NCBI GenBank assembly: GCA_010093605.1
Contig: MU004183.1
Location: forward strand, 124,001 to 188,000
From: Lophium mytilinum
Taxonomy: Eukaryota > Ascomycota > Dothideomycetes > Mytilinidiales > Mytilinidiaceae
Length of the DNA stretch: 64,000 bases
Reading direction: 5' to 3'
Below, piece after piece: positions 1-64,000 of this stretch (the stretch's first letter is position 1; each line of letters starts with the position of its first letter). The notes under the pieces are model-generated. The model was given only the letters and a program-made list of their open reading frames with translations. It was not told the origin of the DNA and made no database searches. The position numbers were made by a program, and so were the translations under genes.

Positions 1-1212
1 AACTTCTCGTCGTACGGTAAGTAGATTTCCGGCACGTTGATCTGAGGCAACTCTCGCGCCTGTAGCATGCCTAGCACGTAGGCGCCCTGAGGTGCATTTT
101 CGTCCGCTGTTGACGCAGCTTGCCGGATGAGCTGGATACCCTTGGCATAATCCTGCAGTTGACCATGTTGCCCTAGGAGTGTCATCATTCCGAGGCGGTA
201 GTTTGACGCTGAGTCTCCAGCTTCCGAGCCTCGCTTGTAATGCACGAGAGCTTTGATGGGATCGTTCGACTGTTCGAATTGCATGCCCATGCGGTACTCT
301 GCTCGGGAATAGCCCTTTTCCGCCGCACGGGTATAGCACCTGAACGCGTCTTTCTTATCCACTCTCATGCCAAATTTGCCAAATTCTAGCCACATGCCCT
401 TCATAAACTCGGCTTTCGGGTGGTGTTGATCCGCAAGGAATCCCACTATGTTCATAGCATCTACGCGTAACTGGTGCTCTACTTGGGGTGTGTGTGGCCT
501 TGGAGGCTGGGTAGTTGCTACCCGCATCTCGTGAAGCTGCGACGCGTCCACATATGCCAATGCATCCTGGGCCCAAGTAAGCTGCATCTCCGGGTCATTC
601 GAGTTCAAGACTGGCACGCGGGCATTTTCCAGCACAGCCTCCTTCTCATCGTCCGTGGGTGGTACATGTGCAAGTCGGGTTCGGAGTTTGGGGAACGGCG
701 AGAAGTTTGGCAGGTCGGAAGGGATGGCAAATTGATTGTAATCGTGGGATATGGCGCTCTGTTGAACTGGCTGCACGGCCACGGCGGGCGGCTGTTTGAA
801 AGCAGAAGATATACTGGCGTTCCTCTGGGGCCAATGTCCCCCTCCCGGTGCCCCTCCTTGTGCCCCACTTTGTATTTGTTCACTCTGGTAACTTGATGTT
901 CGCTCCGGGAACGCGTTCGCGGGAGGTTGATTATAGGATTGCGGCGGTTGTGGGGGCATCGAGTTGCGAGGTCCATTAGCTTCGAGCTCAAGATGTGCGA
1001 GGTTGTCTTGCATATTCTCTGGAACCTCGGGCATTATTCTGTCCACCACAACTAGATCAGCTCCATTGTTTCCGGGCGACAAACTGAGATTGTACGAACC
1101 GCTGAGGAGCCGGTGATATGAGTTCAGGACCGGCTTGCGGCATGTAGTAGTCGTCGAAGCCGCCGGGTACAAAGGTAGCCCCCAGCCGGGGCTGCCCTTG
1201 GTTGTAACTCAT
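1..1212 (-). CDS. Sel1-repeat protein, Skt5/Chs4-like (3' part cut by window edge)
   Basis: The visible 383 residues comprise a Pro/Gln-rich disordered N-terminal part and, from about residue 245, Sel1-type helical repeats (segments such as AEFMKGMWLEFGKFGM and YRLGMMTLLGQHG). Fungal proteins of this build include Skt5/Chs4, which activate and anchor chitin synthase III at the septum and bud neck; that role is inferred from family resemblance only. The start is ATG at 1212 (MSYNQGQPRLGATF). A 61-nt intron at 1039-1099 (donor GTTCGT, acceptor GGACAG) is needed to join the first exon to the main frame. A further 119-nt intron at 1234-1352 (GTACGT...CTCCAG, branch CTAAC) probably lies in the 5' leader. 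The gene continues beyond position 1, so its C-terminus, including any CAAX box, is not seen. Confidence 0.75.
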
Positions 1213-1352
1213 GCTTGCTTTGTCTAGCGACCGCTGGAGTGCTTGTTAGATGTGTCTGAAAGGTTCGAGGGTCGAGAGGGAGGTTTGCTACAACGCCGCA
1301 TCGCATGAGGTGACTACATGAGTAGTTATGACAAGGTAGATCATTCACGTAC

Positions 1353-2858
1353 CTCTTGGCAAGACGCTACTGGTAGAGTTTGGAGTTTCGCGAGGTGTCA
1401 ACAGCTAGACTCGAAGCCAAGCCGGCAGTGCTGCAGAAGCTCGAGTAGATCGTCGTCAGCGCGGGCGGTATGCGGAGTAGGGCTCGGATGAAGACGCGGC
1501 TAGGAAGCGGACGGAATCGGCGGGCAGACAGGATAATGTGTAATAATAGAGTGAAGAAGGGACTGTAGGATTAGGTCATGCTCGTTTCTAAGACAGGTTG
1601 AAAGCAGCCTCGACGTGTGTCTTGGAACTGGTCAGCGGGTGCTTGGGTAGCGGGGTGACGTTTGAGGCTCTAAGAAGTATCTCCGACTGAGATCATCCGT
1701 GCGAAGTTACAAAAAGATAGGGGATCCTGCTGCTGCTGGGTCTCCATCCGATTCCTGGAGGAGGCTCTACTATTAATGTGCCCCTTGGGCTGCCGTGAGA
1801 ACAACACACAGACTTGAGGCTGTTGCTGCGCCATCCGGCACCCAACGAGGCTGAGCTTCCAGCCCAGCGAAACGAAACCCTTTTGCGGAACCGGCGCCAC
1901 CACAGCTCGCTATTCACCACTCTATTCGATCTTCCAATTCGTTCCTAGCACGAAACAAGCATTAGGGGCGTATCGTTAGTATCAAAGGCTGAGAAGCCAT
2001 ACGAATGAGGAGATTACAGGTTGGCAGCTACACTTCCCTCTCTTTTCCCCGACTTCGACGACGGGTACATGATACACCAACATAACAGCATTTCACTGCA
2101 ACTACTCCCTCACCGAGATGACCTCTTTCCCACAAGCTTCTGCTCAGTCTATTTTTGTTTGCGTGAAACGCTGTGCCGTTTATCGCAGACCCATGGCTGT
2201 GGGATGAAGTCGCGCGCGTATATCTTACGTGACTACTTCCTGTTTCAGGCCAGCTCCCAGGAAACACGGAATCCTTGCGATCCATGATCTGCAACACATT
2301 GTTTCAAGAACAGGGCTAGGTGTTGGGGAGGCTCCACGAGAGCAGACAGTGAATACATAAGATGCTGACACCAACGGCTGCTCCCTCTTACCGCAGTCTA
2401 AGCTCGCAACTAGGAACCATAAGCATGTCGTAAGTCTCTAGGATTTATAACACGCTTCAAGGCGCCAGTCAGAATGACTGACTGCTACGTACAGATATAT
2501 TTTCTGCTCATCAGCCAGAGCTGAGAAAGGCTGTTTCGCGAGTAGTCAGCGTATCGCATCCGTTTTGATAACTGTGTACACCTGTTTACCGCCGTCTGAG
2601 GTGCCTCAACACACCTTCACAGATTGAAACGAGGTAAATTTATGATGTTTTCAGCAACTGGTCAACTTGCTACGCCACCTCAGACGGTGCCAGCCTTGAC
2701 AGCCAAAGGTGAAGATGTTGCCAAGACGAGATCTTATCATCCAAACTTCACTCCTCACCCCACCGCTCACGCGTATACTCTCGCTCTCTTCGTCGTCTTC
2801 ACACCAAGCTCACTACCCTCTCTCATGATTCCGCTCTTAAGTGGACAAGAGGCTCGCC
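1353..2858. other. Intergenic region between two divergent genes
   Basis: There is no convincing gene here. The stretch holds the upstream regions of the Sel1 gene (leftward) and the DUF6604 gene (rightward). Open frames in 1670-2300 are short, overlap on both strands and show no protein-like composition. A pyrimidine-rich leader (about 2740-2850) precedes the DUF6604 start, as is common in fungal promoters. A 12-bp inverted repeat is listed separately. Confidence 0.5.
2592..2687. repeat. 12-bp perfect inverted repeat, ~72-bp loop
   Basis: CCGTCTGAGGTG at 2592-2603 is matched by its exact reverse complement CACCTCAGACGG at 2676-2687. It lies 170-270 bp upstream of the DUF6604 start codon. 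It could be a pair of regulator sites or a remnant of a small inverted-repeat element. No flanking target duplication is obvious. Confidence 0.4.
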
Positions 2859-5420
2859 ATGGCTACTCTCCCTGGTCACCTTTTCCAAGCTTACAGGCAA
2901 TACAAGTCCGACACGGGAACCATCGCCGGCTGGCTTGCGGAGACGTCCACAAATTGTGGATATGAGCCCGAAAACAAACGTCCTGATCAAAAAGCACCAC
3001 CTAGGCTGAGGGGCAAAGCGCGTAAGCTTGCTCGAGATGTCGCACAGCAGGAGACGTCGAAGCGCGATTAAAGGACGCCATACGCCATCAGAGTTGCTGA
3101 CTTCGTTCCTATGGCACAATTCATAGCTTCACGCAGACCAAAAGTCACCGTTCCAGCTGACCTTAGCGAGTCTTTCACAAGAGCAGTCACGGCCAGGCGA
3201 TGGTGCACAGAATGGTTTAGCTCGCATACCCTCAACCGAGACAGTGATAATCGCCACTCCCACTTCACTGGTGTGCTTGAAGCGTCCTTTCGTTCTTTGT
3301 TGTCTCTTATTGATACCCCCAAAGTCGCGCCTAGAGAACAACGCTCGGCCAGACAGAAATCTCCTGAAGTGGAAGTTGAAAGTTCCACCAACATCTTCGA
3401 ACATCTAACCGTCGAAGACACTCTGGAAGACTCGGCAGAGAGTGGTCTAGATCCAAGCCAAGCGGCACAGTCTGGGCCTCCGCGTCCGCTACCTTACGCT
3501 GTTATTGAGCAAGACAAAGAGGGCATCATGGATGACTTCTTGTTCGCCATATACTGCTATTTGACAGACTTGCATGAGCTTCAAGAGTATCTCAAGGGGC
3601 TTTGGAAGTCATATAAGGAAGGCGCATCAGAGTTGCTAGTCGTGTCGCTCATCACAAACACCGCTATCGATCTCGTCCGTATGTCTGAATACGAACTCGA
3701 ATTCAATATCAAGCGTCCGGAAGAGTACCCCATCGCAAAGTTTCCAACTTGGACCCTTCCCGCGGTTCTGTACTTTCAGCTTGTACCGGAAGACTCGGAC
3801 CTTAGTGTGCAGGAAGTGGTCATGCCTTGGTCATGTCCGCCCCTCCAATATGTCAACTTCACCAAAAAGGAGGAATTCACGTTCTGGACGATATACTCTC
3901 TTTTCAAGACCTTCGTACCCCCGAATGCGGCAGACAGGCGGCGGCACGGGGCATTCCGAATCCTCGACCTCGAGAACATGTTCCGCGAGGGCGGTGAAGA
4001 CCCCAAATATGTACGGCTGGCGGCATTTCTTCCTGAGATCTGCTCTGTCGCAAGCGCTTCCGAGCGTTCCTTTGCCGAAGATGAGTTCACGCGCGGCTTC
4101 CGTCATCTAATCACGAAGTACGAAATACTCATCTGGTTCACGTTTGCAGCCCAGGTTTTCATGGACATCCAGAGCATGCTTGCAGAGACCCTCCAAGAGT
4201 CGTACCACGATATTCAAGAAGTTGTCGGTCAAGCGGTGGAGGCGCACCAGATTTACTGCTCATACGTCGAGGCATTGCCAAACAACATTAAGAGGTCGAA
4301 GCATCATGAACCCCTCTGCAAAGCCATTAGAAACACTTACAACCTAGTGCTGGAAGATCGTATTGGGAAAATGCAAGCTGAGCGTGCAAGTGCCTCACTG
4401 AAAAACTCGGCTGTCAAGCTGAAAGGAACGGACTACTTTCTCGGTTCCCACCCACTGCGGTGTGGCCTCATCAAGTACGATCTGTACCTTCAGCGTCATT
4501 GGCGAGGGCTCCTCATAGCGAATGCCAGTGCGGATATCGTCTGCATGGCCCATCTCTACGCCGCCTGTAGACTCCTCCGACCCGAGAGTGCGCCGTGGCC
4601 GGACATGGAACTCCTCATTGCGCGCCAAACACGAGAGCATCTGTTTATAGGCGGACAACCCAAAACTCTCGCCGAAAGCGAGGTAAAGTTCCGCCTATTC
4701 CTCGGTCAACCCCCACAGGCTCTAGCCAAAAACAGGCGTACTTCTCACATTCCTTGGAACCCCAAGAAAGCACGCGTGCTGAAGAATCAGAGCATCATCT
4801 CAGAAGCTTTCCTAGAAAGGATGTGCGGCTACAATGAAAAGGCCGATCCCAGCACCGCGAGCCTACAGAAAACGCTCATGGACCCGACGTTCTGGCAGCG
4901 CCTCCCGCTGAAGAAAGAGCATATTGATAACGCTATTCCGGATAACCAGACAAAGGGGGTCCCATATACGGCGATTGAAACGTGCGAAAGAATGCGCCTA
5001 GCTCTCACGAACGACATGGCGGATTTTTGCTTCGATTGGCTCTCTATGCAACGCACCTGCGAAGTAATCATGCGCGCTCTGGGAATGGCAACAGATGCAA
5101 ATCATCCGGGGTTTGAAACGGCTCAGACGGCCCCCCAAGCACGCGGCTTGTCGGTCCTGTTCGAAGCATCTCTTGCAGAAGAGCTCCACCCGCACGTACC
5201 GCAAGCGGATCTAGCGACAAAGCGTGACCTTTTGCCGCTACTTAGCAGAACTAACGATCTTATACAAAGCGTCGTTAGACGCGGCGATGGCGATAAGGAA
5301 ATCCAGAAGCTGCGAATTATCAGTAAGGGTACAGACTATGGTTGCTACCTCTGGGAATTGAAGGAGTTGGCGTTGCTTTATGGTGGAGAGGAACATGTGC
5401 CGAAGGACCTTTGCACCTAG
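2859..5420 (+). CDS. DUF6604-domain protein, frame broken by one in-frame TAA
   Basis: From ATG 2859 the frame reads MATLPGHLFQAYRQYKSDT, then WLAETSTNCGY, a core I recognise as the fungal DUF6604 signature; the function of this domain is not known. At codon 71 (3069-3071) there is TAA. The same frame then continues for 783 codons to TAG at 5418-5420, resuming with YAIRVADFVPMAQFIASRRP, which looks like the expected next conserved block. The two halves therefore belong to one gene. No good intron removes the stop: donor GTAAGC at 3022 pairs with AG at 3073 out of frame, and the in-frame option (to 3093) deletes conserved residues. A CAA to TAA change would be a RIP-like CpA to TpA transition. 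A start at ATG 3111 would give 769 residues without the domain's N-terminus. The gene is probably a recent pseudogene or null allele; an assembly error is possible. Confidence 0.7.
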
Positions 5421-5479
5421 GATGATGAGAAAAGGAAGTTAGATAGCAATCCAAATACCAGCCTCTACATCTGAACCTG

Positions 5480-6935
5480 AAAGTCCCACTGTGAGTGCTT
5501 GGGAGTTGCCCGACCGACGCCACCGTGAGGGGGAGCCCCACTAGCAGGTAAATAGGCTGGCAAAATATGGCTCAATTTCCATTGCATCAGCTTTTACTTG
5601 TTAACCTTAAGATTCTACTACATGATCTTTTGTTTTGCTCGTTCGTAAGCACTGTAAGGAGGACCCCCATTGGCAGGTAAACAGGCCGTCAAAAGGTAGC
5701 CCGATTCCCATTGCATCAGCTTTTCATACTTGATGCCGATCTTCCATTGCACAAGCGTTGTTATTGCTTGACGGTGAGCACTGTGAGGCCCAGCTAGTAC
5801 ATGCGTTGTATGCCAAAGGGTCGCCCGATTTGCAATACATTAGCATTTACATCCTAGTCGTAAGATTTCACTACGCATACTTCAGCTTTTCTCGATCGGT
5901 AGCACTGTGAGGGGCGACCCCGCTGATCGGTGACCAATATGTCAAGAGGTAGTTTAATTCTCGTTTCGTCAACTGTTATATTTTAATCTTCAACTTCCAC
6001 TGCACAAGCTTCACTCTTGCCCGATTAGTACCACTGTAAGGGGTAACCCAGCTAGTAGGTATCTATCATGTTAAGAGGTAGTGTAATTCCCACCGCATCG
6101 ACCTTTACATCTTAATCAGAGTATTCCACCCGGAAAACTTCGCTCTTGCTCGCCCGATACCACTGTCAAGAGTATCCCAGCTAGCAAGAAACTAATGTGC
6201 CAAAAGGTAGCCTGATCTCCACTACTATACCGTTAGCTCTGCTACTTTATCGCGGAAATCTCAAGACATAATTTATTCTTGCTCGCGTCGTAGCACTGTA
6301 AGGAGTAGCCTAGCTAGAAGGAGATAATCGTTTCACGAGGTGGCCTGATTCTCCTTACCGTAGCTTTAGTTCTTCTACTTCGCCGCGAAAATCTCCTAGG
6401 ACGAGATTTACTTCTGCTCACCTAATAGCACTGTGAGGAGTACCCCAGGTAGTAGGAGAGTGGTGTGTCAAGAGGTAGCCTAATTTCCGTTTCTGCCGCC
6501 TTAGTCCTACTACTTAATCGCGCAAATTCCATCGAACAAGCTTCATTTTTGCTTCCTTGATACCGCTGTAAGGAGTAGCTCAGCAAGCAGGCAGTCCGTT
6601 CGTCAAGAGGCAGCCTGAAATTAATTGCATCAGCCTTGTATCTCCCTGACCGATGTTTCACTCCACGGGCTTCATTCTTGCTTGCCGAACGCCACTGTGA
6701 GGAGTAGCCCCGCTAACAGGTAGATAATCCGTTAAAGGGGGACCAAATTCAGCCTTTACATCTTAATTTTAATATTACACCGCACAGGCCTTACTTTTGC
6801 TCGTTTGTGAGCACCGTGGGGAGTGGACCCGCTAGTAGGCAACATACTCGCCAAAAGGTAGTTTGATTCCCATTGCATCAACAGTTACATCTTGACTACC
6901 ACATTTACAAAGACAGATGTGGTTGCCGTGTCGGA
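5480..6935 (+). repeat. Repeat family 1 array: ~11 diverged units of ~130 bp
   Basis: Units begin with a recognisable CACTGTRAGGAGTAGCCC core at about 5650, 5779, 5903, 6031, 6160, 6293, 6428, 6563, 6692 and 6811, plus a decayed first unit near 5520. Spacing is 119-135 bp. Each unit carries in order the core, AGCTAGYAGG, TCAAGAGGTAGCCTGATT, a CATTGCATCAGC box, TTTACATCTTAAT, and CTTCATTCTTGCTCG. Units differ by many substitutions and small indels, so the array is old. There is no coding frame. It starts about 60 bp after the DUF6604 stop codon. Further copies lie at 9720-9915, 57526-57660 and 62359-62500. Confidence 0.85.
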
Positions 6936-7605
6936 CTTTTAGTAGCTGTGAGCTCAAAAGATGTGACCGGGGACACTAGTCGAGCTCAGCTAGCTGCATG
7001 CTGGGCGTTCTCTAGTCCATTCTAGGAGGGGAAGTATGAAAGGAGCATGAGAGTAGTCGTCTACGCTGCCAGAATACGTTGTAAGAAATCTAGCGATCCC
7101 AATAGTCGCTGGAAAGTACGACGAGAAACTCGAAATTCGCAACATCATTGGCCGAGTAAGTATACAACCTGCTGTAGAATATACCAAGCTTCTACCTCAT
7201 AATATATGCTAAAATGAAAAATTGAGCTCCTTCAGACTATAGTAAACATAGATGAATATATCTCGAGGCACTATATGTACCCCCGTATGAAGTGTTTTAG
7301 ATGTCTCGTTGCCTGCGTTTGGATGGGATGGAAAGAAAGAAAGTGAAAAGCAAGGAGCCGCACAGCAAACAGGAAAGGCGCACCCCTTCACGTGACCTGC
7401 ACGAAACCGCGCTTTCCAAAGTAGCCGGGCAACGGCGGCTCGTCTTCAACAGCTCAAGACCACACACCGCTCTGCCACAAACCAACCCTCAAACAACCTT
7501 GGCTAGCACTTATATTGCCCCCGACTCTCACAATACTTAAAGCCCGCATCCCCCAAACAAACAGCTTCTAGAACGCAACTCATCGCCCGCACATACCCCG
7601 CCAAC
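6936..7605. other. Spacer and upstream region of asf1
   Basis: Nothing gene-like is visible between the end of the family 1 array and the asf1 start. The last 250 bp are C-rich and should contain the asf1 promoter and leader (ACTTATATTGCC near 7508 is a weak TATA candidate). Confidence 0.4.
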
Positions 7606-8661
7606 ATGTCTGTTGTCTCGCTCCTCGGCGTCGAGGTGAAGAACAACCCAGCCGCGTTCGACGCGTCGTACGAGTTCGAAATCACATTCGAGTGTCTTGA
7701 GAAGCTACAGAAAGGTACTATTCCCGATATGCCCTCATCCTACGCGTTGCTGACCCTCCAGATCTCGAATGGAAGTTGACCTACGTGGGCTCTGCTACCT
7801 CGTATGTGCCCTCACTTTTCCCTAGAACGCCATGCCACTCAATCTTTCAATGTAGTCTAACCATACCCGTACAGATCTGAATACGACCAAGAGCTCGACT
7901 CCCTCCTCGTCGGCCCCATCCCAATCGGCATCAACAAATTCATCTTCGAAGCCGACCCCCCGAGCCTGACGCGCATCCCCGCCAGCGAGATCCTAGGCGT
8001 GACCGTGATCCTGCTGTCCTGCAGTTACGACGGCCGCGAGTTCGTGCGCGTGGGCTACTACGTCAACAACGAGTACACGGATGAAGCCCTCATCGCGGAG
8101 CCCCCCGCCAAGCCCATCATCGAGAAGGTGCGGCGCAACATCCTCGCGGAGAAGCCGAGAGTGACACGATTCGCTATCAAGTGGTATGTCTGCTTAGAGT
8201 CTACCTGGAAGATTGGCGCTAGTTGGTTGAGGCGAATGAACACTATGCTAATATATCAACACAGGGACTCTGAAGAGTCCGCACCCCCAGAATTCCCCCC
8301 AGACCAGCCCGAAGCCGACGCCAACGAGGCCGACGGCGACAAGTACGGCGCCGAAGAAGCGGAGGAGGAAGAAGAGCTCATAGAGATTGCTGAAGGCGCT
8401 ACCATTGGCACTGGCGACGGAGACGAAGAGATGGCCGGCGCCGACGACACCGCTGGCCCCATAAAGGGAGAAGACGCCGAATCCGACGCCGGCAGCGAGG
8501 ACCTGGGCGAGAGCTCCGAGGACGACGACGAGGAGGAGGGCGAGGAAGAAGGCGAAGGCGACGAGGACATGGAGATGGACGAGGATGGAGCCAAAGCCGA
8601 GGAGCCGCCCGCGAACGGGGCCGTGAAGCTGGAGCAGCACGCGGACCTAATGGTGCACTAA
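7606..8661 (+). CDS. asf1: Histone H3-H4 chaperone Asf1
   Basis: Four exons (7606-7714, 7762-7801, 7875-8183, 8265-8661) encode 284 residues. The first ~155 match the universally conserved Asf1 core almost word for word: [89 protein letters not shown]. The remainder is a long acidic Asp/Glu tail, as in fungal Asf1. The protein binds the H3-H4 dimer and passes it to CAF-1 and HIRA during replication-coupled and independent nucleosome assembly in the nucleus. All three introns (47, 73 and 81 nt) are GT-AG, and each join restores a conserved residue. The gene appears intact. Confidence 0.97.
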
Positions 8662-9719
8662 GCGTGCATTTTTCGTGTGTTAAGGCAATGCAGCTAACCG
8701 GATAGTAGACATTGATTCCTGAGCTGCTGGCCTTAGTGAATGCTCATGTGGCTTTGGTAGCTGCTCGGCTGGCGTCTACCGTTCAATTAGAACCTCCCAG
8801 CCCTGATTGATTCAGAGGCATGCTATTTATCTTGCGGCTGTCTCTTGGATCGCTGGCAATCTGTTTCCTTACTTGAACATTCTTTGTCTTACTCTACTGG
8901 CGGCATTGGCTGCGAGGGCGTGGGGCTGCTAGTGATATTGGTTTGATAGCGAATACACTCTGGCTTATGATACCATAACCCCAATTACCTTATCATCAAC
9001 TGTGAACTGTTTTCTGTCACCGTTTCAAGTCTTTCCTTCCTTGTGGCATTCACAAGAAGTATGAACTACCACCGAAGAGTCTGGACCACCGCTCACACCG
9101 CTCTGGACTATCTCTGAGAGCGTCCTCCGTTACTCAAAGGGATCCGTTAATATCAAACGCGCTGGTTGAGTTGCGAAGTATCGCTCTGGGGCGTCATATT
9201 CGATTTCCGGGACTACTCAAAGAGAGAAATCGGTAAAAGGCGCAACTCCACGTTTTTCATCTCTAAATTAGGACGCAAGACTTCATAGAACAAGGTATCT
9301 CCCAAACCTGCGCGCTTTACCAGTCAAGGAAAGGTGTCGCCAGATAGCGAGCACGTGATATGATAACTGCATGGCTATCCGTTCCTTTTTTAACCTGTAA
9401 GAGTCTTAGGCGGTAGTAACGGTTAAGTTTCGTGTACGCCGTCCGAAAGACCTAACAATCGGCAACCGGCTATGGCGGTGGAAAGGGCGAGATAAGACGC
9501 AGTAAGAATTTTATTATTGAGTACGAATACTTTACTCATCGTAGAACTACGGCGCAATAACAGCAACTAAGAAGCTAGAAGGGATACCTTTGTAGCTAAT
9601 AAAAGCGTAGCTGTGAGAGGGAGAATAGACTAGGCCGTAAGGCGATAGCGCGACTCGGTAATAGAGAAGATGGAGCCTCGAAAACGTATTGCATAGATAT
9701 CTGACGGCTAGGGATTTCT
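8662..9719. other. 3' region of asf1 and spacer
   Basis: No coding region was recognised. The stretch holds the asf1 3' UTR and unique sequence of ordinary composition. Short frames on the minus strand near 9550-9825 overlap repeat sequence and are not credible genes. Confidence 0.4.
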
Positions 9720-9915
9720 TCTTGCTTGCTCTACACCACTGTCTGGGGTAGCCCGGCAAGCCTGTAGCCTGTTGGCTAGGCGGCAGTCTGATTTGCACTG
9801 CGTTGGTCTTCACGCCTTGTTTCAAGTCTTCTGATTTTCATCAGGTGGATGTCGTACCGCTGAGGCTGCACTCTCTTGCTCGGTAGACACCACTGTTGGG
9901 AGTAGTCCGGTACGT
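9720..9915 (+). repeat. Repeat family 1, two dispersed units
   Basis: CACCACTGTCTGGGGTAGCC at 9736 and CACCACTGTTGGGAGTAGTC at 9887 are two family 1 cores about 150 bp apart. The first is followed by GGCGGCAGTCTGATTTGCAC and a CTGCGTTGGTCTTCAC segment, in the same order as in the main array. The second unit is cut short after about 25 bp. They lie just beyond the 3' end of the NLR gene. Confidence 0.7.
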
Positions 9916-10134
9916 TTCATAAAGAATGGCACGTTCATCTCGTTCATGACACTTTGTCTCGTTAGAAAGAGGAGCCCCCCCCTTCTCCCCCGGCCAACCA
10001 GTCTGTTCCGATCTGGGCTGATACAGGCCATGCAGTAAATGAAGAACGGAATCTCTAGTCCTTCTTTGCGCATGACTGGTTCGCAATGAACGAGTCTTTT
10101 GACACCCCAATAAAGGCATGCTGTTTTGATGGCC

Positions 10135-13100
10135 TTACATATGTGAGCGATCCACGCCATTTCCCCTTGAAGTTTCCTCTGTCATGTCCTTGACAGTTCG
10201 GTCTAACACGATAATACGTGCGCCTTGTTGTATGAGGAAGTTGACTAGTGCCTTGTGTCCATTGCGAGCTGCCAGGTGTATAGCCGTACCCTTTTCAACC
10301 GTAATTGTGCCATAATGACGAGATGATGTTTCAGATGCTTCGTCGGATTGGTAGTTAATTTCCGGTGAATCGACGTACTCCCGCCCTCTAGGGTGTCTGT
10401 GATTTTGAATCTCGATATACTCCATATCAAGATTAGCTCCGTGCTCCAGCAACGCCTGTACTATTGCAACGTGCCCGCTGGCTGCTGCTAAATGAAATGC
10501 TGTCTGTGATATGCGATATGATGTGATCAAGGCATTGCCTTCATCTGCGGGATCCCACTCAACATCTTCGAACTCGCCCATGGCAATGCCGGTCCCGAGC
10601 GCTAGAAGAACCCGAACAACATGAATATCGCCATCCTTGCAGGCTTGACGAAGTAAGGACTCATTGGTCAAGCCTTGTTGGAAGTCATGCTCTATTGTCT
10701 TTTCGGCATCATTTTCTGATGACGGTGCGAGCTGTTGGATAGGAGACGCGCCATCCGCAGCAAACAGCTTCAGCAGCTTCTCATGCCCTTTTTTGGCTGC
10801 GTGCCAAAGTAATTTTCTCATAACCTCGTTTTTCAAACTATCATATGAGCTTTTTTTCTCGAAAAGTATTTTGACTACGGCCTCGTGCCCCTCATTGAAT
10901 GCAGCCTCTATCGGTGTTTTGCGATAACCACCAGCTCGGCTAAAGGGGTCTACAACGTCGTTGGCAAGCAGCAAGCTCACAACTCCTGTATGGCCCCATT
11001 TTGCGGCAACCGATAGTGCGAGCGAGTGTATCAATGAGCCCCTTGCAAGCAGCAAGCTCACAACTCCTTCGTAGCCTTGTGCTGCGGCACACAACAGTGG
11101 GGTCTGTCCGGATCTGTCGGGCGAGTCTGGCGGTATGCCTTCTGCAAGCAGCAAGCTCACAACTCCCTCGTGGCCATTGGATGCGGCTAACAACAGTGGG
11201 GTCTGGCCGGATCCATCAGGCGAGTCTAGCGGTATGCCTTATGCAAGCAGTAAGCTTACAATCGCCTCGTGGCTGAGTCCTGCGGCATACGCTAGTGGAC
11301 TTGTACCATCGAAATCGAGGGCGTCTGGTGGTGAGCCTTTTGCAAGCAGAGCGGCCGTAATACTCTCTAAGCCAAAATGTACGGCAAGATGCAACGCTAG
11401 AGATACCTGCTGCCATGTACCTCTGTGGCGGTGGAGAGGATCAGTCCTTTGTTGCCACAAATTTGTAACGTTGGGTTCCTTTTCAAGAAAATCAAGAATG
11501 AACGGATCGACGTCTTCTGATGCTGCACGAATAGCGTGATGACCCCAATGCTCGTCTGCATATCTAAAGAGAGGGAACAGCAGGTCGCGTGCGAGCGAAT
11601 TCGGGAACGTTGAAAAGGAGTCCGATCCGAAAATATTGAATGATAAATAAGTAACGCAAGTCACTGTAATGTCTTTTTCTGCGTTTGGAAGGATAGATTT
11701 GCGTTTGAAGTATTCTTCGGTCGTCTTATGAACTAATTGAACAGTTCTACTGACAGTGTCCACTCGAACCAGTCCGGCGCATATTGAACCGAGGGTTTCG
11801 ACTTCGGGAAGGAAGTCTTCGTCTGGGTCAGTCATGCCCGGACAAACAGCCATGGCATGTTGTAGTTCCCCGACGGAGAGCACCCTCTGCGCATGGCTAA
11901 GCCAAGTCAGGACGTTCATGGTAAGCCTCCGGGAATCTTCTGGCTGCCTATCAATCCTCTCTACTGCTTTGTCGTACGTCTTATCTAGGCCTTTTTGTCC
12001 GCGAGGTAGATCGGCGAGAGCTCGCTTGATATGTCCCACGGTGGGCTGGGTGATGAGGGAGTCCATGTGCAATCGAGCAAGAAGGAACCTAAAATTTTCG
12101 AGTTAAGACGGTTCGTAACGCATAACTTGACAGATCAGAAGGACCCTACATTCCGTCAACGCTGTTCAAAATTTCGTTCCTAATCTTCTCTTGGATTTGC
12201 GGGTGCTTGGAGATCTGTGTCCGCAAGAGCAGGGGCATCCGACCGTTGATATAATGGAGAATATCATCATCATGAGCGCGGATCTCTTTGAATGCACAGC
12301 CTTCAAACCGCGAAGTGATATCAGCCTCAAAGCGAGATGTCGCGAAGAGGCTGACCTGGATTTCAGTTTGAAGCTGGAATAGTTCTGATAAAAGCTTCCA
12401 AATTGCTTCCTTATTGGCAGCGTAGTTTTCGTCTTTGTCTGGTCCATTTGTAGTCGCTACACGATACTCATCTAAGGCGTCGATGACAATGAACACTTTG
12501 CTGTGCAGCTTGAGTGTCGCTCGCAATGCTTTCACGACCTCGTCGAGAGGCGGTGATTTATGTTTAAATTGCTTGTGGAGCTCTTTTAACGCGTCGGGTA
12601 GTACTGGTCTCCCTTGAGCTAGCTGCCTTAAAAGGCTTGAGAGAATGGCCAAAGGTGTCTGTTCGTGTTGCGACTGATAATTGCAGAAAACATAGGCGAT
12701 CCCAACACTTGGGTCGTCGCGAAATCTCATCGTGAGATAATCCACAACAATCGCAGACATCATAGTCTTTCCCGCTCCAGGCATCCCGGGGCAAAATAGT
12801 GTTTGTTCGTTTTGGTCGACCCAGCTGCGAAACTCATCGGACTGCAACAGCCATAGCCCGGTCTCTCCCTGGCGTCTAGCGATTATTTCATTCTGCTGGG
12901 GGCCAAAATCCATAGGAGTGAGCCAATCAAGCATTTCTTGACGCTCTCTGTCGTCCTGGCGTTGATGTAGCCTGTCGACGCCGTCTTTGGTTGCTAGTGT
13001 GACTTGCCTGATAAAAGGCAATCTTAGCTTGAGACACTAGATATAGGAGATGGCGCGTACCCATAGAGTTTCCTATGGAACGCATCCAAGAGATTGACAT

Positions 13101-13526
13101 GAGCAACAATACCGTCCTGAAACTTCTTGATCTCTTCTGGCTCCCAACGGAGCCTCTTCCAAGCCTTGTGTACTTTCCCTTTGAGTTCTTTTGGGTTACT
13201 ATCTAGCTCCTGGTACTTCTGCAGTCTCTTTTCTAGCCTACCAAGGACGTCATCGCATCCTTGAGTTATGTCGCGCAACTCATTCAGTTGCTGGAGGTTG
13301 AGATCCCGATTCAACCAGACATCTTCGATGTCTCTTAAAACTGCGGAAAGACTTCTCACGCTAGTAATAACCCTATGTTAATATGTGAAAGTAAACGCAT
13401 TGGATTTTCCACTCACAGGTTTGAAATCGCTTTGAACTCGTTTGGTGCACCCACAAATTGCCGGCGAGCCTTGTCGGCAAGCTGGATCAGAAGAGCGAAA
13501 TCACTTAAGCTATAGCCGAAGCTCAT
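10135..13526 (-). CDS. NLR-type STAND protein (N-terminal helical domain, NACHT, ankyrin repeats) with one in-frame TAA
   Basis: Exons 13417-13526, 13061-13360, 12150-13007 and 10135-12088 encode 1,073 codons. Residues 1-137 (MSFGYSLSDFALLIQLADKA...) form the helical N-terminal domain often found at the front of fungal STAND proteins. The NACHT ATPase has a P-loop GMPGAGKT at ~211 and Walker B VFIVIDALDE at ~305, followed by GMFLLARLHMDSL. Ankyrin repeats run from ~640 to the end. Such proteins act as cytoplasmic non-self sensors in heterokaryon incompatibility and fungal immunity; the ligand here is unknown. Codon 706 (11239-11241) is TAA where sister repeats have GAA, so the reference allele would stop after about the second ankyrin repeat. 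The frame stays open for 367 more codons. The introns (56, 53 and 61 nt) are clean. This is either a truncated allele or a sequence error. Confidence 0.85.
11020..11255 (-). repeat. Near-identical ankyrin-coding repeats (~99 bp period)
   Basis: Within the NLR gene, consecutive 33-residue units (GHEGVVSLLLAEGIPPDSPD and the following Gly-Gln-Thr-Pro-Leu-Leu) are much more alike at DNA level than the other ankyrin repeats, sharing runs such as GCAAGCAGCAAGCTCACAAC on the plus strand. Such homogenised repeats are typical of fungal NLR ligand-sensing domains that expand, contract and diversify rapidly. The in-frame TAA lies at the edge of this tract. Confidence 0.75.
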
Positions 13527-13958
13527 GTCGAACTTATCGATAGGCGAGAAGGCCGTAGGATCAAGAAGGAATCAGTCGCGATGGGCTTCAGCTTATGTTC
13601 ATGATGAGCGGGGAACCTGCCTAGACCTCAGCGGCATGTTGTGCAATGCATGTGCGTCCGGTCTTAATTACGGAGCCAATCGTCTATGGTCTGTTTTGAT
13701 TAATCCCACCTAGTCTGAATTTGTCGCAAGACTGATTGCGACTCTACTATCTTCCCGCACGCTCACAGGTATGAAGTTTTCTACAACTTCAGTTCCGAGA
13801 TTTAATGGATCATATCATAGAAAAGATTTATGGAGCCAAAGACTGTAATAAACGAGAAATTGCGGGGATGAGGATAAGCTGAGGAGGATGAAGCCGTCTT
13901 TCATATTGCGCGTGAAGTCCCAATGAGATGGGCTCTGGGTATCTTAATTAGTACTACC

Positions 13959-14788
13959 TTATGTTTCAAGGTCCTTGTTCTTCTTCTTTTTCTTCTTCTT
14001 CCGCTCCGACAAGACCTCGTCTAGATAGTTGGTGTGTTTTTTGTCCTGCTTTCCCTCGCGTTTAGGTGGAGACCGTTTTTTGGTGCCTGTGCCTTTCCTC
14101 GTCTCCTCGCTACTATCCGATGAACCATCATGGTCTGCATCCCTTGTTCGCTTCTTGCTCGTAGAAGTTGTCGTGGAGCTATGACTACTGGGTAGTTTGA
14201 TAGGCTGATCTGGGTTCGATGACTTAACGAAATCCTTCTTGCGACTATCGGCATCATGGTCTGTGTCGTCTTCTGGTGAGATCTTGCTAGATTTATGCCG
14301 TTTTGATTTGAACATCGATGACCTGCCTTCCTCCTCATCCTCACTGTCATCCTGGCGAGATGGTCCTTTGACTGGTTTACTGGCGGGCTTCTGAGTTGGG
14401 ACAGCGTGCTTGGACGTTTGCTTAGACTTCAGGTGAGCCTTTGCCGCTTTGTTCCCGAGTAACTGCGTCAGTAGTTTATCGTTGGAGGAGAGGTTTTTGC
14501 GCTTGAAGCTTCCATCGGCGACGTCTTTCGGGATTGGTGCTCCTACACCAAGCCTATAGATATTTAGTATATAGTGAATACTACAATGAAAAGGCACTGA
14601 ACATACACCTCAGGCACCGGAGCAAAAATAGCCTTCTCCTCCCTCTCTAGCTCTTCCTCAGACTTCGCATTGGCAAGCTCCTCGGGGGTTTTCGGCGGCA
14701 GCCATGATGCAATCAACTTCTGGTGCTTCGCATGCACCACAGCCATCCGATTGTACACGACATCCGCCTCGCTCGGCACGGCGGGCAT
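13959..14788 (-). CDS. DUF3245-like lysine-rich conserved fungal protein
   Basis: Two exons (14607-14788, 13959-14553) encode 258 residues. The N-terminal region (MPAVPSEADVVYNRMAVVHA, then LIASWLPPKTPEELANAKSE, then VGAPIPKDVADGSFKRKNLS) is the conserved part; I assign it to the DUF3245 family from memory. The rest is a Ser/Lys/Asp-rich disordered tail ending in a poly-Lys run, suggesting a nuclear or nucleolar location (inference). The 53-nt intron uses GTATGT and CTATAG. The frame is open upstream of ATG 14788, but the conserved block begins there. The gene is divergent from the succinyl-CoA ligase gene with only 249 bp between start codons, so a shared promoter is likely. Confidence 0.75.
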
Positions 14789-15037
14789 CTTGAGGGCCGT
14801 AGAGGAGGTGCAGTTGGGCAGCAGTGTGTCAAATGGCTTAATCTCGCCGTGGTTCTCCGTCGACAAAAGCAGACCTCGGAGACTGAGGCCCTGCAGAATT
14901 CGCTCGACCAATGAGACGCCGCTAGCCTTGGCCAACCTCACACCTCCGCAAAGATAGCCGCGACAGGACCTCACAACCACCTATCCAGCCCTCTCTCCTC
15001 CACCTACCCTCCATCTCGTTCATATACGTAGTTGGAG
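14789..15037. promoter_or_regulatory. Short bidirectional promoter region
   Basis: These 249 bp separate two divergent start codons (DUF3245-like gene to the left, LSC2 to the right). Both 5' leaders must fit here, so the core promoters are shared or very close. No clear TATA box is seen; the segment is rich in CCTCC/CTCTCC pyrimidine runs. Confidence 0.5.
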
Positions 15038-16561
15038 ATGTATAAGCTTGCCCGTTCCCGGCCGGTGGCCAGCGCTGTGCGTGCTGCGACTGTAGGTACT
15101 TCTTGGGAGACCCCCAGCGCCCCGACGCCTCCTACGCAGAGGCGCGATATACCGAAAACCCTGTGCTAATAATTTGATAGAAGACGCCATTGAGGAGTGC
15201 GGTGTTCCAACAAAGCAGGGCCCTCTCAATACATGAGTACAGGTCCGCAAAGCTACTAGAGACGGTATGCGATCTACTCCGCTATTCAATGCCGAACTCG
15301 TCACTGACGTGGGATATAGTATGGCATTGGCGTCCCAGCCGGCGATGTTGCTACCACAGGAGAGGGTGCCGAGAAGGTCGCAAAGAGCATTGGGGGTGAC
15401 GATATTGTCATAAAGGCACAGGTGTTGGCAGGAGGCCGAGGAAAGGGCACATTCGACAATGGCTTCAAGGGCGGTGTCAGAGTCGTCTACTCGTAAGACA
15501 CACCAATATTAGATGTGTACAACACCTTAACAAAATACAGGCCCCGAGAAGCTGGAATCCTCGCCGACCAGATGATCGGCCACAAGCTCATCACCAAGCA
15601 GACAGGCGCTGGAGGCCGGCTCTGCAATGCAGTATACATCGTGGAGCGGAAGTTCGCCCGGCGGGAATTCTACCTGGCTATCCTCATGGACCGCGCAACC
15701 CAAGGTCCCGTTATTGTCGCTTCGTCACAAGGTGGCATGGATATCGAGACTGTCGCAAAGGAGCACCCAGAGGCCATCATCACCACCCCAGTTGATATCC
15801 ATGTCGGCGTCACGGACGAGATGGCGCGGAATATTGCTACCGAGCTAGGTTTCTCGGAGCAGTGCATAGAGGACGCCAAGGACACCATCCAGAAGCTATA
15901 CAAGGTCTTCAACGAGCGTGATGCTACTCAGATCGAGATTAACCCTCTCTCCGAGACCAGCGACCACCAGGTCCTCTGCATGGACGCCAAGCTTGGCTTC
16001 GACGACAACGCTGAATTCCGCCAGAAGGAGATCTTCAGCTGGCGCGACATCACCCAGGAGGATGCTGAGGAGGTCAAGGCCGGTGAAGCGGGTCTCAACT
16101 TCATCAAGCTGGATGGTGATATCGGATGCTTAGTCAACGGTGCTGGCCTAGCCATGGCTACCATGGATATCATCAAGCTGAACGGCGGAACGCCCGCTAA
16201 CTTCTTGGACGTCGGCGGCGGAGCGACCCCGAAGGCTATCAAGCAAGCTTTCGACCTCATCACCAGCGATCCCAAGGTCACAGCCATCTTTGTGAACATC
16301 TTCGGTGGCATTGTCAGGTGCGATGACATTGCTAAGGGTCTCATCAGCGTGGTGGAGAGCATGAACCTACGGACGCCGGTCATTGCCCGTCTACAAGGAA
16401 CCAACATGGAAGCCGCGCACAAACTGATCAACGAGTCCGGCCTCAAGATCTTCTCCATTGACGACCTCCAAACCGCAGCCGAGAAGTCGGTCCAGTTCTC
16501 GAAGGTTGTGAAGATGGCCCGGGATATTGACGTCGGTGTAGAATTCACTCTCGGTATCTAA
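15038..16561 (+). CDS. LSC2: Succinate-CoA ligase beta subunit, mitochondrial
   Basis: Exons 15038-15076, 15181-15264, 15320-15492 and 15541-16561 encode 438 residues, the usual length. The N-terminus ([13 protein letters not shown], then [20 protein letters not shown]) is a basic mitochondrial presequence followed by the start of the ATP-grasp domain. Conserved blocks include [32 protein letters not shown], the C-terminal ligase domain segment [15 protein letters not shown], and [17 protein letters not shown]. With the alpha subunit it converts succinyl-CoA to succinate with substrate-level phosphorylation in the TCA cycle. The first intron (15077-15180, donor GTGCGT, branch GCTAAT) was chosen because it alone keeps the frame with a good donor. 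The gene is intact. Confidence 0.95.
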
Positions 16562-17294
16562 TTTCACCGTTTCTTCTCTCCCAGCGTTGAGCCCCTTTCC
16601 TATGCTTCTGACTGAGGATAACGGTATTTGAAGACCGGTAGGAAGCAACGGCCGGCCCTCGTCAGTCACGCCGCTTTCCCGTGGAATACACTAGGTGGTC
16701 ATGTGTTAAGGTACCCTCCGATCCTTGGCTGCTTTCCAGCGGCCAATTTACGGCCGCTTGCGCTCTTGCTCTGCGTGCGTATGTATTTAGGTTGGAAGCA
16801 TGAAGAGCGGGTTATGTGGATCGTACATCTTTGCAACGCCTGTGCGACTGTCGAATGCGTGTTGTGATGTAGTCAAGAGGTCAATATCATTCTCAAAAGC
16901 TACCACGATGAGGCCCACGCTACGTCTACGCCCTACCCACCAAGAAAAAAATCTAAGCGGTTAGATCTGTAACTGTCTGCATTCAAATAGCCCTACACGT
17001 AGATGAAAACGTGTGCCACATTATGTAGGCGTGGCGTCTACCAAAAAATTCTATTACGCGGTTAGATCCGTAATTCTTTGCAAAACTTATGACCACGAAG
17101 CCTGTGAAGGCGGGTTAGAGAACCTGATAGACACATTGCCCGGATTTGTTACAAAGAGTTACAGATCTAACCATCTGAGATGCATTTTCATAGCCGCGGC
17201 ATGGGTACATGTTGTAGTCACTTCGTGCTATACAATTGACGGTAGAACCAGATCTATGCAATTTTTTATATCCTTACACCTCACACCTTCTAGC
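16562..17294. other. Convergent intergenic region with family 2 repeat copies
   Basis: Here the 3' ends of LSC2 and the thiolase gene face each other. About 16950-17260 is occupied by family 2 repeat pieces (listed separately). The remainder is 3' UTR-like sequence. No gene was found. Confidence 0.5.
16950..17260. repeat. Repeat family 2, dispersed copies in both orientations
   Basis: GCGGTTAGATCTGTAACTG occurs at ~16959, CGCGGTTAGATCCGTAATTC at ~17056, and the reverse form GAGTTACAGATCTAACCATC at ~17156-17176. A weaker match (AGAACCAGATCTATGC) lies near 17245. The 17056 and 17156 copies face each other and enclose about 100 bp, giving a MITE-like palindromic element. The same end sequence bounds the units of the array at 34700-35510. 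Confidence 0.7.
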
Positions 17295-18596
17295 TTATTC
17301 CCTCACAATCAAGCTCGCCATCCCCATCCCCGTCCCAATGCACATACTAATCACCCCCAGCTCCTCCGTCTGCCTCTCCATCTCATGCAACAACGTCGCC
17401 AGCATCCTCCCACCCGTGGCTCCCAGCGGGTGTCCTAATGCGATCGCTCCCCCCTTCGGATTAATCTTCTCCTCGTCCAACCCCAGCTCCCGGATACAAT
17501 ACAGCGCCTGACTCGCAAACGCCTCATTGATCTCCCAAATCCCAACCTCCTCCTTCGCCACACCCGTATACTCCAGCAGCTTCGGAATCGCAACCGCAGG
17601 CCCAACCCCCATCTCATCTGGCCTGCACCCCGCGACCTGCGAGCCCGCCCACTTCCCAATAATCGACCCCGACAGCCCAAGCTCCTGCGCCGTACTCCTA
17701 CGCATCATCAGCGCCGCCGCCGCGCCATCCGACACCTGCGAGCTATTCCCTGCCGTGCTGGTCCCATCCTCCTTAAACGCCGGTTTCATGCCTCCCAGCT
17801 TCTCCGCCGTCGTCGTCGGCCTGATCCCGTCGTCCTTCGTAACCGTAATGCTCTCTTCGCCCTCCGGCACCGTAGGGTCCGGCACCCACCGCGTCGTCAC
17901 CGGCACGATCTCCTTATCAAAGAAGCCCGACTGCTGTGCTTTCGCAGCTTTCTGCTGGCTCCGCGCCGCAAAAGCATCCTGATCCGCGCGGTTCACGCCA
18001 TACCGCTCGGCCACGTTCTCAGCCGTGAGGCCCATGTTCATAATGCAGTCTCGCGCGTCCTTCACCGGGCTTTCTTTCAAGTCGTTCCAGAGTTGCGTGG
18101 GGATCGCCCGCGAGCCATAGTTCCGCGTCATGCTCTCCATCCCCCCACCGATGCCGACGTCGATGCTGCCAACGGCGATGGCGTGCGCGATGGTGGTGAC
18201 GGCGCTGAGGCCCGAGGCGCACGCGCGATTGAGGGTGTGGAAGGAGGTCGTGGTGGGGATGCCGATGTGGTTGGCGGCCATGCGGCCGGCTTTGGAGCCG
18301 CCGAGCTCGGAGAGGACGGTGCCGATGCAGATGTCGTCGATTTTGGAGGGGTCGAGGTTGGGGTGGCGGTCTATGGTCGCTTTTAGGACCTAAGGGGAGA
18401 GAGTTAGTGGCGGTGGGGTGTATAGAGGGGGTTTTGGAGGGGGGCTTACGGCGGCGAGGAGCTCGTGGTCGTAGGCATCTCGTAGACCACCCTTTTTGGC
18501 TCTTGTTACGGGTGTGCGGAGGGCGGAGAGGAAGACGACGTCGTGGGGGCTTTTTTGGAGGATGTTCTTTGCGCCTTTTTGGATGAAGGAGGCCAT
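17295..18596 (-). CDS. 3-ketoacyl-CoA thiolase (acetyl-CoA C-acyltransferase)
   Basis: Two exons (18450-18596, 17295-18389; 60-nt intron GTAAGC...CTTAG) encode 413 residues. Thiolase hallmarks are present: nucleophilic Cys in NRACASGLSA (~108), the GGGMESMTRN loop, the catalytic His in GGAIALGHPLGATGGR (~368) and the second Cys in CIGTGMGMASL (~398). It cleaves 3-ketoacyl-CoA with CoA to give acetyl-CoA, the last step of beta-oxidation. The compartment is unclear: the C-terminus is not an SKL signal, and I see no standard PTS2 nonapeptide in MASFIQKGAKNILQKSP, which could instead be an amphipathic mitochondrial presequence. The gene is intact. Confidence 0.93.
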
Positions 18597-18960
18597 TTTG
18601 GCGGGTCTATGTCGCTATGTAGCTTGGAATGGAGATGATGTAAGGAAAATGTTAGAGAGAAAGAGCAAAAGAAAGATGAAAACGCTTCAATCCCCAGGTT
18701 TCCGATCAAGACCCGCTACGGAATGAATGTCCATGGCGTCCCGAAGATTTCATGGAGCTCGCATTTAGCTCCGGGGTTACGATGTGGAGAAAGGATGGCC
18801 GGCAACAGGAACAGGCATTTGACGCCTCGGGACTTTCCGTTGGGAGTGCGGGTAAACGATCACCCCTCAGTCACATGATTTCAATTTTTTAGAACGTCAA
18901 TCAACTATCAACTTCCAAGAAATGTTGCCTAATGGAGATGACGTGGATGTATCATAATGG
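18597..18960. other. Thiolase upstream region
   Basis: This 364-bp stretch should contain the thiolase promoter. No CCGAG-type fatty-acid response element was positively identified. It ends at the 5' edge of the amidase remnant. Confidence 0.35.
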
Positions 18961-18972
18961 ATAGGAGCAATT

Positions 18973-19547
18973 GTGATACATGTGAGCATAGGCGAGCTGG
19001 TGGCAGTTTTCCTACTTATGCGACCCTTTAACTTCCCTACCGTTGCGGCTAAAAGTTTCAACCCTTTGAAAGACACATTGCATTCTCTTCGCTTCGATTT
19101 CCCAGATGTTGCGGTAGCCTTGAAGCACATGAAGCTATTAGGAGCTAAGGGCGATATTGGTGGGGCGCTGAAGGCAGCCAAAGCTGATGCTCTCATTCTT
19201 CCATCCGTCATTTGTTCGGATGTTCCAGGACTCGCTGGGCATCCAGTTATCACTGTCCCATTAGGAATCCTACCGTCAGACACTCTTATCATTAGAAATC
19301 TGAGGGGAGATCTGATCGATGAAGCCCCCAACGTACCGTACGTGTTTCCCAATTCGTTTTCTAGTCTATCTTTTGAGCAAAGCTAACCATCTAAAATTTT
19401 GGCCTTTGCTTCATTGGCCGTAAGTTCTCCGAGGAGAAACTCATTGGCCTAGTGTATGCCTTTGAACAACTGACCATGGTTTCATCTCAACGAGAACCTA
19501 TTATCTTGCCCAAGACTGAACTGGCTGACATTGTAGAGCATACTTAA
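18973..19547 (+). pseudogene. Amidase C-terminal remnant
   Basis: The reading frame 18973-19337 contains ALKAAKADALILPS and VPGLAGHPVITVPLGILPSD, which resemble the C-terminal third of fungal amidase-signature enzymes. It then meets a good donor (GTACGT at 19338) and a branch site (CTAAC at 19383). The frame resumes at 19397 with FGLCFIGRKFSEEKLIGLVY and AFEQLT, ending at TAA 19545-19547. The expected acceptor AG just before 19397 reads AA, so splicing should fail. The catalytic Ser-Ser-Lys core and the N-terminal two thirds are missing: an in-frame stop lies at 18955. This is a 5'-truncated, decaying copy. Confidence 0.65.
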
Positions 19548-19743
19548 GTCTCTGAAACCTACCATACAGCTTCAGTGCGTAGATCTTTACAAGCTAATAG
19601 TAACAGGCCCTCTTTCAACATAGAGTTGAGTGAGTCGTGAATTGGTAGTGCATATACAAGGCCATGCTCAATAGTAAAGTCTCTGTTTCTTCAAGAACAA
19701 AGATAACTACGGAAACCTTCTTCAAAACAAAATCCAAAAGGAA

Positions 19744-21001
19744 TCAGACTCCCTTTAACATACCCACACTCTCCCGCGAATATGCTTCCATCTTCGGATA
19801 CCGGCTCCAATCCGTATCAAACAAAATCGCATCCTGGCACGCACTCCCCAAGCTCGTCATATTCAACCACGCGGGCTCCCAGTAGTTAAACCCCTGCCCC
19901 AGATCCCCCGGTACCCCTTTCACTACTTTAATAACATCATGCACCCATTCAATCTGCCCCTTCGCACTAATCGGCACACTCGGCTCACTAAGCTCCGGCG
20001 CATCACTCCCACTGCATATTGCCGGCCAATCCGTCTCAACCACTTGAAGCGGCTTGCCATAGTGCCGCGCCAGCGTATGCAAGCTATTCTGCAGGTTGGC
20101 AAGTGTAGCATCCGTGCCGTAGAACGGGTAGAAGCTAAACGCGAAAACATTTCAATCCGCGACCTTCACTTTGCCGGTCGAGGTCAGCGCGTTGAACCAT
20201 GTAGTTTGCAGAGTAATGTTCCACCCGTTGTCGATATGGATCAAGACCTGCGGCTTCGCGGCTCCAGCGTTGACGGCATCCGTCACGCCTGACCGCGCGG
20301 CAGCGTACAGCGTGGCTAGGTTTGTGAAGTTCGAGACGAGAGCGGAATGCGGCGTGATGTCGACGTCGACTTGACCGAGTGGCCAGAGCATGCCGTTGCG
20401 GATTTCGTTGCCGAGACTGACGAGGCTGAGGTCGACGCCGGCGTGCTTGAAGGTCAGGATGGTTTCGCGGACGTAGGTGCGGAGGGTGTTAGAGAGAGCA
20501 GGGACGGTAGTAGGCCAGGCTGCTGGGGCGATGTTGTGGTCTGGGTCGGCCCAGTTGTCGGAGAAGTGGAAGTCGAGGTAGATGCGGTAGTTCTTTTTGG
20601 CAAAGCGTTTGGCCAGGGCGAGGACGTAGGAGAGGTCGTATTGGCCGGGGATGGGATTGACCCAGAGGCTGGTGGGGAAGACTATCAGCCTGGAAAATTA
20701 TATACTTGGAAAGGTGCTTGAGAGAGGTGATTAACTATACGTACCGTAATCTGACAGTGTTCATACCCCCATCACCTCGGATGTCTTCTGCAGCTCGAGT
20801 CTGGTCATGTCGAGCAGTGTCGTGATATACTGCTCCTCCCTGCTCCATTATGCCTAAACTGGAGAGGTCATGTCCTTGGTAGAAAACGGGCTGGGCATTT
20901 CGTCCCCCGTACCCGCCTTCAACTGCTTCAGCAGCAGGGAATGCGAATGCAAAAGCCGACCCCAGTGGCAAAAGCGCAACAAACGTCTTGAGTGTAAACA
21001 T
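19744..21001 (-). pseudogene. GH53 arabinogalactan endo-beta-1,4-galactanase, frame broken by one TGA
   Basis: Exons 20745-21001 and 19744-20668 span 393 codons. The first encodes a secretion signal (MFTLKTFVALLPLGSAFAFA). The body matches GH53: GHDLSSLGIMEQ, NTVRLRLWVNP across the 76-nt intron, YLDFHFSDNWADP, the acid/base Glu in SLGNEIRNG, and the nucleophile Glu in QVVETDWP. Codon 258 (20152-20154) is TGA, in the stretch just before NVFAFSFYPFYGTDATL. It falls between the two catalytic glutamates, so the truncated 257-residue product should be inactive. The downstream frame is otherwise perfect to its own stop. The enzyme would cut pectic galactan side chains outside the cell. This is a recent null allele or a sequencing error. 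Confidence 0.8.
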
Positions 21002-21957
21002 GCTGGGAGCCAATCAGGCAGACAACGATAGAGATGATGGACGAATATGCTGGTAACACATCTCTCTTATATCCTAGGTAGCGATCACAGCTTGACTTAG
21101 GTTTCCTGGGGACCCCACACACGAGCACCACCCCATTTCAAATCTCATAGAAGTATACCTTCCGCCTCCGCAATTAATGACTGCCGATTCTCGCGTGTGC
21201 CACGTGAAGCGGCCCGGCATCGAGCAATGAAGCTATCAACAAGGATTTGGTGCGGAGAACTGGAATAACCCTACGAGACGAATTCCGCCAATCAAGAATT
21301 CTCCGCGGAATAGGCTTTCGGGAGCAGGTGACGATCCCCGGACCCCAGGGAGTCTATTTCGTGACTCGAGCCTCAGAAGGAGCGGGCCGACATCTACTTC
21401 GAGTTAGCCGTTGTAAAGAGACCTCGGTATCAAGCTGGGAAAAGCTCGCATGGCGTATACATTTATGACTGAGGAAGAGGGTCTAGTGTGTTTGTCGTAT
21501 ATGTCGAAAGATGGTATAAGGAAGTTAGAGGTGCGATTCTACGTCACTTCACCACCCTATATCGTCGCACGCCTGGCTTCTCGAGTGTGGCCATCTTGTA
21601 CAAATCAAGAAACGAAAGGAAGAATAAAAGAAGAAAACGCCGAACTCCAACCCTAGAAGGAGAAAGCTAAGATGTTGAAAATAGAGATCACTTCGTTGCC
21701 GGCATGCCCGTGATGGAGACTGGTCAGAATCTACAACATGGCTAATCCCGTACAACTCCTCGGTGCGGAATCAATCCTCCCTCGAGTACCCACGGGGGAT
21801 CATAGTCCAGCTAGTCCCCTATAGGCCGTGACCCAAGTGAAAGTTCCGCAAGATGCTATACTTCAAGTAACACAAGAACTGTATCGGTACATCAAGAAAG
21901 CGGGTTTACAAAAAGCCGACCAGCTCATGGTTGAAAACTAGCCTATCAGAAGTCTGC
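21002..21957. other. Intergenic region, GH53 promoter side
   Basis: No gene was recognised. A TATA-like TATAAGAG on the minus strand (about 21064-21071) lies ~65 bp upstream of the GH53 start codon and may be its TATA box. The frames at 21247-21670 are short and without recognisable motifs. Confidence 0.4.
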
Positions 21958-24900
21958 TCAGCTAGCTCTCCAGCCTCGTGCCCTCTCCATGATTCCTGCC
22001 GGACGTCGGGTCTGGTGATTCTGGGTACGTACTGCTGTGCCCAACGTAAACGATCGCAGAGGTCTTCCGAATTCAATATTCCCAATTTGTGTCGACGGAC
22101 CATTGCCTCCACGATCAACCATCGAAATTCTGCCCATGTCCAGATCTGGATCCGCGGACATAACGCGTTGTATGGTCTTAGAAACAATAGAGCGCCACTC
22201 ATCGCCGTAGTAAGCTATGGCAACTATCCCTCCAATGACAGTGATGGTAAGCGGGATAGCAGAGGCCCAGAAGAGGGATTGCGTGCGATCCATATTTCGA
22301 ATGTCCAAGGTATTCATACCGAGGAAGCTGGTAACAAAGGAGAGAGGGAGGAAGATAACTGTGACAGCAGTGAAGGCAAGAATAGCCTTGCCATGGTGCT
22401 CCTCGTTTACGTCGATGCTATGCTTTGCTCGATACGTGAGCTGCTCGCACGATTTGAGCAAATGGTTAAATTCCTTGTGATTGGCATCGAGCTTCGAGAC
22501 GATCTCATTTATCAACCTTTGCTCATAGAGGAAAACACTTTGGCGTCTTTCGAAAGGATTTCGGAAGCTCTTATCGTGGAGCACCATTCTATAATTTCTC
22601 ATGGCATTGATTTGCCATTGATTCACCGTATCGAGAGCAGTAATTTCTTCTTGAAGAAGGTGAATATCTCGAAGAATGCGTTTACAAGGATGGTGATGAG
22701 CTTGGTACCCCTGCAGACATGTTAGACGCCTCGGTCTTTCAAAGAGGTTACAGTCTCTTGCGACAGGCATTATGGTCCCCAATAACAGCGAGATCACAGA
22801 AATAGGTGGTGCTCACAAGCGCAGAGAATACGTCTCCATAGAGTTCTGTCGTCCTCAAATCTTTGTGGACAGGTCTGATGACAAGTTGTCCCAAGATCCA
22901 GGCCAGAAGGAACTGGGGCCCAACCATGAGACTTTCAAGAGGATTCGAATTTGACCCCAGCTTCGGTACGTTCCGCACATCTTCCAAGAACTTCCTCATG
23001 GTTTTATGCACGCCCTCGGCAGCTCGGGTCAATGTGGAAAATCTCGCATTCCATCTCAGCAGCCACATATCGGTTTCGTCTCCGTATGGTTCATTCTTCA
23101 AGGTAAAGTCAACGTGATGGATAGCTCCAGCTACGTCTGTTCCGAAGGCCAGAATACGCGAGAATGCAAGGTGAGACGACCCGGGTAACTGGAAATGCGT
23201 CGATCTTTGTCCGTCTGATTGAACGACACCATACGCGATGTGAGTAGCTTTTCCTAGCGCGTGTTCGACTGTCCTAAAGCCAAGGCAGAGAGCATCCGAT
23301 ATTTTCCTGTATTTCAGTATCCAGGCCATGTTAGACGTATCGACGACCCAGTAAATTATTTCTGACTCAGGATGTGATTTGAGGTACTCGCCAGAGTTAC
23401 TCTGCAAGCCCCGATATGAATATTTCCGAAAATGGCTCCTTGATACGTGCTTCAACACGTCACCTATGCTCTGGTACCTTCTGTAATCTCGGCACATTGT
23501 ACATCTCGACATTTCACGAGTTGGTTGTTGTAAGTGAAGGATCTTGTCAAGTCCCTCGTGCTCTAGCATGTCGTGCGCCATCCATTTCATGTCATCGATA
23601 TCTTGAGTAGGATCGGTCCAAGAAGCGGACCTGAAGCCTTCCTCAAGCCCATCAATGATCTAACTAGACATTAGCAGGACATCTGCTGAAGTGGTATAGC
23701 ATATTGTCACCGTGATTATAGCCGAGATGGAGACCCATAGGTCTTCAATCATCCAGTCGGAGTAGCCTTGAGGAACAAACAGGTCAAGTAACTGTTTCAA
23801 CTTGTGAACAAAGTCTCTTGGTCGCTGCCGCAGCTTGCGTTGCATATGTTTGAAGATCGTATCTTGGACGTTCTTGTATCTCAGAAGTAAGTTGTGAGGC
23901 TTGGGGAGCACTTCCTGAACCTTGACTTCGACTTGTGCGGAGAGCGTAGTACTTGAGGCCGGGCAGTAGTCAGCATCTTGAGTGCGCTTTAAGCAGCTAT
24001 TTGAATAGATGTGGGCGAATGATCTTGATGCGACATCTCGTGTTGATGAATCGATGATCGGGCTGGGAGCGGAGATAGTGGGTATCAATGGCCGGTGTAG
24101 ATATCTACTAACGCGCAACATGTTCCTTGCGACAGTCTTGCCCGTAGTTGAAAATGGGCCCCGGTCTTTGATATTCCAGACGAAGAAAGGAGGCACTCGC
24201 GAGATGTCAAGCTCGATTGTCTCGCCCGCCGGATTGGACCCATCTGTCTCGCCATGGCCAGTTCCACGCCGAGTAATGTTTCTAGTTTCCGAGATTCGGG
24301 TAAAAGTAGACCTAGTCGGGTCAAACTTCGTCGTTTTCGTACTGCCGACATGCTCCCACCACGTCGTTAGCTCAAGCGGAATGCGTTTGGGGCCAGCTAG
24401 CAAGTGGGCGAAGCCTCGTATTGCCACTTCATCCATGCCTTCAAAAAGACAGACCATGGCTGCATTCCCACCTCCTTCGGATCCTGAGATTACTTCAAGT
24501 AGGTTCAATATCGAATTTTCTAGCTCCTATAATTGATTAGTAACATTTTTTACTTAATACAATTAACCAATAATACGAGCTGTGCGAGAATGAAATCCAC
24601 CGAGCACTAGCAGTGTTCCATAGCAATGCTCAATCGAGGTGTTGCTCTTATATGAGTAGCTGACTACTTACGAACAAAGTGGGATTTTCGTCTACTTGGA
24701 AGAGAAAGGCCCGGTTTCGGTCGTCTGTATATCGTATGGTCTGCTTCTGATGAAGAGCCGGCTCGTCGGTCTCCACTCTCGTGATTTGGTCTCCCAAAAG
24801 CTCAGCCAGGGGGACGGGTCCACAAGTGATGAGGGTAGCTCAATGAAAATTAGCATTAGCAAGCATTAGATAGCGCAAATGAGCATACTCTCGCCTAAAG

Positions 24901-26414
24901 CCAATGCCCAGATTTGAGGCACGTGCACAATGCCTTCCAGATCGCAATCACCGTGCTTGCTAAGTACCTGTTCCGAGTCGCGCTCACGGGTAGATTCGCG
25001 GGGGTAAACTGACTGCAGCAGGGTCATCGTAGGATAGAGAGAGCAGCTATTGGCGTTTTGATGAGCTTTACGTAGCTTCTGTATTTCGATGTTGAAGTAA
25101 GGGAAAGACACAAATGCCGCTGGATACTGACTACGACCCTCGATCGTCTTCCCAGCGTAAGCAAGCTCACTTCGCAGAGTAGTTCCTGGTGTGACGAATT
25201 TGCCGTACATATGTCTGCTTGTTCTCTCAGTCTCGACATGTTCGAGTAGACGCGTGGCAGTGATTCGGGTCTTATTGTCGATCTCTGGCGCCAGCAAGAC
25301 GTATTGCTAGATGACCCTTAGCCCTTTGTCGCAATTAAAGGGCACTGTATGTACCTTGAACTCATTCCAGTCCATGCAAGCCCTGTCAATATGACTAGTT
25401 ATCTGTCAGTATCAATTCGTGCTGAGTGATAGGTAGTGATACTAACAGCCATCGAAAATCAATCTTGTCGTCAATCTCACTGAGCGACTTGGCTGGACCC
25501 TTTCTACAGAACAACCGAAGGCCCTGACCAATGCTCCGATCCGAATCTACATTTATACTAGCTACAGACACCTCTAAGGTTTCTAGAACTGACTCGGTAG
25601 TCGTGGTCTTCGTTTGCGGCCAATGCCGGGTGAAGCCCTCATCCAGCTTAGAACCCGAGGGCACATCATCTTTGTCTTGTTCAGTGATGGGCATAGACAG
25701 CGGCTCACCATCCTGGCCTAGGGGGCTGCGAAAATCTTGCGCAGTCCGCTTTCGAAAATGTTTGAATGGACCGTCCTCATAAGCGGTTATAGAGGTGTGC
25801 ATAGTTAAGTCTAAAAACGCAGGACTGTCTGCTTCGGGCTCAACAGAAGAATCGGATTCACTCTCGAATTGCCATTCCTCGGCTAAGCTGTCGGAGGTAA
25901 CGCCATCTGAAGTTTCAGATGAAGAGCCAATAGGTTCGTTAAAGGAGCTGGCGACATTCGATCCTTCATTCGTAGCCGGAAGAGCGAGCATGGCCTCAAC
26001 GTCGGATCCTTTGGCTAGCAACAATCGACGGTGCAGACCAATAACATTGGATCTTGGATCCGGTTGAGAGGGTATGGGACTTTCGTCTGATGATGAGGCA
26101 CTGGCCTTGCGAGGAAGAGGGAAGCAGGAGTCTGAGCGGTAGTCGCGCGACTTTCGTGATTTGTTCCTGATGGTGCTACCGCAGCATTCAAAAATAGCCA
26201 TTAGCCTGGGAACATCTCCTTGGTGGGACCTGATGAAGTGGCCGCTCCGCCCTCCAATCTCCTGCTCAATGCTGGCGCTTGTAATCCATAGCACGCGTGC
26301 AACGATCTCCGTATCTTTGTCGTGCATCTTGAAAGTCCTTGTCTTTGGACGGTAACTCGCTGCTAGAAGCCCTTGTAAATTGTGAAAGATGATACAGACG
26401 TTGGAACACTGCAT
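21958..26414 (-). CDS. Very large CorA-like divalent cation channel family protein
   Basis: Seven exons (25447-26414, 25355-25394, 24889-25306, 24672-24838, 23711-24526, 22787-23659, 21958-22710) give 1,344 residues, every junction in frame. The C-terminus is CorA/Mrs2-like: a long helix, a first membrane segment (AILAFTAVTVIFLPLSFVTS) ending in the diagnostic Gly-Met-Asn of FLGMNTLDIRN (~1227), then a second membrane segment. About 1,100 N-terminal residues are cytoplasmic-type sequence without a domain I can name, including an acidic Ser-rich stretch in exon 1 and WLHIDRACMDWNEFK at the first junction. Related large CorA-like proteins are multiplied in filamentous fungi; whether they carry Mg2+ is unproven. 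An upstream intron may exist, since TACTAAT...CTCCAG precedes ATG 26414. The 23711-23659 and 22787-22710 junctions use weaker donors (GTGACA, GTTATT). Confidence 0.8.
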
Positions 26415-27472
26415 CTAGAACTGGAGAGATTAGTATAGAAGTGTGCTATTCATTACAACACATTGAGCTGGCCAGAAAAGGTACAATGTAAGTACCCGTG
26501 CTGTCCTACCATCCTAAATGGGCCGGTATTGAGTGTCCGCTGAACAGGAAAGGGGGCACTACGACACTACCGAACCGCTGCCGTGTTGGTGTGACCGTAG
26601 ACGGGATTGCGCAGAAGGAATTTAATCATGCACGCACACGTGGTGCGGTCATAGTCCCGAAAATACAAGGGTTCTTCAACAGAACGGAGCTGTTGATGCA
26701 TATCGTGCAAAGGCTGATGAGATGGGCAATCCTAGACGTGAATGATAGTGCGCTTAGACATCTGTCACGTGATGTTAAACCACCACTCACGGATTCTCAT
26801 CTCTGGGATATCCTCATCAAACCACGGTTTATGGCTACGTAGGCAGTCCATACCACGTGCCTCTCGTGACCACCAAGCCAGCCCCAGATCTTTTCGAGTA
26901 TAAATACCTCTCTCCTCCCACGTCCTTACTTCTGCTCATGCAGAAGTGTGGAGGTGGAGTGGGCGGCAGGATCAAAACCCTCGAGAGCAGGTATTCAATG
27001 AGTCGAGCGAGAGTGGTTGCAAACGGACCTGCGCAAGCAATCGATGATCGGCGATCGTGGGTCGTGTCAGCTCGTACTTCCCGAAGATCCATGACTGTGG
27101 TCGCGGAATTGTTGGATCAACAAGGCTGAGGGAATTGGCATATGACTTGGGTGGCTTGGAGTGTTTTCAAATACCTGGGCTCACCAATCCGGTGGCGGGA
27201 ACTTGTGTCGTGGTGTTAAATGGGGCAGTTAGAGAGCTCGATGATCTGGGTACCCTGCGGTGTTTGGGGTTGGGGGACGTCGATATATGCGTTGGTCATT
27301 ACTAGAAGATGGTGATGACGTTTACCCGTAAACAGAGTTGTAGTCAAGTAGTGTAATACCCATAGGTAAGGGGCGCTTATCTTCGATGTCAAGCGGCAGC
27401 AGCCCGTCTAGGCTGCTAACTCTGTAGACCCCTAAGCGGACAGCTAACGGACTTGCCACTGTCTCTTGACCC
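26415..27472. other. Intergenic region with an orphan TATA-like site
   Basis: No gene is supported. A good TATA-like TATAAATACC on the plus strand near 26899 is followed by a CT-rich tract and an ATG at 26939. The frame after it (MQKCGGGVGGRIKTLESR) is short and matches nothing known to me; a GTATTC donor at ~26991 could extend it. A small transcript is possible but unproven. Confidence 0.3.
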
Positions 27473-27957
27473 TCAATATGTCAATCTCGATGGGGAATGC
27501 CCTACCTGCTCAGGCCGATCGCCGCCAAATCCCTCAATAAATCGTCGGTCAGTGCCCCACGTGAGCGTTTTACAGCGCTGGCGAGCAACGTCGCAGGCAC
27601 TGCTGTTGAGCCTTTCAAAGTTGTTAGCTTGATGTTCAGTCACAAGTTCTGCGAGGGAAAGTGGCTAGATAACGTTACATACAATTCGCCTCTTTTTTTG
27701 ACCCTGTAAACTTCATAGGCTATCGCGTGGAGGTCGACGACGGGATTTGTTTTGCAGCGAAGGTCGAGGACAATATGCATCTTGGAGGATTCGTTGGGGG
27801 CCATCAAATGGGAGTAGTAATCATCAAAAGGTTCAGAGCCGTATGATGCGAAAAACCGTTCAATGATAGCTACGTCCTCAAGCTCATGCTCAACACTAGA
27901 GCGATAAACAACTCGCTTTGGTGGGCTGTCAACCTCTAAAAGAGAGTTGCCTTCCAT
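27473..27957 (-). CDS. Small hypothetical protein
   Basis: I do not recognise this protein. ATG 27957 opens a frame (MEGNSLLEVDSPPKRVVYRS, then ELEDVAIIERFFASYGSEPF, DDYYSHLMAP, MHIVLDLRCKTNPVVDLHAI) that meets a strong GTATGT donor at 27682. It continues after a 71-nt intron with branch GCTAAC (27612-27682) as LLNSSACDVARQRCKTLTWG, GTDRRFIEGFGGDRPEQ, ending at TGA 27473-27475: 137 residues. The composition and the clean intron suggest a real gene. The frame also runs upstream to about 28269 past a TGA at 28024-28026, so an additional 5' exon, or a longer broken gene, is possible. Confidence 0.4.
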
Positions 27958-28749
27958 TGATGTTGCAGAGTCGTTTAGGCGGAGAGTATAGTGACTCGTG
28001 TTGGATGGAATCGTTTGTGATGTTCACGTAGAGAAGAGCACTGAAGCTCTACGAGATGATGAAGATGTCCCACACTGCTTAGTTAGCGGCGTTTCTCGCA
28101 CGAGCCGGTATTGGCGATCGCTTCGGTTGGAGGCACCGTCCTCGATGCAACCGTTACTTTTAGCTGCGGGAGATTCGAAGTATTTAGGAGTGGCTAACGT
28201 ACATGATTTATATAGAATAGGAGGTAATATCGACAAGTGCTCAAATTTCGAGCTGTTTGAAGTCAACATACATACAGACCTATTGCTCTCCTCGACATAA
28301 AGGGGTTCTCGCTACGCAGGGACGGGCATCAGTCTGGGAGGTCAAGTCACACTTCAACGACGATGCTCAGAGTCCAAAGAATCCATTATCCATGCTATGC
28401 CTCTGCTCCGGTCTTCGAACACCAACCCAGTTCCATCCCGAATTTTCTATCATGCACCAGTCAAGACACCTACACTACGATTACAGCCCATCATCCCAAA
28501 GGAAGCCGATGAACACGCACACACAAAGGGATAACCGCGCCCACCTGGGAAGCGGTTCCAGATTACAACGGTTTAGTTTATCCTTACTAAAACAACAATG
28601 CTGCCAGCCAGCAACACAACACACCAGAAACCCTTGCCTTTACGCCGATGCTGAGATGCATGTGTAGTCCATCATCCGGGTGATCCAAGGAGACGATAAG
28701 AAGAGAAAAAGGGAAAAAAACGAGACTTTTTGGTGTTTCAGGGAGTGGT
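27958..28749. other. Spacer between hypothetical gene and GDT1-like gene
   Basis: The left part (to 28269) may belong to the 5' side of the small hypothetical gene. The right part contains the 3' UTR of the GDT1-like gene. Nothing else is recognisable. Confidence 0.35.
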
Positions 28750-30440
28750 TTAGCCGGAGTATAATGCTTCGACGAGATAGATGACGCCGAATACGAGGAA
28801 AGCGATTGCGCCGCCAAGGGTGACTGTTTACTAAGATTAGCAATAATCCTCCAATACATAATTGAGCAGGATATGAATTCGACTTACCGACTCTCATTGA
28901 GACTTTCCCCGCAATCGCACGTCCTCCTAGAACAGCCACTCCCGTACACACCGCATGCCCGCTGATTGCGCCACCTGTAACCCACCAATAGTCCTGTCCT
29001 GCAGCCATGGCAATAGTCGCGATCTGGCTGCGGTCGCCCCATTCGCCAAGGAAAGTCATTACGAACGTCTGCACCCACGCCGGGGAGAGAAGGAGAGAAA
29101 AGAGATTGGTTAAGCCGCTGGTGACTGCTGAGAAAGAAGAAGTATTCGGGGACCGTGAGCGAGAAGGAGAAGTGGACGGCGAACGAGCTGGAGCTGGGAG
29201 CCGCGACCCCGAACGCGAGCGTCGCGCGCGGCCGGCTTCGAGGACGTAGGGAGATATAGAGGAGCGGCGGCGGGAGTTTCGGCGTGCGGTTTGCTCCTTT
29301 TCTTCGAGCTCCATCTCAACCTCCTTCATTTCCTCGCCGACACCCTCTTCAGGTGACATGGCAAGACCCTCACGGAGCATCTTGGCCCCGAAAACGAGGA
29401 AGAGGATCGCGGCGGCGAAATTTGTGAAACGTTTGGGGAGCAGTGTCGGGACGGCGTGGCCGAGGACGGCGGAGAGGACAGTCATAGTGATGAGGGCAGC
29501 AAATGCGGCGGAGAAGACAAGGGCGCGCGGGTGACGCATTGCCATCAGGGCGGCGATAAGGAAGGTCTTGTCACCGACTTCGGAGAAGAGAATCATAGTA
29601 AGGGAGAGCAAGAACGAGTGTAATGGCTGGATGACGCCGCTGGGGTCTTCATCTTCGAATGAGGGGCCGTCAGTGGAGGGTTTCTTTGTGGGGATGTCGA
29701 GGGGGTCGTCATTGGAGGTGGGAGGGGCGGGATGAGGGATGTCATGGGGAGAGTCGGGGAGGTCGGTGGGTTTCTATGTAGATAGTATGGTTAGCTGGGT
29801 GTTGAGTAGTGAGAGGATTTGGCCGGCATACCTCAAATCCAACAGCGCCTGGTTTCTTTGTAGACGTCGGATCCGATGAAAGCTTGTCCTTGATCTTCTT
29901 CTTATCGTCGTGCGGCTGTGGAGGAGCCTCCTTTGGTGGATCAGGCTTCTTCTCGGCCTTCTCGCCCGTCCGCTCCTCCTCCTCTTTCCTCTCCCTCGTC
30001 TTTGCTGACACGCCATCTTTTGTGCCATCTGTGCCGTCCTTGGGTATAGCGCGGTTTTTATCATTCATCACGCCATCTTCCTCCTTTAGCTGGGCTACCT
30101 CTTCCTTTGTCAAGTCTTGTGTCTTCTTCTTGGGGTCTGGCAGCTTCGTGCCCACGGGCAAGAGGTCCTCGACCTCAGCGGGAGGCTTCTTCTGCTTTCC
30201 ATCCACGAAAGGGCCTGCGTGGGGCTTGCCGTCAAGCCCGTCCACTGGTGCATCTTCTGTGCCAATGTCTGGTTTTCCGGGTGATCCAGGCGCAATTGTC
30301 GGTATCGGGGCATACTCCTGCACCTTTGCGTCTCGGGCGACTTGCTTGCTATCAGAGTCCTTGGGAAGTGCTGACGCGAAGACCGGTAGTGTGGGGAGGA
30401 GAAGGAGAAGTAGAGGAGCTGGACGTCTTCGTAGTCTCAT
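28750..30440 (-). CDS. GDT1/TMEM165-family Mn2+/Ca2+ transporter
   Basis: Three exons (29832-30440, 28888-29773, 28750-28823) encode 522 residues. It starts with a signal sequence (MRLRRRPAPLLLLLLPTLPV), then a ~200-residue Lys/Pro/Asp-rich disordered lumenal segment, then the UPF0016 fold: two homologous halves each with the E-x-G-D-[KR]-[TS] motif, EVGDKT (~266) and EWGDRS (~445), separated by a charged, Arg/Ser-rich loop. The final 74-nt exon adds the last helix (GGAIAFLVFGVIYLVEALYS). Yeast Gdt1 is a Golgi Ca2+/Mn2+:H+ antiporter needed for glycosylation. The long N-terminal lumenal insert is larger than in yeast. The gene is intact, with introns of 58 and 64 nt. Confidence 0.92.
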
Positions 30441-31364
30441 GGTGATGTAGGCGTATGTGAAAGGGGCGGTGGGTAGGTCAGAGACGACGTAAGCTCACGA
30501 GACCGGAGGGGGAGCGTGTCGCGGGAGGACTGAGAATTAAAGGAACTAGAAGAGCTTTCTTATGGTGAGAGAAGCCGGCAAAGAAGGTCGAATTAGAGTT
30601 ATGGAAAAGGAGTGTTGCGTTGAAGTCGTGGGTGATGCAGACGAGATCCCCAGAGGATTTTCAGATGTGAGGCGCAGGGGCGGCAGGGTACGAGGCTAGC
30701 GGAGCACCACACGGGCACGACGCGCAAGGGGCAACGAGGCGGAAAAGGAGGCTTCTGAATGTATTGTTTAGGTTGCTGGGCGGTGTGAAATGGAGAGAAG
30801 GGTGCAGGTTTGTGGTAATTGGGATTACTGCTGTTCAATTATTGCTGGTTGGTGATAGAGCTCTTTCGTTGAATCCACCTGCACACGTCGCCTCCCAGTT
30901 ATGCCAGGATTCAACTCGCCAAGAGATCCGGGGATTCTAGCCTGCTCTGCCTGGCCGGTTTGGCCGGTTTGGTGTGCCCGTTGATGCTTGCAGACACCTT
31001 TACCAGTGTTTTAGAGTTACACCAAAGGATTTTGGAGACTTCAAAAGTCACTATAGCATTATACTATCATGGGACTGACATACACCTTCTTTCAGATGAA
31101 ATAGGAAGCAGATTCGCCCAATTCTTCATGATGTATACTCGATAGGGCACTCCAAGCCGCATTCAGATCGTTTCGGTCACGTGAAGTCGCTGTCCGCTCG
31201 GACTTTCCGTCCCATCTTATCCCGCGCACAAGCCCACAACAACAAACACTCCCAGCTTCATAACAACGCCCACCACCCCGTCGCATCAAGACTGCCTCTC
31301 TTACCACCAGGCGCATGCTTCCCCGTCGCCTACCCTCTTCGAGTCATCCTGAATAACCCTCCCA
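30441..31364. promoter_or_regulatory. Divergent upstream region of GDT1-like and telobox genes
   Basis: This 924-bp region lies between two divergent start codons. It is C/A-rich near the right end (31200-31360), as expected for the telobox gene leader. No telomeric repeat is present here; the TTAGGG run is inside the telobox gene's first intron instead. Confidence 0.45.
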
Positions 31365-34278
31365 ATGGCCGACCGCAGGGCCGTCCGGGCATCAAGCCGG
31401 CGCAATACACCCACTCCACAACCTCCTTCGAAAGCGAATACCCCCACCGCTGCGCGCACCTCGACTCGCAATGCGACCAGAGCCACGAGAAGCCAGAGCC
31501 ACGAAGTCGAAACCCCCGCTGTTGCTCCAGCGCCCGCGACAAAGAATACTCGTAGAGGTGCCCGTCAAGCCAGCACCGAGAGTGTAGGGAGCACGGACAG
31601 TCGCGCTAGCCGGACGATTCGAGGTCTTAAAAAGCAACAGAAGAAAGTTCGGGCTCCGCCTGATAGAGGTGAGTGATCATTGCCTTCTCTCAGAGGTCAA
31701 AAACCGAGGGCTTCCTGAACCCATTCACTCTTTGTTCTCAGCGCCTCTCCGAAACTTGCACCTAGGGTTAGGGTTAGGGTTAGGGTTAGGGTTGTTCCAC
31801 TCCCTGCCATCAAAGCGTTCTAGTTGCGCATGTCTAAATATCTCTGCGCACCTCATTTCTACACCTCATTTCTAGAATACCTATTCAGACAACAGCCATC
31901 TCACTATTTGCTTGTATCAACCACACGCAGGAGCTGACAGACGCCGTGAACACAGATCTCACAACAGTCGAAGAAGACGAAGACGCGGAGCATGTTGTGG
32001 ATGTGATACCTGAACAAGAGGCACCCGGGACACCTCCGTTGCAAGATCAGATAAGCCAGCCACTTCCTCATCGGTCCCCCGGGGGATTCTCCAACATCTC
32101 AGGCACTACGGCGTACTCGTCTGCTTCAACAGCCGAGGCACAAGATCTAGAAGCAGGCATGATGCTGGCAGACCTGGAAGATCTCTACAACAACGCCGAG
32201 AGTTTCCTCAATGTGATGGCTCCCAAGGATGCTCGGACTCGCGATTTTGAGAAAGTTCTAAAGGACATGCGGATCCCTGGCTCGACGACAAGCAAAAGTT
32301 TCCTCAAGAGGAGCAAAGGGTTTAATGATTTCGTTGAAGCATTCAAAGGTGAAGACCGACATTATATTCTTCCACGAGCCGTGTCAAAGACCCTTTTCGG
32401 CTCACAGCAAGACTTGAACACCATACCTGGACGTCCGGATGCAGTTCTATACAAGGCCAATCTGGCGGTGCTCGCAAGGCGGCTTCTCACCGACCGTGGA
32501 ATTGAGGCAATCTGGAAAGACGTCCAGCAACTAGATCTCAGCTTCCCTGAACTCTTTCTATCTCGATTTAGTGACGAACTAAACGAGCGTGGCGACACGA
32601 GTACCCTTCTCGAGCAGACTTTCAAAGTGGCTTTGGAGATCCGTACTCAAGTAGCCATACTCGACCTTGCCCAAGAAGTGGATATGAGCGAGAGCTTTGA
32701 CCCGGACCGGGTACTCCAGACCGTATTCTTGAAAGGCTCGCTTTCAGACCAAGAGGATCAGGATTATCCCCCGTTTGTTCGTGGATGGAACGTGGGCGCA
32801 TTGGGTGCTGGCCTAGCCGAAATACCACAACCCTTCAAAGACGCCGTAGTCAGACGGATGGAGGAAATCCGGGCGTTTTTTGACCCAAACAGTCCTGCTG
32901 TTGATATCGATCCCCTTCGAGCCAAATATTCTTGGGACTCATTTTGTGTGCGTGTGCTTCAGTGGGTGCGTGACCGCAACCAGGAGATTGAAGCCTCCAT
33001 AGCTCATATCGGGATCAAGGGCCTGAAGAATCAGGTCGAAAGAAGTGTCAAGTCGGTCAATCCTGGTGCTGCTCCAGCTGAGATCACCGAAACTCCACGC
33101 GGGCCACGGATATCGAACATCTCAGCCCAGTCGAAAAAGTCGAGGAGGTCTTCCAGGGTTCATTTTACCAATCCTGACGCGTATGATTTTCTTCTCCGTG
33201 GGCCACAGGCCGAGAAACAGGCAAAGTCTAGGGAAACTGCTCTGAATCAGAAGACCGCGCCTACGGCACTAGGAGTAGATCAAGAGATCATCGAGGACGA
33301 TTGGCAAGCGGCTCCCATCGACGACGAGGAGCCGGAAGACCCACAAGAAGAGTCATCTACATCCCGCTTTCCACCTTCCACAAACGATCGGGTGGCGCGT
33401 CTTGCCCATGAAGAGCAGATACAGAAGGAGAACCAAAAGCAACGCTTCATCGACCCCCAGGCCAACCCAGAGCGTGTTACATTCGATGACGATATTGAGG
33501 CTACCCAGCCTACTCCGCGACCAAGCAGGAAGAGCAAAGGCAAGGCTCCCATCCGTGCCTCTACGACTTCTCCTGGACGTCCCTCTACCGTCGCTCCCAG
33601 GGCTCAAAAGAGAACCTACGCACAAACCGTCCAAGAGGATTCCGACGACGACGACGACGTTTTCCAACAAGACACCCGCCAACCTGACGTCTCCAAACGT
33701 CGCAAGGCCGGCCCCACAGCCAGTCGCCTCCGCTTCGAAGAGCCCATTGAAGTCCCTCCGAGCCATCAGCCCCAGCGGCGCTTCCCCGAAAACCGCAGCC
33801 GCAGCCGCAGCGTCCCAGTCCGCCCTGCCTCTGAAGACAGCGACTTCGAAAACGAAAACGAGGACGCTGCTCCGGTGTCTTCCAACTACCGACAAGTCCA
33901 GCAACAGGTGAAGCGCATGGCGCCTGCCTTCCCAGCCCGCCAGCAGCAGCGGCGCGCGCGAAACCCATGGACAGCGCGCGCGGAGGACCAGCTAGTGCAG
34001 TATATCGAGGAGTACGGGTGTCAGTGGGCTTATATCAGGAGGCTGGATGAGGCGGATACGCAGATGTTTCTGGATCGGACGGATGTAGATTTGAAGGATA
34101 AGGCAAGAAACATGAAGATTAATTATCTGAGGTCAGTGTACATCTACAGTCTTACTGGAGTGTGAGATGGGGATGCTAATTAGGAAACAGGTCCGGCACG
34201 GGTCTCCCGGAGAATTTCGACGGGATCACGATCTCGCAGTCTCTGGCGCGGCGGTATGGTCTAGTTGAGGATGCTTGA
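31365..34278 (+). CDS. Telobox (Myb) telomere-repeat-binding protein, TRF/Taz1-like
   Basis: Exons 31365-31668, 31941-34131 and 34191-34278 encode 860 residues. The N-terminus (1-101) is basic and Ser/Thr/Arg-rich. Residues ~175-450 are a helical region consistent with a TRF-homology dimerisation domain. A charged disordered linker follows. Residues ~775-835 form a C-terminal Myb/SANT domain (RNPWTARAEDQLVQYIEEYG) carrying the telobox signature VDLKDKARNMK. This layout is that of TRF1/TRF2 and fission-yeast Taz1, which bind duplex TTAGGG as dimers and control telomere length and protection in the nucleus. The first intron (272 nt, GTGAGT...TGACAG) is unusually long for this window and contains five telomeric repeats. 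The second is 59 nt, and its splicing extends the Myb domain by 28 residues. Assignment rests on the telobox and layout, not on a search. Confidence 0.85.
31763..31793 (+). repeat. Interstitial telomeric repeat, five TTAGGG units, in intron 1 of the telobox gene
   Basis: Five perfect TAGGGT hexamers followed by T run from 31763 to 31793. They lie 94 nt after the donor and about 150 nt before the acceptor of intron 1 of the telobox gene. This is the exact duplex repeat that TRF-type Myb domains bind, with enough length for a dimer. Flanks are ordinary intron sequence, so this is not a chromosome end. Confidence 0.95.
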
Positions 34279-36104
34279 AGGGCGACTGGGACTTGTCTGG
34301 GTTTTTAGGCGTTATTATCGAGCTGATGTTGGGTGGCGTGGATGGTGGGCTGGTACTTGGGTGGGGAATTGTGATTTATTGATACCCTGTGGGCTCCTAT
34401 AAGTGGATTTCGGCGTTCCGACTTTTCTATATACTCAGTTCGTTGTATGAGACCTCGTTCAACTACTTCAGACGTTTGGCTTCTGCATCTTCTGCTTTAA
34501 TTAGTCGACTTTGTCTCGCTTGTAGGCTACAAGTTCTCTGCGTTTTCCCCCTTCTCCATATCTCTCTGCTAGTCATGTCGTTTGATCACCTGCTTTCCTC
34601 CCCGTTCTCCACTAATGCGCATCGCGACGAATGACTCACCGGGCATCTACGTGCAAACAAACAACTACAGCCTGTACACTGCGTTGTCACCCTTTTTGTT
34701 AAATTCGTTTCTACGCGGTCAGATCTGTAACTCTTTCTACTGTTTCCACTATTCCTAACCGATCAGGCCTACCCTCTGAGGGCACCCGACTTCGTAGTCA
34801 CATCACCTACTTTCACTGCAAGTCTTCACAGTTTCAACCGCGTAGAACGGATGTTAGGAGACGCAGCGTAGCACACTTTGTAGTACGCTTCGTGCTTCTC
34901 TTCCCAGCAGGACGATCTCTTCTACGTGGTCAGATTTGTAACTCATGAAACTCTTTTTAGCCGCGGAGGCCTGCCCTCCCGGGGTGACCCTTTCCCTAGT
35001 CACATCACCCCTTTTAAGTGCAAGTCCTTACAGATCCAACCGCGTGCAACACTTTTCATGAGCCTCAACGGGCCTATGCTTCGTGAGCCTCTTCGTAGCA
35101 AGACTATCTCTCCCACGCGGTTAGATCTGTAACTCTTTCCACTCTATCTAGCCGCAGAGGCCTATCCTCCTAGAATGGCCCCTTTCCTAGTCATATCACC
35201 CCCTTTTATTGCAAGTTTTCACAGATCGAACCGCGCAGAATAGGATTTGTAAGAGGCGACGTGCCTACGCTCCACACCCCTCTTCAAAGCAAGATTATCT
35301 CTTCGGCGCAGTGAGAACTGTAACTCTTTCTACTTTTACTAGCCGTGGAGGTCTACCCTCCAAGGCTGACCCACTTCAGTTACATCATCCGGCTTAACTG
35401 TAAGTCCTTACAGAATCAACCGCGTGAAAGAATCTTATTAGAAACGGCGTGCACGACGTAGGACGCTTTGTGCTCCTCTCCATGCTCCTCTTTATACTGG
35501 GACTACGGGGGTTAGTATCAGTCAGAGTAGAAAGACGTCAACGAGCCCCCACTTCATCGACCTGCCTGCGGTTCATTTAGAGCTGCATAAAGTGGAGCCG
35601 GTCCGTACGATTCGCGGTCGTTTTTGGCATACTATGGGAAGAAAGTAAGAATTAGGCTAGGATTGAAGGGATTCGATAGACGTCCTGAATTAGGAGGTGG
35701 ATATGAAGTAAAGTTGCTACTGTTAAGATGTAAGAAGTGGAGCTAGTCCTAACCCTGATTCTTAGAGGCTGGTTCACAACGTCCAGCCATAACATGGCAA
35801 GAAGGTGTGTAGATCGCACCAACTGGCTTCTGTTAGCACATCCATAGTGCTGGATTGACGGATTCCCGTAGTCTGATTCGCGGTGGCGTAGACGTCCCAA
35901 ATTCTACGACCTAATATTGCTAAAACGTTCCCCTGGTGATTTGCCTAGTCTGACTTCAGAATCTAACCCGTTCACACGCCTCACTACTACAGAACTTCTC
36001 CTCTCTTCCCACTCGTATAATCCCCTCAACAGCACTCATCAACTTCACTGATACCAAAAGGACTCTGTAATACTCAGCTTATCCAATTCAAATTTATCTA
36101 CTAT
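34279..36104. other. Convergent intergenic region between telobox gene and ATG22
   Basis: No gene was recognised. Family 2 array units fill about 34708-35510 (listed separately). From 35560 to 35930 there is a weak direct repetition (AAGTGGAGCCGGTCC near 35590 and AAGTGGAGCTAGTCC near 35735; TAGACGTCCTGAATT and TAGACGTCCCAAATT), which suggests another, older duplicated unit. Confidence 0.45.
34708..35510 (+). repeat. Repeat family 2 array: four ~195-bp units with inverted ends
   Basis: Units start near 34708, 34921, 35112 and 35302. Each opens with ACGCGGTTAGATCTGTAACTC or a close variant. About 115-140 bp later it carries the reverse complement form (CTTACAGATCCAACCGCGT), then a 60-80-bp spacer. 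Between the ends are AGCCGCRGAGGCCTACCCTC and TAGTCACATCACCCC boxes. The inverted ends make each unit resemble a MITE that has been amplified in tandem with its spacer. There is no coding capacity. The array begins about 430 bp after the telobox gene stop codon. Confidence 0.8.
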
Positions 36105-38348
36105 CTACGTATCCAACTCCCTCTCAACATCCTCCACAGACTCCGCGTCTACGTCTTCATTTACCAACGCAGCCTTGGCAATCCCCTCCAACTCCACCGC
36201 CAGCGCCACCCCCGCCGCGCGCCCACGCTCCACATCCACAAACAGCATAATCGGGAACGGCACACCCACCAGAACCGCGAGGAACCAGAACGCCTATACC
36301 AAGTAAATAGTTAGCCAAAGTGCTCTACCCAAAGGGGAAAGAATAATAAACAAGGTCACATACCGGCCTAATACTCCCCCACCGATCCGTAATCGCCCCG
36401 ACAACCGCCGGCCCAAACACACTACTCCCCTTATCCGTAATGGCATAGAGCGCATAAAACGCCGCCTCAAACCCCGGCGGGATCAACTCCCCAAACAAAC
36501 TCCTGCAATAACTCGACAAGCCCCCGAGCACAAACCCGTAGACCGCGCCGAGAGGATACATCTCCCACGGCTGCTGCAGCCCGCCAACCCCCCACCGCTG
36601 GATCGCGGGGATGTACCCGAGCAAGCCGTAGATGGGGATGGTCTCGAAGAGGAGGATGCAGGCGAGGATGGTCTGGGCGGGCCGCAGACGCATCCAGATG
36701 GAGAGGCGGGACCAGGAGAAGGCGCCAACAACGCCCGAGGCGGTGGCGATGACGTTGATGAGGGCGAGCGCGGCGGGGCGCATTTCGAGCGAGGTTTTGG
36801 CGAAGAGGACGGCGGTGCCGGAGGTTGTGGCGATGGCGTCGGAGAGGAGGAACCAGGCGGCGAGGAAGAGGAGGACGTCTTTGAGGCGGCGCGCGTGCGC
36901 GCTGGTGCGGCCGAGAGCTTTCCAGGAGTAGGTGAAGTAGGCGAGGGCGGCGCGGGCGCGGGTGGTGGAGGAGGGGAGGGCGAGGGGGGGTCCGGGGCGG
37001 GGGCGCAGCCAGAGGGCGGTGGGGATCGTGAAGATGAGCCACCAGAAGCCGATTACGAAGAGCACGAGGCGGAGGGAGAAGGTGGTGGAGGAGGTGGAGA
37101 TGATGAGGACGATGGAGAGGGTTTGCACGATTAGGGCGGCGATGTAGCCGATGCCGATTCCGTAGGATGAGATCTTGGTTGAAAGGGCGAGCTCGATGGA
37201 CGCAGTTGCTGGAGAACGCGGGTTGGGGACTGTGAGATCGGCAGTGGACCTGTTGTGGTGGAGCAGGGCAGTGGTGGAATCAATAACACCGTCGAGTATG
37301 CTCTCCTCCCCAGCCAGCTCATTTGAGTAGCGGGCTTCCTCTCGTAATGAAGACGAGCTGGAACCTTCAATGGGGTTCTCATCGGTATAGGACTGGTCCG
37401 CTGAGTCTTCTGGGTAGTACTGCACAGTCGGGTGGTGTCTGACAAGCAGAGGTAGGAAAGAATTTAGGAGAACAAACGAAGCACCGAAACAAGTATTCGC
37501 AATAATCGCCAGCAATGCACCCAGGAGATATACGCTCGGAACAATAGGAAGGAAAAGCATGGTAGCAATAGCGCCGATAAATGCAAAGGTTAGCAGGAAG
37601 GTCTTCCGGAAACGGCCATGATCTGCCGCGCCGGACATGGAGATTATTAACAGAGCTTGGATTAGGACACTGATGGAGAAAGTGTACATGGCGAAACTGG
37701 CGGTATTGACCTCAACACCCAGGATGTGGACTATACATTGTCCTGGCTCTTGTCGGGGGGAGCGGCCTAGTATGGAGGAGGTGATGTTGAGACCTGGGGG
37801 ATCCACGTGGAAGCTGGCGCTGCATGGGGTTGTTTTGTCGGAAAGAAGCACGCCGCGTTCCCGGGCGAGTTGTTCGAGGGTTATGGGTATGAAGGAGCCT
37901 GTTCCATCAGCTTGCGATCCCAGTGATAGTATATTCGGAGTTTGACGGTATGTCCGGGACGCGATGGGATGGGTCGAAAGACGCGTAGAAGCGACCAGGA
38001 CGAGATGAGAGCTTACCGACTCCGCAGACTACGAAGACCTGATTCTGTTAGCTGCTTGCATGAGTTTCTGCGATAGGAATCTCATACCTCGGCGGCCCAG
38101 CCATACATGTAGAAGCCAGCCAGCTCCTTGGTGCTTGTCAGACGTGTGTCCTCCCCGTCGTAGGGCTCGCGGGTGCGCGACTGGGGACCCATGGTGCTGT
38201 AAGAGTCGCGGTCGGAGCCAGACTGCTCGTCGTCGGCTTCGTTGGAGTGGGAGACGGAGGGAACTGAAGCCTTTGAGGCGCGGGAGTGATCCCTGAAGAC
38301 CTCACGACGCTGCAGGTAGCGTGGCGGGGACGGGGCCCTCGGCGCCAT
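36105..38348 (-). CDS. ATG22: Autophagy-related protein 22, vacuolar amino acid exporter
   Basis: Exons 38088-38348, 38017-38038, 36364-37898 and 36105-36293 encode 668 residues. The cytosolic N-terminus is followed by [20 protein letters not shown], typical of Atg22, then [20 protein letters not shown] and a series of membrane segments of the major facilitator type ([70 protein letters not shown]). A long Ser-rich loop sits between the two halves. Atg22 exports amino acids from the vacuole after autophagic breakdown. Exon 2 is only 22 nt, but both joins restore the family sequence exactly. The intron after it is 118 nt. The gene is intact. Confidence 0.92.
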
Positions 38349-39953
38349 AGCTTAGGCACAAGCAGACGACGAGGTTATGATTGGTCGTTCAGGGTAAGCA
38401 TGTAGCACAAAGGACATGGTGGACTGCGCATGTTGGAGCAGTTCCAGAGCAGCAGCAGCGCGGGGACAGTGCGTGAAAGGGAGGTGAATAGGGATCGGAG
38501 GGTCGATGCGAGGCACAAGGAACTGGCCGTAGCAGCGATAGCAGGGCTGTTAGATAATGGGCAGGTGATGGATGGCACGCCGGAGGCCTACGATGCTTAA
38601 TGACTAGGACGGCGCATGTTCCAGTGTCTTTGCGTGCCTGCGGATGCAGCTACTGAAGGCGCATTGCAGTAGTCTCTGTGCAGATAGTTGCGGTGTAGTC
38701 GGCCTCACGCGCCATGATGTAACGGCATCTCGACGAGAGGGAGCGGGAGGTCCCGCCCCTGCGCCGTCTGAAAGGAGCTATTCTATCCTGGGCATCAAGC
38801 TTCATGGCGTGACGCGAGCAAGTGCGTATGCAAGAAGATGGCAGTCTAGCTCTTGCATGGCGTTTTCAAAGGGACTAGTATGGACGATGAGGGTCCCCGT
38901 GGACTTGTTATAAGTGTGTGCAACCATGTATCGAATCTTGCGAGCCCTTTAGTAGAATTCACAAGTCGAAGTAACGCTGGAAGCCATCACTTTAGCTATT
39001 TGACATGTCGCTGGACGGTGGTGTCCCCAATGTCTGCTGGCGTGTGGTGTCGGTTCAGGCCCGATGCAGCTCAGCTGAGGTTCGAGACAGCGACTGGCTT
39101 TCGGGCAGTTTAGACGAGTGGACCGATCTTCGGCATGCCGACCGGCGGGCCCGAGTGCAAAAGCTGTACAATGCTGCCGCCACGAGCTCTTGCCAGCGCA
39201 AGCAAATATACAGCCTGTCGCGCCAGTTTGCAGTCGCAAATGCCGCCTGACCAGACCGCCAGCAGCTGCCAGCCGTAGAGCCTCCAACACTGCAGTACAT
39301 CTACAACAATCGCATTGTTTCCCGTTGTTTACTCGGCCGCCGTCTAAATTCCGGGACGTCGCCAAGGCTCGCTCGTCAAAGGCCTGTCCAGCTTAGGGCT
39401 GGCGTCGAGCGTGGACGGCCTCCCGCCGCCCCAAGGCCCAAGATTGCTCCGTCACCTCAAACAACTCCTCCCTGCTACCCACCGACACCAGCCCTTTCAC
39501 CCAGCACACTCACACTCTCTCTCGTACGCTAGACACTTTCCATCGCCCTCTCGACTGTCCGCGCATCCTCGCGCGTGCACCACGGCCGCGACTCTTCCAC
39601 GGACTCGTGCCCTGAAAATGAGATAACGAGACCAACCTCTTCCCTGCGCCAACGCCAGTCCTTTCCTCCACGCTCGTTCCCACCCTACGCCCTCCTGTGC
39701 TCCTGCCTTTAGCTGGCCATAGCGCTCCAAGACAGCCTTTTCTGCCTGCGACGCGGCAGCTTCTGTTGCGACAACAGACAAAGAATCCGGACTGCCCTGA
39801 TCCACGACCTACGTTTCCACGTGCGCCTCCACCCTCACCACCACCCAAACGGCCGACCCGCGACCCGATACAGGGGTGGCAGCAGAGGGGGACCCCCCGG
39901 ATAGCGGAAGGCGAGGCGAGCGCGCCGCGGCGCTGGAGGGTGTGGAGAAGAGT
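38349..39953. promoter_or_regulatory. Divergent upstream region of ATG22 and MED14
   Basis: These 1.6 kb lie between the start codons of ATG22 (leftward) and MED14 (rightward). From 39400 the plus strand becomes strongly C-rich, consistent with the MED14 leader. Overlapping frames on both strands at 38950-39850 follow base composition and are not credible genes. Confidence 0.45.
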
Positions 39954-42900
39954 ATGCCAGGACTCCTCATCATGAATCAGAATGGCGCGAATGGAGCTGC
40001 CGGGGCCAAGAGCCCTCAAGACCGCAACGGCGACACTATACTTTCGCCGGGACATTCCAAGCCAGTGATCAATGGAGATCGTGTCATATCTCCGCCAGAG
40101 AGGGGCGGCGCCTTTTCTATCAACGGAGGAAAGCAGATTGTAGCCGGCCAGGTCGACATACCAGCTTCGTTGCTGGACCTCCCGCCCGAGATCATTCACA
40201 TCACCAACAGCGACGCGTACAGCCAGGACGTATACTGCAAAGTATCCACCCTCTTGTCCCGCGTCGTCCAGGAATGCTTTCTCGGACTACAAGAGCTCAT
40301 CCCCAAGATGGCCGACTTGCCTGTCGCCCAGCAGTCTGGCATGACCAATGGCCTCGGAAACCATGCCGTCAATGGACTAGGAGACGGAAATACCACCCGC
40401 AACAATGTCCAGAAGAAAATAATGATGATGGAATTTGCCGAGTACCACAGGACTAGATTCGTCAAACTACTTGTCCTTTCTGCTTGGAGCCGTCGTGCTG
40501 AGCAGGTCCAACGACTGATAGACGTCTCAGGATGGTTAAGGGGCGAAATGGGGAGTTATTACGCTGTTGTAGACGCCATGGGCAATCTGAAGCGTGAGAT
40601 GGAGCAAGCAACACTCAAGAGCCCTGATATAGAAACGGCTTTGAAGGTTCTTGCGACCGGGAAAGCATCATGGATGCCAGAAGTGTGTAAAGCCATATGC
40701 TTAAATTATATCTATGCTAACGTTGCTGTAGATGGGCTACATACCACCGGAACCTCTTTCTCCGCAAGAGATCTTGAAGCTGTGGAGGGACGGCAACGTA
40801 CGATGTTCTCTTCGCCTGAATCTTCACGAGGAACTACCACGGCACCTCAAGCAATGGAAAAGTGGATCCGGACGCGTAACCTTCACAGTTCCTGGAGAAT
40901 TCGAATTAGACGTCACAACATCCACCGAAGACACGTCAGGGCCGTGGTGGTTCATTGATCTCCGCTTTCTGTTTTCGCCCGCTCCAGAGATTCCGGATAG
41001 CTACTTTCGCTCTGCTCTTGAAACACAGGCAAACGTAGTCTTGAGTGCTTCTGGACTGACCGGTTGCTTTGATTATCTACACAATCTCGTCCTCACCCAT
41101 AAGATTGCCATTCTGAAGGCCCAGGCGTCCCAACTAACGGCCGCGAACTGGGCAGGATCGATCAAAGTGGAGCCAGTCCGCAGGTCTCTCGTTGTGCAAT
41201 ACTGGACCGAGCTTCTAGGAAAGAAGAGCTGGATAGAGATTGGAATTGTTAGCGGGAAACCAAAGAACGGGAAGATTTCTTGGAAGGGTCCCACTCCTCC
41301 GCAGTTATCTGTTCGCTGGTTTCGTCAAGGAGTGGAGGTCAAAGAGTCGGGTTTATCATTTGACTGGGATTCACTATCGATGGAAAACATGCTCAGAAAG
41401 GTCATCGCGCATCACATTAGCTACATGCTTGAAACCATTCGGGACCGCGTGGTCGTAGCTGCACGAGGGATACCAACATTGAAGACTGAAGTCTCTACCT
41501 CGGACACGGAACCGTCTGATTGCTTGCTAGAGGTCAATCTTGGGACTTCCGCAACCTCGACGACTGTTCTAGTGGATCCCGTCACTGGCCGATTCGCCAT
41601 GCAGCCTTGCACAGCTTTCTCTGCAGCTAGGGAAAAGGAAGCTAGTAAATCGCTAGACTCGATAGCCTTCATGAGCAACACGATACCCCACGTACTTTGC
41701 GCAAGCCTCCAGGACTCCGTGGACAAGCAAGCGCAACTGCTCGGCTGGACGAAACCCATCATCAACGTTCGAACCGACGCGATCAGAGAAGCAGTCAAGC
41801 AGGATGTAGTACGGCATACACTATACCGCGCGCGAGGCTGGACACAAAACTGGGTCTTGGCGGGCGTGTTCAATCTTTCTGGCATGTCTTGGTGGGTCAT
41901 CGAAACAGAAAGCAGCAATACGGGTGTCAAAATTATTACCGCCGAACGAATTCATAGCGACTCGTCCACAACCACAAAGGGCCTCGCTTTGCGGCATGTC
42001 ATGACTACCATACAGCGCAAAGCGGTGGCTGAGATAACTCTATCTGCTACAACGCAGTCACTTGTGCGACGAGAGGTCCCTCACAGCGTCGTCTCACCTC
42101 CTCAGAGCAGAACAGCCTCCCAAGAACTCGTTGATATCTCTTCTCTCTATTTCTCCGCTGACGCCTTCCTCGCATCCGACCAGAAAGACGCCGAACCCTG
42201 GGCCCACAACCTCATGCGCGTCAACTATGAGTCTTTCGACCTGGAAAAGTCTACCGTTTGCTTCTCCGTCAACGGCGAAATGGCGAAAGGCTTCGAACAC
42301 GAAATCGCAACCATAGTCCGCGCTTCCCACTCCTCCGATATCAAATTCCTGGGCCAGAACAAGTCCAATTTCCGCGTCCTCGTCTCCGCCTCCTTCGGCA
42401 CCTCCTTGGAGAAGCCCCTCTCGGCGCGCCTCCGCGAAGTCACCCACCTCCTCAACTTCATCAGCATCCTGCGCGCCCGCAAATTCCAAGTCGACCGCAT
42501 CACGCCCAACCGCATCACCTTCCGCTACGGCAACAGCGGCGCCAACTCCGCCACCGTCGCCTTCCCCCCGAACCAACCCATTAAGCTCACCTTCCCGCGC
42601 AGCAACCCTCACAACCGCATCCGCGCCCACCTCACCGCGGGTCTCAACGCCCAGCGCCACGACCCCGCCAAGTTCCGCGCCGCCGTCAACCTCTTCACCT
42701 ACCACCTCCTCGCCACCTTGCCCTTCGCCTCCGCACTGGTATCCCTCCACAACCCCGAGCCTGAAGCTCTGGCGGAGGAGCCTACAGGCACAGGTAAAGA
42801 GACAGCCGAGCAGCGCGCCACCCAGCCAGCCATCCACGCCCACGCGCCCGACACGTTCCGCCTGTCGTACCGGAACCCCCGTGTCTCGTTCGATGCTAAC

Positions 42901-43650
42901 CTGCGCGTGCAGCACGACAAGCACGTGTGGCACATCCAGGACTCGGCGGCGACGAACCCGGATCCGCGCGCGAAAGCGGCGCCGAGGTCGGAGCAGCTGA
43001 CGGAGGCGTTGAAGAAGCTGTGGCGCGAGGACGGGGCCGGTGGTGAGAGTGGCGGGGGCGAGGATGGTGGTGGGGAGAGGGGGTGGATGGGCGTGCGGAT
43101 GGGGATTGTGGCGTCGATCGAGGGGGTGGCGGCGGCGGTGGTGAGGTTGGATGCGGTGGTCAGGGCGTGTGCGACTGAGGGTGGGGGGGATGTGGTCCCT
43201 GTTCCTGCGCAGGAGGTGGTGGTGAATCGGAACTCGAATCAGGGTCAGACAGCGCCGAATGCGAATCAGACAGCGCCGTCGGCTGTGGGGCTGGGGATTT
43301 CGAATGCGAGCGCGGGTGCGGTGAGGCCGGATGCGGCGGCGGCGGCGGCGGCGAGAGCGAGGTTGGAGGCGAATAAGGAGGCGGCGAATAAGATTCTGGC
43401 GCATAATCAGAACTTGAACCAGAATCGGGAGCAGAAGCAGGCGCCGAGGAAAAATGGAGGGCAAGTGGGAGGTGGGATGGTGGGAGGCGGGATGGTTGGC
43501 GGTGGGATGGGTGGAGGTGGTGGGCCTGGTGGTGGGCAGGGTGTTAATGGCAACAACCGCCAGAACCCAAATCAAAACGGCCATGGCAGAGGCGGCGGCG
43601 GTGGCATCGGCGGTGGTGGTGGTGGGCCCGATATCATCACGATCGACTGA
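39954..43650 (+). CDS. MED14: Mediator complex subunit 14 (Rgr1)
   Basis: Two exons (39954-40682, 40732-43650; 49-nt intron ending TGCTGTAG) encode 1,215 residues. The conserved N-terminal MED14 region is clear: IPASLLDLPPEIIHITNSDA, FAEYHRTRFVKLLVLSAWSR, VQRLIDVSGWLRGEMGSYYA, and after the intron MGYIPPEPLSPQEILKLWRD and VRCSLRLNLHEELPRHLKQW. MED14 is the scaffold joining the head, middle and tail of Mediator and is needed for RNA polymerase II transcription. The last ~65 residues are a Gly/Asn/Gln low-complexity tail with short GGGMVGGGM repeats. ATG 39954 is the first in frame; ATG 39972 is an alternative. The long opposite-strand frame at 42094-43584 is a composition shadow. Confidence 0.93.
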
Positions 43651-45097
43651 AAGCTTCCAATCGGTCTAGTCAGTAACTTATTCCCCTTTTTTGGCACAGA
43701 TTTGTACGTCTACGCTTTGACGAGATGGGTGGGTAACTGGGTGGGAAACGGCTCTGCCCCTTTCCTGATCTTTCCGTGTCTGTGTTTCTAGCTTCCTTTC
43801 TTCTTGTCGGTCCGCTGGGGGCTGGGGCCTTTTTGGGTGGTTGGGTTGACCGGTTCTTTTGGCGTGCGGATAGGGTGGGAAAGGGGTTAATTTCATGCGA
43901 TTACCGTGGATATCTGGTAGCTGGGGGATGATGTATATCAATCTGAGCTGAATCGGCTCTTTAACATGATGATTCTGTGAGTGGTGTGGAATGTGAAGTC
44001 AGGTTTTTGACATTCTGGGCATATTTTCTTGGTGTGCGAAGGCACTTTTGACGGTGGTAGCGTGTTGGCAAGTGATGGAGCGGTGGAGTGTGGTTTGGAC
44101 CTCCTTGTTAAGGTAAGGTCGGATTTATGGGTTCTTGGTAGAGAGTTGATTGTGGTCTGGGTTGCAATGTGAGGATCTTAACATCGTATGCAGGTAATGT
44201 TGATGTGTGAAGTTCCTCAGACGCCGTTACCGTGTTATCAAGCAATAAATTAGTAGGAAGTAGTTTAGACCTTCAGACCTAGCTAAGCTTGATTTAATCT
44301 ACTTTTACTGGTTGCTGAATTGAAGCCTGAATTGCACCATACCGAATTTTACATCCCGTTCAGATATATGTGAATACATCAAAGCGCATCAGACAGTGGC
44401 AGCGTCTTGGCAAACGGTGTAGCAGTGGATTGCAATTTGCACTATCTAACTATGCTTTCCTGATATTTATCAACACTTAGCAGCCACTAGATCGGAGTTT
44501 GAAATGCAACGTGAGGATCTTGATATCCCAGTAGGTTTTCTTATATATATTAGGACGCCTCTAACGCCGTCATCACGCCATCAAACAATGAATCGGCAGA
44601 GGGCAGTTTGGATGCTCTAACCTGGCTAAGCTCCATATTGCTATCATTCTGCCTATTACTAGATAATGGTCTAAACTGCGACTTGAAGATAGTTACATCG
44701 TATGCAGATTCTTTAAAATGCACAAAGGTGCTTTAGACGTTATTAACATGATGACAAAGCATACATCAGTGAAGTGCAATCTGCTTTCACTGCACCAAGC
44801 TAAGTTCAGGTTTATCAACATTCGGCGGGGTCAAGATCGCAATTTGAATTGCATTGTAAAGGTCCTTTACATCCTATTAGATATCCTCATATATATTTGG
44901 ACGCTTCAGAGGCCGTCACCATGTTGTCAAACCATATATCAGTGAAGTTCATTTCGAACTATCTGACCAGCTAAGCTCGGTTTACTATCTCTCTCCAGCT
45001 ACTCAGGCCGCAGCCATTCATATCGTACACTACAAGCTCCCGATTTGACCGTAGTCACCAGCAAGCCAAAGCATCCCACCCTTTCCCCAGCGCCCGC
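43651..45097. other. Convergent intergenic region filled by repeat family 3
   Basis: The region lies between the 3' ends of MED14 and the U2SURP-like gene. The first ~380 bp are MED14 3' UTR and unique sequence, the last ~100 bp the other 3' UTR. The rest is the family 3 array. No gene was found. Confidence 0.5.
44030..44985 (+). repeat. Repeat family 3 array: six diverged ~170-bp units
   Basis: A recurring block (GACGCCGTNACCNTGTTGNC, then CAANNNATNNATNAGTGNAGT, TTTNGACCNTC, ACCTAGCTAAGCTNNNTTTA, TTGCAATTTGAATTGCA, GATCNTNACATCNNATNCAG) appears with cores near 44050, 44221, 44390, 44560, 44734 and 44905. The spacing is about 165-175 bp. Units have drifted by substitution and small indels. 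They share no clear sequence with families 1 or 2. There is no coding frame. Two further copies lie at 52010-52275. Confidence 0.75.
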
Positions 45098-47770
45098 TCA
45101 CCAAACCGTCATTTTGCGCTTCTTGAGCTTCGGGTTCTTCTGCGGCACCGCATATTCCACATAGTCCACGCTTTTCTGCCGCCTCTCCGCCGACGCCCGG
45201 CCGCCCTCGGACCATTCCCCGTCCTCGCTCTCCTCTGCCATTGTCCCTCTAATCTCAACCTTGCCGCGCCGCGCCGCCATCCGCGCCCGCTCTGCCGCCT
45301 GGACCTCCTCCCGCTCGCGCGCTGTGAGCGGCGGATTCTCAAATTGCTTCTTGAACGCTTGGTAGGTGGGGTCGGTGAAGATCTTATGCTCCTTCCACGA
45401 GTTGATGGTTTCGGCGATAGCGGCTTTCCAGCGCTGTGCGCGCAGCTTGCCCCAGCCGAGGTCGCGGTCGAGGCGGCCGAGGTGCGCGAAGACCTTGCTG
45501 CTTTTGAGCTTTTCCTCGATGAGCGACGGGTAGACCCAGGAGTTAAGGTGAACGGGGTTGGCGTAGTTGCTGCTGGCGAGGCAGAGGTCGAGTATGAGAG
45601 TCAGGCCAATTCGCTTCGCGGAGGACACGTCGATAGGCTCGGTGGGTTGGTTCACTGGGGACGGCGCATCCATAGGGTATTGCTTGACTTGACCGGGCTC
45701 GGAGCTGGGGTTGTCAGTGTTGGTTGGTAGCGGTTCGGTGGAGCGTGAGTGGGCTTCTGTTGTTGCCTTTGGGTTTGTGTTGGCGGCGCTGAAGCAGAAG
45801 GGCTTCTCCACGTTCAGGATGAGCATGTCGACGATTTCTTCCTTGCCGCGCTTGACGTGCTTGAGGGCGAAGCCGGTCACACGCGCGACATCGCCGTTGC
45901 GAAGCTTGGTGATCTCGGTCGGAAGACGGGCCAGCAGCCATGTAAATTCTGCTTTCGCGAGCGGTTCGAGCCAGTCGCGCTCGGGGTGGAGATGGTCTTC
46001 GGGTGGCGGGCCTTTTCCTTTATTGAAGCTTCGGCGGCGGCCATCTTCATCATCTTCGCTGTCGAGTTCAGACTCGTGGAATTCGGGATCGTGCTTGAAT
46101 TCCGAAATGTCGGTGACGAACTCGAATTTCAGAACGTCCTTGGGTGCCACCCACGACGGTCCATCATTGTAGATTGCCTGGATACTGCTCTCAACGGAAC
46201 GTCGTCGGAGATAGGGATCAGACGGGCGGCGAAGGCGAGCGTGCAGCTCCCAAAGGCGATATCGGTACCATACGCCCCCAACACTCCTAGCATCCCAGAT
46301 CCAGGCCCACTTCTCTTGCTTCTGTACATCCGAATGTGACATCAGTAGAGCCTCAAACTCAACACCGTGTGTAAGCACATTCTCAACCGTCTCGTGGATG
46401 AGTCTAATTTGCTGCAGGTCGGTTGGGGGAGTGACCTTCACCTCTACTTTTGAGAAATCTTGGCTGTTTCTCCTCGAAGTATTTTGATAGTTCGGCTGTC
46501 CATCTCCACGGCTTACATTTTGGTGCAGTGCGCCGTGAGGGCCTCCACGTCCGCCTCGGGAGCCTCCTCCACGATTATTGTCATAGCCTGATCCACGGTT
46601 GTCGTTGTAGCCTTGTCCTTGATTGTCGTGATTTCCTCCGCGATTGTCGCCGTAGCTTCCGCCACGATTGCCGTGATTCCCTCCGCGATTGTCGCCGTGG
46701 CTTCCGCCACGATTGCCGTGACTCCCTCCGCGATTGTCGTTGTATCCTGGCCCGCGGTTGTTGCTGTATCCTGACTCGCGGTTGTCGCCATAGCCTCCTC
46801 CGCGGTTGTCGCCGTAGCCTCCTCCACGATTGCCGCCGTAATCCCCTCCACGATAGCCGCCGTTTCCCTTTCCAGGGTGCTTGATCACAGCTCCGAAGGG
46901 ATATAGTGATTTAGCATCGTTTGCAACGTCTGGACCATCGAGCGTCTTGCGGGAAGCACGTATGTAGTGTCCCCAGCCCACATACTTTCCGTTGAGAGCT
47001 CGTGCAATGTTGTCGAGTTCATTTGTTGACGTTCCACGAGCCATTCGCACCTCAGCAAACTTGGTCTTGCGTTTTCCGGGGGTTGGATTCGGATTAATCG
47101 GCACAATGAGAGAAATGTCTTCGGTTTCATGTTCCTTAGGCACTAGTTTGTCGATCGTGTCCGTGAGCATCTTGTTTTCCATGTCGTGCGGTATGTTCCA
47201 GACGCTAATCACCGGTTTGGGCTCGTTTGGATCAGGCTCGGAGTAATCGCTATTGCCCTCCGAATCGTAAACCTTCACTTTCTGCTTGTCACTTCGCGAT
47301 TGCGCCTTGGAATTGTCCGAAGATTGCCATGAAGCATCTCTTAAGCCATTTCGCGACATTGGCTCCGAACTGGCTGATTTGCCCTTCTTGTTCGACTCGT
47401 AGAAGCTCAAGACATCATCTTCTTCGTCAGTATGTTGCCTCTTTCGCGGCGGCCGTAGCGACTGCGTTGGCGGTGGCGGCGGGTCTGGCGGTCTGCTGAT
47501 TTTGGACGAACCCCGGCCGTAGTGTTTCGGTGCCATTGACTGACGCAGAAACCCCCCGTTGCCGAATCCGGCTTCAATTGTCGGTAGAGGAACGTCCTCA
47601 GCGGCCACTCCATGGTCTTCCTGGAACATCTTGAGAACCTCTGCGGTCTCTGCTTCATCGCGGCGGCGTTTCGCCTCGGCCTCCTCTTTGTTGCGTTCGA
47701 AAGCTGTTTTCCTGACGGGTGCGGAGAGCTTGTTCCTGATGTGGTCAGGGACGTCGTCGCGGTCTAACAT
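45098..47770 (-). CDS. U2 snRNP-associated SURP-motif splicing factor (U2SURP/SR140-like)
   Basis: A single exon encodes 890 residues from ATG 47770 ([20 protein letters not shown]). The domain order fits U2SURP/SR140: a charged N-terminus, an RRM at ~187-280 ([39 protein letters not shown]), a SURP module at ~450-505 ([24 protein letters not shown]-like segment, [10 protein letters not shown]), and a CID-type helical domain at ~590-790 ([20 protein letters not shown]). Between RRM and SURP is a ~110-residue Gly/Asn/Arg repeat insert. The protein should act with U2 snRNP in pre-mRNA branch-site recognition. The gene is intact and intronless in the coding part. Confidence 0.85.
46530..46860 (-). 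repeat. Coding tandem repeat: GGxYGDNRG-type units in the U2SURP-like gene
   Basis: About a dozen 24-33-bp units encode variants of Gly-Gly-(Tyr/His/Ser)-Gly-Asp-Asn-Arg-Gly. Several neighbouring units are nearly identical in DNA (CGCGATTGTCGCCGTAGC on the plus strand and close variants), pointing to recent slippage. RGG-like repeats of this kind bind RNA and promote condensates in other proteins; that is an inference here. Length polymorphism between strains is likely. Confidence 0.8.
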
Positions 47771-48628
47771 GATGACTGGATATGCGCTGAAGTTTGACTG
47801 TATGAGCTTGACACAGTTAGCTAGACTCCAGGCTCTGCTTGTAGGCAAAGAAAATGGGCGCGGCAGGCGTGGCGGCGACACGGCGGTGCAGCGACGCGGG
47901 GAGAAAGTGAGGTTGAAGTTGACGCGATTTAAGAAGTTTGCGCACGGACCACATTTCTCTTGGCAGTCACGTGAGATTTGCCCCGCTCAGCCTTGTTGAA
48001 ATGAAAGTGGCACTTTATTCTAACTCAGACTAAACTGCCCCACAGAGCTACCTATCAGTCGTCTCAGATCGCTTTGCCTTGATTCACAAAACAGGGGGCC
48101 TCAAGCGGTGCCAGGCGAGTCTACCCCAGAGCTAGGTTTGTAGTAAAGATCGGATGATTCAGAATATAGTTCTACATTCGGGAACTGCCACTTTCTGCTC
48201 AACAAACCGCCCCATGAGTGTTCTAGCAGACATCGGCACGACGCCCATCCCATAAACGCAATGCTTCGTACAAGGTCTGCTTACGCCTCCTGCTACCGTT
48301 TGGGGTCTAGCTTGGAGCAACAAGTGACACGTGGAGCCTGTGTCTGCCAGTGCCTGAGGTAGGATACGTTAATCTCAACGGTACTCCAGGAAACTGCTAG
48401 CGCGGTTCAGCCTTGCAGGTCCGGTGAGGCACTCTGCATAGAACCACAATGTCATAAGAGCCAGGCTGCCTCTGCCTCACAGCTGGTGCTCAACAACCAT
48501 CTTCGACTGTACCAGCCTCGATATTATTGTCAGGAAAGCGTAAGTAGTCTACCCACGCCAGAAAAGTAATCGAATCGCGGCCAGCAACGAGAAACAAGCA
48601 ACGAGCTTGAAGAGAAAGGGACAAGAAG
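47771..48628. promoter_or_regulatory. Divergent upstream region of U2SURP-like and HET genes
   Basis: Unique sequence lies between two divergent starts. No motif could be assigned with confidence and no gene is visible. Confidence 0.4.
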
Positions 48629-51066
48629 ATGAGCCTTTGGAAAAAGCTTCTCCATCGCCGCATTATCAAAAAGAACACCACCTCAAACACCCCTCTGCCT
48701 GGATCCGACGCCGGTGCCGCCCACATATGCAAAGGCTGCCGCCAAATCGACTTCCAGGAAGTCTTCGATTTGAGCGCAGCTGAGCTTCGTGATGCGGCTG
48801 ATGCCGGTATACTCATTGCCCGGATCCCAAGGCGGAGACTAGCAGCTCCGAAAGTTGAAAGGACAGACTGTGCTATGTGCAGGACTTTTCATCAATCTCG
48901 ACGGACATGGCGGGATGAAAACAATTTTTTTAAGGCTTGGCGCCAGGGGCGCTTCTACGAGCTCCGGGTTTATTCGCTGCTGCAGGTGCACACAAACCTA
49001 CATGATATTATTGTCCCACGAATGGTGATCCCCAGAGACTGCCCTGTCATGGCTGTTAGGCTGCCCGGGGACCTTCCCGTGTCTCACTTTAACGCGATCT
49101 CATACCTGTTTTGCCAAAAGGGAGCACAGGAGAGTGGGCAGATGGCCATTTTCCAGCCGTTAAAATGCCAAGCGGACCTCTCCGTTATTGGGGAATGGCT
49201 TAATTATTGCGCGTCAAACCACGCAAACATTTGTTGCAGTATTGAGAGGCAGGTCGAGGGACTGAAAGTCATAGATTGCGTCAGCCGAACAGTCGTGACT
49301 GCACCGGCTGAGTGCCACTATGCGGCGCTCAGCTACGTGTGGGGTAATGTCAAGATGCCCGTACTGTTAGAAGGGGTGGGCCTCCCCCGGGAATTGCCTA
49401 GGACTATTGCAGATGCTGTTGCCGTTTGCAGATTTCTTGGGTTCTATCTCTGGGTAGATTCGTTATGTATTGATCAAGGCAATTCAACAGAAGTTCACGA
49501 TCAGGTGGAGAAAATGGGCAACATATACCAAGGCGCATCATTCACAATAATCAGTACCGCGGGGAAGGATGCTGACGCCGGGCTGCCGGGTGTGAACAAC
49601 ACGGAGAGGACAGCTGTGCCAGGAGCGATGGTTAGAGACGTCCATGTCTTCTCCACTGGACACAATCAACGTATGTGATCTCCAGTACATCTCCTACACT
49701 TCTCAATCACAGATCGGTATAAATATTTGCGCCTGTCTGCGACCGCTGGAAGAGCCTCAAGACAGTTTCAGCAGTCTGAACCCAAGTAGCTTTATCAGTT
49801 TGAAACTGGTTTGAAAGATTTAAGTCAGTAACAGCCAAAAGTACACCAATACAGGCTTAAAATGATACATCGTATCATAGAGAGCATGAATGGCGGCACT
49901 AGATTTTGTTTTTAGAATTCTTATCTGCGAGCATCTAGTAATCTGTACTGATTACTGACACCCTCACAGGTCATGAAATCGAAAACTCCATCTGGAGGCA
50001 ACGCGGTTGGACATTCCAGGAGGAGATCTTCTCGCGCCGACGCGTTATCTTCACAAAAGAAAAAATATTTTTCGAATGCCACGGAATGCGTTCGCACGAG
50101 TGTTTGCGATTCGGTCCTGATCTCATCCCCACAGACTCCATAGGGGGAAGAGTTCTTAAAGATAGCAGGCTCGACGCGCCCGGCATCGATTGTGCGTGGG
50201 ATAGCCTGCAGAACTACTTGAAATATGTTGAGGATTATTCGGGGCGGCATCTCACTTTTGATGCTGATGCGCTTCGAGCGTTTGCAGGCGTCATGAACCA
50301 TTTCGCGGCTGCTCGGTACCCCATATCTCAAGTGTGGGGGATGCCTTTCTTAAAATCGTGCGAAGCTGGAGATGTGCTACATGCGTTCCTGGCGGGCTTT
50401 GCTTGGTACCACCCAGAGCCGGGATTCTATAACCCATATAACGACCCCACCTTTCGACGAGCAGACATTCCATCCTGGACATGGGCTGGATGGAAAGGTG
50501 GAAGGCAACACTGGAGATCAACGTCTGCATCGAAGAAAGATCTTGAGTTTGCTACTTCGAAACTGTGGTTTGAACATGAAGCGCACCGTTTAGAGACACA
50601 CCAGTCCTTCTTTGCGAGGGCATCTTCAACGCCAGCAGACATTCAGTATCCCAAAGCAGTAGTCCTTGAATGCTCAGTCGTTTACCCTGAAAGCGTCGTC
50701 AAATCGGGAGAGTTTGAATATAACATCAACGATCTCTATTACGCAAGTTTCTATTTGTCAAAGAGAGGAATTCTTGATCAGCTCCCTATCCTTTTCAAAA
50801 GGAAGCAGTTATACCTCCTGATTATTTGCTGTGAATATGAACCAGACCATATGGATGGGAAGGCATATGGTTTTGTTGGTTCGAAACTCCCGAAACTAAA
50901 TTCCCATTTCTATATGTGGGTCCTTGCCTATATGATGGTCGTTGAGAAGGTTGGGGATTCGGTTTCTCGTGTTGGTTTGATGGTGTGTTCGTGGTATGGG
51001 GCAAGGGACTTTGCCTCATTTCAAAAGAAGATAGGAGCAGTACGAGAGAAAGTCAGACTTATCTAG
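48629..51066 (+). CDS. HET-domain (heterokaryon incompatibility) protein
   Basis: Two exons (48629-49670, 49970-51066) encode 712 residues. Residues ~225-390 carry the HET motifs YAALSYVWG, a Leu-Pro-Arg-Thr-Ile-Ala-Asp-Ala segment, and FYLWVDSLCIDQGNSTEVHD followed by MGNIYQGASFTIISTAGKDA. After the intron comes IWRQRGWTFQEEIFSRRRVI and IFFECHG, the usual third block. HET domains trigger cell death or growth arrest when unlike strains fuse, and many members have no known partner. A CxxC pair in the N-terminal part (HICKGCRQIDF, DCAMCRTFH) is also common in such proteins. The 299-nt intron (GTATGT...CTCACAG) is long for this genome. The gene is intact. Confidence 0.9.
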
Positions 51067-52691
51067 CACCACAAATGGCTCTCATTCCTTTCTACGTAAG
51101 CTATCTTATTCTTCAGGGTCGCTTCAACACACACTTCGCAATATCCCAATGGAGTTAACCCTGTCTAATTGAATAGTCGACAAAGCCTCCCGGCCACCTC
51201 GGACAGTAGTGGCTAAACCTATTCAGTTCAATGACGAGGCGCTACTCGAAGTTTTGGCAAATGTGAGGAGCTAGAGGTCTTCGGCCGAAATAGGCAGTCG
51301 TGGTGCTCCCGGTTTGATGGTTTGGCAATGAAGGTTCACGGGGAACTTTGTCGTGATAGTCTTTCCTTTCTCCTGTTGTTGCGTTATGATATGTTAGGAC
51401 GTGTTCAAAAGTCTGACCGAGATGGATTATGCTCCATTCGACAAGCCGGAGAATTGCGAGGCCAGCAGTATTTGATAGGAACATATCATCTGCATTTACC
51501 TCTTCTTCGATTACGAAAGAAACGTCTGCGCGTTGTATCAACCACATATTCCAATACCTAAGTAGCACTCCATTTCTTTTTCCCCATTCCTTACGGCAGA
51601 TAACCCGATCCGCCACACATCCCACACACCCCCAAACGGTTGTGATCGCATCCCCCAAGCGTGGAAACTGGATCTAGAGCACCCTGCGCGCAGTAGCAGC
51701 TTAAGAATCGGCCACGACGTCACGAGGCTGATGAAAAGTGTACTTTGTCTCTCCATCTTTCTCCCTCTTCCTTGCACTCACTTATGCAAGTACGAGTAAC
51801 TCGATTCACTTTCTGGTTTCACCAAGCGCGCTTCTACTGATAAGCGCTAGGACGTATTACTAAATTTTCTGGTTGAAAGGCCTCCACTTCGGCAGAGTTT
51901 AGTCAGGGTAACGACAGAACTGCATCCCTGAAAGTAAAAATTATCGTTATAAAGTGGAATACGACGTAATGTTCTTCACATTCTGTTCAAACAATTCTTG
52001 ATGCGTTAAGGCACTTCAGACGCCAGCAGCGTGTTGGCAATCAATGGAGTAGTGGAGTGTATTTTGGACCTCTTGGCCAAACTATGCTCGAATCTATTAA
52101 CTTTCATAAAGTCTAAAATGCACATCAACGAACTTCATCCTACTAGATATTCTCAGATGTACTAGGACGCCTTAGACGGCGGCAGCGTCTTGTCAAACGA
52201 TAGATTAGTAGGCTGCAGTTTAGACCGTCAGACCTAGCAAACCTAGAATTTGTCAATTTTCACTAGTTACTGAATTGCAGTCTTGTTTGGATGAGATGAC
52301 CGTACTCATTAACTTCAAACCTATAACTTGGGAGGTTCGAAATAACATTGTGATGCATGCGGGGTTACTGGTTCGAAGATGCACGGGCAATCTCTCCAGA
52401 AAATTAGGCGGGGCGTTGGTATCGATTAGACTGGAAGTTTTGCCTTACAGCACGGTCTTGTCTTGAGAAGCGATTCATCTGGACGACTGGACACTGATAG
52501 CGATTAGACTGTGTGAGATTTTGCCAGGATGGAAAGCGGGAGGTAGAAACCACATGTGCGTTGAAGAAGCGTGATATTATGGCGTTTGTTATTGAAGATT
52601 GATGAACCGTAAGACATTACATTAGGGTGTTTGAACTACGTATCTACTACTGGAGGTGACTGGGGAAAAAGTAAAAGACACTCTAGTACAT
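51067..52691. other. Intergenic region with two family 3 repeat copies
   Basis: No gene was recognised. Frames at 51242-51777 are short and overlap on both strands. Two family 3 units occupy about 52010-52275. The remainder shows no structure I can name. Confidence 0.4.
52010..52275 (+). repeat. Repeat family 3, two dispersed units
   Basis: CAGACGCCAGCAGCGTGTTG near 52018 and TTAGACGGCGGCAGCGTCTT near 52176 start two units of the family amplified at 44030-44985. The second closely matches the 44221 unit over CGATAGATTAGTAGGCTGCA, GTTTAGACCGTCAGACCTAG and TTTTCACTAGTTACTGAATT. The copies lie about 7-8 kb from the main array and in the same orientation. Confidence 0.7.
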
Positions 52692-54098
52692 CTACAAAGT
52701 GGTCGTCCCAGCAACACAACCCGGCGTTACAGCCGCGATCGTGAAGTCATCAATAACAAAATAGTTCCAACCAACCGCCGTGTTCTTAATCACAAGCTGC
52801 GCCGTGGTGCTCGTGGCCGTGAACACCAGGCTGCCTGCGTAGTAGCCTCCGTTTGGTGGGTTCTCCATCGTGAAGAGGTCGTTGCCGTCGACATTAATAA
52901 CGATTTTCCCGTTTGCGAGCGTTGCAGTGTAGAATGAGAGTTTGTAGACGAAGCCCGCCTTGAGCTGCTGGATGGTGGTTCCAACCGTGGCGCTGTCGCC
53001 TGGGTTGCTGGTTTCGATTTGTAAGCCGTACTCGCCGTGGGCAGCATTCCTCCAGTGAAACTCGACGTCTGGAACCGGGTTGGTGCCAGTTGTGCTCAGC
53101 AGTTGCCAGTCTAGAGGCCCGGCAGGGACGGTCTCGAAATCCCCATTCTGTATGTATCCGCAAGTTCCAACTACCGAGGTTGGGGTTGGAGTTGAGGTCG
53201 CTAAAGGCGTGGTAGAGGTCGTTGAGCTGAGCGTGGCCGAGGATGCCGTGGTGGATGGTGCAGAAGAGGTGGTGGTGCTTGGTGAAGCGGTCCCAATGCG
53301 TAGAGCTCCCCACACTCCAGAGTCGATCCGTACGGCCTGCGCGTAGCTGCTCTTCATGTAGCATGGGCCGGGGGTTCCTGGGCGGTATGAGACATCAACA
53401 CAACCTGTGGTGGCATCGCAGGCCTATAGGGGAGTATTAGTTTGGGATACAAAGGATATACTATCTTAAATTGTGGGCTACTCGCCTCGATGCAGCTTTG
53501 AAGGTCAGACACCCAGGTCAGTGCGAGATCTTCACCGTACCGATCCGCAGAGCATTCAATCCTGTATATGGCGCCATCCTTGGCGGTGTAGGTCGTTCCG
53601 TCAGACGCGGGACAAGCAACAACTGCAGAGGTAGGAGTCGGCGAAGCCGTGCTGGTAGAAGTTGACGAGGGAGCTCCTGAAGAAGAGCTGGTAATGACCT
53701 TCTTGGCAGCCCAGACGTTGGCGTTCGTCTGGGGACCGTTGTCCACATTCTTCATGTAGCAGGCTTGGCCGCTGTATGAGACAATGATACATCCTGTTGT
53801 GCTTTCGCAAGTAGTGATGCAGTTCTCTAGGCTGGTTTCCCAGGTCATAGAGAGGTCGCCGCCATCTTGGGTTCACAGTCAGAGGAGTTATTTTGTTCGA
53901 AGCAGTTGACTTACAGTAGTCGGTACCGCAATGAATGTTGAAGGAATCGGGGCCGACGGTGAAAATTTTGCCATCTGAAGCAGGACAGGCAAGAGGCGTC
54001 GGCGTGGGCGTGCTTGCCGGAGAAATTGGGAATGCTGAAACGAGCTTAGGTGTGATGGCTAGAAGCGCAGCGATTTGCGCGAAGAAAAGTCGAGACAT
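52692..54098 (-). CDS. Secreted protein with two PAN/apple-like modules and a C-terminal carbohydrate-binding-like domain
   Basis: Exons 53915-54098, 53486-53865 and 52692-53423 encode 431 residues. A signal peptide (MSRLFFAQIAALLAITPKLVSA) is followed by two homologous Cys-rich modules: LACPASDGKIFTV...SLENCITTCESTTGCIIVSY and VACPASDGTTYTA...DLQSCIEACDATTGCVDVSY, each ending in CYMK. They are separated by Ser/Thr/Pro linkers. The last ~150 residues (CGYIQNGDFETVPAGPLDW ... YFVIDDFTIA) look like a beta-sandwich of the CBM4/9 type. It is probably a cell-wall or extracellular adhesive or lectin-like protein; no enzyme motif is seen. The second intron (53424-53485) appears to be GC-AG: only donor GCGAGT restores the second module's Cys spacing. 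Confidence 0.75.
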
Positions 54099-55960
54099 GA
54101 TTGATGAGTGAATGAATGAATGAACAGATAACTAAAGATTGACGGCTCTGAAATAAAACTACACGGTATCGTAAAGAATGTGGATGTCTAAAGGACAACG
54201 AGTGAGATGAAAATGCGAATACTTGCAAGGGGTGCGAACGATCTAAATAGGTTCTCACTATCGGACAACTGTATTAGTTCTACCTGTTCGACTACCTAGG
54301 GACGGCCTAGGGACATGCCTCGGGCGGATCCGAGGCGTTTCTAGCTTGTTAAACCGCGCGAGGCTGGCTGAAATAGTACGCGAAGTTGGACATCGTCGTC
54401 TCTAAAATGACTTGCATCCGTCTGAAGAAGCTTTTTCGAGTATCTAGCTCCCATGTGGCTTGAGCCAGGCCTCCGCGCGGACGGTAACTCAATTTTTCGC
54501 GTCCTTCAGGTATCTTCTAGAGCGTGGCGTTTCCTAAATCGGCATTGTAAGAGTGCGTGCCTGCATCGATAGTTGTAGGTCGCACGCCACGTGCCAAACG
54601 CCGTAGCTGGAGCGGCTGGATGGAGCGCCTCAGACCTTGTGGTGGAGGAATATAAGTGGTGAGTGGAGGGGCTGAAGACAGGAGGTGGATTATCTATCTG
54701 ACTGTGCTGGTGGCGTTAGTGCTAGTGAGATTTGGGAGATATTACTAACCCTTGTAGAACTAACGTGGCACGCGTGGGTAGTCTGCGGGCATCTGGGCCA
54801 CCCCATGAGATTACCGGCGGCAACTTTCTGAACAACTCATGCAAATACACTATTACATGTGTATACGACAGATGTTGGCAAAGATAACTTTCCAGAAACA
54901 GCGATGTCGACGCAAGCAAAGAAAAAGGGGCTTCCCGCCTGTCTTCCAAGAGTGAAGCTTGATGCCAAGGCCTTCAACGTCAACTCCATTCGACGCACCC
55001 CTTCATCTCCAAACACTCGACCTTGGATCCAATCGCGTTGCCCCAGGACTGACTAACCTACTCTGACAATCTTTGCTCTGCTTTTTACCAGAACTGAGAT
55101 GTCCGCTATGATCTAAGAATATGCCAGCATGTCTGCAGATTTGCGGCGTCTCGGCGCGTAGAACTAGATCTGTGCCTCCCCCTCTCATCAACACTCAACA
55201 CCACATCGCCTGCACAATGGAGGGGTCCTAGCCTAGCCGAGTATGTTTTCGACCCTTGCAAGTTCCTGCTCCGCCGCCATGCCAACATGTGGCACATACG
55301 AGCGGCTAAGTAGGCTTTCTAGCCTCCGGAATACCTATGCGGGGCCAAAGAGTGTAATCTCCCGACTGGACACTCGTCACTGGGCACTAACAACGGCCCT
55401 AGCCCCAGATTTATCTCAAGATAGCCGCCTTCGCAGAGATGCGCCTCTTTCTATATTTCGCTCGGGTATGGCAGTCCCAATCAAGATGGCATGGCACTAT
55501 GAGCCTTCATCTGAGTCGCTCCCTTAACGAAAGTTCTACAGGAGATCGATCCACCATTGTTTCGTGTGCCTCAAAGATGGGGTCGAAACACTCTTCTCGT
55601 TTCTCTCCGCAGTTTGTCAAAACCATGTGCCGCACTATAGCATCGTCTTCGAATGCACCTCGTCGCAACCTGCACACGATCGTTTTGAATCTCTTACATC
55701 ATGGGTGAATCTAGGCTCCGCAGAATGCTGCGCCATTTTCCAACCCCGTGGTGGAGGGCAATGCCGTGGCATATATAAACGTAATATCGTCTTGCTTGTC
55801 TCTCTATCCATCGCCCCACTTTCATTCGTTCCAGTGCCCTTGTTGTTCTCCCTCGCTTTGCGATACTATCATTGCCTTTCGTTGGGACATTGTTGGTTCC
55901 CAGATCTCTGGCTCAATCAGAATCATACTGGTTTCATAGGGTTGGCTTCCATGCAGCGAC
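54099..55960. other. Intergenic region upstream of PAN and subtilase genes
   Basis: No gene was recognised. The PAN gene is transcribed leftward and the subtilase rightward, so both promoters lie here. Short frames at 55243-55708 have no recognisable motif. Confidence 0.4.
55772..55779 (+). promoter_or_regulatory. Candidate TATA box of the subtilase gene
   Basis: TATATAAA lies 182 bp upstream of the proposed start codon (55961) and is followed by a CT-rich stretch, the usual layout of strong fungal promoters. Confidence 0.45.
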
Positions 55961-58900
55961 ATGCGAGGCCAAATCGTACGGTCCTGGACCAAATTTATCC
56001 TGGTAACCTCGTAGCCAATCATACACTGTGTACAGTCGCTGATGATAGCAGGCTGAATGTCTTTTGGTAGCTTTTGTTCTTGCGTTTTGCTTCTTTGGCA
56101 TCACTCCGGTAGATCATCCTTATATCAGCAAGCTCCCGTTTTCCTTGAGCTTATTTCGCCCTCAAACATCACGTCCAGCAATATCATCGCCATTTCCGAG
56201 GTTCTACGTATCCTTACCTCATGAAGGAGTCGTTTGGAGACGAGGAGGTCAGACTGTTGGTTCAGATAGTCCCTCTGGGGGCCCTTCTAGCCTAATCAAC
56301 CCTACCGCTTCCGGATCATCTATCATCGCCATCTTCCACTCTCAAGGAACATCGGCGTTCAGTAAAGTCACGTCTCAAACTTCAGAAAACACTGCCAGTG
56401 CTTCACCAGCGATCAATTCCACTTCAGAATCTTCAGCCAATCAGATCCCAAGCGGCTTCATTAGCTCTGGCGCTAATATTCCACCGCCCTCTACCGTACA
56501 AGTCACCGCGACTGTCATTTCCGTTCAGACTTCGACCATCCAAGTCACGCCCTTACCACAAGGACCTGATATTATTGTTGGATCTAATATCTATCCTTTC
56601 GATACCATCACCAGAACCATCACCCAGTCGACCGGTGGAAACATCATAATCGGCCCCACAGAAGTGGTGTGCGGCACAGTCACGATACCTCTCGAAGCTA
56701 CAGGAACGGTACCACAAGCTCTATCTTGTCAAGGCGCAATGGTGACTGCCAGTCCCAGTCCCAACTACGGGAACTTCTCCGCCCTTGCTAACGAAGTAAA
56801 CGTCATGATGGATAACGATGAATTTGTGCTTCTTCCATTCCCGTTCACGATACCGCGCATCCTTCCGTCTGCGAGTACAGTCCAACAGGTCCGCATGTCA
56901 CCTTCCGGTGTGATCATAGCTGGAGCAAACATGCCTATCCCGTCAACCCTCAAAGGCCAGACCGACCTTGGCGGCGGTATCGCGGCTAAGCCAGGAGGAC
57001 CAGAGAAAAGGAAGAAACCAGGCTCTAGTTGCAAAGGGCTTTTCGGGGCTATCGGATGCTTGGTCAATACTGCGAAAGACACCGTTGAAGGGGCTGAAGG
57101 TATTGTGAAGGATACGGAACCTTTTGTGAAAGGCACTGTGGATACCGTCGACCATGCTGCCATCACCAACAAGCTAAACTTGCTTGATGGAAGTAAGTCT
57201 CCCTCATTTCTATCACATTCTCATGCCTCGAGTCCGTGTATACTGCTTTACCACTCCTTGGCATGCTTCCACGGATCACACTGCATTGGGAACCCATTGC
57301 TTTCCATATGTCGTAAAATCATCGACCCACCTCGCGTCGCTATCGACTAGGGTACGCGGAATGGTGAGCAGCTTGTCGCTCTAGATCATTACCGACCCGT
57401 GCAAGCACCCCAAAGAGTGGTAGAAGCGTGTACACAGACCTGCGGTGACAAGTCATGAGTACGTGCACAACGGTTCGTCACTGCTTGGGTACCACTACAA
57501 GATTTCAAAGATTCAAGGGCGCTGTCAAGTTTCAAGCAGTGCGAAATAGGCTGCCTCTTGGCTAATTGGCTAGTCAGCGGCCAGGCTACCCCCTACAGTG
57601 GTGTCGAGTGAGCAGCATTTGCGCCAAGCAGTGACAAGTCCGTGTGCCCAGACTTTTGGTTTACGGTGTCTCATACTGAGCTATACTTTGCTGACCGATA
57701 TAAGCTGCACAAGATTTCGCCCACACCGTAAACGCTCTCACTGATGAATTTCCTTCCGACTTTGGCAATGACCTAAAGTCCTTAGACGGCAAATTCAAGA
57801 ACGGCCCACCGGACGTTGGATCGCTCCTCAAGAACGCTTGGCTCGAAGCACGGCATCTTAGCAACGTTGTCAATGCCGCTAAGAACCTGCTGGACGGACT
57901 CAAGAAAGGCGGCCCTCCTGAACTCACTAAAGACGTCGCAAAACAATTGAGAGACCTCCTGGATCCCAGTGTAGCAAACCCAAAGGGTGGTCTTGGTCTC
58001 AAGATTCCAGATCTTTCTGCGCTCTCGGAACTAGAGCCGGTGGACGATTTGGCAACCCCAACGGCGTCCAATCCCCAGTCCTCGTTAGCAACCAGCGTTC
58101 CGTCGACAACTTTTTCGACTGGGGCAGGGACCTTCACGTCTCTACAAGCTTCCACTGCACAGCAATCTTCCCTATTGTCGTCGGGAAGTACGCAGCAAAC
58201 GACGACTAGATCGACAACAACTACCTCGTCGAGTTCGACCTCATCGTCCTCTCAGTCAGCCTCAGCTACGTCGCAAAGTTACTTCATAATTGCCAAGTCT
58301 GGTACCGCATACGACGATTTCAAGAAGTTTGCGTCAGAACTAGACGACACCGCGGGATATTTTCCGCCCCGAGAGATTACTTACTGGCCATACTATTCAA
58401 CCACGCTGACCATTGAAAAGGCTTCAGAACTCAACAATACTGAGGTGTACCCCTTGGTGGACAAGGTTTTCGTCGACAAACCTGGAAGCGGCAATGGAGA
58501 CAGGCAACTAACTGCTGTGATCCCGAACAGAGGGAGGAATGAGCCTAGAGCTCCTCCGACCAATCAAGACGCATACCCGGCCAACCCTAGTCTGTCTGAA
58601 AGGCAATGGATACTTCCGGATCGCAACATCAATCACCTCAACATGATATCACAGCAAAGCCCAGGCCCTGTTCCTGGCGCGTATATCTTTGATCCTTCGC
58701 TGGGCAAGGGTACTACCATATATATCATTGACAGTGGCTATTCCCAGGGTGATGCAACAGATGTAAGATATCAATCTAATACATTGGACAGTTTATATGG
58801 AACAGCGTGATCTAATATTTGCAGGAATTCGCGCTTGACGATAGCGATATCCATGGCCGAGAACCTATCAGGAAGTACGTTGTTCCAAATCATCTCACCT

Positions 58901-61630
58901 TACAAGGGATTCCGTCCAATCTACACGCCCCCGAAGATATGGAAGATTACGGAGGGTTTGATGGAGTTTTTTACAAAGGCCATGGAACCCGTGTTGGAAG
59001 TGTGGCTGGTGGTCTCTCTGCCGGAGTAGCGTCGCAAGCAGAGCTAGTCTTCGTCAAAACGATAAACGCGATCAAGAATCCGGATCCAACGTCCCGGAAT
59101 CAATTTATACTCCAGGAGTTGAAAGGCCAAGCACTGTTTCATGCATTCAATTGGGCTATCATGGACGTTATGGCGAAAGGTAGACAGGGGAAGGCTGTCA
59201 TAAATCTGAGCATGTGTAAGGTGCCCTACTCGAACTCACAAGGCTTGATCTGAAATACCAAATAGCTGTTACGCCGCTTGACGTATATTTCGACGAAATC
59301 GACTACGTGATGGGGAAGGCGCTTGAGTCGTGCAATCTCAACGACATCGCACTGGTGGTTGGCGCAGGTAACGATGGAAACCCTTCGGCTGGAGACATGG
59401 ACGAATTCTTCCCGCTTCACCGGAATGCAGTAACGCTGCATGGCACTTCGGATAACAATCTGATCACAGTGGGAGGGGTCGAGGAAGATGGCACTCTTGC
59501 AATCTCCACCTCGCCACAGATACCTAACGCCGGTGGTTCCATGACTTTGTATGCACCATACCGGGCGACTTGCGCTACGCGTCTCAAGAGCATCCCTGGC
59601 AGCGCCTTTGCGGGCGTGGGAGGGACCAGTTTCTCCGCGGGTCAAGTAGTAGGTGTCTCTTTCAGTCATCATTTACTTCATGCGGTTCTAATTTCATGCA
59701 GTCCGGACTAGCGGCATACTTTATGTCCTTAGATGCTGTTGCTGCGCAGCAACCGGGCGGCCGTTTCACTGCTACAGGTATCAAGCAGTATCTGGTCCGA
59801 CATTCACGTGCCCTCCATCCGTCAGGTCAGTCCATTACAGATAGTAACAAGCAGAAACTCGTGTACATGTCGAACCTTGTTCCCGGAAACCTAAACGCTG
59901 CCTACAATAGAGCGCCCGAGGGGTATGTGCTTCCAGAAGAACGTTGTTTGACCCATACTCACATTCACGCTAGTATATGTGCTATAAGGGCTCAAAAGCG
60001 AAGTGTTGGCGCGCAGGCGAACCTACGACGAGCAAATGCACCTCAAACATCGCAGTCAGACGTTCCTACAGCAACAATATCCGGACTCCCTTCTCTGAAT
60101 GCCACCGAGGTCTTGATCATGTCCAGTGGCCATTTTATAGGCACTGCCTTCGACTACGGCGATTTCGGACTTGCTTGCACGCCTACATCAGCGATACTTT
60201 CCTCCGTCCTGATATCGACTATGAGCTCCTCTCAAACCTCTTTGGGCTCCTTCACAAAATCTATTGTAACGTCATCTTCGTCGGTTTCTTCCGTACCGTC
60301 CTCCAATCTATCATCGGCTTTCAGCGCATTCCAGTCTTCCAAACAGTTCTCGGATCTTTTCACAACCTTACCAGTGTCCGCAGTAACGGCCTCCACATCT
60401 TCCAGTGCAGCAGAGACATCGAAATCTTCAACGACGGACGCTTCCTTTAGTGCATATCAGGAAACTTCCGATCTTTTCACTGGGTCGATGTCCTCAGCAT
60501 CTGCCGCGGGATCCTCTAGTGCAGCTCAGAAGACCTCTGATTTCTTCACGAGCTTATTGATATCATCATCTTCAATAGCCGCTGCGTACTCCAGTGCACT
60601 TCAAATATCCTCGGTCTTGACAACCTCAACTCCAACAGCCACTCCAACAGCAGCTCTAACGGCAGCTTCAAGTAATTTTTCGACTGCAGTTCTGCTTAGT
60701 GATCCAACGACATCACCGATTGCACCCTCGACATCTAGTCCAGCTCCAACTCCGACGGGCCAACCTCCTGAAGGGCCACTAGTGTGCAACGACAATACGA
60801 TGAGCACTTGCCAGGGAGGTTCCGTCCAACCAGACTACGTTGATCAAGCGGCTTCAGACATCTGCACCTCGCTGCAAAACACATGGATGTTTACTCACAG
60901 TGTACGGCAAAACTCTCCGGAAGCCTATGGGGGAGTCAGTTACGAGTTCTTCGTCGAGTGGGCTATGGGATGTGAGCTCGAAACCCAACACCAATTCAAT
61001 GCCGATCTGTCCGTTTGCAAGGATATGTTCAAGGCCACCGTATTCGACTGCAAAGACAATCAGGGTAGCGGTAAGTAAGAAGACCACTGCTTGTGGTTTA
61101 GATGACTGATTTGAATAGGTGGGAACCACACCGAGGGCTGCGTCCGCTTCGGATTCCAACCTTTCTGCATGGACCCGCCACCATCCCCCTCACCCACACC
61201 CACAACCTCGCCCGACAGCGCTCCGACTCCCCCTCCCGCACCACAGCCTACCGAAGGCGCCCTCATCTGCAACCCGACGCCATGGAAATGCACCGACGGC
61301 GACATCCAAGAGTCCTACATCGACAAAACCATCGCGTTGTGGAAGAAAGACATTGACAAGAAGCTTCAAGTGCTGAGTCCGGAGCCCAAGCACAGCCGTG
61401 CTTTCACCAGCTACACCGACGGCTACTCAAACGCAATGTATGTCTTCAACGCCAACTGGACCGACGGCTGCACGGCGGAGCCTAGCCATGATGTGTATGG
61501 CGGCGACTTTGAAGGCATCTTGAAGTCGCTGTGGAAGGACTGCACGGGGAACGGGGGCGCGGGTGGAACGCGGACGGAGGGGTGTGCATCGTACGGGTTT
61601 GAGCCGTATTGCGAAGGTTATTTTGACTGA
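55961..61630 (+). CDS. Giant secreted subtilisin-like serine protease (S8) with Ser/Thr stalk and twin C-terminal Cys domains
   Basis: Exons 55961-56002, 56052-57192, 57705-58762, 58825-59215, 59266-59648, 59702-61070 and 61119-61630 give 1,631 residues in one frame. The N-terminus (MRGQIVRSWTKFILAECLLV, then AFVLAFCFFG) is a signal or anchor. Residues ~40-380 are Ser/Thr/Val-rich with beta-type repeats; ~380-700 form a helical segment and prodomain-like region. The S8 catalytic domain has Asp in IYIIDSGYSQGD (~736), His in GHGTRVGSVAGG (~799), oxyanion Asn in VVGAGNDGNP (~912) and Ser in GGTSFSAGQV (~999). A Ser/Thr-rich stalk follows, then two homologous Cys domains (CNDNTMSTCQGG... and CNPTPWKCTDGD...). 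It is likely an active extracellular or wall-bound protease. The 512-nt intron 57193-57704 contains a family 1 repeat. A 51-nt segment (59923-59973) may be an optional intron. Confidence 0.8.
57193..57704 (+). other. 512-nt intron of the subtilase gene
   Basis: Donor GTAAGT at 57193 and acceptor TATAAG at 57704 join GAT GGA A to CT GCA CAA in frame. This is about ten times the usual intron size here. Nearly a third of it is a reverse-oriented family 1 repeat unit. Two smaller introns with a short exon cannot be excluded. Confidence 0.6.
57526..57660 (-). repeat. Repeat family 1, single unit inside subtilase intron
   Basis: Read on the minus strand it has the family order: CTCGACACCACTGTAGGGGG, TAGCCTGGCCGCTGACTAGC and CAAGAGGCAGCC. 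It pairs well with the copy at 62359-62500, sharing CCCCCTACAGNGGTGTCGAG, TGAGC and CGTGTGCCNAGACTTNTGG on the plus strand. Confidence 0.75.
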
Positions 61631-62151
61631 GGGGTTATGATGCACTTTCAAGTCTACGGATTTAATATCCTTTGAAGATTGTGTTTTGCCGTGATGTCGT
61701 GGATTGGGAGGGTGGGAGTAGACTTCTGGGGTGTTGTCGAAGGCTGTGTGACGCCCCTGGGTGTATTAATTGGACGAGCATAGCATGTCAAGCTCTCCAA
61801 GCCGTAAATTGAGTCCTCGAATCTAACACGCTGCAAGCCAATTGATTTTCCACCGCGCGTCTAAATCGTGCGGCGGATTCAATGCTCCTGCTACTCTGGT
61901 AGCAGCCTTCTGGTGCCCCACGACTATGGAAAGGAGAGAAACACATCACGTCGAAAGCTCGGAGTCGTGGATTAGATAATCGTTCTCAGGTCTGGGGTTT
62001 CGGAGATGTGGTCATGTGGGGGTTTTGTATTTCGGAGATTATGGGAAAGAGGATAGTAGATATTAGGTTCATTCCTGGCGTACTTAGTCTAGTCTACTAA
62101 AAGCGTGAGGGTTATAAGTGACTAGCTATAATATCGAGTTTAAGCACTATC

Positions 62152-62380
62152 AAAAAGTCAAAGTTCAGCATGTCAAAGTTTGCATTTCGACTCGGTGCTC
62201 CACGGTTTCCCTAGAACCTTCCTTTCTAGGACTCGCACGTGACCTTTGTCAAAGTTCAACATTGTCAAAACGTCGAAGTTCGGCATGTCGAAGTTTGTAG
62301 TTTGACTCCGTGCTCCACGGTTTCCTAGAACCTTCCCTTTTTGGACTTGCACGTGACCTCTGTCAAAGTTCAGCACTGTT
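62152..62380 (+). repeat. Tandem duplication, ~2 copies of ~107 bp
   Basis: AGTCAAAGTTCAGCATGTC at 62157 begins a unit containing TCGACTCGGTGCTCCACGG, TTTCCCTAGAACCTTCC and CGCACGTGACCTTTGTC. It recurs from about 62265 with CGAAGTTCGGCATGTCGAAG, GCTCCACGGTTTCCTAGAAC and TGCACGTGACCTCTGTC. A third start (CAAAGTTCAGCACTGTT at 62364) runs into the family 1 copy, so the two may be parts of one element. Confidence 0.75.
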
Positions 62381-62500
62381 AACTGGATTGCCTCTTCGCT
62401 AAATGGCTGCTCAGCAGCCTGACAACCCCCTACAGCGGTGTCGAGTGAGCTAAAGCAGGATGATAGGTGTCAGATTCGTGTGCCTAGACTTATGGGCTAG
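62359..62500 (-). repeat. Repeat family 1, single unit
   Basis: This reverse-oriented copy is homologous to the intronic copy at 57526-57660 over about 135 bp, including CTGTCAA, GCCTCTTNGCTAA, CCCCCTACAGCGGTGTCGAG and CGTGTGCCTAGACTTATGG. Its minus-strand order (CACCGCTGTAGGGGGT, then CGAAGAGGCAATCC) is that of the array at 5480-6935. Confidence 0.75.
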
Positions 62501-62841
62501 TACTATAGACTAGTTCACTACGTGCGAGACGGCAAGATGATAGTTAGGCTCAGGAGATACTTGTCACATAAGTAACGAGCAGGAGGCCAATGTGGCATAG
62601 TAGACACAGTGATTCATTGTAACTACCCTATTCCCCTCTGTCCCTCAGAGCAGAGCAGGAGCACATACATGTTTGGTATCAGGCCATGAACCAACACGTC
62701 CTCCTCTAATCTTGGCTAGCTCGCCACCTGAAGTTATCGTAGAACCCAGCACATCCCACCGGTCATTCTCCGAATTCCCCAGAAAACAACAAAAGAGATT
62801 CATTTTACACATCCTCACCGGCCATCCCAGAAGCTAAATCC

Positions 62842-64000
62842 CTAGGGTCTATACTGCTGCGGAGGCGGCGGCTGTTGGTACGGATTATTCGACGCCGCAC
62901 CCCCCTGCCCCGTCATCCGCGGCGCCTGAACCGGCCGCTGCATACTCACCGCAAACGCGTTGTTCTGCGGAACAGGACGCCTCGACGTGCTCGACACCTC
63001 GCTCTGGTAGTCGTCAGACGTAACCGACGGCGACAGCACGGGAGCAGGCGCGTAGTCGTATCGCCCCACCGGCGGCGACTGCTGCTGCGACTGCTGCGGA
63101 GTGATGGGGATCGGGATGGGCGGCATGCCTTGCCTGGGTTGTTGGTAGACCGGGCCCTGCTTGCGCTTTCCCCTACTGCTCTCCTTGCGAAGCAGCCCGC
63201 GGATTTCTTCGAAGTCGGGGTGTTCTGCGCTGGGGCGGCCGAGGGTGCTCACGTCGTCGCGTGCTTCCCACGCATCGTCGCGCGCGTCGGTAGCTCCTGG
63301 ATTGCGGGAGTTCAGATTGCCGGCTGCGCTGTTCTCGGCCGGTGCGGCTGCAGCTGCGAGGTAGTCTGAGCCGCTCGACTTGCCCTTGTCTTGGCTATCG
63401 GGGGACTCTGGTTTCTTGGCCGGGAAAAGGCGCTTGGCATCCTTGTCTTCGTTGTACTTCTCCCGCGCGTGGATAGCTTCCTCGGGAGAGATGGCGACGG
63501 ACCAAGAGGGCTTGCCGTACTCCCCTAGCCCGGCGTCGCTGCCGCCAGGACCGTAGATGGGGACCTTGCGGAGGGCGAGGACGAGGGCGCACATGAACTT
63601 CGATCGGCGGGCAGAGCGCACGACCTCGTTGGCCCAGTTGCTCTTGTGCCTTATCTCGACGCGGAGCTCTAGCTTGTTCATCTCCGCGATGCCGACAACT
63701 TCGACTTCGATCTCGGGCTGGAAGTCGCGGCTGTTTTCTTTGTCGGTGACGAAGGATTGGAGTTCGTTCTTCAGGGCCTTGATGTCCTCGAATGTGGTGT
63801 CGAAGTTGACAAACATGGCAACTTGCTCGCGCATGGCTTTACTACGGCTAACGTTCTCGATCCAGACGCCGTTCAAGGTGATGTTGGGAATTTGAACCAT
63901 CTTGCCGGTGGCGACGCGCTTGAAGACGGTGAAGAGGAGCGAGATGTGCTCGACGGTGAACTGGTCGGTTCCGATGTCGATGCGGTCGCCGATGTCGAAG
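62842..64000 (-). CDS. MscS-type mechanosensitive ion channel, C-terminal part (5' cut by window edge)
   Basis: The visible 386 residues begin inside the MscS beta domain (FDIGDRIDIGTDQFTVEHIS, then VQIPNITLNGVWIENVSRSK) and continue through the alpha/beta C-terminal vestibule domain. A ~220-residue Pro/Gln/Ser-rich cytoplasmic tail follows, ending QQYRP with TAG at 62842-62844. The long tail and sequence resemble fungal Msy1/Msy2 channels of the endoplasmic reticulum, which release Ca2+ under hypo-osmotic shock; in those proteins an EF hand precedes the beta domain, but that part is outside the window. Confidence 0.85.
   Translation of the reverse strand, partial: FDIGDRIDIGTDQFTVEHISLLFTVFKRVATGKMVQIPNITLNGVWIENVSRSKAMREQVAMFVNFDTTFEDIKALKNELQSFVTDKENSRDFQPEIEVEVVGIAEMNKLELRVEIRHKSNWANEVVRSARRSKFMCALVLALRKVPIYGPGGSDAGLGEYGKPSWSVAISPEEAIHAREKYNEDKDAKRLFPAKKPESPDSQDKGKSSGSDYLAAAAAPAENSAAGNLNSRNPGATDARDDAWEARDDVSTLGRPSAEHPDFEEIRGLLRKESSRGKRKQGPVYQQPRQGMPPIPIPITPQQSQQQSPPVGRYDYAPAPVLSPSVTSDDYQSEVSSTSRRPVPQNNAFAVSMQRPVQAPRMTGQGGAASNNPYQQPPPPQQYRP

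Follow-up and report, generated by a model that had tools for sequence, protein, structure and literature searches.

In this study we describe a perfect, 31-nt run of telomeric repeats, TAGGG(TTAGGG)4TT at positions 31763-31793, which under our preferred gene model lies within the first intron of a gene that appears to encode a telobox protein of the TBF1 type. We propose, tentatively and at a little under even chances, that the run acts as a cis site through which the gene's own protein exerts a regulatory effect. All positions are those of the window, by which we mean the whole 64-kb stretch of Lophium mytilinum DNA that was analysed.

Sequence, rarity and register of the telomeric run

The run is on the sense (+) strand of the telobox gene, has zero mismatches and is reported by Tandem Repeats Finder as 5.2 copies of a period of 6 at 100% match. 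An earlier note on this DNA had placed five perfect TTAGGG units at 31763-31793, and this is borne out in the TAGGGT register, in which five perfect units span 31763-31792; the literal hexamer TTAGGG is found four times, at 31768, 31774, 31780 and 31786. The longer motif TTAGGGTTAGGG has three overlapping occurrences in the window, all inside the run, while in 100 dinucleotide shuffles it averaged 0.01 occurrences with a maximum of one, and TAGGGT runs reached at most two units in another set of 200 shuffles. No two adjacent copies of TTAGGG are present in the window outside the run, which is also the window's only perfect repeat with a 4-8 nt unit to reach 20 nt; among perfect simple repeats of at least 20 nt, a 21-nt GCG run is the only other one, and imperfect short-period repeats are also present (e.g. 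at 43465-43520). The run lies more than 31 kb from both ends of the window and, by its head-to-tail units away from a chromosome end, has the form of a short interstitial telomeric repeat. A chromosome-fusion scar was rejected as an origin, since all units point in the same direction with no head-to-head junction.

For the motif background, the six rotations of the telomeric hexamer were counted with 31741-31800 masked, and compared with values expected from models of order 4 and order 2 (given here in that order). TTAGGG (5 seen vs 9.9 and 17.1 expected) and GTTAGG (8 vs 14.8 and 17.1) fell below expectation, GGGTTA (23 vs 15.6 and 14.5) was above it, and the remaining rotations were TAGGGT (17 vs 13.8 and 19.3), AGGGTT (31 vs 29.3 and 26.6) and GGTTAG (20 vs 16.2 and 17.6). 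A generally telomere-motif-rich region was therefore rejected, the picture being mixed rather than simply poor, and the lack of a general excess among the six rotations indicates that the run is not explained by motif background. On the minus strand, one AGGGTTA (31354-31360) sits 4 nt before the ATG of the telobox gene; it may be meaningless because this 7-mer is common in the window, with about 9 occurrences outside the run.

The match of the run to TRF-type sites is likewise directly supported. The site of human TRF1 and TRF2 is given as YTAGGGTTR (PMC8305976), and positions 31762-31794 form five overlapping sites of this kind when one flanking base is counted on each side, a C immediately preceding the run and a G immediately following completing the first and the last; one fitting base at either end is by itself weak evidence. 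Elsewhere in the 64 kb, YTAGGGTTR is found as two single sites, at 21648 and 58582, both on the minus strand, and we count the five overlapping sites vs these two in favour of self-binding. Palindromes of the Candida albicans type with gaps of 0-12 nt are absent from the window, and the clustered TTAGGG by which Tbf1 auto-regulation is recognized is found here at a telobox protein's own gene.

Gene model and encoded protein

The gene starts with an ATG at 31365 and its frame is open up to a GTGAGT donor at 31669, defining an exon 1 of 304 nt (31365-31668, + strand; 101 codons and one base) that is basic and of low complexity. Among the acceptor AGs tested, seven keep the long second ORF open (31895, 31940, 31955, 31967, 31973, 31976 and 31982), and with the donor at 31669 the run is intronic under every one of them. 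Fungal introns follow a branch-point rule, and the interval 31669-32000 contains one CTRAY motif only, CTGAC at 31934-31938. We prefer the acceptor at 31955 because the adenine of this sole motif leaves 18 nt to 31955 and 3 nt to 31940. Intron 1 is accordingly modelled at 31669-31955 (+ strand, 287 nt). For the 272-nt intron proposed before (31669-31940), the donor stands, whereas the end is doubtful, falling 3 nt past the only CTRAY adenine. On the same strand, exon 2 (31956-34131) encodes the middle region together with the greater part of the Myb domain, intron 2 (34132-34190) is 59 nt long and of the form GTCAGT...ACAG, and exon 3 (34191-34278) supplies the C-terminus and a stop codon beginning at 34276, for a modelled protein of 855 aa.

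Codon scores identify the frame of exon 2 clearly (0.216 vs -0.187 and -0.241), and support that of exon 1 weakly (0.103 in its own frame vs 0.099 and 0.02 in the other two same-strand frames). Since they do not single out the exon 1 frame, the case for exon 1 depends on an open frame and a good donor. None of the three sense frames of intron 1 scores as coding, and the exon 2 frame is visible from about 31905, the scores making no decision between 31895 and 31955. Were exon 1 not real, the run might instead sit upstream of a shorter gene, a placement nearer to the yeast promoter precedent discussed below. The run was also considered as coding sequence; an acceptor at 31741 would read it as an in-frame Leu-Gly repeat, and this candidate was rejected as the frame meets a stop. 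The nine GT dinucleotides in 31742-31880 are poor donors, and four of them are GTTAGG inside the run.

Intron 1 contains, in addition to the run, a perfect 13-bp tandem duplication (31849-31874, + strand), a sign of freely changing sequence, as in free drift. Its predicted RNA fold is ordinary (z +1.2), with 182 of 200 shuffles folding equally well or better. In a search for snoRNAs and other known RNAs, no match to any Rfam family attained the gathering score anywhere in the window. Permissive scanning of 31000-32100 gave one match, to the archaeal RNA sR2 (E 1.5), which was rejected as lying on the opposite strand and outside the intron.

The single Myb domain at the C-terminus of the protein bears the telobox motif VDLKDKARNMK, and the part of it that exon 2 encodes spans 33944-34129 (+ strand). 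The domain matches Pfam PF00249 at 25.9 bits when searched alone, vs a cut-off of 24.4, and at 19.7 bits, below that cut-off, within the longer ORF. A PDB sequence search (E up to 1) returned 17 matches, the best of which was TBF1 (8x6d, E 9.2e-7), followed by the general Myb protein MYB21 (E 2.4e-6); chains of trf1, which we take to be from S. pombe, matched weakly (E 0.019 and 0.033) amid plant telomere-binding and Myb proteins. LKDKARN is common to the candidate protein, TBF1 and a 'telomeric DNA-binding factor trf1' chain, and the plant chain 2aje has LKDKWKT. The motif, the Pfam match and the TBF1 match together confirm the C-terminal telobox Myb that had been claimed, and its Tbf1 type, with TBF1 as the best PDB match, is a further point counted for self-binding. 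We would change the label 'Taz1-like', as the likeness to TBF1 and trf1 favours Tbf1; Taz1 chains are absent from the 17 matches, which would tell against a Taz1 type only if the PDB includes a Taz1 Myb.

A search of residues 160-460 for a TRFH matched no Pfam family at E up to 10. The AlphaFold model of the middle region is helical with a mean pLDDT of 38.8, too low to inform on fold, and a model of the 72-residue Myb shows three helices at low confidence (mean pLDDT 52.5); the quality of both was too poor for searching by fold. From its sequence, we call the protein a TBF1-type telobox protein with a putative TRFH, and predict that it probably binds the run. Relatives of the 739-aa ORF were absent from the viral contigs scanned, as were relatives of the 72-aa Myb from the prokaryote contigs scanned, as expected because the gene is fungal. 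The genes of the window and the style of their introns point to a filamentous ascomycete.

Several other features of the window are recorded here in their own right. Downstream of the telobox gene, 34700-35445 holds four diverged tandem units of ~190-210 bp with inverted arms ACGCGGTNAGATCTGTAACTC ... TTACAGATNNAACCGCGT, which might represent fold-back elements or an array of structured RNAs; their consensus fold has 22 pairs, only one of which is changed on both sides, giving no covariation support, and the array has no Rfam match. Minus-strand ORFs at 10135-13021 encode NACHT/NPHP3_N, GPIID_WHD and ankyrin repeats; they resemble fragments of a single NLR-like fungal gene, and a 99-bp tandem repeat occupies 11044-11273. 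Repeats of 21-45 bp are also found at 46621-46863, inside a long ORF of the minus strand that includes a Surp module.

Self-binding and competing explanations

In the mechanism that we propose, the TBF1/TRF-type protein, probably with partners, would bind the head-to-tail sites in intron 1 of its own gene, ~400 nt downstream of the ATG, and would thereby lower productive output, either by hindering early elongation or via local chromatin. Synthesis would fall when free protein is abundant, and rise when telomeres soak the protein up. A table for C. fulvum, covering assembled ends only and in another species, gives 5 to 32 telomere units per end (PMC9453070), or 314 units over 28 ends by our own addition; because these ends are so short, five internal units would be comparable to one short chromosome end, which lends telomere-linked titration some weight. 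The earlier note had suggested that the protein may bind its own gene and tune its transcription or intron 1 splicing, with repression by protein released from shortening telomeres. The self-binding part gains support from the precedent of S. cerevisiae Tbf1, and beyond it we infer the intronic placement of binding, its negative sign and a link to telomere shortening and length, along with the binding of TTAGGG by the gene product and its occurrence in vivo. Counted against self-binding are the TRFH search without a match, the weakly supported frame of exon 1 and the 13-bp duplication in the same intron.

The foremost competing explanation is a neutral accident, in which telomerase-type or slippage-type break repair would have left the run in a long intron free of constraint, with the choice of this gene coincidental and any binding possibly inconsequential. 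Short interstitial telomeric repeats arise by break repair, and the run is perfect, as expected of a recent insertion; intron 1 is long in comparison with intron 2 (59 nt), contains a further small tandem duplication and has an ordinary RNA fold, and a new intronic feedback site has a low prior. Chance placement in this gene, in contrast, would have a probability of ~7e-5 per run (~3 kb of a genome that we assume to be ~40 Mb), rising to ~1.5e-3 if some twenty telomere genes, a number also assumed, would be equally striking. We place an accidental origin somewhat short of even chances, and in our judgement it and regulatory self-binding are about equally likely. Even if accidental, the run would still be a clean natural example of a telomere repeat that is transcribed as part of an intron and may be bound by the product of its host gene.

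A more specific and unlikely version of events would make intron 1 a gauge of telomere length, in a fungus whose telomeres are very short and whose duplex telomere protein is split between the ends of chromosomes and a mock telomere of five units within its own gene; protein freed from shortening ends would then turn its own synthesis down through this intron. How the amount of a telomere protein is matched to the amount of telomere is, to our knowledge, not settled, and a natural mock telomere in the gene of a duplex-repeat protein would make this question directly testable with one small edit.

We regard as quite improbable a switch at the RNA level, in which the UUAGGG run, possibly as a G-quadruplex, would be read by a Gbp2-like or hnRNP-like RRM protein that alters splicing, with retention of the intron or splicing into the run yielding a short, dead-end reading frame. 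The segment GGGTTAGGGTTAGGGTTAGGGTTAGGG at 31765-31791 does match a G-quadruplex pattern, but so do other segments, for a total of nine in the window. Retention of intron 1 would stop the frame after 103 aa and splicing to AGs within the run would stop it at 129-137 aa, and Neurospora Gbp2 is reported to bind single-stranded TTAGGG (PMC4650311); a frame shift is, however, expected from any retained intron of such length, and the acceptors within the run lack polypyrimidine or branch-point support. The nine GT dinucleotides in 31742-31880 are poor donors, and four of them are GTTAGG inside the run.

Slightly less probable still is a site for another TTAGGG-binding factor, Tay1/Teb1-like or zinc-finger, rather than for the gene's own product: Neurospora is reported to have six or more proteins that bind duplex TTAGGG, of which five were tested and one was inferred (PMC4650311), and the run contains the two repeats AGGGTTAGGGTT that S. 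pombe Teb1 needs (PMC4839565), but adjacent TTAGGG pairs are confined to this one place in the window, and the site is intronic under the preferred model, not upstream.

Comparison with known systems

In the titles and abstract openings of the literature matches listed, no report describes a Tbf1/TRF gene with a telomere repeat in one of its introns. The closest precedent for self-binding is S. cerevisiae Tbf1, which is reported to bind its own promoter and to recognize TTAGGG clusters however the copies are spaced or oriented (PMC2834713). The two systems are alike in combining a telobox protein of the Tbf1 type with a TTAGGG cluster at the gene that encodes it, where auto-regulation in yeast is probable; they differ in that the yeast site is a promoter, with binding shown by ChIP, whereas here it is a modelled intron with one perfect tandem run, known from sequence alone. 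This difference of promoter and intron is counted against self-binding, as is C. albicans Tbf1, which according to the same source does not bind its own promoter and requires a palindrome (PMC2834713).

The intronic setting has its nearest counterpart in a yeast URA3 intron carrying 25-60 telomeric repeats, in which TTAGGG in a transcribed intron was bound by Tbf1 and mature mRNA was lower (PMC9272169). Unlike the present gene, that construct was engineered, with 25 to 60 repeats, in an unrelated gene; its effect was observed with 25 repeats or more and was smaller when they lay in the G orientation, as the run does here, and we count both points against our proposal. Taken together, the binding of Tbf1 to its own promoter and the drop in mRNA from the yeast intron make self-regulation plausible, and the precedents do the same for self-binding and damping, short of showing either for five repeats.

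Human TRF2 is described as acting via an interstitial repeat at hTERT, and the balance between telomeres and other sites has been proposed to set hTERT output (PMC6410037). There too, an internal telomere repeat links the amount of a telomere protein to a telomere gene, although the target is telomerase, reached by looping with the chromosome end, and not the protein's own gene. Among fungal proteins, Tbf1, Tbf2 and Tay1 of Neurospora, whose telomeres are TTAGGG, are reported to be enriched on TTAGGG DNA, with duplex-repeat binding shown for Tbf2 and Tay1 and inferred for Tbf1 (PMC4650311), and the TRF-type Trf2 of U. maydis is reported as essential and as protecting telomeres (PMC7744550, PMC7952879). 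Telomere-like repeats also serve as a transcription site away from telomeres in S. pombe, where Teb1 is bound to the HisBox of histone promoters (PMC4839565), a system that differs in its two repeats, its histone promoters and its double-Myb protein. Finally, the run resembles short interstitial telomeric sequences at large in consisting of a short series of TTAGGG units, ordered head-to-tail and lying away from a chromosome end (PMC6410037), and is unlike them in lying inside a gene whose product probably binds it.
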